From NCBI GenBank assembly GCA_032622095.1, contig CP136062.1:138776351-138840350 (forward strand): a stretch of DNA of 64,000 bases. Reading direction: 5' to 3'. Every line of letters begins with the position of its first letter. Position 1 is the first letter of the stretch. This DNA comes from Siphonodentalium dalli. Lineage: Eukaryota; Mollusca; Scaphopoda; Gadilida; Siphonodentaliidae. The notes beneath the pieces are model-generated. The model had not been told where the DNA came from. It ran no database searches and saw only the letters and a program-made list of their open reading frames with translations. The translations under genes and the position numbers were made by a program. Below, in pieces: positions 1 through 64,000 of the stretch.

Positions 1-890
1 CAGTTCACACATTTTAAAACGGGTGGAATATAATCTATACGTGCGTAGCCAGAGTAGAAATTATCGACATGGACTAATAGTGGTCGACCATTCCTATATT
101 CTATGAGATAGAAATATATTCAGCACATGCTTTGGAAACAGACAATCGTACATTTTACTATACCGTATATAGGCTTGACATACAAAGGCATCTCAACATA
201 ATTAGTTATTATATTATACTTCCATGGTGTAACCAAGGAAGTATATTGTTTTTGTACTGAGGTCGTTTTCCGTTTATTTTGAAATACTCAGAAACTAAAC
301 GCAGTAGGAACGCGAAATCTCTAGCGAATGTAGGCATCTAAGGTCTACTAAAAATAAAGGTATCCGCATACCGGTCCAAGGTTTCTAGACAGTTATGGCC
401 CTTTTTCGATTATTTTTCATTATTATTATTATTATAGTCCACGATTTTGCGACGCCCTAGTATCTGAAAGTATGAGGAGTAGCAAACTAAAAGTTGGTAC
501 GTATGTTGGGGCTAATGAGTTCAAACTTTTTTTCATATAACGAATATTGTCCGCGTTTCCCAGCGGAGTTATCTCCCTTTATATGAAAAAATGTCATTTT
601 ATTATCTCGGAAATTATAAGGAGCAGAGCATTGGAAATTGGACCGTATGCACACCTCGATATGCCCTACTGACCACGGGCATCAAAACTTGTGTCCGCGC
701 TTTCCATGAGGAGTTACCGCACATAAATAGGGACGCACTATACACCAGATAGAATAAACCGATGTTTTTTTTATAAGTCCAGCGCTCTAAATTTTTTACT
801 CCATATTCCTAATTGGACGAGTGATCCGGACCCGAATATACCGCTTAAAAAGGTTTTTCCCCAGGACTTTTCGCGTTACGGGCTACGAAA
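1..890. other. No gene seen, AT-rich DNA
   Basis: I see no coding signal here. A short (TTA)n run lies near 419-434. Weak similarity to the repeat units that begin near 900 may extend into the right half of this stretch, but I cannot define a unit. Confidence 0.4.
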
Positions 891-899
891 ATATTGCAC

Positions 900-1830
900 C
901 TATTTTTCCCGCCAAATCCAAACCGGCTATTTAAAGAGCAAGATAATGTCGTAGCAGGTATGTTGACATACCAAAAGATTGACCGCTATACTTTAAAAGT
1001 AACCTGCCAAACGGAGAATGCGAGGCGGGGTGGGTTGAGACTTTAGGAAAATTCAACGAAAATTGCAAAGCGGGGAATTCAAACATCGAGATAAAAACAT
1101 TTAGACGAGTACATGTGATGGGTAGTGTTCACGCGCATCTACAGTGCGATTTTCTCATTTTTAGATGGAACGGTTTACTCGCGACAACGCTATATAACAT
1201 AAATATGTACACTTAAGTAGTCTATCACTAACCTATTTTTAGCCCTAAATCCAAACGGGCTAATGAAGGAGCGAGTTTAATGCAGTGGCATGTAATGCGG
1301 TATACTGTAGGTACGTCTCCAAAATGTGACCTCTCTACTATAAGCGCAACCTGCTCAACGGAGTGTTTGTGTCGGGGTGTGTTCAGATTTGGCAAATTCC
1401 ACCGAAAATCAAATGGGGAAAATTATTCCGAAAATCAGATATTGAGATAAAAACTTTTCGACGAGTGGATGTGATTAATTGTATCTAAACGCAAGATTAG
1501 CATGCTTTTCAAAGTTTCAGAGTGAACAGTTTAACCCTGGTAGCGTGTAAAGTTGTTAACGGGTGATATATATTACTCAAATTCAAACCCACTCTTTATG
1601 ACGCAAATTCAAACGGACTTATCAAGGAGCCAGGCAAATGCATGAATATGTTCACCGATATACAATAGGTATGTCAGCTCTACGATAAAAGTAACCTGTC
1701 CAACGGTGAGGTGGCGTACGCCCCGGGGAGGGTCGAGGCTTTTGGCAAATTCCACCGATACTCGTAAACGGGAAAAATGGCAAATCGGGAATCAAGTGTT
1801 TTATATTTTGAACACTGAATGTGTTTGGTG
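900..1830. repeat. Diverged tandem repeat, three units of about 330-360 bp
   Basis: Three units share the same order of landmarks. Each has an 'AAATCCAAAC'-like block (near 911, 1242 and 1602), then 'AAAGTAACCTG' or a variant, then a 'GGCAAATTCCACCGA'-like block, and in two units 'GAGATAAAAAC'. Units are strongly diverged, so the array is old. The 80-codon ORF at 1706-1948 lies inside the repeat and is not a gene. Confidence 0.6.
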
Positions 1831-2258
1831 GTATATAAGGACAACATTAGTTTCAGAGCGGACGGGTAGGCACTCAGCTAGCATTATCGATTGTGATATA
1901 GTGATATATATCTCTCAATTACAGTTAACTCTATTACAAAGACGTTAATGACTATAGGACTATAGTGTAGCGATGACGCACTGAAATACTAATTAATTAA
2001 TTAACCAAGCGGTATTTCCTCCGCCATTCAAACTAAAACATTCTGAATCCGAAACTGAAAGAACTATCCAATAAATGTGATATAACAGAGTTATGGTACA
2101 TTAATATGCTTTACACCCTTTTGATCTACATGTCGATTACGCTATAATCAGACATGTCTAATTTCGTGACCGTTGAAATTTATATGGGCGTCTTGGGGAG
2201 GGGTTATAATTAGCTCTAAAATATATGGCTACCGAATAAAAGTAAACTGATTGGCTGG

Positions 2259-2340
2259 GGTTAATGGTGGCTCAGTTGGTCACGACCATGATGCAATAGA
2301 CTGTCATTAAGCATCCACGGTGGGTCGAACCGAATGATAT
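2259..2340 (+). repeat. tRNA-like sequence (SINE head or tRNA relic)
   Basis: A box-A-like motif TGGCTCAGTTGG (2268-2279) is followed about 40 bp later by a box-B-like GGGTCGAACC (near 2322-2331), the spacing expected of an RNA polymerase III tRNA promoter. I could not fold a convincing complete cloverleaf, so a tRNA-derived SINE or a tRNA pseudogene is more likely than a working tRNA. Confidence 0.35.
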
Positions 2341-2711
2341 AAACCTTTGGAATATATATCTTATTTATAAATGTCAATGCAAGTCCACCATTGGATCACA
2401 AAACACCAATTCCATTCGCGTGAAGAGGAACACACCTATATGCATAACACACACATGGAAGGTATACCATGGAAGTATATCTGATTCCATGGAATCTGAC
2501 CTCTATTTATTATTATTATTATTACTATGTTCCTGTCTAAACCCCCCTTGTACTATAGATGCAATTTTAAAATAACCACCAAATTATTGTCAACATGCAG
2601 GGATCATTGTTCTCACAGGGACAAATAAGATATAACAGAAATGCAGGCATCGCGAATCGAAAATAGACAACGACGCTGGAAAAGCATGAGGGACAAATAC
2701 GTCATATCAAA

Positions 2712-3353
2712 ATGGCGGCGCTTCCGGTCGATATTGGCAGGTCGCTTATTAAATTGTCTGATGAACGACTTGTCAAAAAAAAATTCTTATGGGATCTCAT
2801 GGAAATATCAGATGGTTGGAGCGCCAATTTCTCTGATATTCTTACCGAAGCTGGAATGATATCTATCTTTGAAATTATACAAACATGTAATATTACCGAC
2901 CTAGAATTGAAACTCACTCAAATTCTTGCAGATAAATGGCTAGAAAAACTGAACTATATCCCAAAGCTACAAACTTATAGATTATACAAGAAAATCTATG
3001 AATCTGAGAAATATATCAGTATGAACACTGACAAATCACACCGATCGATCTTGGCTCAATTTCGTTGCGCAATACTTCCGCTGAAAATAGAAACTGGCAG
3101 ATTTCGAAATGAGAAAGTTGATGAACGAATTTGTAGTCTGTGTGACTCGCAAGAAATAGAGGATGAAAGCCACTTTCTTTTGCGCTGCCCGCTGTACACA
3201 CATTTAAGGTCCCGGCTCCTGAATTTTATTCCCGTTGATGTTACTATTACTGATGAAAATAACAATGATGCATTGACTGAAATAATTTCATATCCACGTC
3301 AGTTAGAAAAATTCCTTTTTGATGCCTTTATGAAAAGAAAAAATTGTCTATAA
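2712..3353 (+). CDS. LINE ORF2 C-terminal fragment (213 aa, open)
   Basis: This is the end of a non-LTR retrotransposon polyprotein, downstream of the reverse transcriptase. The product has the layout typical of LINE C-termini: an RSILAQFRCAILPLKIETGR block (about residues 110-130), then a cysteine-histidine motif with CSLC, HFLLRC and PLY (about residues 141-163), then a stop. The reverse transcriptase and endonuclease are absent, so the element is 5'-truncated. Related sequence continues upstream of the ATG (2641 onwards, W- and R-rich), so this ATG is probably not a biological start. Downstream lie an AATAAA (3611-3616) and a short (CT)n tract that may mark the 3' end of the insertion. The frame is unbroken, unlike the other LINE pieces here. 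No promoter or host function is evident. Confidence 0.7.
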   Translation: MAALPVDIGRSLIKLSDERLVKKKFLWDLMEISDGWSANFSDILTEAGMISIFEIIQTCNITDLELKLTQILADKWLEKLNYIPKLQTYRLYKKIYESEKYISMNTDKSHRSILAQFRCAILPLKIETGRFRNEKVDERICSLCDSQEIEDESHFLLRCPLYTHLRSRLLNFIPVDVTITDENNNDALTEIISYPRQLEKFLFDAFMKRKNCL

Positions 3354-4020
3354 ATAACTATTGAAATGGTAAACTCCATATTATATATAATTGTTAACGA
3401 TCACTCTCGTGATAGATATGTGTTTTTCCCGATATATAGATACGGATGAACGATAATCCCAATAATTTTCAATGTAATGCCTCTGAACATAACATCACAC
3501 GCATGGAATTACATACTATAAGCGTGACTTATAGGTCCCATGTGGCCGGGTGCAATATCATTATTTGTTTATGTAATATATTTACGTATTGTAGATGCAC
3601 ATGTCACGTTAATAAAACATTATCACTCTCTCTCTCTGTACATAGATCATCAGATATTTGGAAAGTGACAGGAGGGTTTTCAAAACTTGAACCCAAATTT
3701 GGGGGTGGGGGTGCTGAGCTGCCTTTTGCCCAAAATTACAATATTGTTACTTCATTTTCAGGACTTCCAAATTAAATCAATGGAAGCGCTTTGTTGGGTT
3801 TGATTTTCTGGGTAGATAACAATGGCTGCATAATTAAGGAGTTACATGTCTATGTATTTCATGTTTAAATAGTAGTTATATCAGTGTATATGTGCATTGT
3901 ATGTTGTGTATTATCGGGGGTGGGACCTGGGGGTGGTCGGTGGTCCAATGAGCACGGCACCGGTCACCAAGTTGTAGGACCTCAGCTCGTGGCGACCTCT
4001 GCTGTCCGAAGAAAACATTC

Positions 4021-4390
4021 CGATGATCGTGGTTTACATATATATGCAGACGGTGCATCGTGACTACCTATTGCAGGTGACTAACCATAGACCACATGGT
4101 TTCCACCACCAACAAATGATCTGACCTCATTGTTATATCGTCTTAGTTGTGGAAAGCGACATAAAAACCCCCAAAAATACTCAATGTTGCTACTGCCTTT
4201 CATTTATTTATTTTATATTTGGGGTTTTATATGGCTTCCTACAATTAAGCGATATCACAGCAAAGCCAGATTAATTGTTGGTTGAGGAAACCATGTGTGC
4301 TACACTTAGTCGTGTACAATTCAGTACTTTTTTTTCATAATTTAAGTAATTTATGCACCGTCTGCTAGCATGTAAACCACCGACCATTGT
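4021..4390. repeat. Inverted repeat pair, about 330 bp apart
   Basis: The arm at 4021-4060 (a TTTACATATATATGCAGACG core followed by GTGCAT) returns as its reverse complement at 4352-4390 (ATGCACCGTCTGC then TGTAAACCAC). This may be an old small inverted-repeat element. No target duplication was recognised. Confidence 0.4.
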
Positions 4391-4565
4391 GAAGGTGAAG
4401 GTAGCTCATGTTTCCTCTGTTAATATTCCCATGTTATTATACTAGTAATTGGATGAATGTCGCCCGTGTTTCATCTGTCCTTCCCATGTTATTACAATTA
4501 GATGTAGGTATACCGGTAGTCCGTGTTTCCTCTTTTCCTCCCATGTAATTATCATATTATGCCTA
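4390..4565. repeat. Short tandem repeat, three units of about 50-60 bp
   Basis: Each unit has a 'CGTGTTTCCTCTGT'-like block followed by 'TTCCCATGTTATTA'. Units begin near 4398, 4452 and 4500 and differ by substitutions and small indels. Not coding. Confidence 0.5.
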
Positions 4566-5029
4566 CGGGGGTCCGGGGCATATACAGGTAGTCGAGGGCT
4601 CTGTCTGTCTGTCCGAGCATATCACCTTGTAACTCGGGTGTTAATTATCAGAATTTGTTATTTTTCGGCATGGTGGTACCCACATTAGTTAGGCAAATTA
4701 TTCAAGGTATGTAACTTTGTTCCATAATTCTGTTGTACGAGAAAGGTCGATTTCATGACAATTAGGTGTTGGAAATTGATTTGATATAATTGTAGATGTA
4801 TATTGCAGACATTTAGCACCTGTGGACCTGGTTGAATGTTCTGTGTTATGATGGATCACATCCATCCCCAAGCTACTTATGTCATTTATTGGCATTTGTT
4901 TATAATGTGGACGGGTAGATAGGCTTGAGACCCCACCACAGTTCAATTCACACCAGGTTCTCAGCTTCAGATTTTCAGATGTAATTTTACGATTAAACCG
5001 TAAGTTCACATTACGATGATGTTGTAATG

Positions 5030-5190
5030 GTCCAATTGCCAACAGTTTCGGTCATAATATTACGATCATTTTGTAAATATACGATCAAATTTGTAAATGT
5101 CAGAGTAAGTTGATCTCGTAATTTTACGAAAGTTACTGATGGTCCAATTGCTGCCAACAGTTTCTGTCGTAATATTACGACGAAATGTTT
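5030..5190. repeat. Duplicated ACGT-palindrome block
   Basis: A 'TCCAATTGCCAACAGTTTC' block followed by 'GTAATATTACGA' occurs near 5030-5065 and again near 5142-5180. The second copy contains the perfect 16-bp palindrome GTCGTAATATTACGAC at 5167-5182. Confidence 0.45.
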
Positions 5191-5204
5191 TTGAGTGTCC
5201 CAGA

Positions 5205-5640
5205 TAGCACACCACGTTGGGCCAACGTCATTTCTATCGTTGGACCAACGTTGGAATCCAACTATGGCTGTTGCCACTGGCCCGGCGTCGGCTCGACGTC
5301 GGATCCCGTCGTCGACTCGGTGGTTGAACGTCGAGCCGACGTTGGTGCGCCGTCGGGCACCGACGTCGAACCAACGGTGTATTCTACTATTAATACGACG
5401 TTGGACCAACGTCATTTCTATCGTTGGGCCAACGTTGGAATCCAACGTTGGGCCAACTATGGCTATTGCCGCTGGCTCGGCGTCGGCTAGACGTCTGGTC
5501 CCGTCGTCGACGACGGCGGTTCGACGTCGAGCCGACGTTGGTGCGCCGTCGGGCACCCGACATTGAAACGACGTCGAACCAACGGTGTATTTTACTATTA
5601 ATACGACGTTGGGCCAACGTTGTGTTTGGGCGTTGACAGG
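5205..5640. repeat. GTTGG-type satellite, two units of about 183 bp
   Basis: CAACGTCATTTCTATCGTTG occurs near 5224 and again near 5407, followed in both units by CGTCGGCTCGACGTC-like and CGTCGGGCACCGACG-like blocks. Units are full of short palindromes (GTTGGNCCAAC, GGCTCGACGTCGAGCC). The region is more GC-rich than its surroundings. Several overlapping arginine-rich ORFs on both strands are by-products of the repeat. Confidence 0.65.
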
Positions 5641-6201
5641 GACGGATCGAGGCTCCATTCGTAGGGACGATCCCCTCACATCAGTGCGTCTTTATAAAAT
5701 TAACATCCGCTGAGATACAACATACCAATAACTTTAAAGTCCCACATAATGTTTGCAACTTCAAAGTATTAATTGGAAATAACATTCAAATTCACAAATA
5801 TAAAACCAGAAGAAAATGAAACATATATAGAAAAAATGTATGCCGATTTAAATAAAGACAAAATGACATGTCATTAGTTATTGATTTTAAGAATCTTGAC
5901 CATCCACTCACTCTAAAGAAAATAAAGTTATCGAAAGTGCTACATTTTTTTGTTAGCTTATATATTGCTTTACCATACAAAAATGTTTATTTCAGGTCAA
6001 TTTGCGATTTTGTGTTCTCGATAATGTTGGGGGAAAAATATTCAAACATTATATGTGGCTTTAAATTTTGGTCAGGTTATATCTTCTTCGAACATCATTA
6101 TTCTGGGGGATGATCTGATGTAGATGTACAAAATTTGAAACGGCCCAAAGTGCATATGATTAAATTAAACCTAGTAATTGCTCATTTACTACCAGTAATC
6201 T
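5641..6201. other. No gene seen
   Basis: AT-rich sequence between the satellite and the first Helitron-like element. I see no repeat unit or coding signal. Confidence 0.4.
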
Positions 6202-6969
6202 TCTACTATATATTTTTAGACTTCCGTATATAAATATATATGTGTGTGTGTGTGTACTTTATATAATCGAAAACGGCTGGTCAGATCGAGCTCAAACTTC
6301 CCATCTAAGGGTAAAAAACCACGGGAATGGTCATCGCGGCGTTTTGGAGAAGCTCCGACAACCTGTTCTTTACTCCCAGTCACAAAAAACGGCACTTCGG
6401 GATTAATCGCGTTGATAGTTAAAGAGCGTTCCAATCCGTAGTGTAGTTGATAAAGAGTGTATGTGCGTCTGTACACGGGCGTCAGCGTCGGTTACCAGAA
6501 ATGAGCATGTTGTGTGATTCTTACGTACTTAGGACTTCCACCCTAGTTTTTCCACCCTTGGTGATATTCACCTTGAAACGGGTACCCACAAATGATATAT
6601 ATGTGTGTCCTTTATAGACTCGAACCGTTTGAGCTCAAACTTGCAACCTAGGGGAAGTGTCATGGGCGGGTTAAATTGTGACCCCGACCTGACCTTGAAA
6701 ATGATCAATTCAAGGTCAAATCGGGTAAAATTACAAAACAAAAAACTCATTGAAAAAAATAAAATATTTTTTAAATCCAGTAAATTAAAAAGGCACAATT
6801 AACTCATTGAAAAACAAAAAATAAATTATAAAAAGCCACAATTAACTCATTGAAAAACAAAAAATTAAAATAAAAAATTAATTAAAAAAAATTATTAAAC
6901 AATTAATTAAAATTTTTAAAAATTGTCATGCTTCTGACGAACGCCGCCAGTGGCGGGCTAACCTGCTAG
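6202..6969 (+). mobile_element. Helitron-like non-autonomous element H1
   Basis: The element begins TCTACTATATAT and ends with a GC-rich hairpin (CCGCCAGTGGCGG, near 6943-6955), then GCTAACCTGCTAG. The terminal CTAG is at 6966-6969, with a T after it. A 5' TC, a 3' CTRR end preceded by a short hairpin, and a T as the next base are the classical Helitron signature. No Rep/helicase ORF is present, so it would depend on an autonomous relative. The body holds a (TG)n stretch, 'TTTATAGAATCGAAAACGG'-like and 'GGAGAAGCTC' blocks shared with the other copies, and an A+T-rich 3' part. Confidence 0.6.
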
Positions 6970-9052
6970 TCTACTATATAATTTGAGACTTCCGTATATA
7001 TATATGTGTGTGTGTATATATATATATGTGGGTACTTCATGGAATCGAAAACGCGTGTACAGATTGAGCTCAAATTTCGTATATAAGTGTAAAATCCCGT
7101 CGTGTTCACGTTTTGGAGAAGCTCAGAGCACCTCTTCTCCCGTCCCAATCATCAAAATCACCGTAATCGGCACTTCGGGGTTAAAAGCGTTGATATATTT
7201 TCCGCAGTGTCTATATAAAGAGCGTCGTTTTCGCTATCTACTTATCTGTATGACGGGAGTCTGTAGCCTGTCGCTCGAAATTTCACGACGGGAAGCGTTT
7301 GTTTTCAATTCAATGCAATGTTATCGCTCGAAATATTATGCAGAGAGATTTCACGACATTAGGACGGGTACGGCAGACTCGAAATATTATGCAGAGAGAT
7401 TTCCCGACGGGAAGCGTTTGTTTTCAATTCAATGCAATGTTATCGTAGAGAAATTTCACGAAACAAAGAATGCGTTGTCTGTCGTTCCTAGGAAGGGGGG
7501 GATTTCTATGGGTAAATTTTTCCGCCAGAAACAAAAAATTTAATTAAAATAATTTAAAATTTAATTTCAATTCAATGCAATGTTATCGTAGAGAGATTTC
7601 ACGAAACAAAGAATGCGTTGTCTGTCGTTCCTAGGAAGGGAGGATTTCTACGGGTAATTTTTTCCGCCAGAAACAAAAAATTTAATTAAAACAATTTAAA
7701 ATTTAATTAAAACAATTTAAAATTAAAAAAATTTAAAAATAAAAAAACAATTCATAAAATAATTTATTAAATTTAAAAAACATTAAATTCATGTTAAAAA
7801 ATTAAAAACAAAAATAAATAAAAACAAAATAATTAAAAAAATGTCATGTTTCTGACGAAATTTGGTACAAATGCAGCACAAGTGGTTCGGAACCTGTTGC
7901 AATTGCTTTTTCGAACAAAGCCATGGGACGAATGCCGTATATGTGTGTGTGTGTGTACTTTATAGAATCGAAAACGACTGCACCCATCGAGCTCAAATTT
8001 CGTACATAAGTGTAAAACCCCACGAACACCGTAGTTGTCGCGTTTTGGAGAAGCTCTGAGCACCCTTTATCCACTCCCAAATCACCGCAAAGGCACGGCG
8101 TGGGTTAATCAAGTGATTATTTAATGATAGTTTGTTTTTGACGCATCGCTATAAAGAGCGTCTGTTTCCCATTCAACGTTATTAGCATCTGCGGGAACAT
8201 TGAGTGCTTTCCTACTCGGGGAGATTTATTGGATGCCATAGTACTCTTACAACATCATTGTTATAGTATGTATGACACTTAGCTCATGGCTTAGGGGGTA
8301 GGTATAGGCATAATGCTTCTCAGAAATCCCGGTTACAAACCAACACTCACAATTTCGTATTTACGCAAACGTTATCGCTCGAAATTTATTATGCAGAGAG
8401 AACGTGCTTTCCTATTTTTAGAACGCAACACATGTTTACGTCGCGTTGGTGTTGGAGGTTCACGACGGGATTAATTGACTGTCCGCTCTTTGGGGTTCAC
8501 GACGGGGACTATTGACCAACACTCACAATTTCGTCTTTTGCATCAGATACCAACACCTCGACCGATCGGGACGAAACTTGGTACGTGAGTGTAGTTTGAC
8601 CAGGTGGTCGTCGCTGTCGTATTGGCGAGCCTGTGCGACGCCCGTGCAGCGCACGCGCAGACTAGATATCGGAAACGGGTGGAGCTATCGACGTGAAATT
8701 TGGTATGTGAATGTATCTTGCGCCGGGTACAAATTTTATCGGGTCGCCGAGCCCGTGCGACACCCGTGCAGCGCATGCACAGACGAGATCTCGGAAACGG
8801 GTGGAGCTATCGACTTGAAATTTGGTATGTGAATGTATTTTGCCCCGGATACGAATGTTATCGGGTCGCCGAGCCAGTGCGACGCCTGCTTCGCGCATGC
8901 GCAGACCAGATCTCGGAAACGGGTGGAGCTATCGACTTGAAATTTGGTTTTTGAGTAGCCCGGTCCTGTACGGGGTTACCTTGAAAAACTAAAATTAATG
9001 GATCGACCAAAGCCATGGGACCAATGCCGCCAGTGGCGGGCTAACCTGCTAG
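6970..9052 (+). mobile_element. Helitron-like element H2, enlarged by internal repeats
   Basis: It starts at the base after the H1 CTAG (TCTACTATATAATTTGAGAC) and ends CCGCCAGTGGCGG then GCTAACCTGCTAG (9026-9052). It is more than twice the length of its neighbours because of internal duplications: a repeated 'CAATTCAATGCAATGTTATC' block (about 7300, 7425, 7570), a second copy of the 5' body beginning near 7935, and the 122-bp array at 8540-8950. No transposase gene was found. A tRNA-like pair of motifs (TGGCTTAGGGGG near 8287, GGTTACAAACC near 8330) is weak. Confidence 0.55.
8540..8950 (+). repeat. 122-bp tandem repeat inside H2
   Basis: GGAAACGGGTGGAGCTATCG recurs at about 8671, 8793 and 8915, an exact 122-bp step, with a more diverged unit before it. 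Each unit carries 'GTGCAGCGCATGC' and 'TCGGGTCGCCGAGCC'. The array is GC-rich within an AT-rich element and gives overlapping pseudo-ORFs on both strands. Confidence 0.7.
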
Positions 9053-10009
9053 TCTATACTATATGTTTTGAGACTTCCGTATATGTGTACTTTATAGAAT
9101 CGAAAACGGCTGGCTCGATTGAGTTCAAACTTCCTATCTAAGGGTAAAATCCCACGGACACCGTAGTTGTCGCGTTTTGGAGAAGCTCTGAGCACCCTTT
9201 CTCCACTCCCAATCACAAAAACGGCACTGCGGTGGTTAATCAAGTGATAATTTAATGAGCGTTTGTATTGACGCATCGCTATAAAAGAGAGTTTGTTTAC
9301 AATTCAACGTTATCGCTCGAAATTTAGCATCTGCAGAGAGATATACGGGAACAATACTTTTGAGTGGTTTCCTATGCGGAGAGATTTATTGGATGTCATA
9401 GTACTTTTAGACGCAGTTGATTTACAATTCTTTGTGAATAGCTATACTGCCATTCGTTCGAGTTGTTTTAGATCAAACAATATTCTCTGTCGCACTCATA
9501 TTTCGTCATGAACGAATCCACTGTAATCGACCTATTTTAAGAACGCAACACACGATACCAAACTAAATTACGTCGCGTTGGTGATGGGGTTCACGGCGGG
9601 GTTAATGGACTTTTCGCTCTTTGCGGGGAATATTGACCATCTCGTAAGGGTGGACAACCTCTGTCAGGGGCTGCTCAATGGCCACGGGCAGGTTAAAAAA
9701 AATCATACCTCTTTTATTGACGGGTATCATAATTTCTCTTGATTAAAAAGTCTGTCGTTCCTAGGAACGGGGAAGTTTAGGACGGGTACCATGAATTAAC
9801 TCATTGAAAAACAAAGAGTGCATTGTCTGTCGTTCCTAGGAAGGGGGGATTTCATCGTGTCATTTTTTCCGCCAGAAAACGGCACAATTAACTCATTGAA
9901 AAACAAACAAAATCAATTAAAAATTAAATTAAATATTTTTTTTTTTTTAAATAATTAAAAAAATGTCATGTTTCTGACCAACCACGCCAGTGGCGGGCTA
10001 ACCTGCTAG
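9053..10009 (+). mobile_element. Helitron-like element H3
   Basis: It starts directly after the H2 CTAG with TCTATACTATATG and ends CGCCAGTGGCGGGC then TAACCTGCTAG at 10009. It shares with H1 and H2 the 'ACTTTATAGAATCGAAAACGG' and 'AAGCTCTGAGCACC' blocks and an AT-rich 3' part. No coding capacity. Confidence 0.55.
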
Positions 10010-10691
10010 TCTACTATAATACTTGAAACTTCCGTATATGTGTGTGTTTGTCCTTTATAGAATCGAAAACGGCTGGTCAGATTGAGCTCAAACTTCATAT
10101 CTAAGGGTAAAAATCCACGGGAATGGTCGTCGTCGCGTTTCGGACAAGCTCTGAGCACTCATTCTCCACTCCCAATAATCAAAATCACCGCAAACGACAC
10201 TGCGGGGGTTAATCGGTTGATAGTTAACGAGCGTTCCTATCCGCAGTGTAGTTGATAAAGAGTGTATGTGCGTAATGTGATTCTCACGTCTGTACACGTG
10301 CGTCAGCGTCGGTATCCAGACATGAGCGTGTTGTGTGATTTCTAGGTACTTAGGGCTTCCTAAGAAAGGGGATCGGGTCAGTTTTTCCGCCCTAGGTGAT
10401 CTTCAACTTGAAACGGGTACCCACAAATGATATATATGTGTGTGTCCTTTATAGATTCGAACCGATTGAGCCCAAACTTGCTACATACGGTGTCATGGGC
10501 GGGTTAAATTGTGACCCCGACTTGACCTTGACCTTGAAAATGATCAATTCAAGGTCAAATCGGGTAAAACTGGCGGATTTCGACGAATTGAAAACAAAAA
10601 ATTAAAATAATTAATTAATTAAAAAAATTCAAAAAGCTTTTTCGAACAAAGCCATGAGACGAACCACGCCAGTGGCGGGCTAACCTGCTAG
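10010..10691 (+). mobile_element. Helitron-like element H4, last in the chain
   Basis: It starts TCTACTATAATAC at the base after the H3 end and finishes CGCCAGTGGCGGGC then TAACCTGCTAG (10691). The next base is T, as expected for insertion between A and T. It also contains a block repeated within H1 ('CATGGGCGGGTTAAATTGTG', near 10495 and 6661). Confidence 0.55.
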
Positions 10692-11180
10692 TATTATATA
10701 TATAGAGGGAACTCCGTGCATGGTGATAGAACATGTCACGTCAGAAAGAATATCGCGTTTTTGCATGCCGTTTTCTAATTAGTCCATGATACTGTTCTAA
10801 GTATATACATTAAATACGGCAATTAATTTGATCTGTTTACATATTATGAAATGAGCAATTACTCAGCTTCTTTGTATCTACATATGCACGTACGTATGAC
10901 GCTTCTTGCATATGTTGGGATGATTTATCTGGGAGAAATTAAACTCGTGGATCCATAAAGAATTAATTTATGTATACATAGAAACCCAACATATTATATC
11001 AAATATAATATGTCCGTGATGTGTCATGAACTGGATTTAGTGTTCTCATGGCTCATGCAAATGTGTATGCGGGAATTTGTCTTGTGTGAAGCAACTGTTT
11101 TGTAGGTGATAAATTGCAACCACCCGTGAACCAATCTGTTTTCCAAACTTGACTAAGTTTCATTTGCTCTCCCTTCGATA
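10692..11180. other. No gene seen
   Basis: AT-rich sequence after the Helitron chain. I see no ORF of note or repeat structure. Confidence 0.4.
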
Positions 11181-11189
11181 CTGAGTTTG

Positions 11190-11790
11190 AAATCCAACAC
11201 ACGACCATTTAAATAGCTATAATGTAGTATGTAGAAAATAATATGTGCTCAAAATATCACATATATCTGTTGAGAACCTAAACTATCAAGACGATCTCAA
11301 TAAGATTTTGCCTGAAATATATTCAACTTATGTTATTGAAAATTCCAAATCTTGAAATTAGCTAACCCCATAATAATGACAAAATAGTTCAACAGTTAGC
11401 ATTCCATGGCTGCCACGATATTCATTAGATATTTGAAAATGTAAACTATCGACTGAGTATCGAAATGATCTTAAACAGTTTTTGCCTAAGATATTCAACT
11501 TATAAAGTTATCGAAAATTCAAAATGTTGAAAAGTTTGATGGGGAGGGGTAATACCTCATCAATGTTGCGATTGCCCTAATTATTTGTTCTAATCCACAT
11601 CCTCCTAGACTGGGTAATCCTTACTGTCAGAGACATGCGGCAAGTTGTCCCACCCATTAACTTTGACCAAAAATGTTCAACAGTTAGGCATTTCATGGCT
11701 GACACATTAATTTAAGTTATTGAGAATTCCAAAATGTTGAAAAGTTTGAGAAAAATTGGGGAGGGGTGGTAAGACCTAAAAGTTCAACCC
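11190..11790. repeat. Diverged tandem repeats of roughly 190-230 bp
   Basis: Blocks such as 'TTCAACAGTTAGC' with 'TTCATGGCTG' (near 11390 and 11680), 'AAATGTTGAAAAGTTTGA' (near 11527 and 11730) and 'GGGGAGGGGT' recur in the same order. Strongly diverged, not coding. Confidence 0.45.
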
Positions 11791-11879
11791 CTGTCGCCAC
11801 ATCCATTTTATTTTTACACATAGGCCTATTATCATATTTATTCCAACCCACATTTGTCACGTGCGGACATAGACACTTC

Positions 11880-12760
11880 GGTCACAATATCCAAGCAAAT
11901 CTGAATTGGAATGATCCTATTGAAAATATATGTCGACGAGTATCCGGAAGACTGTCCCAACGCATAACGTTAAATACAGTGTCAATAGAAAGACGCTAGA
12001 AAAAAATTCTATATTACCTATATTCTGCCTATAATGGATTATTCTGTTATTGTCTGGGCGAACGTATCAAAATACTTAAACTGATACACTTGAAAGACTT
12101 CATAACAAAGCTGCCAGAATCTTAACAGGACTCAACCGATCGGTATCCGATAAAGACATAGGCCTACTATTGAAATCGGCTGGTCCGCGATCGGTAATAG
12201 GCGTGAACATCATCAATTACATTACATATTTAAAATTGCTAACAACATTGCACCCAACTACATATCAACCATCTTACCCCCTCGTGCTTGCAAAATCTTT
12301 CCTACCCTTTATGGCACACTCACGGAATAAGCTTCCAACGATCGTAACTGATGCTGTTAACCTAACAGGATTTAAGATCAATCTTAGTTTTATAGATTTG
12401 ACCATCAAACCACCTCCTTATTTTTTGTTCAAACTGGGAGTCGGAAAGAAAATATCATCCATTAAAAAATTTGCAATGGTTATAGTGAACTTCGCTTATA
12501 TATGTATGATAACTTTTATAGATGAAAGCCCAATGTGTAATTGTGGCATAGAGATCGAGGATGCCTCACACTTCTTTTTCGAATGCCCATTGTTCATACC
12601 GCAAAGAACTAAGTTATACGACATATTAGATGAGTATGATTTCACAATAGTAGACGTAAACCATTTCCCCAGAGGCGACACAAACATTCCACAGCATCGA
12701 AACCATTTACTCTTTTACATTGTTCAAAAATATATTTCAGAAAGCAACCTTTTCACTTAA
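11880..12760 (+). pseudogene. LINE ORF2 3' remnant with frameshifts
   Basis: Sequence resembling the last part of a LINE reverse transcriptase and its C-terminal domain is spread over three frames. The first piece (about 11885-11995) reads NLNWNDPIENICRRVSGRLS. The second (about 12010-12170) contains LPIMDYSVIVWAN and LNRSVSDK in other frames. The third (12170-12760) runs open to a stop and carries a cysteine-histidine motif (CNCGIEIED, HFFFECPLF). The catalytic YADD region and everything upstream are missing. Frame changes make it non-functional. It may belong to the same broad group as the piece at 2712-3353, but the two are far diverged. Confidence 0.7.
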
Positions 12761-13530
12761 CGAAAAACAGTCGTAACTACTCACGGCATGGCATGATATA
12801 TAGGAAAGGATCTCAGGGCCGTTAACCACAATTAACCTATTACCAGCCATCATCATCAAAATTATTAATAGTACATTTACATTATATCTGCTATTCTTTT
12901 CTTTTTTTAACATGTGTGTAAATATTGTCGGGGGAGGGGGCCACCATAAGTTGTTTGTTATAACTTGTGTCCCAATCCATTGTTACAATACATATGTTTA
13001 AACCATATAAAACAGAACTGTTGTATTACAAATTTTTTAACTTACAAAGGCTTCTTCGTGTCAGAATAATTTTGTTTTATAGTATAGGGCCCAGGCAAAG
13101 TTCATGTGGTTAGAGTATCCCATGTAATCAACGTATATACGACAGTGAATCTAGTAAATACACACATTGGGAACAAAGTCATACCATGAATGATGAACAA
13201 ACACACAAAGTCATCATAAGCTCGCACACAATCGAAATTCCCAATTCCGATAACCACAAAAACAGGGCCAGGAACCTGCGTCACTCAATTTAATCTCTAA
13301 ACCTTTGCTTCAGACAGCCGGATAGCTGCTATGTGGAACTCATGCAGTGGATGAGCAAGATTTGTTTTGCAGAATTGTTGTACTTGGGAAATGAAAATTA
13401 TTATGTGCATTATACGAACATCTATTAAATGATTGAGGTGTGTTTGGTGTTAGCAATCTGGGCACAATCGATACCTATTTTCCTTGAATATTCCAGTTAT
13501 AAATATGATTTTTTTACTATTACTAATTGT
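12761..13530. other. Probable LINE 3' flank, no gene
   Basis: AT-rich sequence with a short G run (near 12930). The first part may be the 3' untranslated region of the LINE remnant. Nothing else is recognised. Confidence 0.35.
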
Positions 13531-14016
13531 TTAACCCTTTCAGTGCCAGGGGCCGATATTATCGGCCCTAATTTATGGTCTGTAAAATCGGCCCTAAAAT
13601 GTTTTTAAATATTTTTTTGTTTTTTATATAAATATATTATTTTTTTTGGTTGAATTTTGTTTGGGTATGCTTAAGCATGCTATAGCGAATTTAAAAACAA
13701 ACTGGATAAACCTTAGGGGCATGTTATAACTCAAAACTATCACCAAGTATTCATAGTAATAATTTTGATGCCCATGAAAAACGTGAGATTCCCTGGCACG
13801 AAACCTACAAAATAAGACTGTTAAAGAATATAATTTTTTTTTATTAAAACTGTAAAAAATTGTAAAAAATAGTAACAAATGATGAAAAATTGTTAGGCCA
13901 ATGCATTCTCTTATATATGCGAGGCGACCTATGGTCGACTCGCATATATAAGAGAATGCATTGGCACAGGGTATATGGGTTGATACAAAAATCGGACCTG
14001 GCACTGAAAGGGTTAA
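13531..14016. mobile_element. piggyBac-type MITE, family P1, copy 1
   Basis: Terminal inverted repeats CCCTTTCAGTGCCAGG and CCTGGCACTGAAAGGG lie directly inside TTAA on both sides (13531-13534, 14013-14016). TTAA targets with CCC/GGG ends are the hallmark of piggyBac-superfamily elements. An inner hairpin at 13897-13965 has near-perfect arms (GCCAATGCATTCTCTTATAT, continuing ATGCGAG). There is no transposase, and long ORFs inside it are spurious. Confidence 0.8.
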
Positions 14017-14663
14017 TGTCCAATGTGCATTTCCACAGCTCATGCACTAGTTTATCCCGTCAGGCAAACGTTTATATATGTTTTAAACAAATTTAAAAGC
14101 AAAACCACTTTGGGTTAGAGATTACATTAGTGACGTAGGTTCCTGGCCCTGGATAAGCATATCCTGATTAGATTTTAGGAGACGACATCGATCATCACAA
14201 CATAGTTGTCCTTCAACAGTGTCAACATCAGCCCGTTGTGTTCATTATGATGATAATTGCAATTCGAAATCGATGTCTCAGTCATATACAAGCTGCAATT
14301 GACGTGAAATTGGTAATTAACCAGCATGATTTCTGACCATCCCGGATGCTGATTGTATGAGAACCACTTCCAGATAACAAGAGAAGTTGCTTTCTTTTAA
14401 ATCACACGTGCTGGTGGATTAACGTACTGGATGATCAACCGTAGTACATGGGTATACTCATGGTGCAGTGTACCAACAGTTAACCGTGACTCTGTGTCGA
14501 TCTATCACCAGAACTGAATCCTGCGACAGCCTTGAACTTAGATAGCGAGTAACAGATAGAACGACACAAATTTGTGAACCGGTTAACGTGATTGCATGAG
14601 TTTGTTGTGACGCGATGGTATAGCGAAACGCGGAGGTTCGAGTTTTACCTCGCGGGACGCAGC

Positions 14664-14738
14664 GTGTTCTCCCTAAAAATCCGCACATTATCTGCTTATA
14701 ATTTAACTTATTTTAGGTAGATAATCTGCTAAGAATCA
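14664..14738 (+). repeat. Foldback repeat family C, 5' fragment
   Basis: It matches the start of the longer copies at 16401, 26045 and 42485: a 'GTTCTCCC'-like lead, then CCGCACATTATCTGC and TTTTAGGTAGATAATCTGCT. It stops at about 14738. Confidence 0.6.
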
Positions 14739-15028
14739 TTTTTAAATGAATATGGACTGTTCGGTTTCTCAGAATAATGCAGAATAAATTGTAACCTGCA
14801 GAAGCCATAAATAAATCGATAAATGAGTGATTTCTTCGCATTATGTGTCTTTGTAGAGGTAATTCCAGTGGTAAGTGTAGCAGGGGACTGAACTCTGCAC
14901 GGAACTTGAAGCTGTATCCGTAAGAGCTCGACTGTGAGAGACATTCGGTGTGGACGAGTCCGAATTAGCCACTAATTCTTCGTGACAATATGATTAGGAC
15001 GGGGAGTTGACAGGTCTTCGATCTCGGC

Positions 15029-15517
15029 CACATGTATGGAATCCTATTAGGGCCACTTCCTAATGGCGCTTTCGGCGCGCGCCGAAAGCGACAAAAAGTG
15101 CGCCATTGGTAACGCGCCGAAAGCGCCAAAATATGCGCCGTTACGGGCGAACTAGTTGTCGCTTTCGGCGCACTTTTTGTCGCTTTCGGCGCTATCGGTG
15201 CTTTCGGCGCACTTTTTGTCGCTTTCGGCGCTTTCGGCGCACATTTTATCGCTTTCGGCGCGTTACTAATGGCGCACTTTTTGTCGCTTTCGGCGCGCGC
15301 CGAAAGCGCCATTAGGCATACTATTAGGTCCACTCCCTAATGGCGCGCGCCGGAAGCGACAAAAAGTGCGCCATTAGGGTATGTTTCGGCGCACTTTTTG
15401 TCGCTTTCGGAGCTTTCGGTGCTTTCGGCGCATTACTAATGGTGCACTTATTATCGCTTTCGGCGCGCGCCGAAAGCGCCATTAGGAAGTGGCCCTAATA
15501 GTATTCCATACACATGT
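15029..15517. mobile_element. Long foldback element with CGCTTTCGGCGC repeats
   Basis: Outer arms of about 70 bp are inverted copies. The left arm reads CATGTATGGAAT, CTATTAGGGCCACTTCC and TAATGGCGCTTTCGG from 15031; the right arm is its near reverse complement ending at 15516. Between the arms are many copies of a short unit (CGCTTTCGGCGC with spacer ACTTTTTGT), in both orientations, plus GGCGCGCGCC palindromes. Lysine/alanine-rich ORFs here are translations of the repeat. The class is unknown. Confidence 0.65.
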
Positions 15518-15539
15518 AAATTCCATATATAATTGTTAA

Positions 15540-15970
15540 AAGTATTTCGCGATCTCTTTGGCCAGCCAATACGCAAACGATTGGATAGCGAAAGATACTT
15601 AATCGGGGTTCACGATTATATAGCGACTTATATTAAATCGAAATTACACGTGCCGCGCGAGGTTAGGATTGAGGCCAGGATTATTGGCGAAATAACTGAG
15701 ATGATTGAAGAAGTTAATTTAAAGAGCGTTTCCCCAACCTCCCCGAAGACCACCCACCCAATAAGAAAATTTTACTTACATTTGACAAAATTTTATCAAG
15801 TTTAGTGTTGTACATTCTTTCATACCAAACTCCGTTATTTCGTCAAAGCACATTCTATATAGAGTTATCACCCTTATTATTAACTCCGGATACTTATCAA
15901 TCGCTATCTAATCGTGAACCCCGATTAAGTATCGTTCGCTATCTAATCAAGTGCGTATTAGGTACATTGG
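15540..15970 (+). repeat. Dispersed repeat with conserved small ORF (copy 1)
   Basis: The ORF at 15533-15805 (about 90 codons) includes LIGVHDYIATYIKSK followed by HVPREVRIEARIIGEITEMI. A related stretch occurs on the minus strand at 51786-52145. The end of this region (15889-15970) is an inverted, partial copy of its own beginning (CTAATCGTGAACCCCGATTA near 15907 against TTAATCGGGGTTCACGATTA near 15598), so the element folds back. I do not recognise the family. Keeping similar residues in two copies suggests the sequence once encoded protein. Confidence 0.45.
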
Positions 15971-16023
15971 CATGATATTTATATGAATTCCACGCATTCA
16001 GGGAGCCTCATTAGCACACTCTC

Positions 16024-16281
16024 TTAACCCCTTCTTTGATGAATGAATTCTCCCATCAGTTGTAATATCATATATATTGGAAAGGTCTATTATTAATTAT
16101 TCGTTTTGGAGGGTTGTTGATGAAATATAAGCAGACAACTGACAAGCAGACACAAGACACACGAATATACACTACAAGTGCAGGATGATCCCTATTCGTT
16201 GGAGGGAAATGTTCAGATACTGGCCATTTGTTGAACTTATTATCGTAATATTTCGGAACTACTCGTCAATGAGTATTTAGA
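16024..16281. repeat. Diverged copy of MITE family P3
   Basis: It begins TTAACCCCTTCTTTGATGAA and shares 'GGAAATGTTCAGATA' and 'CTCGTCAATGAGTATTTAGA' with the better copy at 18549-18753. The right TTAA end is not preserved. Confidence 0.45.
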
Positions 16282-16400
16282 CACTCCGACTACCGTACAT
16301 ACGTATTATATGGATATATATCCACAATATTTTCCGCGTGAGTTCGAATCGGTTCTGCTTGAAATTTAAAACTATGTTCGCTGTGTCTGCATAGATCTCC

Positions 16401-17130
16401 AGCCTGTTCCCCCGAAAACCCGGACATTATCTGCTTATAATTTATCTTATTTTAGGTAGATAATCTGCTTAGAATCGCCTCCTTTTGATTCGATAATGTG
16501 CTGAAACTTATGAGACCGTTTTAGTCACATGATCAACTCATGATCTAACTAACGACTTTTCAGATGTACGCTCTTTAACATGTGTTTCACTTTGCTCCGG
16601 CCTACACAACGAAATAACGGATATTATTAGTTATCTTCGGCAACATCGGGGGTACATGGAGATTTAATACGATGTTGCCGGAGACAACGATTTTGTCCCC
16701 GCAACAATAACCATGTCTCCTTAATTTAAGTGTGTTTTTCATAGGTTATCCGATTAATTCACACCAATAAGAATAATTCAGTAGCTGACCTAAGGATCCG
16801 GCGTCAGGTGATGTCAAATTCGGCGTGCGAGAGCAACGTCACGATTGGTAGAAACTGCCAGTTCAAGGGACATTCGCATACCCCCCGATGTTTCACGTGC
16901 TCATATACCCCCGATGTTTGGCGCACGTTCTCTTATACCCCGCTGTCAAGGGTGACGGGGGACATGGCGATTTAAACGTGGCGTTGTAGCCAATCAGATT
17001 GCTAGTTACAACCAGATGTGGGGACAAGATCGATTATCTGCTTATTTCAAAATCAAATAGTCACATATGTACCTATTTCACATTATAGGTCGATTATGTG
17101 CGTATTTGTACGAGACTATGTTGCCAGATC
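16401..17130 (+). repeat. Foldback repeat family C, copy interrupted by an insertion
   Basis: The left part (16401-16627: GGACATTATCTGCTTATAAT, later ACGCTCTTTAACATGTGTTT) and the right part (17033-17130: TATCTGCTTATTTCA, ATTATAGGTCGATTATGTGC) are contiguous in the copy at 26045-26405. About 405 bp of unrelated sequence at 16628-17032 separates them here. Confidence 0.6.
16628..17032. mobile_element. Insertion within family C repeat
   Basis: This block is absent from other family C copies. It contains a direct repeat near each end (GTACATGGAGATTTAA near 16651 and GACATGGCGATTTAAACGTG near 16962) and two 'TACCCCCGATGTTT' units. No terminal inverted repeat was found and the class is unknown. 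Confidence 0.4.
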
Positions 17131-17409
17131 ACACGCACGTGAGAATGCCTCAACTTATGGTGTCGCCGTCAAATCAAACGCCGACGTTAATGAACCTACC
17201 GTGGATAAGAGTTCCGCATCACGGCAACATTGCAATCGCATGCACATGACCACAGCGGAGATAAGGTCTTTAGTTTCTCACCCCGAGTCCTCAGACGAAT
17301 AATTTCATCCACTCAATAGAGGATATGGTTCGCGGAAGTACCTATAGAGGGTATCTTCAGTCTAGACTATTCGCACCATCACATACACGCCCCTGGTTAA
17401 GCGAACCTG

Positions 17410-17850
17410 CTAATTTGCTATGGTGCTGGTGGGTCCTGTTGAATTAATATGAAACTGGTCGGGCAAAGCGACTCTGTTATGAAAAAGTACCGTTATTTTT
17501 CCTAAAGTTGTAATTGTTGCGGTGTTTGGCTAATTTGAGCGATTGCAGCAAAAGCCAGTGTTTGTATGAACCATTCAAGAATATTTTAGTACTGGTTGCG
17601 CTGAGCCGCTGATGTTTGCAAAACGACAGGGATAGTCATCTCAGTTAAAACTAACACTTTCAACCATTATTAAATTATATTACAATATACTAATATACAT
17701 GTACATCTTTTTGAATGTCTTATACACATAACAGCTTTTCCTCGATTCGTTCAGATTGTAGCCAAACACCGGAAAATGACAACTTTAGACAACATAGCGG
17801 TGCATTTTCTTACCAGTATCAGTTTGCCCTACCAGCACCATAGCAATTCA
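17410..17850. mobile_element. MITE with AATTGCTATGGTGCTGG ends
   Basis: The left end AATTTGCTATGGTGCTGGTG and the right end CACCATAGCAATTC (preceded by CCCTACCAG) are inverted copies. A second inner inverted pair, GGTGTTTGGCTA (about 17521) and TAGCCAAACACCGG (about 17758), nests inside. No coding sequence. Confidence 0.6.
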
Positions 17851-18548
17851 GCCGGATCCGCCAACAGCATAGCACGTTAGCAGGACCACTTTGAGTGATA
17901 CACCAACAGACTACAATCAATAAATAGCATGGCCATTTTCTAATCTTCAGAACCAATTCCGTAATCCGTTCATATATACACCGCGGCGTGATATACGCAT
18001 TTGTACCGTCGATCTAGGAACCACACAGGCTCCCCAATGTCGCGTATAATTGGTTGCCAGACAAACACACAATAAGTTCTCATAATAGAGGATACACACT
18101 GGAAGTGGTGTTTCATAAGGGCAATTTATGATCGACTGCGATGGGCCGAATCGAATGTTGTTAAATCACAATTGATATTCCCAAACCCTAGACACATCAC
18201 GTCACTATTTATCTCCGCTTCCACGACTCGACGATTTGACATAGGATTTATGGAGCATTGGCGTCTATTTACGATACTCTGAGCGAACTGAGGTTCACAA
18301 GCGAACGAAATATGTCTTATCCATTTCAATAATGTTCCCTAGCGGTCTGCAAAATAATAACTTTGAAACCTCCGGAAGATCCCGCTTTGTTGTGCGAGCG
18401 AATAAAGTCAGATCAGAATATCCAGTCGCGGTAGTTTACTGATGTGGATCAAAGGGGTGTGCAAAATAATGCAAAGTGAATCGCATTCAAAGACCAACAG
18501 AATGAACAGACCGAGATTGTTCTTGAAGAAAATCAAAGAGTGAAATGC

Positions 18549-18753
18549 TTAACCCTTTCTATACTAAATAGATAAAAGTATACATTGTAATGCTATATTG
18601 TTCATTTGGAGGGGTGGTTTTGTAATAAAAGCAGACAACAGACAGAAATAAACAGATAACACAATAGAAGAATTATTCATATTCATTGGTGAGAAATGTT
18701 CAGATAATAAGTTCAACCACTCGTCAATGAGTATTTAGAATAAAAAGGGTTAA
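18549..18753. mobile_element. piggyBac-type MITE, family P3
   Basis: TTAA flanks both ends (18549-18552, 18750-18753). The ends are CCCTTTCTATACTAAAT and ATTTAGAATAAAAAGGG, imperfect inverted repeats starting CCC. It is 205 bp long and non-coding. Related copies lie at 16024 and 60168. Confidence 0.65.
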
Positions 18754-20242
18754 TAAAATGCGAAACCGTTACATGAGCTGCGAATCACTTTAGAATGTCC
18801 AATGTATTTTTTGCTACCTTACTACAGTTGTCATTGTAAGTTTTCTAACAGAAATTCACGTCCTCCGCGCGAAGCCAGCGAGTGTTATATTATTTTTCTC
18901 TTCAGTAATCGCAACTTCCGCGTGGATTGCGGTGTAACCTTTGATTTGACGTACACGGATATACATCTTTATGCGGATATTGTGTGTATGATGGGTATCA
19001 GTCAGTGGTGAGCAAGAATGCTTGAATTGCCCCAACCACCACCACCACCACCACCACCGAGATTACACTATAGCTCACTACATGTACATGTATGTAATTT
19101 TGTAGGGACTAATTCCCGTATGTTCACAAACACGATACTCAGATTTAGTTTTGGGTAGATATCAACTCGACTTGTCCGATCTGCATGTTACTCATTAGTT
19201 TGGGTCTTCGCAATAAGGCATTCTCATATGGAAGTGTTGGGTTTGTTTGGATGTGGGCTCAACGTAGTTCCTGTAGTTACACGTATAAGTTATATCACGG
19301 CAGCAGAGAACGGAGTATGACCTAGTCCATGCATGTATGCTAAATATAAGCGCAACGTGGGCGGCGCGAAATCGTACATGAGCAACTAATTACACCAATT
19401 CATTTCTAGAATATCGCAACGACTGTAGTATCTCGTGGGCATTATTCGCCTACGCGCAAGCAAAATATGACGATAACAAATTCAATTTCCGGTTGTTGAT
19501 CACATACATTGCAGGGAAGGTGATAGGAAACTGCAATTAGTTGTCACCATCCTGTGACCACATTAGAGAACATACTAATCAGAGGTACATGTCAATATAT
19601 ATGTGGCATTTGCTTGGTTCAGCTTCGATTCGCAATGTGACGGTTTGTAGTGGTTTAGTTTGTCGACCACGCACATTCCCTTTGTTTTGTCGGTCAATGC
19701 CGCTGATGGTAGTCGGCACTCTCTAATAATTTGAACGACGTCCCGTCCCAAATCCAGTTCTTGTAGTGGCGAATTTCAAAACATAATTTAAAAGTAACTA
19801 TATTAATTATTCATTCCACCAAGTATAGATCATATAATTTATTCAGTCATCTTATCATAGTATTACTGATAAACATAGAGCTTATGGCCCGTGTTGGTAT
19901 AACAACGTGTCGCACAATATCGCACCTCTACGATTTGTTTATTCGAACACTGGAAGAAATGTCATTTTATTTTATCGGCGTCACCACAAGAGTGTTCGGT
20001 TTCTTTTTAACCGTGCTTACTCATACAAACATCAAACACATACAAGCAGAATTGAGCATTCATTTCTTCCTCGAGTTCACTACGGTGGTCAACATTTCGT
20101 AACCGGGGTTGGATATTTGACTGAAGTAAATGCTCAATTATTCGTCAAACACACTTTTATACATGTGATGTTGCATTGTGTGAACACACAACAATAAACG
20201 AAGGGAAAGGACGTTTAGTCGATGCATTTTCATCTCAGGGTA
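18754..20242. other. No gene established; CCA microsatellite
   Basis: A (CCA)n run occupies about 19032-19058. Several short ORFs occur but none has neighbours in phase or recognisable domains. Nothing else can be supported. Confidence 0.35.
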
Positions 20243-20430
20243 TTACAAATGCAAGTCTTTCAGAATGAAGATTATCACCATACAGCCGTCTGGCATTGTT
20301 GTCTGACTCTTCAGTTTATTCACGGGCGCACTTCTTAAATATTTATTTAGTTGAATAGACCGGTTCCTCGTCCGAAACTGCGGCAGTAACACAAACTTAA
20401 AACTTGAACTCATCAGAAATCCGAACATAT
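20243..20430 (-). CDS. Last exon of a possible membrane-protein gene
   Basis: On the minus strand the exon opens after the acceptor TTTGCTTTGCAG and reads 62 codons to TAA (plus-strand 20243-20245). Its first two bases complete the split codon left by the exon at 20547-20747. The product begins with a hydrophobic segment (MFGFLMSSSFKFVLLP), followed by a basic stretch (QFRTRNRSIQLNKYLR) and a short tail. A membrane helix followed by positive charges would suit the last helix and cytoplasmic tail of a multi-pass protein such as a 7TM receptor. No NPxxY or other diagnostic motif is present, so the family is a guess. Confidence 0.4.
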
Positions 20431-20546
20431 CTGCAAAGCAAACTCGACACATTTTACAGATATCGCTCGACTTGGAAGTTGAACGTTAGTATCAACAAAT
20501 GTATTTCTCGAAGAGCGGCAAACATAAGAACATTCGTTTCACTTAC

Positions 20547-20747
20547 AACAGAGATATAGGGATATTCGATTCTTTCCTGTACTTTGGCGCATTGTGTCAT
20601 CGGTAGGTTCATTTATAGAAGTGGAAACACTTATCACAGAAAAAGCAACCAAAGCTGTCTCTACTAGAGATATTCCGCTTATAGTGAGTGTGCGTGTAAG
20701 GGTGATTTTAACTTCAACGTCACAGATTACATGATTCTTCACTCTCG
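20547..20747 (-). CDS. Penultimate exon of a possible membrane-protein gene
   Basis: The exon follows an acceptor (CGTTTTTTAACAG) and ends at a strong donor GTAAGT (plus-strand 20541-20546). The 116-bp intron (20431-20546) contains a perfect TACTAAC branch site about 57 bases before the 3' acceptor. The exon encodes 66 whole codons with no stop. There is a hydrophobic segment (ISGISLVETALVAFSVISV, about residues 19-37) preceded by a basic/Thr-rich part and followed by a polar loop (INEPTDDTMRQSTGKNR). With the next exon it gives helix, loop, helix, basic tail, which could be TM6-TM7 of a receptor. Upstream exons were not found. Alternatively this is a chance alignment, but donor, branch site, acceptor and phase all agree. 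Confidence 0.4.
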
Positions 20748-21180
20748 CTGTTAAAAAACGACTGACTTTTGTGAGTGCGGATATATATACGTGTGGACAC
20801 GGGGTGTAATTCTATTTTAAACAACATTGTGATTATTTTGAGATTGCGTATGAATGCCAAACACTCTTTTTAATAATACATGTTGATGTTTCGATGTATA
20901 TGAAAAAGCGTAAATGCCCACAATAGGCTAGTTTACCAAGTGTGTGAAGTAATCGGAGCCAGAATACCTCGTTACGGTCAGATGTGATAATAAAACCTGC
21001 AACATGGCGTGTTGGATTAAAGTAATATCGCGCGTGTCAACAATTATGGAGGCACACAAAAGGGCTTCGTGACAACAATTCAAAATTTGCATTGATTTGA
21101 TCCTGGTTTATTACGCCACATGGTGGTGTAACTAGTTTCGGTGATTTTGATATTGTGTGGTGGACTGGACGAATGTATTC
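20748..21180. other. No gene seen
   Basis: Sequence 5' of the possible membrane-protein exons (on their strand). I searched for an upstream exon ending in phase 1 and found none I could support. Confidence 0.3.
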
Positions 21181-21663
21181 TTGGAGATTTTTTTTGTACC
21201 TTAATCAATCGTACCGATAGAATCACGTAGATGCTGACATTGTAAAGTTAACGCCACCGGTGTATAATATGTTTTTGAAAATATGATAAATCGTATCGAT
21301 AGAGTCAGGACAGGCTGAAATTGTAAACTTAAAGTCACCGGTGTAATAATATGTTGTTGAAAATATAACTAATCTGATAGCCTGAAAATAATATATAACC
21401 CATTGGGAGCCCCTGGTGTATTATTGGAGATTTATTTTTGTACCTTACTCAATCGTACCGATAGAATCACGTAAATGCCGAAATTGTAAAGTTAACGCCA
21501 CCGGTGTATAATATGTTTTTGAAAATATGATAAATCGTATCGATAGAGTCAGGACAGGCTGAAATTGTAAACTTAAAGTCACCGGTGTAATAATATGTTG
21601 TTGAAAATATAAATAATCTGATAGCCTGAAAATATTGTATAACCCATTGGGAGCCCCTGGTGT
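21181..21663. repeat. Tandem duplication, two units of about 242 bp
   Basis: The block beginning TTGGAGATTT and ending ATTGGGAGCCCCTGGTGTA occurs twice (21181-21421 and 21423-21663) with few differences. Each unit is itself two related halves, with CCACCGGTGTATAATATG in one half and TCACCGGTGTAATAATATG in the other, so the structure is (a-b)(a-b). The high similarity of the large units suggests a recent duplication. The minus-strand ORF at 21445-21723 is a by-product. Confidence 0.8.
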
Positions 21664-21783
21664 AGTGAACTGAATTATGGGTAATTTTAATCTGTTCTGT
21701 TGGAGACTTGGATTAACCGCCATCTTTTATTTTCTGGTCATCAAAATTGTATCGTATACACAATGTGTTTATACCGATGGATG

Positions 21784-21855
21784 TATCGCGACTCGACTCG
21801 TGGTCATATAGGCCCTATATAACCTATGATCACGAAAACGAGCAGAGTCGCGATA
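21784..21855. repeat. Imperfect palindrome
   Basis: TATCGCGACTC (21784-21794) pairs with GAGTCGCGATA (21845-21855), and an inner CGTGGTCATA pairs with TATGATCACG. The loop centres on GGCCCTATAT. Confidence 0.5.
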
Positions 21856-22436
21856 TCTGATCGAATTCCAGGAATTGTACATTCACTTCCAATAGTATAG
21901 ATTCACTGCAATCTGCCGCGGAAATCCAAAAAGTGTAGGCTACTTTCATTTTCAATAGGATTTTCCACTTTCACTTTTCACTTTTACCACGCAAAGCGAC
22001 CTTAGTTGACACATATATATGGCACATTGACTGAGTCCATGACAAATAGTTTATGTAGAATGCTTCTTTCGTTTAATTAAAGCTCACCTCGTTAAAACGC
22101 ATGTCAATCGTGTTTGTTTACAACTTGCATTGGGTGCGACTATTTGCAGTAGGTCCCGATTTGTGGAGGTCACTTTGCGGAAGTCCCCGAATTCGCGGAA
22201 GTCCCCTAAAATGGGCGATATATATAGATTTTAATGGAACGGGTGCGTATATGTCAATTGATACGTATCTTAAACAAATAACGACACGATTATCATAATA
22301 GAGGTCTGTTATATCAATTATATATGCGCCGAGTTCACTTGGTGCAAATCTAACGCCGATAAATATTCTCGTGTGCCAGAAGGACTCCTTAAAGTTGTGA
22401 ATAAGATGAATATTTATTAGATGTTATTTTAACAAG
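21856..22436. other. No gene seen
   Basis: AT-rich sequence with one short repeated phrase (GGAAGTCCCC, near 22180-22210). Nothing else supported. Confidence 0.3.
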
Positions 22437-22472
22437 TCATTAGTTAGCGCCTATATTAGCGCTAACTAATGA
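22437..22472. repeat. Perfect 14-bp stem-loop
   Basis: TCATTAGTTAGCGC, an 8-base loop, then GCGCTAACTAATGA. It sits in AT-rich flanks and does not match the MITE hairpins elsewhere. Confidence 0.6.
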
Positions 22473-23026
22473 AAATATTTTATATTATAATTATATTATA
22501 ATTTATATTTATGGCTAATAATATGATCTTGGTGGCGTTACCATTTCTGGCTATGGTTTTCTTGTTGAAACATGTGTTTCGTCGTTCACACTTCCTTCGT
22601 CGTGCACACGTAGTACAAGTTACATTATCGACATCTACGTGTAGCTCCATCCTAGTGAGATACAGGATTATTAATTATATATCACATTTTCGCCATGAGC
22701 GACCTATTATCGGCGTCGGCTGATATCACTCCAAACTCGACTAATAATCCACTAAACTCGGCTGATATCAGTTGTGACGTCACCAACGCAACAGCCATTC
22801 GGGGATGCAGTCGTAGTCCTAGACCGATATTACTATTTCATAATTGACTTGAAGTAATTGCGTTTCATGGTGTATTTCATGTCATTTCGAACTGGTATTT
22901 ACACCGTAATTTAAACGGAAATTGTGCATATCTGATCGGACATTTAACGTGAGTGGTCATACACACATTTACATCTCTTCAACATCGTATTTAAGATGTA
23001 AATTTAGATATTTCGTTTATATTATA
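22473..23026. other. No gene seen
   Basis: Contains two copies of CGGCTGATATCA (near 22716 and 22758) but no defined element or gene. Confidence 0.3.
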
Positions 23027-23654
23027 CTAGCAGATTAGCCCGCCACTGGCGGGGTGGGTCCCATGGCTTTGGTCGATCCATTAATGTTTGTTTTTCAAGG
23101 TAACCCCGTACAGGCACGCCGACAGCATGCTATAATTTGCGGGTACCCGTTTCAAGGTCATGATGGGTGGACAAAAATATTCCCCGTCCCGAGTTGACCA
23201 TACATAACAAATTTCACGTCGATGTCACCGCTGACGACCGATATATCGCCCAAGGTCATTGGTGGGTACCCGTTTCAAGGTGAAGGTCACCTTATGTGGA
23301 CAAACTGACCCGACGAAAATCTCCCCCGTCCCTTGGAAGCCCTAAAGTAGGAAATTTCGTCTCGATATCCCCAGTTTCCGAGACGGTCGATTGAGCCGTA
23401 TTTATACTCGTGTATATAAACGCTCTTTAACAACGACACCGCAGATACGAACGCTCTTTAATCATTAACCCATCAATTCCAACAACGGTGGCAGGGCGAA
23501 GGGTGAAGGAGTGCTCGGACGTTCTCAGAAGAGGTGCGAATATTACCCTTAGATAGCAAGTTTGGGCTCAATCGGTCGACCGTTTTCGAATCTATAAAGG
23601 ATATACACACATAAGGATATACACACATACGGAAGTATCAAAATATATAGTAGA
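23027..23654 (-). mobile_element. Helitron-like element H5, minus strand
   Basis: Reading the minus strand, it begins TCTACTATATATTTTGATAC (ending the plus coordinate at 23654) and ends with a hairpin CCGCCAGTGGCGGGC followed by TAATCTGCTAG (23027), then T. It shares 'CTTTATAGATTCGAAAACGG' and 'CGGGTACCC' blocks with H1-H4. It is a solitary copy, so the family also occurs outside the tandem chain. Confidence 0.55.
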
Positions 23655-24185
23655 CTGTTATATTCAATTTTATGTTTACACCGATGAACTGAAATTGGAA
23701 GCGGTGGTATTACCATAATGATTGCTTGATGGTTTAACGTCGTTTTAACCGCTAGGAATGTCACGACCAATTACCGAATTAGGTAGCAAAAACGATCGTA
23801 GCGAAGCAACTGTGTAAATAAATCAGACAGTGGATTAGAGTCAAACAATGCAATGATGAGCTATTTACGAATAAAAGCACCCAAGAGGGATGTTTCCACT
23901 TGAAGTTAGGAATATAAATTCAAGAACTTTCTAATGTGCAATCATACTATAAAACGTATAAAAGTAGTACAATAATGGACAATAAATAGCAATTAAAGAA
24001 CACGAAATTACAAAGGTTCCACATCGAAATATGTAAAGTAGCTTTTAAAATCAGATTTGGCAGTGATGAGGTATTTATAATATTTGATGAATCGCGCATG
24101 AGCCTTTATCAAGGCGTCAAACTGATGGTCGGGTGGGTGCGACAGAATCCTTCACCCAACCGACAGCCTCGATCCACACATACCC
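23655..24185. other. No gene seen
   Basis: No ORF or repeat of note. The last part (from about 24070) may be the 3' flank of the ORF1 remnant that follows. Confidence 0.3.
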
Positions 24186-24219
24186 TTTCTTGTCTTTGAG
24201 AGTCAAACGTTTCTCATCA

Positions 24220-24900
24220 ATCATGTGGTAACATTTTGAAAGCTCAAAAATGTACCTTTCTTTCTAAGAGTCGAAACGTTTGAGCGACTTTGGCGATTTT
24301 TCTTTTGGAACAATAGGATCAACTTGCATATATTGTTTCGGAGGAAATGTCTCAACGGTAGAATATGTACTGACGAGTTTGGTTTGACTCTGTGTCTGAG
24401 TGCTGACATCAACACTTTTTGTACACACGATTGACGAGTATATGACTTGCGGAATGGATGGTCGAGGACCAACTAATGTCTTAGCATCTATATATGACAT
24501 ATGCTTCTCAGCTTTACATCGTTGAATCCTGATTGGTTTAACATATTTCAATTGTCCAGCAATGCTCTGTAGCGTTTTATCGATGACAAAGATAGGTCTT
24601 TTCACATTTGGATCAAAGCCAAGAACCAAGTACGGAGGGAATACCAGTCATTGGAACCTCTCCACAGTGGGACAGTCGTGAGCAATAGATGATTCAACAC
24701 TCAACAATCATCAGGACGAACACAAATTATACAGGAGAGAACAGAAACACCATTCGTGAGAAAAAACAGAAAACAATATGTCAAACATCAGACGAGCAAT
24801 ACATATAACATATAACACAAATTGAATCTGAAACGCTGGAGCCGATTAACTGGGCCGGGTCAACTCAACCACCACCTTGAAGAGATGTGGGGACAGGAGG
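24220..24900 (-). pseudogene. LINE ORF1 (Jockey-like gag) with internal deletion
   Basis: The minus strand carries the start of the same ORF1 seen at 38909-40185. The 5' leader (GGTTGAGTTGACCC, near 24870) and the first coding block (FDPNVKRPIFVIDKTLQSIA) are present. The sequence then jumps to the block after the zinc knuckles (RCKAEKHMSYIDAKTLVG). About 530 bp of the central region, including all zinc knuckles, is missing. The remaining 121 codons stay open across the join, followed by a stop. Jockey-type ORF1 proteins bind RNA, and without the knuckles this copy should not. Confidence 0.6.
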
Positions 24901-24954
24901 ACAATGAGCTAAGTCGTATCCGCAGATCGATGCCGCCCTAGTACCCACATGATT

Positions 24955-25071
24955 CCTACACCACATCTCACGATATGCACTTCACGGCAAACAGGCTGCC
25001 ACATTAGGGGATTTTTACCCCTCGCAGTGGGCGGTAGGCATATTCTACCCCGTGCCCACACGGGGGTATTA
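24955..25071 (+). repeat. Dispersed repeat, also inverted at 32755-32880
   Basis: GCCACATTAGGGGATTTTTA and CTCGCAGTGGGCGGTAGGCA have close reverse-complement matches near 32765-32830. The phrase 'TACCCCTCGCAGTGGG' is almost identical in the two copies. Class unknown. Confidence 0.5.
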
Positions 25072-25104
25072 CCATAATACTGCTGATATAATTAATACCG
25101 AGGT

Positions 25105-25206
25105 TATTACTTCGTTAGTTGGATACCGGCGGAGACATTCGATGTCAGGCTGATATGAAGTTACCTCGAGCTGATATCTCGGCCGATATCCAACTAACCA
25201 AGTAAT
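25105..25206. repeat. Inverted repeat of about 20-bp arms
   Basis: ATTACTTCGTTAGTTGGATA (left) against TATCCAACTAACCAAGTAAT (right), 17 of 20 positions pairing, with an 'AGCTGATATC'-containing centre. Confidence 0.5.
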
Positions 25207-25325
25207 GACATATAAATATCTTCGCAGTACACAGTTTCCAAGGATACACACGCAGAAACACTACACTCCGAACAATAACTAGAAGCGGAATCCCTATACT
25301 ATACTTGATCTAGTCCTGCTCACAT

Positions 25326-26035
25326 GCAACTCTACAATACCCTTGTACTACCCATACTACTATACGCTTGTGGAATTTGGGGTGATAGGAGAATTAAATG
25401 CTAAAACGTTTTCACTCGAAGTTGTGCAAGTTTCTGTTGAGAATAAGGGATTCAACCCCAACTACATGATATTCGTCGAGTTAGGAAGGTACCTATTATC
25501 AACAGAAATTAAAATTAGCCAAATTCTGTAGTAAACTGGTAAACAATGAGGATAGCAACAGCGCACACTTAATAGACGACGCCATGTTTAACTATCTTTC
25601 GTTAGATAACATCCGAAAACTGTTACATTTGTGTGGCCTGTCATACAAGTGGATTGGCACTAATTTGGGAGTTAACGGAAAAGCATGTGCAAGTTTAGTA
25701 AGAGGTCGATTAAGAGATTGATTAATTCAATAATGGCATATATCGTTACAAGGATATAGTAGAGACAATACACATATTAACCTGAAGCGAGCATTTAAAT
25801 TTCAAAATTCCGCACATTGGTTAAGAGACAAGTGACTAAATCAGCTTTGATGTGTGGCAACATGTTATATTCGAGACATGACATGATTCGAAAGCATGAC
25901 CCAAACTGAAAAGCTTGTCAAAATCTTATCCAGCAATATTTCAAATACATGCACTTCAATGTGTCATACGATCCGTTGATTATTCTCCTCATGTGATGAG
26001 CGTAGTATAATAAATCATTGAATAAATACAGATGA
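25326..26035 (+). pseudogene. Degraded LINE reverse transcriptase tail
   Basis: Translation from 25326 gives LYNTLVLPILLYACGIWGDR, a hallmark of the post-catalytic part of LINE reverse transcriptases. The reading then breaks. Later pieces in other frames (LSLDNIRKLLHLCGL near 25595) fit the region that follows in such elements. Many stops and frameshifts make it a relic. Confidence 0.5.
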
Positions 26036-26044
26036 GACGATCCT

Positions 26045-26405
26045 GTGACAGCCTCTCCATAATCCGCACATTATCTGCTTATAATTGAACTTGTTTTAGG
26101 TGGGTAATTTGCTTAGAATTGCATCATCTTAGTCGATAATGTGCTTAAAATGAAAGCATTTCAGTCACATTATCGTCTCATAATAAGGCGATTCTAAGCT
26201 AATGATGTGCGGACAATGACACAAATAAGCCAACTCACGACTTTTGAGTTGGACGCTCTTTAACATGTGTATTACTATGGCCCGCGCCATACAACGAAAT
26301 AACGGATATGACTCCATTATCTGCTTATTTCAGAGTCAAATAATGACAATATGTACCTATTTCACATTATAGGTCGATTATGTGCGTAGTTGCGCGAGGA
26401 TATGT
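26045..26405 (+). repeat. Foldback repeat family C, most complete copy
   Basis: It runs from CCGCACATTATCTGCTTATA to GGTCGATTATGTGCGTAG. The first 160 bp can fold on themselves: CTGCTTATAA...TTTTAGGTG...CTTAGAATTGC pairs with GGCGATTCTAAGCTAATGAT. The second half has CTTTAACATGTGT and CATTATCTGCTTATTTCA. The left terminus CGCACATTATC and the right terminus (reverse complement CGCACATAATC in other copies) are short inverted repeats. Confidence 0.6.
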
Positions 26406-26460
26406 TGCCTATGCACATACAGCTTTTCTGAGGTTATACGTTACCTTCTATTAATATATA

Positions 26461-26633
26461 GAGAGAACACAACGCGCATCTTAATCGAGAATCTTTTATC
26501 GAATGAGTTGCGAATGGCGCAAGGATATATTTCGCTCGAGCGTAGCTCGAGCGAAATAAAACTTTGCGCCGTCCGCAACGAGTTCGATAAAAGATTCGAG
26601 ATTATGATGCAAGTTGTGTTCTGTATTTATTCT
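26461..26633. mobile_element. 170-bp near-complete palindrome
   Basis: The two halves are inverted copies around TTTCGCTCGAGCGTAG (centre near 26543). The left arm contains GAACACAACGCGCATC, AATCTTTTATCGAATGAGTT and GCGAATGGCGCAA; the right arm contains their complements in reverse order, ending GCAAGTTGTGTTC. Such foldbacks are usually small mobile elements. No target duplication was confirmed. Confidence 0.6.
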
Positions 26634-26934
26634 ACACCGTTCAGTCAGATAAGTTCAATCCATCAATGTCACATCCATTGTTACTATAGCTACCTTTATT
26701 GTGATTTAAGTCTGATAAATAACCAGTAATTATGGGGTGATCACCGGAAGCGGATAATCGACGTAATGTACGTCATCTTTCTTGTATACACTAATATGTA
26801 TTCAATGGATAGGATTCCGTTGAATACATGTACCTCATGTCAATGGGTGTGGAATAACATTTATTATTATACCGTTCACTACACAGTGTACATTACTATG
26901 TTATTATGTATGCATACTGCCTTATACGGATGTT

Positions 26935-27216
26935 TTGCCAATTGAACTTATCTTATATTATGGTATACGTGCCCTGCGATTGGATGAATTCAGCAAATCT
27001 TCACACACGAAGGCTAAGCGACGAAACTTGTTTGTTCGGCATGAAACCTACTTCGTTGAATCACATCTGCCGCGATTCTCCTCTAATGACAAACACTGGC
27101 CGATTGTCATTTATAACCACACGTTTTGTGTAATTTATCTCCAACTGAAAGATCAGACATACCAATTTAGAGTAATGGTACATATTACCGATCCAGCTGC
27201 CGTGATGAAGCTATAA
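26935..27216 (+). other. Unrecognised 93-codon ORF beside a MITE
   Basis: An open frame ends ITDPAAVMKL with TAA at 27214-27216, two bases before the solitary A module begins. The middle (WPIVIYNHTFCVIYLQLKDQ) is hydrophobic with polar breaks. I recognise no domain and see no convincing splice sites. It may be chance. Confidence 0.15.
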
Positions 27217-27217
27217 A

Positions 27218-27666
27218 GATCACACTGGTGTAAATATCTTTCGGAGTGACATCTAACGGATGCAGGAGGAATATACAGGAGAAAATAAAATAGACACTGG
27301 GCCCTGATTGGTCAATAGCCTTGTGTGATTTTTGCATAAAAAATCATCACACCTCTTCCATATGTGTTCCCGTAGGTAAAATAGCCATTGGCACATGAAT
27401 TAACCATTTGTAGTGAAGTTTGAATTTTGTGGTGTGGTCTAAACTATGACATTATTTTGTTAGTGCGGTTCTGACACTTGTTACCAAAACCCAAGATTTA
27501 AAGGCGAATTCCCTGCTAGATGGACATGATTTTTTGCATAAATAGTTTCCGCAAATGTCAATCTTTCAGATTTAAAGAAAATTTGGACCTAGGATTTATA
27601 TTTTAAACAGCATACGCTAATACATTTGCACTGATGCCTACGTAAAACATTTACACCAGTGTAATC
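27218..27666. mobile_element. Solitary diverged copy of module A
   Basis: It matches the 451-bp A modules of the 44.6-50.0 kb array along its whole length (GAGTGACATC, TAGACACTGGGCCCTGATTG, ACATTTACACCAGTGTAA). The ends read GATCACACTGG and CCAGTGTAATC in place of GGTTACACTGG and CCAGTGTAACC. TATA follows the right end. Many substitutions separate it from the array copies, so it is an older, independent insertion. Confidence 0.75.
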
Positions 27667-29343
27667 TATAGTGAGCTGCTGACTGCGGCCATTAACATAC
27701 TGAGCATGTCAATCCAGCATACTGTTACCTATTGCCAATAAAGTTGTGCTGAAACTATATATTGCTATACCGACTCCCATGCTAAAGAGGGAGGCCAAGT
27801 GACAGATTTTGAATGGCGATTTCCATGCAAATATCTGGGGCAAAATTTATATATGAAAAACTTGTCAGGGGATCAAAGCAGGCACATATAATTGATTTAA
27901 CTATGTAAATTATAAGACATCTCTATAAATTTATGTTTTAGAATCCGTTTTCTCGAATTACAATTGACCTACATTTGAATATTAAATTTAAAATAAAAAA
28001 AATACTCCAAACATTCTAATGCAACAAACTCCAATCCGACTGGCGAGATAGATATTAATTCCGACATCGCACATAGCCACGCCTAAAACAGATGTACCTC
28101 TCTAACTTTTGCTCAGGCGATTTTCACGAAAACCCCATTCAAAATTAGCCACTTTACCTCCTCCTTAATACGCGTCTGAAACCTAAATAATTTGTGGGCC
28201 ATGAGACCACTAATGATTCTAGCAGTAAATAAGTAATGGCGTTAACAACCAGAACACACATTTCAGTTATCACCCAGTGTCAGATTGTTCCATTACGTTG
28301 AAACATTGACAATCAAACCCATTATCTAATTATCCAACATTGATACGTGTGGTTCCGTGTGTTTAACACACATGTTTGTGTCTAGTGCGACTCACTAAAT
28401 CGAAATGCGAAACGCGTAGCTGTTCAGTAGTCTGTGCAATCTCCAACAGAGTAGTATATATTACCAATCTTGTAAATCCAGAGAAATTCACCCACAATGA
28501 ACTGGTAATACCATCGTGTTCAAATAATTTGAGTCCGTGCCTCCATAGATCTGATAGAAATATATATACCAGTACCCGTAATCGTATAGTCACCGTAAAA
28601 CTTGCTGTTCTAATGTAATGGTAGATCCATTCTGTGTCAATATTATGATGGACTATCCTTCCCGATGAACGTATGCAGCGCTTAGGGTGAACACATGTGT
28701 ACAATTACAAGCACAAATCACTTTTATTATATAAAGTCAGTACTCCATCGATCAGCTGGAATAGCACACGTGGGCACGGATTTTTCATAACATGAGTTAA
28801 TGGTCTTACAATATCATATATAATGTCTGTTAGGAAATGTGCACAACTAGCCCAATAGCTTTCTGAACTTATTTGAAGTACAAGTTTCGTGACTTTTTCC
28901 GCATAGACTTCTTCAACACTGACGGAATTTGGTTTAATCCGTTTTGCTTTCTAGAAAGCCATGGGAGAGTTCCCATCTTAAAACATGGGATTAGTCAACG
29001 TATTAAACATGATTAATGTGTGAAGAGAATTCCAAAAGTGCTCCACTATAAGATGCTATCAAAGGCGAGATCTTCATTAATTTTAGACCAGATAGTTGAT
29101 GAGGTTGATTTGTGTTTTCGATGAGCGCATGTACATGTAATCCGAAGAGTGTGCCACAATGTCATCGAGTTCTGTGTATTCTCATCAATTCTTCTGGGCA
29201 TGCAGTCTGTTTTTGTTTCCTTTCTTACATCGCAATGTATACCGTCTTAAGAGAGTTGTAGATTTGCTTTATTATCACATTTACTGTACAGATTTCTCAA
29301 ATACACTAAAATTGAAGCCTCGGTGGCGTTATTTTTTTTAAGG
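27667..29343. other. No gene supported
   Basis: Contains short ORFs on both strands (for example 28363-28704 minus) without recognisable domains or splice context. No repeat unit was defined. Confidence 0.3.
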
Positions 29344-29945
29344 TTTAAAGGGGTACTGTACCCAAGATGTTGTTGTTGGTTTCTATAATCCCCGAGTCGG
29401 AGAATAAGATAACAACTTTTCCATTCTTTGAAAGTCTGTTGAGTACGAAGTAGTGTTACGGATGGCAAATTTACCGGAATGCAAAAATACAAATTGTCGT
29501 TGTCCAGTAATTTTTGTAAAGTTTTCAACCAAATGAATCAAATAAAAATTGTATTATATGCATAGTAGTCCCATATACTCATTTAAGTTAGTGTATCGTC
29601 ACTAGTCAATGAGTGGCTTGAGTTTTCTCCCCGGATAAGCATAATGTTTCAAACGATCGTGTGTACAATGGGTTTACTAATCCAATATCCCTCAATTATA
29701 ATTTGATTACGTTTTGTACACGGAAATTCGTATTTTAATTTACGCCATTTTATGGCTCCAGCCATAAATTCAATTTATATTAAATTATTAACTTTTAAAT
29801 TATTAAATTTTAAGATAGCCTATTAACCTGAGCGTTTACAGAATACATCTTCGACTCAAATTACTTATGTTTCTATATAGTATCGATAATAGATCGTTGT
29901 TATCACCGGAAATGTATTGAAAATGGCGTACAGTACCCATTTAAG
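29344..29945. mobile_element. 600-bp element with TTTAAA-GGGGTACTGTAC ends
   Basis: The left end TTTAAAGGGGTACTGTACCC and the right end GCGTACAGTACCCATTTAA are inverted copies. The interior is AT-rich and non-coding, although a 93-codon minus ORF overlaps its left edge. TTTAA sequences flank both ends and may be the target duplication. Confidence 0.5.
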
Positions 29946-31140
29946 TTAGAAATCAAAGCGACCAAGTTATGAAAATTAATATAGTATAATGATAGTATGA
30001 ATGCGACATTATCAACAAAACACGCTTTGTGTAAGTGAAAATGCAATTCGATTATGTTATGCTTTCGCGAAAAGAACGTTGATTTGTTTATCATTAGAGA
30101 GTCACGATGTTGTCCGTAGATGTCCGGAAACCATCGTTATTGTCGCGAATCTTCGCGTGAACAACCACATGTTCGCACAACACAACACGTACCTTAAACC
30201 TCTATCACGTTGGTTAGGGAGTAAACTAAACTGAGCTATATACGATTTCTCCTTCACATGATTTATCATAAACGTAAAAGGCAATTACAACACAAATGTA
30301 TAATAAACAGGAAAGTAATGACATAACAATAAACACACTATACATGTATGTTATGTGTATGCTATTCCTATGCCATGATGTTGTGTCATCTCTTTATTTT
30401 GGAACATGCGCGCTCAATTTAATTTACGATTTACAATAACATCGGTAGTAAAATCCTTATTTGGTGTGTGACGTAATTATAAGTTAGGAGAAAATATGAA
30501 CTGGATTCATAAAATAACCTCTTTGCAAAAATAATTATATCAGGTAAGGTTTTCTGTCTGATCATTCCCCAGTTATGAAGTAATGTACATTCGCTGGATT
30601 TTGAACTGACAACGGGCAGTATGGGTCGATTAAAATGAGACTGCGATTTGAATGAGCCTACTGTATATATGACGCCATCCATTCTCAACTTCGTCTGACG
30701 TTGGCTAGTTTCAAGCGTTTTTTTATCTACAAACTTTCTGTTACATAGTTTGTCTTTTGTTTACACGACACAGCGTACTATCTTGACAATAACATGTTAT
30801 TTACGCGTTATTTATTTTGGTATAAGAAAACAATATCCATATTGTAATATTCTTTGCAAATGGGCGTTTCAACGAATGTGACTATTTTTTAATAATAACC
30901 TCGCGAATTTAAATCCCTATAATGGAATGAAACCTTTTATACCTTAGATAATTATAGAACTTCGGGACATATATTTTATTTAGTAATTTCTTATTATCCT
31001 GTTATATTTACCCTGTCTTATGTTATACACAAATTATTAGCATAATAAAGACCTACGCAAAAATTATTTCCTCCCCGAGTAGCATGCTATTTTGTCACTC
31101 ATTGTATTACTTCCTAGAGGACCACATTGTGAATATAAGA
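29946..31140. other. No gene; one dispersed repeat
   Basis: The part at about 30735-30830 (CTGTTACATAG, CTTTTGTTTACACGACAC, GTTATTTACGCGTTAT) matches a block near 54280-54370 in the transglutaminase gene. The rest is unannotated AT-rich DNA. Confidence 0.35.
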
Positions 31141-31149
31141 GTCTATATT

Positions 31150-31193
31150 AATGACTCTCGCTCTCGCTCTCTCTCTCTCTCTCACTCTCTCTT

Positions 31194-31249
<56 letters not shown>

Positions 31250-31250
31250 A
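31150..31250 (+). repeat. CT microsatellite
   Basis: About 95 bp of (CT)n with a few interruptions (CA, TTT). The serine/leucine ORF across it is an artefact. Confidence 0.9.
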
Positions 31251-31358
31251 TTCAGTGCTATTTTCGATGATGGACGATGTAATTCCATTCATCTGTGCCT
31301 TCATTTCTAAAATCGTTACCTCTAATTTTGAAATGCTATTTACAATTTACCACACATG

Positions 31359-31627
31359 ATGACAATAGTTGTATATACCATGAAATTTCACCACAACTAT
31401 ACCGTCTATATATAAAATACTATTTGTTTTGTATTCCAAGAACATGTAAATGTATATTGTTACCGCCAGCAATGTATGTGCCATCGTTAAAATGAATAAT
31501 TGATGACAATAGTTTTATATACCATTACATTTCATCGCAACTATACCATTTGTATTGTATTTCAATAACATATGTATATTGATGTTGTTACCGCCAGCAA
31601 TGTATGTGCCATCGTCAAAATGAATAA
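31359..31627 (+). repeat. Tandem duplication of about 130-140 bp
   Basis: TGATGACAATAGTT begins both units (31359, 31501), and both end TACCGCCAGCAATGTATGTG then CCATCG and AAAATGAATAA. The first unit carries extra internal bases. Confidence 0.75.
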
Positions 31628-31849
31628 GCAATCAATAAAACTGCTAACTATAACTATATGTCATGCATGTAAATTATAATATCTGTAAAAGTTTGGTTTG
31701 TCCCTCCGCCTGAGTATTGGTTGTGGGATTTCAATGAAGTTTCAAACGGTGATTTCCTCGTGTTCTATTTCATTTGCATTTGGGTTCCGTTCTGATTATG
31801 TATCAATATGGCACTGTGTGTTATGTATACCCAACATATCCTTACGCAA

Positions 31850-32203
31850 ATTCGCACATAATCGACATAAAATGTGAAATAGATACATAATGTGATTGTT
31901 TAATTCTGAAATTATTAAGCAGATAATGGAGTCATAGCCGTTATTTCGTTTTATGGCGCGGGCCACGCTGAAAACACTCGTTAAATAGCGTACACCTGAA
32001 CAGTCGTGGGTTGGCTTATTCGTGTCACTGTCCGCACATAATCTGCTTAGAATCGCCTCATTATGAGTTGATAATGTGACTAAATTGATCTCATTTTCAG
32101 CACATTATCGACTCAAAATTAAGCGATTCTAGGCAGATTGTCGACCTAAAACAAGTTCTTTATAAGCAAATAATGTGCGGCTTATCGGGAGAACAGTCTT
32201 ATA
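31850..32203 (-). repeat. Foldback repeat family C, minus-strand copy
   Basis: On the minus strand it reads CTGTTCTCCC, CCGCACATTATTTGCTTATA, TTTTAGGTCGACAATCTGCC and so on to GTCGATTATGTGCG near 31850. It is full length compared with the copy at 26045. The centre pairs CCTCATTATGAGTTGATAAT with ATTATCGACTCAAAATTAAG. Confidence 0.6.
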
Positions 32204-32754
32204 TGCCAGCACCCGTGATGCAGCCGCTTGTTTATATATAAGAAAGTTTGATATAAATATTTTAAAATAGCTATATAAAGGTTCTGTTTTTCTCATATAC
32301 GTCATCGCGTACATATACGTCGTTCCACCCGCCTACCATAAAACGACATAAATGTCGTCCAACCCACCAAAGGGAGCTCACTGCGAACGTCTACGTCATC
32401 ACGGGGGAACAGCGAGTGCCCCTAGCAATGGATACCGTATGGGACCAAATGTATCGAGAGTGCGACCCTATTAATTATCTATAGCATCATGGCCACATTA
32501 CCCCTGGTGTTGTTCAAATAGAACAAGTTTGTCACGAACCTGACTGGAATATAACTGCCTATTTGCGGATATAATGGGGTTTCTTCGTTATGAGTTTGCT
32601 AGTGGACAAATATGAGTTTGCCCACGGTCAAATAATAACGAACTCTATAACAGATTTGACAGAATTCTACAGACGTTACAGTGCGATTACTTGTGGTTTG
32701 CTATATTAATTATCTTCTCTGCTGATAATTTTGGGTCGTGTTGCATGATGTTCT
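32204..32754. other. No gene seen
   Basis: Ordinary AT-rich sequence. Nothing recognised. Confidence 0.3.
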
Positions 32755-32880
32755 GATACCGCCGTACGTACAGGGTAGAACATGCCTACCGTCCCACTGC
32801 GAGGGGTAAGAATCACCTAATGTGGCACCGTGCCTGCCGTTGGGTGCATTCCGCAAGGTGTGGTGTAGGCATATATGGCA
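32755..32880 (-). repeat. Dispersed repeat, inverted partner of 24955-25071
   Basis: Shares 'CCCACTGCGAGGGGTAAGAA' and 'CCTAATGTGGCACC' with the reverse complement of the other copy. The match ends on both sides without clear termini. Confidence 0.5.
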
Positions 32881-33059
32881 AGAAACGTGGTCAAAATGTG
32901 TTGTGTTGTGTATTCGTATTTTTAGGTGCTAACTGCTACATCAAAGTAAAGTCAAAGATATATATTGCCGGAAAAGCGGTTTCGTCTTTTTGTTTCCGAA
33001 CTGTACATTTATTCACACATTTTCCCCGATTCAAAATGGATGACCAAACGCGAAGTCTG

Positions 33060-33600
33060 GAGAAAAGGGAGTTTTAAACTCGATTCTAGGAGTGCTATGC
33101 TGCTAAACTGCTAACGAATGAAAATATTAAAAATAGCAGGGTTACCCGGCGTTGCCCAGGTTAATGTATGCTGTGGATATTTGTTGGGAATAGAGAATGC
33201 TCTTGCTTAAAGTGTTATACGTTTTCTCATAAATTGTATATTCAAATAGCATCACAAAACATGATTATTACAGTCATGGAATATAAGTAGTGGCCCACCT
33301 TGTCAATTGTCATTCTGTTTATCGCGATTAATCCGTTCCACCAATAAAGAAGTATTTATGCGTATACTTTAGACGTTATAATATGATACATGAACATCAT
33401 AAACACATTAGTTCGATAAAAGATGATAATTGGGTTTTACATATTAAGTGGTATCAATCAATCTAGTGGGTTGGACTAAGATCTCGAGGACACCTGGCTA
33501 TCATATCTCCATGAAGATACAGATGTTTCAAAGAAATTTCCAGGTGCTCCTCTGTTCATGGTGCTATATCTTGGTTAAATATTCTTAGTTTAAACGAAAT
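33060..33600 (+). repeat. Repeat lead sequence with GGCGTTGCCC motif
   Basis: The phrase GTGCTATGCTGCTAAACTGC (33091) and AATGAAAATATTAAAAATAG are the same unit that forms the 70-bp array at 36168-36420. They are followed by GGGTTACCCGGCGTTGCCCA (33140). The matching phrases at 33.1 and 36.2-36.4 kb suggest that 33.1-36.4 kb is one large composite repeat. Confidence 0.45.
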
Positions 33601-33617
33601 GTTGCTGCGCACATATA

Positions 33618-33840
33618 TCAGCTACATGTGCCAAGCACAGAGCGAGATTTTGAGTTGTTTATGTCAGTCGATGAGTCTGTTCTAAAACCCTTGTCAGATG
33701 TCAGTATTGGTAGGATCCTGAAAAGTCTTGTGCTACTAACTGCATTTTCTTGTATATCAGAAGAAACTATATTTGACTGCATACTGTGACCACTATTTTT
33801 TAACAGACCTTCCATGTCTCTTGACAAATTGTAACTTTTT
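33618..33840 (-). other. Possible serine-rich exon
   Basis: A 69-codon minus-strand frame has protein-like, serine-rich composition (SRDMEGLLKNSGHSMQSNIV, later NNSKSRSVLGT). Downstream on the same strand, about 33460-33543, another short frame (NRGAPGNFFETSVSSWR) is also serine-rich and ends in a stop. No strong donor or acceptor joins them, so they could be a degraded gene or chance. Confidence 0.2.
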
Positions 33841-34159
33841 GTGGAAACTGTATTGAATGGAACAGACTAAATTTTGTTATTATATATATGCAATCCTCTG
33901 ACGGTTCGAGGTCTCTCAGTGTGCACGAATATATGTATCTCTTCAATAGAATGATAAATATACGTTTAATGCTTCTTCTAGTTATCTCTTTTTGCTAGCT
34001 CATTGTGTGAATGCCTTGATTGCCATTCCCATATAAATATGACTGTTAAGAAGATATAATTGTTCAAGTGACTTATGTGGGTCACCATATGTCGGGATTG
34101 TGAAATGTGAACGCCCAACTACTTAAAATGATATGGAGATGGCCTGGTGACTGTATATA

Positions 34160-36150
34160 ACTTATATGTGGATATCGGCGAATAGCAATCTTATCAATGA
34201 TAGTGCATATCCGCTCGCCATCCGTGACGCAAACGACACCAAATGTGATTTAATTCATGGTATGTCATTAGAGAAAAACGTGTATGAATTTGGTGGAATT
34301 TGGTTCATTAAATCAATAGTTGATGTAACGCTGACTCGAACAACGCCATATTGCGAAGGTGATTATGTATTCGTTTGGTGGAAATCAGCGACAAAACTAT
34401 TTCACCATATTGTTTTAATTTCTCCTCCCACCAACAGCGTCATTTTAGAAAATTTTAACCCGCACCATTATCTTCCTTGTAAAAAGCTACCCCTCTTAGA
34501 ACGCCTTGGTGCCATCTCGATTGTACCGCGTGAAGTTATATATAGAACGCACATATACAGACAAAAAGACAGACAGACAGCACGATTTTATTTCTTGTAT
34601 CATTTGAGAAGAACGTGTCTGAATTTGATGGTAATTGGTACTAAAAATATTTTGTATCAGTTTTGGTGACCCTCCCGTCCCTATTTCGGACTCAAGCTGC
34701 ACACAGTAAGACTCATTAGAGATTAGAGATGCATATATATTAAATTGTTGAAAATTGGCGAGTATACAAATTCGTATCAAATTTAAGGTCCCCATATCTC
34801 TCACCCATAGGGCACCAATTTGGTGTATCTAAACCACACGATAAGATTCCTCGTATCACGGAGAAGAATATGTTACTAAAAATATTTTGTATCAGTTTTG
34901 GTGACCCTCCCGTCCCTATTTCGGACTCAAGCTGCACACATTAAGACTCATTAGAGATTAGAGATGCATATATATGAAATTGGTGAAAATTGGCGAGTAT
35001 ACAAATTCGTATCAAATTTAAGGTCCCCATATCTCTCACCCATAGGGCACCAATTTGGTGTATCTAAACCACACGATAAGATTCCTCGTATCACGGAGAA
35101 GAATATGTATCAATCTGGTGGAAATCGGCACTAAACATATAGATATAATTTTTTGTGTCCCTCTCATCTCTATACACCACTGACTCGAATGACCCCACTT
35201 GTGACATCCTTAAACCACACGATTACACTCCTGATATCATGGATATGATTGTTTATAAGTTTGGTGATAATCGGCGACTAAACAATTTTTTTTATCAAAT
35301 TTGGTGCCAATTCCTCCCCTCTCCATCTCTCACCCAAACAGCACCACTATGGCGTCTTTAAATCACGATTAGATTCCTCGTATCATGGATAAGAACGTGT
35401 ATCAATTTGGTGGAAATTGGCGCTAAATAAATTGTGCATCAATTTTGGTGCCCCTGTCCCTTTCAATGATACCCTGACTCGAATGAGGCCACATTTGGCA
35501 GATAAAAGCCACACCATTAGACTCATCATACCATGGGGATGATTTTGTATAAGTGTGGTGGCATCGGCGACTTATTATCAAATTTAGTGCCCACCCCCTC
35601 CCAATCTCTCATCCAAAAACAACAATTTGGCGTTGTTAAATCGCACAATTAGATTCCTTGTATCATGAAGAAGAATATATATCAATTTGGTGGAAATCGG
35701 CGCTAAAATTAGTTTTATCAATTTTGGTGCCCCTCTCCCCTTCCGTTCATCCCTGACTCAAACGACGCCACTTTTGACATATCTTCATATCATGGGGATG
35801 ATTATATGTAAGTTTCTTTGCAATCGGCGACAGAAGAAAAAAATCTGCCCCCCCCCCCCTTCCGGGCACCCCTGACGCGAACGGCGCGACTTTTGCCATA
35901 TTTAAACCACGCCATTAGATTCCTCATATTATGGGGATGATTATATATAAGTTTGGTGGCAATCGGCGACATTTTTTTTCTTCTGCCCCTCCCCCTTTTC
36001 TGCCCCTGACAACAACGGCGTCACTTTAGAAAATTCTAACCCCGACCATTATCTTTCTCGTAAAATGCTACTCATAGTAGACCCCTTTGGCATCATCTAG
36101 ATGGTCCCCTGTGGATTTCTATAGAACACAGACAGACAGACATTCGCAAA
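34160..36150 (+). repeat. Diverged tandem array, about 230-bp units
   Basis: Units share 'TTTGGTGGAAATCGGCG', 'ATCAATTTTGGTGCCCCT', 'CCTGACTCGAACGACGCCAC' and 'AAACCACACNATTAGATTCCTC'. Two consecutive units (34632-34870 and 34872-35100) are nearly identical and recent, while the rest are old. Two 'ACAGACAGACAG' stretches (34558-34581, 36128-36141) end similar blocks. The 167-codon ORF at 34166-34669 lies in the repeat and has no recognisable domain. Confidence 0.6.
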
Positions 36151-36167
36151 TATAGATATAGAAGAAG

Positions 36168-36420
36168 AGAGTTTCAAACTGAATTCTAGCGGTGCTATGT
36201 TGCTAAACTGCTAAGGTCGTAAGGAATGAAAATATTAAAAAAGAGAGCTTCAAAGTGAATTCTAGCGGTGCTACGCTGCTAAACTGCTAACGAATGAAAA
36301 TATTAAAAAACAAGGGTTTCAAACTGAATTCTAGCGGTGCTATGCTGCTAAATTGCTAAGGAAGGAAAATATTAAAAAAGAGAGTTTCAAACTGAATTCT
36401 AGCGGTGCTACGCTGCTGTA
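36168..36420 (+). repeat. Tandem array of four units of about 70 bp
   Basis: GAGTTTCAAACTGAATTCTA, GCGGTGCTATGCTGCTAAAC and AATGAAAATATTAAAAAA repeat with starts near 36171, 36247, 36316 and 36384. The last unit is cut at GCTACGCTGCT by the 3' end of the LINE that follows. Confidence 0.75.
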
Positions 36421-38905
36421 TTTGTATCTGTATGTATACAATGCAGGAGCCGATTACGGCCGTAGGCGCATTGGTGGAGGAGGATGTCGGGTTGGTGGTG
36501 GCGCTGCAACATGATCAGTGTCTGGTTGTTCCCCTCGCAGAGCAGATAAAAAACCGTCAATGTCACTGATACCAACAACTGACTGTTCCGGGTGGTTCCA
36601 TTCCACAGTTGTTTTAACAAAGGAGTGTTCGTATTGTGAGCTGCTGGTACGCAGAAGGTGGAACGATTATGTGTTGTTACACACCTCCTTCTCCACCGGA
36701 TTTTGACTGACACAGTCCTCAAATTGTGTTGGCTTTATTTTCCTTGTGTCTTTCTTCTTGTTTTTTAGATAATCAGGCTTAGGAAGGGCTGGGACCAACC
36801 CCTTGACTATTTTGTGGTATTGAACCAGTCGCTGTTCTTTCCTTCTTTCTTCGAGGGGTGGGAGCTTTATCTCAGACAGCATGCCTGTGACTGATCCATC
36901 ATCTCGTCTGTATGTGTTCTTTATGAAGCGTGCGGCTCTTCTTTGCACCTTCTCTAGTCTGGTGATGTCGGTGGGGTGGTGAGGGTCCCAAAAACGACAG
37001 CACCATAGTCCATGATGGATCGTGCAAGCGCGATGTAGGCTTCTTTTTGCAGGTCTCAGGTGCATGGCGAATGTTCCTTCTGTGTAGACCCAACGCACAG
37101 CTAGCCTTCTTTGCTGTCTTCTTGATGTGTGTAGCGCAGGTTAAGTCATCTGAGAATGTGATGACAAAGTAGGGGTTTTCGGTGACTGTTTGAAGAATGT
37201 GGCCGTCCAATTGATACATGTATGGTGTTTTTTGACGGATGTTCATTAGTAGCATTTTTAGCATTGAATTTCATGCCCCATGTATCAGTCCATTCTTCAA
37301 GTGCACGGAGGTCATTATGTAGGATGTTATGGTCCTTCTGGTTCTTCACCGCCCGGTATAGCAGAGAGTCATCGGCAAACAACCGCACTTGGGAGCGGAC
37401 GCAGTTTAGTAAGTCATTTATGTGGATCAGGAATAGTAAAGGACCCAGGATATTCATTGTGGTACGCCGGATTTCACTGGGGCATATGATGAGCAGGATC
37501 CGTCGATGGTGACTCGCATCAGCCTTACCGTGAGAAAAGTCTTCAACCATGATAGTATGGGTCCGGTGATACCGTGGCTCGCGGCCTTCTGCAGGAGCTT
37601 GTTGTGAGGGACAGTATCAAAAGCTTTCGAAAAGTCAAGGAAGGCGATGTCGGTTTGAAATTTGTTGTCCAGTGATCGGAGTAGGTCCTCTGATGTTGTC
37701 ATGAGTTGGGAGGTACAGGAAAACCCTGATCGAAAGCCATGGTTGAGATTGGTGAGTACAGAGTGTTTCTCAAGATGATTCAGGAGGTGTCGGCATATGA
37801 TGTGTTCTAGGATTTTACAGCAGCCTGATGTGAGGGATATTGGTCGGTAACTTTCAGCTATGTGGACGTCACCTTTTTTGAAGAATGGAGCGATGTTTGC
37901 ATCAAGCCAGTATTGAGGTAGATCTCCATTTTTAAGTGACTGCTTAAAGGTGTAGGTAAGGCCGGGTGCTATAGACTTAGCACATTTTTGAGGACTTGGT
38001 TTGGTAGCTGGCCTGGTCCTGACGCCTTAGATGTCTTTGTGTCTCTGAGAAGTTTTTCCACGCCTTCGGTTGATATCTCGAGTTCTTCAACGTGGTCTTT
38101 TGTCCATGGTAAAGACCGATCTAAATTGACTGTTTAGTAGCTCAGATTTTTCTTTAGGGTCGTTTGTCAGTGTGCCTTTCGTCATCAGTGGAGCAAAACC
38201 GATGTTGCCTTGTTTCTTGGGTTTTAGGTAACTTCACAATGGCTTCCTGTTGTTTTTTGCCATGCCTTCTTCGATTACTTTATTTAGGTGTTTGTATTCA
38301 GCTCTTCTCATTTCTCGCCGGCATATGTTTTGATGGTGTTTATATTCAGCCCATTTCTGTTTCTTTTTAGATGATTATGGAGCCTGGCTTTCTTTTTCAG
38401 CATCCTCTTTGGCTTCCTGGTCATCCATGGAAGTTGGTTGTTGCGTCTTCTTGATGCCCTTGGTGTGTGCTCGTCTATGGTTTTCAGGATCCCATCTTTG
38501 AAGCAGTTCCAGATATCATTGGTATCCGAGGTTCCTGGTAGTAGCCTGATTTTCTCGCTTAGAATTCTAATTTTCATGTCAATCGCAGCCCAGTCTGCTT
38601 TATCGAAGACGCATCTCTTTCTTCGTGTCAGATTTGCCTGCTGGTAAGGTCGTATGTGGCAATCTGTGATAAGCATATCGTGGTCTGAGATCCCAGGTGC
38701 ATTTGTTGATGACTTTATCACAGACGTATTGTTGGTGAGTATGATGTCCAGTTGGTTATTTTCCCTCGTTGGTGATTTGTGCATTTGTGTTAGACCGAAT
38801 TCAATACAAATCTCGCCTAATGTTTTCTGGACAGTTGAAGTCTCCGCCAATGATAATGTTTTTGAAGCTCCTGTCATCTACATCCTACATCTCTTCATCT
38901 ACATC
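36418..38905 (-). pseudogene. LINE ORF2 (endonuclease-RT), Jockey/CR1-like, broken
   Basis: Reading the minus strand, a 5'-truncated endonuclease comes first (IIIGGDFNC near 38850; SDHDMLITDCHI near 38690), then a linker. The reverse transcriptase follows with the expected blocks: SKASGPGQLPNQVL (near 38015), AFLDFSKAFDTVPHNKLLQ (near 37620), GSCSSYAPVKSGVPQ (near 37480) and a catalytic FADDSLLYR (near 37370, FADD in place of the common YADD). The C-terminal block TRLEKVQRRAARFIKNTYR (near 36940) comes last. Several frameshifts separate these pieces (189, 82, 134, 121 and 143 codons open), so it is not active. The 3' end is CATACAGATACAAATACAG (about 36420-36440), a short-repeat tail inside the 70-bp array. 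Confidence 0.85.
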
Positions 38906-38908
38906 ATA

Positions 38909-40185
38909 CACCTCTTCAAGACGGGTGGTTGAGTTGACCCGACTCAAGCAATCGGCTATTCACGCCTCTCAATGGTGATTCAGATTGAATTGATATATGT
39001 TGTTTTTCTCGTTTGATATTTGAAGTATTGTTTTCTGTTTTCTCCTGTCTCTTTTGTGTCCGTCCTGGTGATTGTTGTGTGTTGAATCCTGTATTGTTCA
39101 CGCCTGTTTCACTGTGGATAGGTACCGAGAGGCTGCTATATGCAGTGGCTACACGGGTCAACGCTTCAGCTATGTACCAATCTTTTGGCCCGACCAGAAT
39201 TCGAAGGGTAGGTAGTCCACGGCGGCTACTGGTCTAGTTGTCGATTTTTTGCTTTTCGTATGGCAACTAAAAAACTCGTATTCCTCGTAAGAATGATGAC
39301 TCAAGTTCCAATGACGCTGTGGTATTCCCTCAGTACTTGGTTCTTGGCTTTGATCCAGATGTGAAAAGACATTCTATCTTTGTCATTGATAAAAGGCTAC
39401 AAAGCATTGCTGGACAATTGAAATTTGTTAAACCAATCAAGACTGGGCCAATAAGTGGCTCTCTTTTGATTGAATGTTCAAAGAAAGTTCAATATGATGC
39501 TCTGATGCAGTTAACAATTATTGTACAAACACCAGTGTTGGTTACTCCTCACAAGACATTGAATAGTAGCAGAGCTGTGTTGCGGCCTCCCGATATAGCT
39601 GATTCTTCTGAATCAGAAATATTGGCGGAGTTGGAAATACAGGGAATCACAGAAGTCCGTAGATTTACAAAAAAACTGTTGATGGGATTCGAGTTCCTCT
39701 GAATAGTTATCTTCTAACCTTCAATCGGTGCGAACATCCACCGACATTGAAGGTTTGGTACATGAAGATAGATATAAGTACATATGTTCCAAATACATTG
39801 CGATGTTTTAATGCAAGGGCTATGGTCGGGAACATTGTAACATCCAAGAAACCATTTGTGCACGCTGTTCTGTATCTGGTCATGACCGTAAGGATCGTAC
39901 AAATCCTAAAAAATGTTCGAATTGTCAAGGTCCACATGTTGCAATGGATCGTTCATATCCATATGGGACTATGAATTCAAGATACACAGATGTAAGGCTG
40001 AGAAACATTTATCGCATATAGATGATAAGAAAATAGTTGGCGCCCAACCATCAATTTCCCAAGTGACATATACTCAGCTGCCGTTTCTAGAAAAAAGAAT
40101 GTTGATGCCGACACCCAGACACTGTCAAACAAAACTGGTCAGTATGTCACTAGCAACGCAAGTTCAAGGCGGTGCGGTTTTCTAG
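38909..40185 (+). pseudogene. LINE ORF1 (Jockey-like gag) with zinc knuckles
   Basis: The open part 39319-39702 reads LGFDPDVKRHSIFVIDKRLQ, then LLIECSKKVQYDALMQL, VTPHKTLNSSRAVLR and SESEILAELEIQGITEVRRF, the order found in Jockey-type ORF1. Frameshifts follow. A zinc-knuckle region near 39860-39950 reads CARCSVSGHDRKDR and CSNCQGPHVAMDR, with the last cysteine of the first knuckle replaced by arginine. The 3' block RCKAEKHLSHIDDKKIVGAQ ends near 40185. ORF1 proteins chaperone LINE RNA. It lies head to head with the ORF2 pseudogene at 36418-38905. Confidence 0.75.
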
Positions 40186-40490
40186 TATATTCTTGGGGTA
40201 GGCCACTCTACTGCACCGTTTATTTTGTCAAATTCTGTCCATAAATAACCAAACGGCAATGGGTACCCATTTTGCCACATTCTGTGGCAACCGCACTGGT
40301 TAGAGGGGTACGGTTTTCGGTTTTTATAATATAATTTGGGGTTGGCCAACACACTGCACCGTTTATTTGGTCAAAATCGGTTCATAAATACCGAAACGGC
40401 AATGGGTGTCCTTTTTTGCCACCTCCTGTGGCAACCGCATGGGATAGAGGGTGCGGTTTTTGGTTTTTATACGCCCGTTTGAAAAAAACT
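40170..40490 (+). repeat. Tandem units of about 145 bp, GGTGCGGTTTT type
   Basis: Two units (40172-40315, 40316-40470) share GCACCGTTTATTT, ATACCGAAACGGCAATGGGT and CCTGTGGCAACCGCA. A third copy is at 41370-41520. Confidence 0.65.
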
Positions 40491-40499
40491 GCCGTATTA

Positions 40500-41365
40500 T
40501 AGTATTGGTCTGTCAGTCCGCGCGTCCGTCCGTCCGGGCGTCCGTCCGTTAACCTGGTTTCCGGATGATAACTTTAGTTAGAGTGAACCAAATTTAATAA
40601 AATGTGGGTTTATTAGCCGAAAAGTAAGTTCAAGTTCGAATTTGGGCTCCGCCCGCCAATTTTCACCGGAGTTATGCCCTTTTATTTGACGTTTTTTGAC
40701 TTAGAAAATCCTTGAAATTTGTTGTCCGGATGATAACTTTAGTATAGTTTATCGGAATGAATCGAAATTTGGTTATGCCCCTTTTTCGACTCAGAAAATT
40801 CAGTTTTTCTTATGTTTTTTGGTTTCCGGATGATAACTCGATTTTGGAATGTTTATACGTAAAACCCGTTTTTTTGTGGATTACATATATCGAAATACAA
40901 AGTCCGAATTTCGTTTTAATCCGATAATTTTTGCGAGAGTTATGGCCCCTTTTTTGACGTAATTTGACTTATAAAATCCCTGAAATTTGTTGTCCGGATG
41001 ATAACTTTAGTTAGAGTAAACCGATTTCAATCAAATTTGGTATGTGGGTTTATTATGAGAAAAGACAGCTCAAGTTCGAATTTGGGTTCCGCCCGCCAAT
41101 TTTCACCGGAGTTATGCCCCTTATTTGACGTAATTTGACTTAGAAAATCCCTGAAATTTGTTGTCCGGTGTCCGGATGATAACTTTACTAGAGCTTATCG
41201 GATTCAATGATAATTTGGTATATTACTTTCTCCCACCAAAACACAGGTCAAGTTCAAATTTGAGTTCCGTCCGTCAATTTCTACCAGAGTTATGCCCCTT
41301 TTTTTACCAGTTTCCGCCGACCCAAGAGAGGGCGTATTTTGAACGCCCAGCGTAGCTCTTGTTCT
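40500..41365 (+). repeat. Tandem array, CCGGATGATAACTTTAG units
   Basis: A (GTCC)n stretch (about 40515-40552) leads into about five diverged units of 120-170 bp, each with TCCGGATGATAACT, AAGTTCGAATTTGGG, CCCGCCAATTTTCACCGGAG and TTATGCCCCTTT. Not coding. Confidence 0.65.
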
Positions 41366-41520
41366 AACATAGCGGGAGGTGGGCCACCCTACCGCATCGT
41401 TTATTTGGTCAAAATTGGTCCATAAATACCGAAACGGCAATGGTGTCCTTTTTGCCACCTCCTGTGGCAACCGCATGGGCTAGAAGTGTGCCGTTTTAGA
41501 TTTTTCTAACATAACATGGG
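41366..41520 (+). repeat. Third GGTGCGGTTTT-type unit
   Basis: Carries TATTTGGTCAAAATTGGTCC, ACCGAAACGGCAATGG and CCTCCTGTGGCAACCGCATG, as at 40316-40470. The CCGGATGATAACT array thus sits between copies of this unit. Confidence 0.6.
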
Positions 41521-41689
41521 TGGGCCACCCTACCGCGCGCATGCATCAGTTTTCGTATTTTTAGGTGTTATAAGACATAAATTATATTATGTGATTGGTT
41601 TATAGCTAGCTGGCGCGGCTAATAATTACGGCGAATATACACCGTATAATAATTTTGTTCATGCATGCTCCGTACTTTAGGGTCACCGT

Positions 41690-42480
41690 ATCGCGTGATG
41701 AATCGACAATCGGCTGGTCACGCATCTCTACAGCGTTTCAGATTATATTTCTGTCATCTGTTCTATTTTGTTCCTGATGTCTAGTTGTCTGTTCTCTTTT
41801 TCATTTATGTTGCTTCTTTCGTGTCATGTCACTTGGCATTTCGTCTTCATCACTGTTAAATAACAGACGGCTGCTAGGCTAGTTGTTGATTATTTGCATT
41901 TCATATGGCAACTCAAAACAAACAAAACCGTAAGAATGATCACTGATTTTGAGGTCTTCTTCGGTACTTGGGTCGTGATTGTGATCCGAATGTCAAGAGA
42001 CATTCTGTATATGTCATTGATAACACGCTACAAAGCATATCCGAACAACTAGACCTGTCAAGCCTATCAGGACTGGGATACTAAAGAGATCTCTTCTGAT
42101 TGAATGTTAGAAAATATTCCATTTGACGCTCTTATGCAATTAACATCAAATGCACAAACACAAGTGTTGATTACTCAGCGCAAGATATTTAACAGTAGCA
42201 GACATGTTTTGAGAACTCATAGTATATCTGATTATTCTGAGTAATAGAGAGTGGCTGAGTTGGCACCGCATAGAGTTACAGAAGTCCGTAGTTTTTTTAA
42301 GACAGTTGAATTGTTATCTGCTGACCATCAATCGGTGCGAACATCCATCAGCATTGAAGGTAGATATAAGTACCTTTGTTCCAAATCGATGCAAAGAAAA
42401 TAATTGGTGCTCGTCCATCAATTAAATCAATCACATACACTGCAGCCGTTTCTACAAAAAAGTTTGCTGATGCAAGCTCA
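41690..42480 (+). pseudogene. Third LINE ORF1 copy, shortened
   Basis: Matches the ORF1 at 39319-40185 from its leader (AATCGGCTGGTCACGC, near 41710) through TACTTGGGTCGTGATTGTGA, GATTGAATGTTAG and ACATCCATCAGCATTGAAGG. It then jumps from TTTGTTCCAAAT to GATGCAAAGAAAATAATTGG (near 42390), skipping the zinc-knuckle region. In-frame stops are present. The deletion differs from the one in the copy at 24220-24900. Confidence 0.65.
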
Positions 42481-42484
42481 CTAG

Positions 42485-42756
42485 CATGTTATCTGCTTAG
42501 AATATGATTTGTTTTAGGTCGATAGTTTGCTTAGAATCGTCTCATTTGGGTCTATAATGTGCTGAATATGATAGCGTTTTATTCACACTATCGACTCACA
42601 ATGAGGCGATTCTAAGCAGATTGTGTGCGGACAATGACACAAATAAGCCAACTCACGACTATCCACGTGTACGCTCTTTAACGTGTGCTTTCACCATCGC
42701 CATAATAATGGCTATGAGTCCATTATCTGCTTATTTCAGTATCAAATAATCACTAT
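42485..42756 (+). repeat. Foldback repeat family C, left part of a split copy
   Basis: Runs from ATGTTATCTGCTTAGAATAT through GGCGATTCTAAGCAGATTGT and ACGCTCTTTAACGTGTGC to ATCTGCTTATTTCAGTATC, where the 1.8-kb element interrupts it. The remaining right parts are 44554-44570 and 49986-50016. Confidence 0.6.
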
Positions 42757-44553
42757 GGCCCGATTCGTCATCTCATGTTTAAACCTGGTCTACGTAAACA
42801 TCTAGGTTTAAACCGCCGTGAGTCAGCAAAATCCGTGGTTTAAACCCGCGACCGCAGGTCTAAGTGACGCATTCGTCATCTCTGGTTTAAGCCTGGTCTA
42901 GCCAGACCAGTGGTTTAGCAGTAATGTCTCTGTATCGTCGAGATAAATAATCGTACTTTCCTAATGCGGACCGCCTCATTTTATTGATTGCGAAAATAAA
43001 TAATTACGACAGCGACCATATTTTGATTGGAAATTTATAAGCGAGAAGCACTCACACCTATAAAGCATGTGGGGATAAGTTTTTGTCAATTTCGATATTT
43101 TGTTTGCGTTTTATAAGCTTAAACCGGCAACTAAACCATCTAAATCGGCGGTCCAGTTAAACCAGCTTTACCGAGGCTAAACTTGAGATGACGAATCCGT
43201 CTGTTCTTCATCGCGGTTTAGAATTGTCAACAATCAATCAAAGGGTGGAGCTGTAAATTATCTCGAGTGGGGGCGTGTCTATGTGGCGGCTGCCGACTGG
43301 TGTTATCATGTCACAGTTGATTCATTCGCATGCTAGCTTTGCTCAGATACGGACATGTTCCTTCAATATGATTTTTACAACTACCTTGTGTGTTCTTTTT
43401 TTTTTTGGCTTGTGGCAATCACAAATACTGGTGTTTCTACGAATTCATTTGAATGGTTCAACGTTTTAATTTTGCACCAAAACCATGCTACTCCATGACC
43501 AGATATGCTATACACATAGTTTGCAATCCTAAACTTATATTGCTATACGAGTCAAATTTTATAACATATTTTGATGTAGATCATGTCACAAAGCTCTACT
43601 CTGGCTCCGCCCATAAATTCCTATAATATTCCACCAGTTCAAAACCTGGGAACTTTTAGATTTTCTGCACGACGGAAAATTTATTACATTGAAAAAAAAG
43701 CATCGCATGCAATATGGTTGCCCACTTCAAACAGTTCAGATGCCGCTTCTGGTGTGCACACATAAGCAAATTGCTTTTACTTGACTGACCTCTTGGTCCA
43801 GTATTGACTCGATTATGGAGACTTTGTTCAGCGTGAGAGGGGCCTGCGGCCCTTCGTACGAAAGGAGCCTGCGTCAAATTTACGCACTTTTGATCATTTG
43901 AACATTTTAATTTAAAAAAATATTTAATTAAATTTAAAACAAACAGTTATTACTATATATTTTTAATATTATTTCTTGTTAGATACAACTCCTTACTCAA
44001 TTTAACAACACAATTTTTTTCATTTTAAACAAATTAAATTTTCTTATTTTCAAATCAGTTGTAGACCAGTTGCGAACAGACAAACGGACATACAGCTCCT
44101 ATACACTTTAATATATACATATATAAATGCAAATACACCAAAGTTTGTCTTTGCGGGTAAAGCATCGTGTAGAAAATCTATCACAAACAAAGTGATAAAC
44201 AGTGCGTGAAACTCGTGTTGATAGACATGCCCTTTGTCAGATGATTTAAACCCACAAAGAGATCGGATTAATGGTCCAGGCGCGATACTCATTTCTCAAT
44301 GAATAAATCCATTGAGCGTGCACGTGCTCGCGATCATTTATGGCATGTCAATAACCATTATATCGGCTTGTCTTTTTGTCCGATTGGTAAGAGGGTAGTT
44401 TGACTGCTTGCTCATATCACCGACTCGAGTTGTCAATTAGCTGGAAACTGAACGACAAAAACGCCCCCTTAGACCCGGTTTGGCTGGACCGCCAATGTAG
44501 GTTTAAACCAGGTTTAAACACGGAGGTTTAAACCTGAGATGACGAATCCGGCC
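42757..44553. mobile_element. 1.8-kb element with GGCCNGATTCGTCATCTCA ends
   Basis: The left end GGCCCGATTCGTCATCTCAT (42757) and the right end TGAGATGACGAATCCGGCC (ending 44553) are inverted copies, followed inward by GTTTAAACC-rich subterminal repeats. Inside, 42870-43199 is bounded by a second inverted pair of the same type (ATTCGTCATCTCTGGTTTAA and TTGAGATGACGAAT), so a shorter relative may be nested in the larger. No transposase ORF was recognised. The host DNA on both sides is family C repeat. Confidence 0.6.
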
Positions 44554-44570
44554 ATTATGTAGCTATTAAT

Positions 44571-45021
44571 GGTTACACTGGTGTAAATAAGGTTCCGAGT
44601 GACATCTGGCGGATGCGGGAGGAATATATAGGAGAGAATAAAATAGACACTGGGCCCTGATTGGTCAATAGCCTTGTGTGCTTTTCACATAAAAAAATCG
44701 TCACACCTCTTCCCTATGATTTCCCATAGGTAAAATAACCATTGGCACAGGAATTAACCCTTTGTAGTGAAGTTTGAATTTTTTGGTGTGGTCTAAAATA
44801 TGACTGTATTTTTTTATGCGGTTCTGACACTAGTTACGAAAACATAAGATTTAAAGGCGAATTCCCTGCTAGACAGACATGATTTTTTTGTGTAAAAAGT
44901 TTCCCAAAATGTCAATTTTTCAGATTTAAAGAAAATTTTGGACCCAACATTTATATTGCCAACACTATACGCTAAAACGTTAGCACTGAGGCCTATGGAA
45001 AACATTTACACCAGTGTAACC
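44571..45021. mobile_element. Module A, copy A1 (left end of array)
   Basis: Complete inverted repeats. The left flank is TTAAT, not the TTTA of the inner copies, because it adjoins host repeat DNA. Confidence 0.85.
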
Positions 45022-45924
45022 TAAAGGGAAAAAATAGCTTTTTATCATTTTTGATTCCTGGGAGTCACTTTAAAGCATTTTAATGCATTTTACAGAGCCT
45101 GGTCTTTCAGTCCAATGAATATCTCATGCTTGATGTGGCTATTCTTGCTGCTGATGCCTTCTTTCACTTACATCAGCCAAAAAAATAGTAAGATTTTTCA
45201 TAAAAAATGCCAATTTTTCAAGGTATTTTCTAAAAATTTCAAGGTGGTAATAGTCACATGATAATGCAAATGACCCATAACATGGGCATGTCAACGACAC
45301 ATATATCAATTGTTATAAGAACCTAATTTAACAAGTATTTTGGATTTTATAGCCAGTGATATACAGATGTATATCATAAAAGTGTGTCATTTCCACTGGT
45401 GGGTATGGTCATTTGAAGGTTAATAGCACTAAAACTTGGACACATTTAAGAAAATGCTCCAGCAATTCAAAGAGAGCATATCTTTATTCAACTAATTCAA
45501 TATACACCCACATCCAGTTATCTTGGATCACCCTTGCAGACCTGAAAATGTCATATTTTATTCTTCAATGTGCTGATAAAGTCATGCGCTTGATGCTCAG
45601 CTGATCAGATCTGGACTCAATGACCTCACATCACCAGAAGTTCTCTCATGGAAAGAATATTGAACAGTCTTCCATAGCTGATCCAAGTTTGCAACACCAG
45701 ACCCCTAAAACTGAATGAAAATGGGGCCTGAACATGACTGGTGGTGGAAAATTGTGCTTTTTTGATGAATAATTTGTTAAAGGGGGGTGGGGTTAAATTG
45801 TGTGTGATAAATAAAGAACCACAGAAGTGATATTGTTTTTGAACACATTTTTTCGATTGATGGGCAATTCTGAAGAATTGTAGGGAGTTACAATTATTCC
45901 ACGAAAAAGCGGGCTATCGCTTTA
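45022..45924 (+). repeat. Module B, copy B1 (type alpha)
   Basis: Carries the alpha variants ACAGATGTATATC, ACTGAATGAAAAT and an AAAGGGGGGTGGGG run. Private change: TTTCTAAAAATTTC where the others have TTTCAAAAAATTTC. Confidence 0.8.
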
Positions 45925-46375
45925 GGTTACACTGGTGTAAATAAGGTTCCGAGTGACATCTGGCGGATGCGGGAGGAATATATAGGAGAGAATAAAATAG
46001 ACACTGGGCTCTGATTGGTCAATAGCCTTGTGTGCTTTTCACATAAAAAAATCGTCACACCTCTTCCCTATGATTTCCCATAGGTAAAATAACCATTGGC
46101 ACAGGAATTAACCCTTTGTAGTGAAGTTTGAATTTTTTGGTGTGGTCTAAAATATGACTGTATTTTTTTATGCGGTTCTGACACTAGTTACGAAAACATA
46201 AGATTTAAAGGCGAATTCCCTGCTAGACAGACATGATTTTTTTGTGTAAAAAGTTTCCCAAAATGTCAATTTTTCAGATTTAAAGAAAATTTTGGACCCA
46301 ACATTTATATTGCCAACACTATACGCTAAAACGTTAGCACTGAGGCCTATGGAAAACATTTACACCAGTGTAACC
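45925..46375. mobile_element. Module A, copy A2
   Basis: Flanked by TTTA and TAAA (TA duplication). Private change: GGGCTCTGATTGG where the other array copies have GGGCCCTGATTGG. Confidence 0.85.
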
Positions 46376-47278
46376 TAAAGGGAAAAAATAGCTTTTTATC
46401 ATTTTTGATTCCTGGGAGTCACTTTAAAGCATTTTAATGCATTTTACAGAGCCTGGTCTTTCAGTCCAATGAATATCTCATGCTTGATGTGGCTATTCTT
46501 GCTGCTGATGCCTTCTTTCACTTACATCAGCCAAAAAAATAGTAAGATTTTTCATAAAAAATGCCAATTTTTCAAGGTATTTTCAAAAAATTTCAAGGTG
46601 GTAATAGTCACATGATAATGCAAATGACCCATAACATGGGCATGTCAACGACACATATATCAATTGTTATAAGAACCTAATTTAACAAGTATTTTGGATT
46701 TTATAGCCAGTGATATACAGATATATATCATAAAAGTGTGTCATTTCCACTGGTGGGTATGGTCATTTGAAGGTTAATAGCACTAAAACTTGGACACATT
46801 TAAGAAAATGCTCCAGCAATTCAAAGAGAGCATATCTTTATTCAACTAATTCAATATACACCCACATCCAGTTATCTTGGATCACCCTTGCAGACCTGAA
46901 AATGTCATATTTTATTCTTCAATGTGCTGATAAAGTCATGCGCTTGATGCTCAGCTGATCAGATCTGGACTCAATGACCTCACATCACCAGAAGTTCTCT
47001 CATGGAAAGAATATTGAACAGTCTTCCATAGCTGATCCAAGTTTGCAACACCAGACCCCTAAAACTGAGTGAAAATGGGGCCTGAACATGACTGGTGGTG
47101 GAAAATTGTGCTTTTTTGATGAATAATTTGTTAAAGGGGATGGGGTTAAATTGTGTGTGATAAATAAAGAACCACAGAAGTGATATTGTTTTTGAACACA
47201 TTTTTTCGATTGATGGGCAATTCTGAAGAATTGTAGGGAGTTACAATTATTCCACGAAAAAGCGGGCTATCGCTTTAG
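46376..47278 (+). repeat. Module B, copy B2 (type beta)
   Basis: Carries the beta variants ACAGATATATATC, ACTGAGTGAAAAT and AAAGGGGATGGGG, shared with B4. Confidence 0.8.
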
Positions 47279-47728
47279 GTTACACTGGTGTAAATAAGGT
47301 TCCGAGTGACATCTGGCGGATGCGGGAGGAATATATAGGAGAGAATAAAATAGACACTGGGCCCTGATTGGTCAATAGCCTTGTGTGCTTTTCACATAAA
47401 AAAATCGTCACACCTCTTCCCTATGATTTCCCATAGGTAAAATAACCATTGGCACAGGAATTAACCCTTTGTAGTGAAGTTTGAATTTTTTGGTGTGGTC
47501 TAAAATATGACTGTATTTTTTTATGCGGTTCTGACACTAGTTACGAAAACATAAGATTTAAAGGCGAATTCCCTGCTAGACAGACATGATTTTTTTGTGT
47601 AAAAAGTTTCCCAAAATGTCAATTTTTCAGATTTAAAGAAAATTTTGGACCCAACATTTATATTGCCAACACTATACGCTAAAACGTTAGCACTGAGGCC
47701 TATGGAAAACATTTACACCAGTGTAACC
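47279..47728. mobile_element. Module A, copy A3
   Basis: Same inverted ends and TA flanks as A2, with a one-base indel relative to the others. Confidence 0.85.
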
Positions 47729-48630
47729 TAAAGGGAAAAAATAGCTTTTTATCATTTTTGATTCCTGGGAGTCACTTTAAAGCATTTTAATGCATTTTAC
47801 AGAGCCTGGTCTTTCAGTCCAATGAATATCTCATGCTTGATGTGGCTATTCTTGCTGCTGATGCCTTCTTTCACTTACATCAGCCAAAAAAATAGTAAGA
47901 TTTTTCATAAAAAATGCCAATTTTTCAAGGTATTTTCAAAAAATTTCAAGGTGGTAATAGTCACATGATAATGCAAATGACCCATAACATGGGCATGTCA
48001 ACGACACATATATCAATTGTTATAAGAACCTAATTTAACAAGTATTTTGGATTTTATAGCCAGTGATATACAGATGTATATCATAAAAGTGTGTCATTTC
48101 CACTGGTGGGTATGGTCATTTGAAGGTTAATAGCACTAAAACTTGGACACATTTAAGAAAATGCTCCAGCAATTCAAAGAGAGCATATCTTTATTCAACT
48201 AATTCAATATACACCCACATCCAGTTATCTTGGATCACCCTTGCAGACCTGAAAATGTCATATTTTATTCTTCAATGTGCTGATAAAGTCATGCGCTTGA
48301 TGCTCAGCTGATCAGATCTGGACTCAATGACCTCACATCACCAGAAGTTCTCTCATGGAAAGAATATTGAACAGTCTTCCATAGCTGATCCAAGTTTGCA
48401 ACACCAGACCCCTAAAACTGAATGAAAATGGGGCCTGAACATGACTGGTGGTGGAAAATTGTGCTTTTTTGATGAATAATTTGTTAAAGGGGGTGGGGTT
48501 AAATTGTGTGTGATAAATAAAGAACCACAGAAGTGATATTGTTTTTGAACACATTTTTTCGATTGATGGGCAATTCTGAAGAATTGTAGGGAGTTACAAT
48601 TATTCCACGAAAAAGCGGGCTATCGCTTTA
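47729..48630 (+). repeat. Module B, copy B3 (type alpha)
   Basis: Has the alpha variants of B1 (ACAGATGTATATC, ACTGAATGAAAAT). It ends CGCTTTA and runs straight into B4 without an A module, sharing the TA at 48629-48630. Confidence 0.8.
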
Positions 48631-49530
48631 AAGGGAAAAAATAGCTTTTTATCATTTTTGATTCCTGGGAGTCACTTTAAAGCATTTTAATGCATTTTAC
48701 AGAGCCTGGTCTTTCAGTCCAATGAATATCTCATGCTTGATGTGGCTATTCTTGCTGCTGATGCCTTCTTTCACTTACATCAGCCAAAGAAATAGTAAGA
48801 TTTTTCATAAAAAATGCCAATTTTTCAAGGTATTTTCAAAAAATTTCAAGGTGGTAATAGTCACATGATAATGCAAATGACCCATAACATGGGCATGTCA
48901 ACGACACATATATCAATTGTTATAAGAACCTAATTTAACAAGTATTTTGGATTTTATAGCCAGTGATATACAGATATATATCATAAAAGTGTGTCATTTC
49001 CACTGGTGGGTATGGTCATTTGAAGGTTAATAGCACTAAAACTTGGACACATTTAAGAAAATGCTCCAGCAATTCAAAGAGAGCATATCTTTATTCAACT
49101 AATTCAATATACACCCACATCCAGTTATCTTGGATCACCCTTGCAGACCTGAAAATGTCATATTTTATTCTTCAATGTGCTGATAAAGTCATGCGCTTGG
49201 TGCTCAGCTGATCAGATCTGGACTCAATGACCTCACATCACCAGAAGTTCTCTCATGGAAAGAATATTCAACAGTCTTCCATAGCTGATCCAAGTTTGCA
49301 ACACCAGACCCCTAAAACTGAGTGAAAATGGGGCCTGAACATGACTGGTGGTGGAAAATTGTGCTTTTTTGATGAATAATTTGTTAAAGGGGATGGGGTT
49401 AAATTGTGTGTGATAAATAAAGAACCACAGAAGTGATATTGTTTTTGAACACATGTTTTCGATTGATGGGCAATTCTGAAGAATTGTAGGGAGTTACAAT
49501 TATTCCACGAAAAAGCGGGCTATCGCTTTA
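48629..49530 (+). repeat. Module B, copy B4 (type beta)
   Basis: Has the beta variants of B2 (ACAGATATATATC, ACTGAGTGAAAAT, AAAGGGGATGGGG), with private changes such as CAGCCAAAGAAATAG. Confidence 0.8.
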
Positions 49531-49981
49531 GGTTACACTGGTGTAAATAAGGTTCCGAGTGACATCTGGCGGATGCGGGAGGAATATATAGGAGAGAATA
49601 AAATAGACACTGGGCCCTGATTGGTCAATAGCCTTGTGTGCTTTTCACATAAAAAAATCGTCACACCTCTTGCCTATGATTTCCCATAGGTAAAATAACC
49701 ATTGGCACAGGAATTAACCCTTTGTAGTGAAGTTTGAATTTTTTGGTGTGGTCTAAAATATGACTGTATTTTTTTATGCGGTTCTGACACTAGTTACGAA
49801 AACATAAGATTTAAAGGCGAATTCCCTGCTAGACAGACATGATTTTTTTGTGTAAAAAGTTTCCCAAAATGTCAATTTTTCAGATTTAAAGAAAATTTTG
49901 GACCCAACATTTATATTGCCAACACTATACGCTAAAACGTTAGCACTGAGGCCTATGGAAAACATTTACACCAGTGTAACC
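49531..49981. mobile_element. Module A, copy A4 (right end of array)
   Basis: Complete inverted ends. The right flank is TAATCATTATAGG, host repeat sequence. Private change CCTCTTGCCTATG. Confidence 0.85.
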
Positions 49982-49985
49982 TAAT

Positions 49986-50127
49986 CATTATAGGTCGATT
50001 ATGTGCGTATTTGTGCGAGGATGTGTTGATCACACAGACCAACAAGTCAGGCCAACCTCATCGTCGTGCGTCAACATATATCCTCGCGCAAATACGACAT
50101 AATCGACCTATAATGTGAAATGGGTAT
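49986..50127. repeat. Palindrome from family C right end
   Basis: CATTATAGGTCGATTATGTG then CGTATTTGTGCGAGGATGTG (left) is mirrored by CCTCGCGCAAATACG then ACATAATCGACCTATAATGTG (right). The left arm is also the tail of the family C copy that the A/B array interrupts. Confidence 0.65.
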
Positions 50128-51785
50128 ATAATGTGATTATTTACATCGCATATATATGTCAGAACAGGGAAGGTAACGGAATATATATCCAGTAGTAAAC
50201 TATACTTAAAACGCTGATAAATAACTCATAATACCGCTTTCCATAAAACAAATAAACTTAATATGGTTCACGCAAAACCGTCGAGTCATCAATCCCTGCC
50301 TGCCAGATGAACAGGATATAACCGTTGACTACGTATACGCGGGTTTATATATAGGGCAAATGGCTGGGGCGTAGCGTCGCGTTGTGAACTATATATAACC
50401 ACCCAATGGGCACTATACCCGCATAGTTAACTCCAAGTCATGCTCTTATTTATAGCATCAACTTCGACCTAGTAATTGTCTGCCATTGTCATTTTCAACT
50501 TTCAACAGGAAAGTAACACGCTGCAATGAACACGGGGTCCATGCTCGATTTCAAGCATATGTTATACATATTTCATCTATTGTTCGGCTTATTCTGATCA
50601 CAGGAACATGACAAAAGTTGACAATTTATGTTTGTTATGTGCGATACGAGGGCCGGGTCAAACTGTTTACAGACAGGTAGGCAGGGGGCGTGGTCCATCA
50701 TACGCAAAAAGTGTTTAATAACCTAAAATAATTTATCAAATTTGACAGCAATAAAAAGCATTTAAATTATGTATATGACATATATGGCCATGTAGTAGCT
50801 TGGTTTGGCTTCAAAATCCAATGTTGAACCCTTCAATTTCAGTCATATAATGCGATATGTGTGATTGTCACAAGCCAAAATCGAGAACAGTCAACAACCT
50901 CACCAATGGATTCTCAACATGGTAGATTGCACATAATGCTACTACAGTAGTATCATGATGGGGTTTTATTTAATCAGGGATGTATAAAGGGAATGGTAGA
51001 AGGGTTATATATTCTGTCACCAGCTACAAGAGCCTGACGATAATTCCAGTTAGCACTAAATACATATTTGATTGTTTGAGCTATCAGTTTAAAAGCACCT
51101 CAATCATAACATACTTGACTTGCATCGTGTATTAGTGTACCCGAAACCTGTAGTAAACAACCTATAACATAGTAGAAACTGGTGTGGTGAGTCAAGAAAG
51201 TGGCCAAAATGAACAAAATAGCATACGTCTCTGTGATACCCACCTGGTGTCATGGTAATAAAGAAATAGTGCAGATTTGTTTAGATAGTTGTATTAAATA
51301 GTATTACAATTGCAAATATAAAATAAAATATCGGTATACAAACGAAAAGTAAAGTTCGCCATTGCTGCGCTAGCCGATCGTCATCTTGGCCTTGTAATAT
51401 ATTTTTTAGTAACAGTAGACTAAAAATAATGGTACCTTCAGGCGCTTGGAAATTTACCTGATAATTCTACAGGTTATGTGTTGTGAAGGGCTGTAGAGTG
51501 TAAGTATATACTATGAACATAATGTGAACAGTTTGTACAATGCACATGCCCAACAGTTTAAACATGTGCATTGATATATAAGATAAGATTTAATGCAAAA
51601 TACACACAATGGGCAGTTGCACATATAATAAATACAATATATATATCAATATAAAGAATAATTCAACATGAGTAATCACATACGATATGCATATACGTTC
51701 TCGTAAATTAACTGTCATAAAATCTCAGGTATACTTGCTTTTGTTAGATATATGTAAATTGTCTCGAATGGTGAAAAAGACCGGA
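50128..51785. other. No gene seen
   Basis: About 1.7 kb of AT-rich DNA between the array and the dispersed ORF repeat. No ORF with protein-like features and no repeat unit recognised. Confidence 0.4.
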
Positions 51786-52145
51786 TCATGTCGCATATAA
51801 CGTTAACGGTTGCAAGTTGTTCATTCTGCATAATGAATCTGTACTTCTCATAATTTGTCGTAAGTCCATAAGTGGTGATACAACTGAAATTTGTCTACAA
51901 CTGTGTAATAAGTAGTCATGCCACTTTGCCAGTGATGCGAATATAGCATTAAGTTTATTGTATGTCGATGGTTCCGCGCGATTAGCTGTTAAAAATACTT
52001 CTTTAAACATCTCCATTATTTCGTCAATAATACTAGCCTCAGTCTTGACCTGGCACGTGTTAATGCGATAATATCAATCCATATCTAATCTTGAACCCCG
52101 ATTAAATAGATTTCGCTAAACAATCGTGTGCGTATTGGCGAATGG
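51786..52145 (-). repeat. Dispersed repeat with small ORF (copy 2)
   Basis: On the minus strand the first part (52145 down to about 51995) matches 15552-15730: CCAATACGCACACGATTG, TTAATCGGGGTTCAAGATTA, ACACGTGCCAGGTCAAGACT and GACGAAATAATGGAGATG. The open frame then continues 76 codons to a stop at 51786 (TANRAEPSTYNKLNAIFASL, DLRQIMRSTDSLC). Copy 1 keeps the beginning and copy 2 keeps the end of what looks like a short alpha-helical protein. Family unknown. Confidence 0.4.
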
Positions 52146-52230
52146 CGAATTGTCACTCAATAAAACAGACAAAACTGCAGTAATTTCATACATTTCTATA
52201 TATTCCCTCACTTATTTCTACAAACTCAGC

Positions 52231-52473
52231 TTAACCCTTATCCGGTGTTGCGCTGATGCAGCATCAACGATCCAGTGTCAGAGCATTCTCTTATATATGC
52301 GAGTGTCTATTACAGGGAGCCTCGAATATATCACTGGCTTATAATGGCATGGTAAATATTGTTAGGCCAATTCATTCTCTTATATATGCGATGCTCCCTA
52401 TCCATATATAAGAGAATACATTGGCACAGGGTTTTCGCAAAATTTCAGGAAGCTCCAGTCATGAAAAGGTTAA
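52231..52473. mobile_element. piggyBac-type MITE, family P2, copy 1
   Basis: TTAA at both ends (52231-52234, 52470-52473). The left end reads CCCTTATCCGGTGTTGCGCT and the right end CCAGTCATGAAAAGG. It shares TTTTCGCAAAATTTCAGGAA with the copy at 62166, and shares the TTCTCTTATATATGCGA hairpin with family P1. Confidence 0.6.
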
Positions 52474-52610
52474 GTTCTTCATATTGGTTTCATTCTCCCA
52501 ACCGCTTTCAGCAATCTAGGTCAACACGATATGACGTCGGTTCGTGTATGGTGTGCTTTATTTTGGGTATAACACGCATGACCCAATTAGCAGTTGACCA
52601 ATCAACGAAC

Positions 52611-52930
52611 ATGATTCAGTGTAACACACGTAAGCTATATATAGATATTTTAGATGATATATATAGCGAGTCACATAAATGAACAGAAAAATGATTTAGT
52701 GTAACACACGTAGGCTATATGTAGATATTTTAGATTATATATATATAGCGAGTCACATAGAGGAACAGAAACATGATTCAGTGTAACACACGTGTGCTAT
52801 ATGTATATAGTCTAGATGATATATAGCGAGTCACACAGAGGAACAGAAACAGGGTTCAGTGTAACACACGTTTGCTATACGTACATAGTGTAGATGATAT
52901 ATATAGCGAGTCACACAGAGGAACCGAAAC
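52611..52930 (+). repeat. Tandem array, four units of about 80 bp
   Basis: ATGATTCAGTGTAACACACG begins units near 52611, 52691, 52773 and 52851. Each ends ATATATAGCGAGTCACA and GAACAGAAAC. Not coding. Confidence 0.75.
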
Positions 52931-52950
52931 AGGATTGTCGATATAGCGAA

Positions 52951-52956
52951 TTTATT
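52951..52956 (-). promoter_or_regulatory. Candidate polyadenylation signal of the transglutaminase gene
   Basis: TTTATT on the plus strand is AATAAA on the gene strand, and is the first such hexamer I found downstream of the stop codon at 53489. If used, the P1 MITE at 52979-53402 would lie in the 3' untranslated region. Confidence 0.3.
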
Positions 52957-52978
52957 AAGAAGCTGCCTTTGCCAGAGA

Positions 52979-53402
52979 TTAACCCTTTTAGTACCAGGGG
53001 CCGATCTCATCGGCCCTATATTTGTTTTGTTTGTTTTTTTTGGTTGAATTTGTTTTGGGTATGCTTAAGCATGCTATAGCGAATTTAAAAACAAACTGAA
53101 TAAAACCTTAGGGGCATGTTATAACTCAAAACTATCACCAAGTATTCATAGTAATAATTTTGATGCCCATGAAAAACGTAAGATTCCCTGACACTAAACC
53201 TACAAAATAAGTCTGTTAAAGAATATAAGAAAAAAAATATTAAAATTGTAAAAAATAATAACAAATGATGAAAAATAGTTAGGCCAATGCATCCTCTCAT
53301 ATATGCGAGGCGACCCATGGTCAACTCGCATATATAAGAGAATGCATTGGCACAGGGTATATGGGTTGATACAAAAATCGGACTTGGCACTGAAAGGGTT
53401 AA
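52979..53402. mobile_element. piggyBac-type MITE, family P1, copy 2
   Basis: TTAA on both sides, ends CCCTTTTAGTACCAGG and TTGGCACTGAAAGGG, hairpin at 53283-53351. It begins 87 bp beyond the transglutaminase stop codon. Confidence 0.8.
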
Positions 53403-53488
53403 GATATCACAGATAATCTATGCATGTGCCTTTGGATTTTAGTGACCATTATTCACTTGAGTCTCCATGCACACGAGAAACAGATTGT

Positions 53489-53630
53489 TCATTCTGTCAC
53501 TTCCAAAACAGCGACCCCCGAAATATCTGGAATTTGATCACACTGGAAGGCAGCTGATATCTGCTTGCACCCTGAAACATCAGGGATAACCGTTATCTTG
53601 AAACTCCATTCATCTGTAGGTCCGACATCC
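53489..53630 (-). CDS. Transglutaminase last exon (second beta-barrel end, stop)
   Basis: After the acceptor TTACAG the first base completes a split Gln codon, followed by DVGPTDEWSFKITVIPD, VSGCKQISAAFQCDQI and PDISGVAVLEV, then TGA. The pattern 'KQ-(I/L)-x-A-x-F-x-(C/S)-D-x-(I/L)-x-x-(I/V)-x-G' is the closing strand pair of transglutaminase C-terminal domains. The first intron base lies at 53631. Confidence 0.85.
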
Positions 53631-53717
53631 CTGTAAGTATAATGATTATAGAGACTGGTAGATGGCGAAGGCAGTACCTCGATATAATATGTGCGTGTTC
53701 TGTACATCTAAATGTGT

Positions 53718-54585
53718 TAAAGATGAGCTTCATTTATGCTCCGGTGTGATACCTATATGCCAATTTACATGATTAATTTTGGATTGTCGAAAATGACTTC
53801 AGTGTCCAAATTAGATACGCTCGATACCCTGTTTTGGTCGCTGTTTTAGTTTAGTTTAAAATAGTTTATATCTATATATTTATACTACTACTTGCAGACA
53901 ACTTGTGGTTAGTTGTTTGCAATATAGTAAGCGCCATGCTGGGTTAAAGATGCGGGTGGCGTTGGCGGTGGATATGCTGTTAAAATATTCAGCTCCGTCA
54001 AAAACCGCCAGAAACAGAAAGAATAGTAACATATGGACATTCTTTGTTCTTATACCAATCAGATATATGGCATAGACGGTATGTTATTGTCAAATGTGTT
54101 TCCTTTGTTATGTAAACAAAAGCAAAAAACGTTACAGAACCTGGCTTTTGTTTAGATCCGGATACGGTAAACATAAAGAGCGTTATTTGTTACTGTTTTC
54201 CTGACATGGAAATAATAAAGAGCGTTTATATAAATTGTGTGTGATTAACCAATAGAATTGCGTTGTGTTATGTAAACAGAAGCAAAACTTCTGTAACACG
54301 AGCAGGTTCTTGTTTACGTACACCATCGTTCGTCTTGACGACAATATACTATTTACGCGCTGAATATGTTTGGCATATGAACAAAACTATATATATTTTA
54401 ATATTCCTTCCGTTGATGGCGAATTCAACAAATATGAATATTTCTGAAACGAACGCCGCCCGTGTCTTTAATGCAACTGTGCACTAACAGTTTATGATAT
54501 AGTTCGTATACTTGAGCGAAATGAAACCACTTCGACCTGTATGTTATTACTCTATTCTCATTAATGTAATACATGTAGTACTCAC
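53718..54585. other. Intronic repeat, no gene
   Basis: Two related blocks (about 54100-54150 and 54258-54330) share GTTATGTAAACA and AAGCAAAA, with CTTGTTTACG-like phrases, and match a stretch near 30735-30830. A 74-codon ORF at 54263-54487 overlaps the repeat and is not supported as a gene. Confidence 0.4.
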
Positions 54586-54716
54586 TGCTGTTCTTGAGCG
54601 TCATGGATGCCACACCCCTCGATATTCAATGTACAGGTTGTTAGTTTCATGGACAGCGGATTCTTGAATGATAATACAATATCAACTTTCTGGTCAACTT
54701 CACACTCTCGCACATA
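54586..54716 (-). CDS. Transglutaminase exon (second beta-barrel start)
   Basis: It follows the acceptor TTTCCAG and ends CAGCA before GTGAGT. It encodes YVRECEVDQKVDIVLSFKNP, then LSMKLTTCTLNIEGCGI. 'SFxNPL...L..C.....EG.G' is a strong transglutaminase signature of the last barrel domain. It enters in phase 0 and leaves in phase 2, matching its neighbours. Confidence 0.88.
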
Positions 54717-55075
54717 CTGGAAATGGAGATTGTTACAGTTATCCTCCATATGAATTTTAAAGTTGCTTCTTCCAATTTGAGATAAAATTACAAAATTAGT
54801 CAAAATCTCTTATTTAATTTCCGCTAGCCAGCTAAATAGATTATTACACATGTAATTATTTCTATTCGTAACACACATGCGACAAGAAGGCACACAGTAG
54901 CCGGTAAAATAACAATATTTTAAAGCTAAACAACGATTCGAAGGACGCTAACCGTTTTCGACCATTTTAATAATACTTTTGACTAACCGAATTTGTTGGT
55001 TCTGTTGTATCGGTTAATTAATATGCCCCAAATTCCTCTAAGGGCCATTCACGCGCGCTACGCTGTCATTCGGTT

Positions 55076-55372
55076 GTCATGATGCTGTTGATGATGATGA
55101 TGATGACAATGCTATTGCTGATGGTGGTGCAATGACGATTTTGACGATGATGGTCATGATGATCATCATCATGCTGATGATAATAATGATGCTGATGATG
55201 ATGGTAGTGGTGAGACGACGACGATGATGATGATAATGATGATGGACTATGATCACGCTGATGATGATGATTATGATGATGATGGTGATGATGGTGATTG
55301 TGATGAGGAAGATAATGATAATGATGACGATTTACGACGACGATGATGATGATAACGGCGATGATGATATAT
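55076..55372 (+). repeat. GAT/GAC trinucleotide microsatellite
   Basis: About 300 bp of GATGAT with GAC, GGT and AAT variants inside a transglutaminase intron. Both strands are open for long stretches only because of the repeat. Confidence 0.9.
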
Positions 55373-55763
55373 ACGCTGGTGACCCCCTACCGCATGATTA
55401 TATGTAAATATGTTTGTCAACTCTAACGCGTGTTAACCCACGATTGAATATTATTAAACCATTGCATTTGTTAGCTATATCGAAATGAATGTATGTTCTC
55501 CTGTTTAGCTACATATATGAAAGAGTAGGATCTGTCTGCTCGCGATTATTCTCCCAGACCCCTGAACCGATTTCAACCTAATTTGGTGCGGCGACTCGGG
55601 GTACCCTGGCAAATATTATTATGGATTTTTGTTTTAATTTAATTTTTTTTTAAATGTTGAATTGAGCAAGCAGTTCAATCTAAAAAAACACAATAAATTA
55701 ATGTTTTGCTACTTATTAATTTTAAATTAAAAAAAATTAAATTACAATTTAAATGTTAAATTC
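55373..55763. other. Intronic AT-rich DNA
   Basis: Contains ACCGATTTCAACCTAATTTG then GTGCGGC (near 55567), a phrase of the same type as in the 40.5-41.3 kb array, and then A+T-rich sequence. No gene. Confidence 0.35.
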
Positions 55764-56281
55764 TACGGTGGCTGGTTGGCGCCAGGCATATTTATTAACT
55801 TGCAGCTGCAAGTTACTATCTTGCAGCAACAAGTTAGTTATCTTGCACCAAATGGTGTGGGGTTCAGTGTGACTATAAAGAGCGTTTAGTTTAGGATTTC
55901 AAGTTGGTTTTGCTCGTCTTTTTGTAGTACCTGTTGTATTTTGACTGATGTGTGCATGGTTTGCGTTCTGGAACCTCTCTTCCCGATATCGTGACGTCAG
56001 CTTGTTTGTACCACTTTATACACGTGTCTGAAATTTCCCCCCATCTGCCCCTATGGAGTGTGTATTTAAGCAATTTGCAGAAACTTGCAACTGCGAGATA
56101 GCTAACTTGCAGGTGCAGGATAACTAACTTTCAGCTGCAAGATAGTAATTTGCAGATGCAAGATAACTAACTTGCAGGTGCAAGATAGTAACTTACAGCC
56201 GCAAGATAGTAACTTGCAGCTGCAAGTTAATAAATAAATTTGCCTGCCGCTAACTAGCCACCGAACTAACAAGCCACCGTA
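55764..56281. mobile_element. 518-bp MITE with TTGCAGCTGCAA repeats
   Basis: The outer ends TACGGTGGCT and AGCCACCGTA are inverted, each including a TA that may be the target duplication. The inner parts TTATTAACTTGCAGCTGCAA and TTGCAGCTGCAAGTTAATAA continue the inversion. The right half has about seven copies of a 22-bp unit (AACTTGCAGGTGCAAGATAGT type), and single units lie in the left half. The centre (about 55860-56080) is unique and has a 60-codon minus ORF of no clear meaning. Confidence 0.65.
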
Positions 56282-56729
56282 TAGCTCAATCTAAAACAAT
56301 TAAAAAAAAAATTTAAATATAAATTTAAATTAGGCAAGAAGTTAAGTCTAAAAGCATTCAAACATTGAATTAAATTTTTTTTTTTTAATTAAATCAAAAT
56401 GTTTAAATACCAATATATATAAAGCAATGCGCACCGAGGGGACTGTTTTGGCTAACTATAACATTAGGGCAATGGCTGATAAAAATCGAGGTGTGTTTAT
56501 ATCACAGCGCCAGAGTGTGGCTTATTGTCAGTGGGTGGTACGACCGATGTGGGTGTGACCCATGTGGAAAACTCTATTCCCGGTCTTTTCAAGTCTTACC
56601 CGGGGCAGTATGAAGACCATTATTATCGCTAACTGAAGAATGCGGATATGAACATACTCCGTTTAAATGTGAAGTCTACCTTAATTGAACCGAGAGTGGT
56701 CATTCCAATGAACATGTATCTATTATTAC
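56282..56729. other. Intronic sequence, no gene
   Basis: AT-rich at the left; the right part (56500-56700) is more mixed and may be an old unrecognised insertion. Nothing firm. Confidence 0.3.
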
Positions 56730-56890
56730 CTTGACTGTTAAATCTGGCCGTCTGAGACGGAAGTCTGATTCACACGTGAAAGTATCAATAGTTGGTGGGC
56801 ATATCACCCAGCCATACATTCTCATTGATGCATGCTCGGTTAGGTATATTAGGTATTCGTCCACTGCAATCGGCATCTCCAACGACGTCG
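56730..56890 (-). CDS. Transglutaminase exon (end of first beta-barrel)
   Basis: The acceptor TTTTCTAG is followed by CGACGTCG; the donor is GTAATA after GTCAAG. The codons read TSLEMPIAVDEYLIYLTE, then HASMRMYGWVICPPTIDTF and ending FRLRRPDLTVK. This fits the exon that in vertebrate transglutaminases has 'Y....L......(I/V)(K/R)..A.V.......Y......L..P.(I/L).(I/V)'. It was too interrupted to appear as a long ORF from a start codon. Confidence 0.82.
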
Positions 56891-57424
56891 CTAGAAAAGA
56901 TAAAGTTATTGTTTTGATAATACGTGTTCACGCGAGGTCGGATTCTTCATCCAACACAACCCAATTCCAGTTTATAATCCGATCACCAAATCTGATGTTA
57001 GAGGTACACATACGGTTAGAGCCATGAACTTACTATTACTGGATCAATATACAATCTGTTCATGGACTGTGTCATAAAATATATATAGGAGCAGTAACAT
57101 AGTCCATATACAGATGCACATAACATTTTATATGGGATTCCAGTTCCCTTACCTCCAAACAAACCTAGTAGTATTTATTGTTCTACACATTTGTTTTAGA
57201 CTTGAACTATCCCTTCGATTATCTTGTATATTTATTATAAATTAAGCCTTAGTTCTAATCGTCTTCGTGTATTTGTTCAGTTAGGGGAGAAGAACAATTG
57301 TGATAACTTGTGTTCCCATCCCCAGTGTTCTTCCTACTGTATGTGTATGTCAAAATTCTTTACTTATTATTGGTTTGTCATCATCAACAAGAAAAATATC
57401 AGTTATTCAAAAATAAACCCTCAC

Positions 57425-57626
57425 ATTGTCCCGGCAGTAACTCGACATCTTTAAATTTCAGTCGCTTGACGACGTTTTTGACGTAACCATTGTAGTCAAC
57501 AATCTTGATCGTAATCATCGCCACGGCGGTTGCCTTGGAGGACAGTCGACTTTTCAGGTGCAACGTGGCACTGAATTCAGAGCCGATCATTATGCCGTCT
57601 TTGTCTTCAAAGAAGCACCTGACGTC
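57425..57626 (-). CDS. Transglutaminase exon (start of first beta-barrel)
   Basis: The acceptor TTATTATAG opens the exon and the donor GTGAGG closes it. The product reads DVRCFFEDKDGIMIGSEF, then SATLHLKSRLSSKATAVAM and ITIKIVDYNGYVKNVVKR, ending ELLPGQ. 'IG.(D/E)F.....(L/V).(N/S)', a central 'Y.G' and a closing 'L.P' are typical of this transglutaminase domain. Phase 0 in, phase 1 out. Confidence 0.88.
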
Positions 57627-57724
57627 CTATAATAAACGTATAAATTATTGTTACATGCATCGTGATTACATGTTGTCTTGGTTGCGCGAACAAGGCAAGA
57701 TAGTGACAAATAAAACACATAAAG

Positions 57725-58636
57725 ATGGGAAGGCGCCCTCAGATGAAACCATTCTGGCTCGGGAGTGGAGCGAGGCGGACAGAATTGCTTTGTCCGTATT
57801 TGCAGCTGCCCTCGTGCTTAACGCCAGTGAGACGGTTTTGGATTAGACTTATGGATTTAATCCCTGAAGCTGTGTTGGCCGCAGTGCAAACGTGTCGGGT
57901 AGTGGACATTGCTAACTGGACTCTCCAGTCTAACAAGGGCTACCTGCCCTTTTGCCTGGAGTTGCGGACTGAAGATGCTGGTACCCATAGATCTCAGGAC
58001 CGGGACGTCAACTCCAGAACAACCCACTGCCACTTGAAGAAAGAGAAAAAGAAGGGACCGATAAAGAAGATAAAAAGAGACGCTGACAGACGGGCGAAAT
58101 GGAAAAAGAAGGGGGTGACCGTTGAGCTGCCGGTCACCCCTCCCCGTGTGGTCCATTTGTCCAGTGTCACAGCCAGTAGGTTTGAGTTTTCTGAGAGACG
58201 CCCAGACGACCCGACCTGCATGGAGACAGGCGACATTGCACCAGCTAGCAGGGACTCCGTTGATCAGCCGGAGGTCCCTGCTGTCGCCGTCGAGGCGAGC
58301 GGAGACAGGGACGTGGACACCACCTCAGATGTTCCTGCCGCCAGCTTCGACGTGGAGTTGGACAGTCTACCACCTCGGACACCGGAATTCCATCTCATCC
58401 CGGTGTCCCCCAGCTCCACGGGCAGCAACAACAACAGCGGTACCTCCACCACCTACAGTATGACTTCAGAAGAGAGAGACGCCCTCTGTGCCAAACTCGA
58501 CAAAATGCATGCACAGGCGGATGCAGCACTGGCAATATGTGCAAAGACCCGCGATGACTACTCGTCACCAACGCCGTTTCCACATCCTTCATCAGGAAAA
58601 AAGAATCCCGCCAAAAGAAGGAAAAAGAAACGATGA
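57725..58636 (+). CDS. GC-rich ORF, probable gag/ORF1-like protein of a retroelement
   Basis: This is a 303-codon ORF on the strand opposite the transglutaminase, inside its 1.7-kb intron. It is clearly more GC-rich than its surroundings, suggesting separate origin. The true start may be later (MDLIPEAVLAAVQTCRVVDI, 57851) because an overlapping frame upstream (57658-57846, MHRDYMLSWLREQG) is also open. After DIANWTLQSNKGYLPFCLEL comes a lysine-rich stretch (KKEKKKGPIKKIKRDADRRA, about residues 105-124), a long Pro/Ser/Asp-rich middle, a short helix (SEERDALCAKLDKMHAQADA) and a basic tail (KKNPAKRRKKKR). The N-terminal fold plus basic 'RRDADRRAKW' motif resembles uncharacterised proteins of invertebrate retroelements, but I cannot name the family. 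No reverse transcriptase follows. Confidence 0.45.
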   Translation: MGRRPQMKPFWLGSGARRTELLCPYLQLPSCLTPVRRFWIRLMDLIPEAVLAAVQTCRVVDIANWTLQSNKGYLPFCLELRTEDAGTHRSQDRDVNSRTTHCHLKKEKKKGPIKKIKRDADRRAKWKKKGVTVELPVTPPRVVHLSSVTASRFEFSERRPDDPTCMETGDIAPASRDSVDQPEVPAVAVEASGDRDVDTTSDVPAASFDVELDSLPPRTPEFHLIPVSPSSTGSNNNSGTSTTYSMTSEERDALCAKLDKMHAQADAALAICAKTRDDYSSPTPFPHPSSGKKNPAKRRKKKR

Positions 58637-58718
58637 TCAAAATTTCTATTTAAAAAAATGCTTTTTTGTGTGGTTTTTTTGTGTTCTTAAAAAAGCTGCA
58701 AAAAAATGAGGGGTGAAG

Positions 58719-58761
58719 GAATAGACCTTTCGGTCTATTCGACCATCCCGGGGTTAGCCCC
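58719..58761 (+). terminator. Two consecutive hairpins after the GC-rich ORF
   Basis: GAATAGACC-TTTC-GGTCTATTC (58719-58740) is a perfect 9-bp stem with a tetraloop. GGGG-TTAG-CCCC (58750-58761) follows 9 bp later. They lie 80-120 bp after the stop codon of the ORF at 57725-58636. They may be 3' end structures recognised by a retroelement's reverse transcriptase, and 'terminator' is the nearest available label. Confidence 0.4.
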
Positions 58762-59303
58762 CCAAATCACATTCCCTACCTAGATGAAATCACGACTGTC
58801 TGCGTGAAAATAAATCAAACATTTTTCATTGCATATTTAAGTTTTTTTGGCAGCCATTTGCAAAACTATATCTCTTTCCAAATAAACTACCCGGATTATA
58901 AAATTATATAAATTATAAACAAAAATATCGTTGAATTTTTGTATGATCAGTTTGTCACAGTAGATACACATTCACAAAACGCGAGATTGTCGTCTACGAG
59001 GTATTCGGCAAAACGAAGCCTTGATTACATGTGTATGTGTGCTTAATTAGTCTAAATTTTAAAAAGCGCTATTATTCTATATGGTACATGCATTTATTAA
59101 ACATTAAAGTTTGTTCTTGTGTCAATATTTCATCTACAATTATTTAGAATCCTTATATGATTTATATATATAATGCCGTGTGTCCAAATATTGTAAACAC
59201 ATGGGCACCAATTGGCTCAAATCAATTGTACAACGAATGGTTATCGTCAGATTATACCAGGGAAAATATATTCCCTTGACAATAGTAGCTCACAAGCACT
59301 TAC
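58762..59303. other. Intronic sequence, no gene
   Basis: AT-rich DNA. Nothing recognised apart from being the right side of the retroelement insertion. Confidence 0.3.
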
Positions 59304-59392
59304 AGGCTCCTTGTCCAGGTAGGTCTTTGGGATTATTTCGGAAGAGGTGAACTTGTAAGCATTTTCTACCGCTCTTCTTTCCTCCATCGTTC
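59304..59392 (-). CDS. Transglutaminase exon (after the catalytic core)
   Basis: This 89-bp exon lies between acceptor CCATTTCAG and donor GTAAGT. With the previous exon's last base it reads G-TMEERRAVENAYKF, then TSSEIIPKTYLDKEP. 'EGT.EER.AV..A' after 'YKY.EG' is a conserved transglutaminase link between core and first barrel. It is too short to be found as an ORF in its true frame. Confidence 0.87.
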
Positions 59393-59432
59393 CTGAAATG
59401 GTAATATAAGAATGTCATTCTGAAAATAATAT

Positions 59433-59806
59433 CAGGGGGGGGGGGGGGTAGTACAAAAATTGCAGGAACGTATACCGGGGTGGTGGGTGACCCAAGGGGC
59501 AAAAAACGCGTTTTTTACAACCTCATGCAATTTTTTTACTAAAGACCTTTTGTGCCCTTATTTGACATTTGTAACAGTTTAAAACATATTATAAGAATTT
59601 ATAACTGCAAAAACACCATATTTATGATACTGGGACCTCATATTGGGCCTTAGTGGATATGACAGTAAGCTATGGCATGAAGCCCAACTCATTGACAAAA
59701 CACTAAAAAACAAGCAGGATGTTTTTGTTTTAGTTGCGGAAAAAATTGCTTGTTGGTGGCTTTGACCACCCACCCACCCCGGAATTTATTTTCACCCCCC
59801 CCCCTG
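59433..59806. mobile_element. Foldback element with CAGGGGG...CCCCCTG ends
   Basis: CAG followed by about 14 G (59433 on) is matched by 11 C then TG at 59806. Inner GGGGTGGTGGGTGACC pairs with GACCACCCACCCACCCC. CAGGG/CCCTG ends recall hAT-type MITEs, but I found no 8-bp target duplication. Confidence 0.4.
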
Positions 59807-60167
59807 TCCCGATACCCTTCGGAAAGAAGCTTCGAGAAATGTAAAACTGAAATAAACTTGTTTTGATATAACTAAAGCCTAGATCATTGTGTGCATGGAA
59901 AAAGAATGAGCAACTGTCTCAAACAGTAATGTGACTATCAATGGCTAGAATATAACTGTCATCACACTGTTCATCAGTGCATCAAGCCAATCAGTGAAAC
60001 ATTTGCATGTCTATCAACTCATGATCGGTTACTCTCAAAATACCTAAAATATCCAAGTCTGGCATAGTGACTGTTTGTCATTTATTATAACAGAGGTTGC
60101 TCCAGTAGACTAACAAAAGTGTTAAGGCATGATGCTAGATAATGGGCTGGTTGACAGACAATAAACC
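59807..60167. other. Intronic sequence, no gene
   Basis: Nothing recognised. Confidence 0.3.
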
Positions 60168-60356
60168 CCTTCTATACAAAATACTTATTGACGAATAGTT
60201 CCCTCGGGAAATGTTAAGATAATAAGTTCATAAGTCGTTGAACTTATTATCTAAACATTTCCCACCACTGGATATGAATCATTCTGCTATTGTATTGTCT
60301 GTTTTTCTGTCTGTCGCCCTTAACACCCCTCCAAATTAATAATATACCATTCCAAT
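60168..60356. repeat. Copy of MITE family P3 with long hairpin
   Basis: ACCCCTTCTATACAAAATAC resembles the P3 end. Arms GGGAAATGTTAAGATAATAA (from 60206) and TTATTATCTAAACATTTCCC pair over about 24 of 25 bp. The TTAA ends are degraded. Confidence 0.5.
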
Positions 60357-60384
60357 ATACACTATTATATACCCAAAATAAAGT

Positions 60385-61575
60385 TTAGTCAAAATTGTTG
60401 GGTTATCCAAAGTTGGATTATAGGTTAGGTCAATTTCCAGAAGTTGGGTTCAATTGTTGGGTTAGATTGTTGGGTTAGATTAATTTAGCTATTTATCACT
60501 GGTTTTCAGTTTCGCCCCTTGATTAAGATTTTCTGGATTTGAGCTCTCTTTTTTCAATTGTTTTGTTAAATTGTCTTCTCTTTATTGGTATCAAACTCAA
60601 ATAAATACACTGCGAAGGCATCTGTTATGTCAGAATTATGTAGTTGCAGTATTGCATGTGCTTTTTGTACACGTATTCTTTTCTAGGTTGTTAATTTATT
60701 CCCGAAAATGAAGTAATTATGTTACACCTCGTTTCGGACCAGGTTCGAAGTCTAGTTTAATTCAATATCGCTCCTATGTTCAGACGTTAACCCTTTCAGT
60801 GCCAGGGGCCGATCTCATCGGCCTTAATTTACGGTCTGTAAAATCGGCCCTAAATGTTTTTTTATAGATATTTTTGGGTTTAATTTGTTTTGGGTATGCT
60901 TAAGCATGCTAGAGCGAATTTAAAAACAAACTGGATAAAACCTTAGGGGCATGTTATAACTCAAAACTGTCACCAAGTATTCATAGTAATAATTTTGATG
61001 CCCATGAAAACTGTAAGATTCCCTGGCACTAAACCTACAAAATAAGTCTGTTAAAGAATATAAGAAAAAATATTAAAATTGTAAAACTTTTTAAAAAATA
61101 ATAACAAATGATGAAAAATTGTTTGGCCAATGCATACTCTTATATATGCGAGGCGACCTATGGTCGTCTCGCATATATAAGAGAATGCATTGGCACAGGG
61201 TATATGGGTTGATACAAAAAATCGGACTTGGCACTGAAAGTGTTAAGGTCCGAAATGAATCCATTGATTGGACTTTTTTGGGAATCCCAGATTATATGGT
61301 CAAAACTCATCCATTGAGATAAATTATAATTATATATTAACAAAGGTGTCTCTAACACCATGTTTAGTTACTTCAAACCCAATATTTGGTTAATTTAAAC
61401 CAACGTTTGGCTACAAAGTTCTGTTACCGTAACCCCATGTTTGTTACTTTTTTCTAACCCAACAAGTTTAGTTAACAGCTCTAACCCAACGTTTAGTCGG
61501 ATTTGGTTCACTGAACATCGGATTTGGTTCACTGAACATGGTTCACTGAACATCGGGTTAGAGTAACACTAACTT
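60385..61575. repeat. Inverted GTTGGGTTA / TAACCCAAC blocks around P1 copy 3
   Basis: The left block (60397-60480) has four GTTGGGTTA/GTTGGGTTC phrases. The right block (61440-61560) has TCTAACCCAAC repeats and GGATTTGGTTCACTGAACAT duplicated. The pair could be the arms of an older foldback into which the P1 MITE inserted. Confidence 0.4.
60787..61246. mobile_element. piggyBac-type MITE, family P1, copy 3
   Basis: TTAA on both sides, ends CCCTTTCAGTGCCAGG and TTGGCACTGAAAGTG, hairpin 61126-61194. It lies in the 4-kb transglutaminase intron. Confidence 0.8.
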
Positions 61576-61639
61576 AGTTATATTCAACCGAATTTTGTTT
61601 AGCGTAACTGCCTGGGATAATCCATTTAGTATTGAACAG

Positions 61640-61800
61640 GGGTGAATTAATTGTAATAAGTAATCGTAATCAAAGTATTTGATTACACAATTTGGAGTAA
61701 TCACCTGTAATCAGTAATCAGTAATCATGATATTTTTTATTACAAGTAATCGGAATCGTAATCGATTATTTTCAAATGTACCTGTAATCATGATTACTGT
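61640..61800. repeat. GTAATCA short repeat
   Basis: Irregular (GTAATCA)n and variants such as CAGTAATCAGTAATCATGAT. Low complexity, intronic. Confidence 0.6.
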
Positions 61801-62165
61801 TTATTAACTTTTTGATGTCCATGTGTACTAAAATGTCCATATGGATGGATATTGGATACTCATAGTCTCATACTGTAGTACTGTGGAGTGTGCACACATA
61901 CAAACAAAATATTAGAAAGTTAATACATGTTTTCTCCATGTGTTATAGTGGTACATTGTGTATATTCTGGCAGTGGACACAAATAACAACACACACTTGT
62001 CGAAGTGTTGAATACAGCATGCCTGGCAATAGACTTGTGATACAACACATCCATTCGAATGACAATGAAATGACCTCAGATGAATCAATAGGCTTGCCAA
62101 CTTCAATTAGGATTAAATCTTATTGTAACAATGTGTATAATCACACTGGTGCAATATAGAAAGGG

Positions 62166-62421
62166 TTAACCCTTTCATGACGGGAGCTGCGCTAGTGCAG
62201 CATTAAAGACATGTGCCATTGCATTCTCTTATATATGCTAGTCTCGCATGGGAACCTTTGCATGTTTTAGAGTATACTGGCTTACAATATTGTTAGGCCA
62301 ATGTATTCTCTTTTATAGGTGAGGCGCCATATGGGCGACTCGCATATATCAGTATATAAGAGAATGCATTGACACCAGGTTTTCGCAAAATTTCAGGAAG
62401 CTACAGTGGTGGAATGGTTAA
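62166..62421. mobile_element. piggyBac-type MITE, family P2, copy 2
   Basis: TTAA at both ends. The left end CCCTTTCATGACGGGAGCTG is followed by CGCTAGTGCAGCAT. It contains GGTTTTCGCAAAATTTCAGG as in copy 1, and a hairpin of the P1 type near 62297-62372. Confidence 0.6.
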
Positions 62422-63412
62422 TCAAGAAGCCAACGATGTCAGACCAACCTCATAATCACATTTGTATGGGTTCATGTGCAATGTTCTTAGTTTAAAACAC
62501 AATTGACCAGTAAATGAATGAGTACATGCTCGGACAAAATTAGGTAACTTGCAAACAACTTTCAAATAACTTTCTAAGTAGAAAAAGAATCATAACGCTG
62601 CTGAAAATGGCCGCAAGTGTACAGGTTCCCATATACAGTGCTAAATATCTTTGTCAAGTTAAACTCTGATCGTAAAATAATTAAAGATGCACATATTGTT
62701 TGGAACTTTGATTCTGCGAACCTGAAATATTTATTAAACACCATCAACCACTTTAGCTGTTTTAATACGGGACATTTAAAGTTATTCTGAAGGAAACAAA
62801 ATATTCTATTGTTTGATATCACCATTATTGTAGCTAAAGAAAGCAAATTTTCGGTCAAAGATATGTGAAGGTAGAAATTAATATCAGTGCTGTTAAGTTG
62901 AACGGTGCCTAAAAAATATTGTCCCAACACAATATATGCCTTTAAATATTTCCGAAAGTCATGTCACTGGTAAGAAAGTAGGCCGCTCTTCCATGTCCTG
63001 GATCGAGAGCATGAGTGAGTGCGTGTAATATGTCTTTTCTCTTTTGTTATTCTGTGACCAGAAAATGTAGAATACGAGCTCGGACAATGTTGTGTCAACG
63101 ACGGGCGGACAGACTTGGCAGATATATTCCAGTACATTCCCACAACTTCGTTATACGGGGTATAATGAATATAAACATATAACATGGAACCCTGGATGCA
63201 GCTTTAACGGAAATGTAACACTATAATTATTAAAGCCCCTTTAGGTAAACAACGTAAATGACCATAATAGGTTATGATCAACGAGATAATGTTATGTTAT
63301 TCATATGGGGCTTATAATGTTTCGATATTTCCCACCAAGTATAATTGGGTTATGTCGCATACGTTGGGTGAGTTGAACACTATATATGTACGGCGAGTGT
63401 GTTAAACCCTAC
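62422..63412. other. Intronic sequence, no exon needed
   Basis: No exon is required here because the flanking transglutaminase exons join in phase. A 118-codon minus frame (62574-62930) has no recognisable features. Confidence 0.35.
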
Positions 63413-63534
63413 CTTCACTGTACTTGTACATGTGCATAACGTTGTCTTCGTCCAAATTTTTCACCATATAGACACTTGGTGACCCCACCATCGGATAGCC
63501 ATTCGGTTTCTTTGTGCTCATTCGCTTCCCAACG
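63413..63534 (-). CDS. Transglutaminase exon (end of catalytic core)
   Basis: The acceptor TATACTTTTAG precedes C-GTTGGG, and the exon ends at GAAG before GTAGGG. It reads VGKRMSTKKPNGYPMVG, then SVYMVKNLDEDNVMHMYKYS and EG. '(V/I)G..(I/M)STK......D.T..YKY.EG' follows the catalytic aspartate in transglutaminases. The insert after STKKPNG is somewhat longer than the version I recall from vertebrates. It requires an upstream exon ending with two bases of a codon, not found before 64000. Confidence 0.87.
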
Positions 63535-64000
63535 CTAAAAGTATATACAAGTGTATGTGTGACAACCAATCTCGGTTTTTTCAACTTTATTCATCAAATG
63601 AATTCCTAAAACAAGATGAGTCTGCTACTGGCAGTAAGTGTTGAGCCGCTTGTCGAATTAATTGATAATAATCGAGATAAATTTCACAAATATTGGCTTG
63701 AAAAATCAATTGAAGAAACACTTATTAAAAATCTTCGAATTGCACTAGTGGTAGAGTGACCTTGACCCCTGTATTCTTGTTTTACTTTCGCTTTAAAAAT
63801 TTACTACGATTCGCAGACACGTCTTGTTTTTGGAACTCGTTTTTAGTAGTAGAAGTAGTAGTAGTATTGTTTATTTGTATAATATGACATATGGTAACAA
63901 TACAATATTCAAAAGTATATTGTTCGTTTGATGAATAAAGTTGAACAAATTGGGCACACACACATCGGGTGAAATAAAAAAGGTATGGATGGCTCCGGAA
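63535..64000. other. Upstream intron of the transglutaminase gene
   Basis: No further exon seen. A short (TAG)n run lies near 63846-63866. A 47-codon plus-strand ORF (63616-63759) is too short to support. Confidence 0.4.

Follow-up and report, generated by a model that had tools for sequence, protein, structure and literature searches.

A tandem array in the scaphopod Siphonodentalium dalli is very probably a multimer of a non-autonomous KolobokP transposon

A 64,000-nucleotide stretch of the Siphonodentalium dalli genome (the window; assembly GCA_032622095.1, contig CP136062.1, positions 138,776,351 to 138,840,350 of the forward strand) contains a 5.4-kb block that is very probably a non-autonomous KolobokP multimer of the form (LTDR-INT)n-LTDR with one LTDR missing, moved by a transposase and grown by tandem duplication. 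KolobokP DNA transposons were described by Kojima and Bao in 2022 (PMC9587614), and the features of the two modules of the block fit the description in the excerpted text of that paper, module A being the long terminal direct repeat (LTDR) and module B the internal region (INT). The earlier note on this DNA had proposed a composite transposon and knew of no described family with this organisation; the idea was right in substance, but the family had already been published.

The block spans positions 44571–49981 and reads A-B-A-B-A-B-B-A on the plus strand, with the module order, near identity and perfect inverted A ends that the earlier note had given. Module A is 451 bp long, with 18-bp perfect inverted ends and GG...CC termini, and its four copies in the window (LTDR 1 at 44571–45021, with ends GGTTACACTGGTGTAAAT and ATTTACACCAGTGTAACC; LTDR 2 at 45925–46375; LTDR 3 at 47278–47728; and LTDR 4, the element's right end, at 49531–49981) are 99.8–100% identical to the first. 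LTDR 1 is also identical to the LTDRs of two other arrays (a22 and a50). Module B, of about 902 bp, lies between TAAA at its start and TTTA at its end, and its copies are 99.0–100% identical to the first. They comprise two types that run x, y, x, y, a repeated dimer: INT 1 (45022–45924, starting TAAAGGG and ending CGCTTTA) and INT 3 (47729–48630) are of one type, INT 2 (46376–47277) and INT 4 (48629–49530) of the other. Between INT 3 and INT 4 the LTDR is absent, leaving a TTTAAA junction (48627–48632) in which the ends TTTA and TAAA have one TA in common. The longest open reading frame listed in the INT copies has 73 aa, and Rfam gave no match at gathering score within the 64-kb window. TAAT flanks the block on both sides (44567–44570 and 49982–49985), as had been reported. 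The left flank does lie within another dispersed repeat, 38 of the 41 matches listed being outside the window; among the flank matches listed, nearly all hit the left flank only. When the joined flanks were used as a query for an empty site, a match at C2:66481756 spanned the joint and differed around it.

The exact 26-bp left end of A occurs 2,781 times in the 2.2-Gb genome against none for the reversed control pattern, an abundance far beyond chance, and exact B 30-mers number 4,550; copies are present on all nine contigs. Arrays with three to six LTDRs were found, the short ones mostly starting and finishing with a complete A (in clusters a06, a17, a26, a27 and a41 an end is broken or truncated). 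The largest array, an A-B block on C1, reaches 81 kb with 61 B units. Of 100 B places on C1 that were listed, 61 fall inside this block; for 37 of the other 39 a border between B and an LTDR lies no more than 400 bp away, and the remaining two are A-B-A. The refuting case of the earlier note, in which B always stands alone as ordinary satellite and A is only a solo MITE, is not what these places show. Solo A copies are present, as they are in the published family. INT-INT junctions occur at 417 places in the genome (at most one mismatch), with a deletion that is usually 2 bp, 0, 1, 3 and 4 bp being seen as well. A search for TIR variants gave 36 places, and the 20 that were read held diverged A copies only.

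Identical 4-bp duplications, TAAT in the window and other 4-mers elsewhere, surround 47 of the 54 elements with both ends read. By type they flank 13/14 solo LTDRs, 29/34 non-autonomous elements with at least two LTDRs and 3/4 full-length elements (45/52, to which L092 and L134 were added), while a shuffled control on the 52-element table gave a mean of 2.5 and a maximum of 9 identical pairs. The seven exceptions are a16, a21, a23, a33, a40, L128 and the 81-kb array. The count omits elements in which one end is broken, cut short or has diverged too far (a03, a06, a17, a26, a27 and a41), those with one end unread (a31 and a32), one whose flanks are the same as those of a28 (a29), and fragments for which at least one end lies outside (L093, L094, L123, L125/L126, L129–L132 and L144); a08 and a09, two halves, were scored as one element, as were a00 and a01 (the 81-kb array). 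Arrays ended by A and framed by matching 4-bp duplications, present at many loci unrelated to one another, support the proposal that a large mobile unit is delimited by its outermost A modules. Near-identical tandem copies are difficult to assemble, but an artefact of assembly is highly improbable given the spread over nine contigs, arrays with INT variants of their own and intact duplications, although the exact copy number at a single locus may be off.

The same duplications bear on whether B is an ordinary satellite monomer, with A a MITE inserted at its TA sites and the whole spread as a satellite. The B-B junction CTTTAAAGG would suit such a history, A between TTTA and TAAA resembles a TA duplication, and long satellite-like blocks occur. 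We nevertheless consider it very unlikely, because the duplications that A leaves, at solo copies as at entire elements, are of 4 bp and not 2 bp, the ground on which a MITE duplicating TA within a satellite of B units was rejected, and because the internal region X of the full-length relatives has no detectable similarity to B yet carries the same TAAA...TTTA ends beside LTDRs. The inner borders do read TA, as had been noted, but these full-length partners with the same borders indicate that the TA is part of the CTTTA|GGTTACAC border, and hence of the INT ends, and not a target duplication; nor are the TA sites places where A inserted.

The full-length relatives (L127, L128, L140 and L141) have the structure A2-X-A2 and measure about 4.93–4.94 kb, with the same 18-bp ends as A and CTTTA/TAAAG inner borders; one inner border of L141 reads CTTTG instead of CTTTA. 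A2 is an LTDR of 451–452 bp, about 70% alike to A, and X is 4.04 kb long in L128. X carries two genes, one matching the Mutator-like transposase domain PF20700 (E 1.7e-47) and the other PF05551 (E 2.9e-13) and I-PpoI in PDB (E 5e-4). Aligned to I-PpoI, the nuclease keeps S97, H98, H110, E114 and N119 (residue numbers as in the excerpted text of PMC9587614), and the transposase appears by eye to contain a Kolobok-type C/DxxH motif, DSAH in translation. Neither protein matched NCBIfam, and the transposase had no match in PDB. A search by end patterns found no full-length copy with A-type LTDRs. Some arrays carry between their A modules a B that differs by 0.2% from the B lying between A2 modules in others.

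The A2-X-A2 pairs had also raised the reading of A as an LTR and of the unit as a TRIM-like miniature LTR retrotransposon, for which arrays with shared LTRs are possible. Points of resemblance are the direct terminal repeats, the solo copies, the duplications of 4 bp and the arrays in which units share a repeat (PMC9587614, as excerpted), but A ends in GG...CC with 18-bp perfect inverted repeats and without TG...CA, inspection of the B borders by eye showed neither a primer-binding site nor a polypurine tract, and the full-length partner has a transposase and a nuclease. This reading was dropped on coding content, and we give it next to no probability.

For a KolobokP element, the transposase of the A2-X-A2 relatives would act on the 18-bp ends, probably mobilising A in trans. 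The unit between the outer left and outer right LTDR ends would be excised and inserted with a 4-bp target duplication, and solo LTDRs may be mobile through the same ends. The excerpted account of KolobokP (PMC9587614) leaves open what keeps LTDRs similar and by what route multimers arise. In the present arrays, a B variant fixed in all sampled units and absent from the other members of the 73-unit set was found in 14 of 18 arrays, and for 51 of 63 units the nearest neighbour is a member of the same array; the 12 that lie no farther from another array than from their own are all those of L082, L085 and L142 and one each of L084 and L143 (the tree omits L131 and L129 as pieces of L142 and L143). 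In a small table LTDR variants looked array-specific in 6 of 10 arrays, but across 115 A copies only 11 of 29 arrays have one that is fixed and private, the window not among them (9 of 26 where both outermost LTDRs were sampled). Most arrays probably descend from one LTDR-INT unit, a pattern clear for INT and partial for LTDR, with a circle or LTDR-to-LTDR gene conversion as the presumed single-unit stage.

That LTDR-private variants are found in only 11/29 arrays weakens a single-LTDR stage and raises a rival, to which we assign slightly less than an even chance: insertion of a monomer would come first, followed by expansion at that site through unequal crossover, with gene conversion between LTDRs where these are alike and with neither a circle nor a single-LTDR stage. 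In some arrays inner units have variants in common that are missing from outer ones (LTDRs 2 and 3 of L085 and L082; INT 1 and 2 of L083), and the window repeats a dimer, both of which accord with growth in place. Old arrays, however, have stayed heterogeneous, with a difference of 11.7% between the two LTDRs of L123 and of 2.2% between those of a02, so that conversion would be confined to a short time, and a swap of whole LTDRs (A versus A2) on nearly the same B is hard to obtain by conversion within an array. Formation of arrays in one burst was dropped, since inner units share variants. Within the descent from single units, growth would be by stepwise tandem duplication, plausibly through unequal crossover; in the window the dimer of B x and B y would have been duplicated and the LTDR between the last two INTs lost, leaving TTTAAA behind. 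The earlier alternative of tandem amplification after a single insertion thus holds insofar as amplification contributes to array origin.

A more speculative proposal, which we regard as unlikely, is that the element's homing-type nuclease cuts the LTDR-INT border CTTTA^GGTTACAC to give 4-nt 3' TTTA overhangs. CTTTA stands at all four INT ends (both of B, both of X), whereas among about 60 outer left flanks read by eye it was present in 3. The LTDR-INT border resembles the I-PpoI site CTCTCTTAA|GGTAGC. If the proposal were true, cuts would remove LTDRs and let INTs be joined again via the TA of the overhangs, giving the dominant CTTTAAAGG junction; they would start the LTDR recombination that builds arrays; and intact INT cassettes would change LTDR frames, placing nearly the same B in A and A2. 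In that case KolobokP would be a modular transposon that works by cutting and ligation and converts itself into satellite DNA.

Together these results describe a paired-end DNA transposon that disperses tandem arrays across a genome of 2.2 Gb and attains satellite size, a direct path from transposon to satellite DNA. LTDR likeness and multimer formation are testable here in many young arrays with INT variants of their own, one INT family across two LTDR types likewise helps, and the recurring INT border provides a specific candidate for the place where the nuclease cuts.

Compared with KolobokP as given in the excerpts of PMC9587614, the likenesses extend to two direct LTDRs around an INT (about 450 or 660 bp there; 451 bp for A and 451–452 bp for A2 here), TIRs of 11–18 bp with 5'-RR and YY-3' termini (18 bp and GG...CC here), target site duplications of 3–5 bp around whole units, solo LTDRs and multimers (4 bp here), LTDR-sharing multimers with INT-INT micro-deletion junctions, and a transposase (DDD/E, of the Kolobok kind, there; matching PF20700 here) and an I-PpoI-like His-Me nuclease on opposite strands. 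The INT-INT loss is usually 2 bp here, against 3–4 bp almost always in the published families, and full-length copies are about 4.93–4.94 kb against 4.0–4.7 kb in oyster families. Beyond that published account lie thousands of copies, an 81-kb array of 61 INTs, array-private INT variants and one INT, nearly the same B, joined to two LTDR types. TRIM arrays likewise have direct terminal repeats common to tandem units, and solo repeats (PMC6934838 and PMC9587614, in part), but the present elements lack LTR termini, have long inverted ends and are partnered by a transposase rather than a reverse transcriptase. The satellite-like arrays borne by oyster Helentrons (PMC7492417, as excerpted) are also short tandem arrays scattered by a transposon; they belong to another element class, whereas here the array itself is the transposon, LTDR-ended and with target duplications. 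As in bacterial composite transposons (PMC9587614, as excerpted), two direct-oriented end elements mobilise the DNA between them, but here the end elements are gene-free and the enzyme is encoded in the internal part of a full-length relative.

The block at window positions 44571-49981 has the module order A-B-A-B-A-B-B-A, in which A is the long terminal direct repeat (LTDR) and B the internal region (INT), with TAAT at either side. The coordinates given for this array in the earlier note proved exact, and both the A/B order and the flanking TAAT were re-read in the sequence. The four A copies are 99.8-100% identical to the first A and the four B copies 99.0-100% to the first B; the single B-B joint reads CGCTTTAAAGGG. 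Because INT 1 and INT 3 are of one type and INT 2 and INT 4 of another, the two types alternating, the array is best read as a duplicated dimer from which one LTDR was lost at 48629. The window also holds, at 27218-27666, an old solo LTDR of this family that matches A at 87.7%, with flanks read by eye as TAAA and TATA. The 44451-44570 stretch on the left of the array is the terminal part of a different dispersed repeat (41 matches listed from 3,046 candidates, 38 of them elsewhere), and to the right of the array (49986-50115) stands an imperfect palindromic repeat with arms 78.5% alike, further pieces of which occur at 17055-17134, 26338-26407, and 31832-31902. ORF pieces on the minus strand at 36667-38877 resemble remains of a non-LTR reverse transcriptase, with a FADDSLLY motif read by eye.

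A search of the 2.23-Gb assembly (nine contigs) returned 2,781 exact matches to the 26-bp left end of A (1,593 + 1,188; reversed control, 0), 3,643 occurrences of the B-to-LTDR border, 4,550 of a B 30-mer, and 417 places with the B-B joint at ≤1 mismatch, all nine contigs being represented among the top matches listed. The first 100 A ends listed on contig C1 form 52 clusters within its first 136 Mb, with one listed end in 25, two in 15, and three to six in 12, and 32 of 48 steps between listed ends are exactly 1,353 bp. Extrapolation from these clusters gives hundreds of arrays genome-wide. Some reach satellite size: 61 B places fall within C1:446324-525691, and among the first 100 B-B joints listed there are extended runs at C1:237.98-238.08 Mb, C1:275.64-275.88 Mb, and C3:113.29-113.51 Mb.

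Ends were read for 30 of these clusters and later for 19 more, the remaining 3 of 52 were read whole, and further arrays and elements with a second LTDR type (A2) were then added. Short arrays mostly have a complete A at the start and at the end, with a06, a17, a26, a27, and a41 broken at one end. In the resulting table of 52 typed elements, 45 are flanked by an identical 4-bp repeat (13/14 solo A, 29/34 non-autonomous elements with at least two LTDRs, including 11/15 with at least three, and 3/4 full-length elements); permuting right flanks among left ones gave 2.5 of 52 on average and 9 at most. Two elements outside the table, L092 (tata) and L134 (tgta), bring the total to 47/54. The target is most often T-N-N-A (first base T in 39/45, last base A in 31/45). 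Identical duplications are lacking in a16, a21, a23, a33, a40, L128, and an 81-kb array (C1:445299-526469, 61 B units) with A at both termini yet unlike flanks (ttta, ttga). The old pair-ended A-B-A element L124, about 79% alike to A and B, has tgta on both sides; at C2:614600-619500, it is the one extended further of three old C2 copies (L062-L064), >99% alike over 613 bases compared, left flank included. Another A-ended array with aata on both sides (C1:16700775-16712423) is split by an ~8.5-kb insertion within B at ~492-497.

Matching the same 18-bp end followed by other bases gave 775 + 704 places; the first 100 places listed include same-strand end pairs 4.2-4.5 kb apart. The full-length relatives L127, L128, L140, and L141 have the organisation A2-X-A2. 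A2 has a length of 451-452 bp and matches A at about 70% over alignable parts, with identical 18-bp ends, and X, 4.04 kb in L128, encodes a PF20700 Mutator-like transposase and, on the opposite strand, a PF05551 nuclease whose alignment to I-PpoI spans the active site. The duplications are ttat (L127), atta (L140), and tcta (L141, in which part of the left LTDR and the terminal stretch of X are missing), with none in L128.

Among 51 B and 54 A units from the window and 14 wholly or partly read arrays, mean differences are 0.18% (B) and 0.15% (A) inside arrays and 2.7% and 2.5% between them, the latter pushed up by the diverged arrays L081 and L093. A private B variant, present in all sampled B of an array and in none elsewhere, marks 14 of 18 arrays (73 units compared), including one in the window array and none in L082, L085, L093, and L142. 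For 51 of 63 B units, the nearest neighbour comes from the same array. The LTDR pair of L123 has diverged by 11.7%, showing that similarity is not maintained in old arrays. Together, these private variants, nearest neighbours, and unhomogenised old arrays argue that most arrays trace to a single INT around the time they inserted; LTDRs bear this out in part only, with private fixed variants in 11 of 29 arrays (115 A copies compared), or 9 of 26 where both outermost LTDRs were sampled. The window array has none, and LTDRs in a22 and a50 match its LTDR 1 exactly. Variants common to inner units in L085, L082, and L083, like the window dimer, reveal stepwise growth.

A2 was read together with B at five loci (L092, L130, L133, L142, which includes the piece L131, and L143, which includes the piece L129). 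B units of A2 arrays come within 0.22% of those in the A array L082; in a FastTree tree the A2-type B do not form one clade, L092 grouping with A-type L090 and the rest with L082/L085. Whole LTDRs therefore seem to have been swapped around nearly unchanged INTs, more than once on this one tree. On the minus strand, an A end and an end that is A2-type by its next two bases lie 2.3 kb apart (C1:65372023 and 65374350), with part of B preceding the A, a possible mixed A2/A element.

A and A2 have 23 bp in common at each border, the 18-bp end plus CTTTA, and exchange within this stretch or a nuclease cut there would give the same outcome. At either end, B as well as X carries CTTTA immediately before GGTTACAC in the orientation facing the LTDR; comparison of B with X detected no similarity. 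Among roughly 60 outer left flanks inspected by eye, only 3 (L096, L097, and L109) end in CTTTA. INT-INT loss junctions read TTTAAA at 417 places, CTTTATAAAGG at 3, and CTTTAAAAGG at 2, with CTTTAGGG in L093 and CTTAAAGGG in L094. TTTAAA would be the expected product of two TTTA 3′ overhangs joined via TA, and transposase excision repaired via TA would yield the same junction. I-PpoI has the consensus site CTCTCTTAAGGTAGC (PMC6294500) and leaves a 4-base 3′ TTAA overhang (PMC9587614). We infer that the LTDR-INT border is a candidate cut site for the nuclease of KolobokP, a published DNA transposon family.

KolobokP was described by Kojima and Bao in 2022 (PMC9587614); a literature search covering few subscription papers found no later report. 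Its LTDRs are about 450 or 660 bp, each with its own inverted ends, and its INT encodes two enzymes, a DDD/E transposase and a nuclease resembling I-PpoI; solo LTDRs, LTDR-sharing multimers, and INT-INT joints bearing small deletions also occur. The structural features are found in the window block and the coding features in its full-length relatives. The array is confirmed as observed and very probably belongs to this known lineage; its scale is unusual, and it offers material useful for the lineage's open mechanism.
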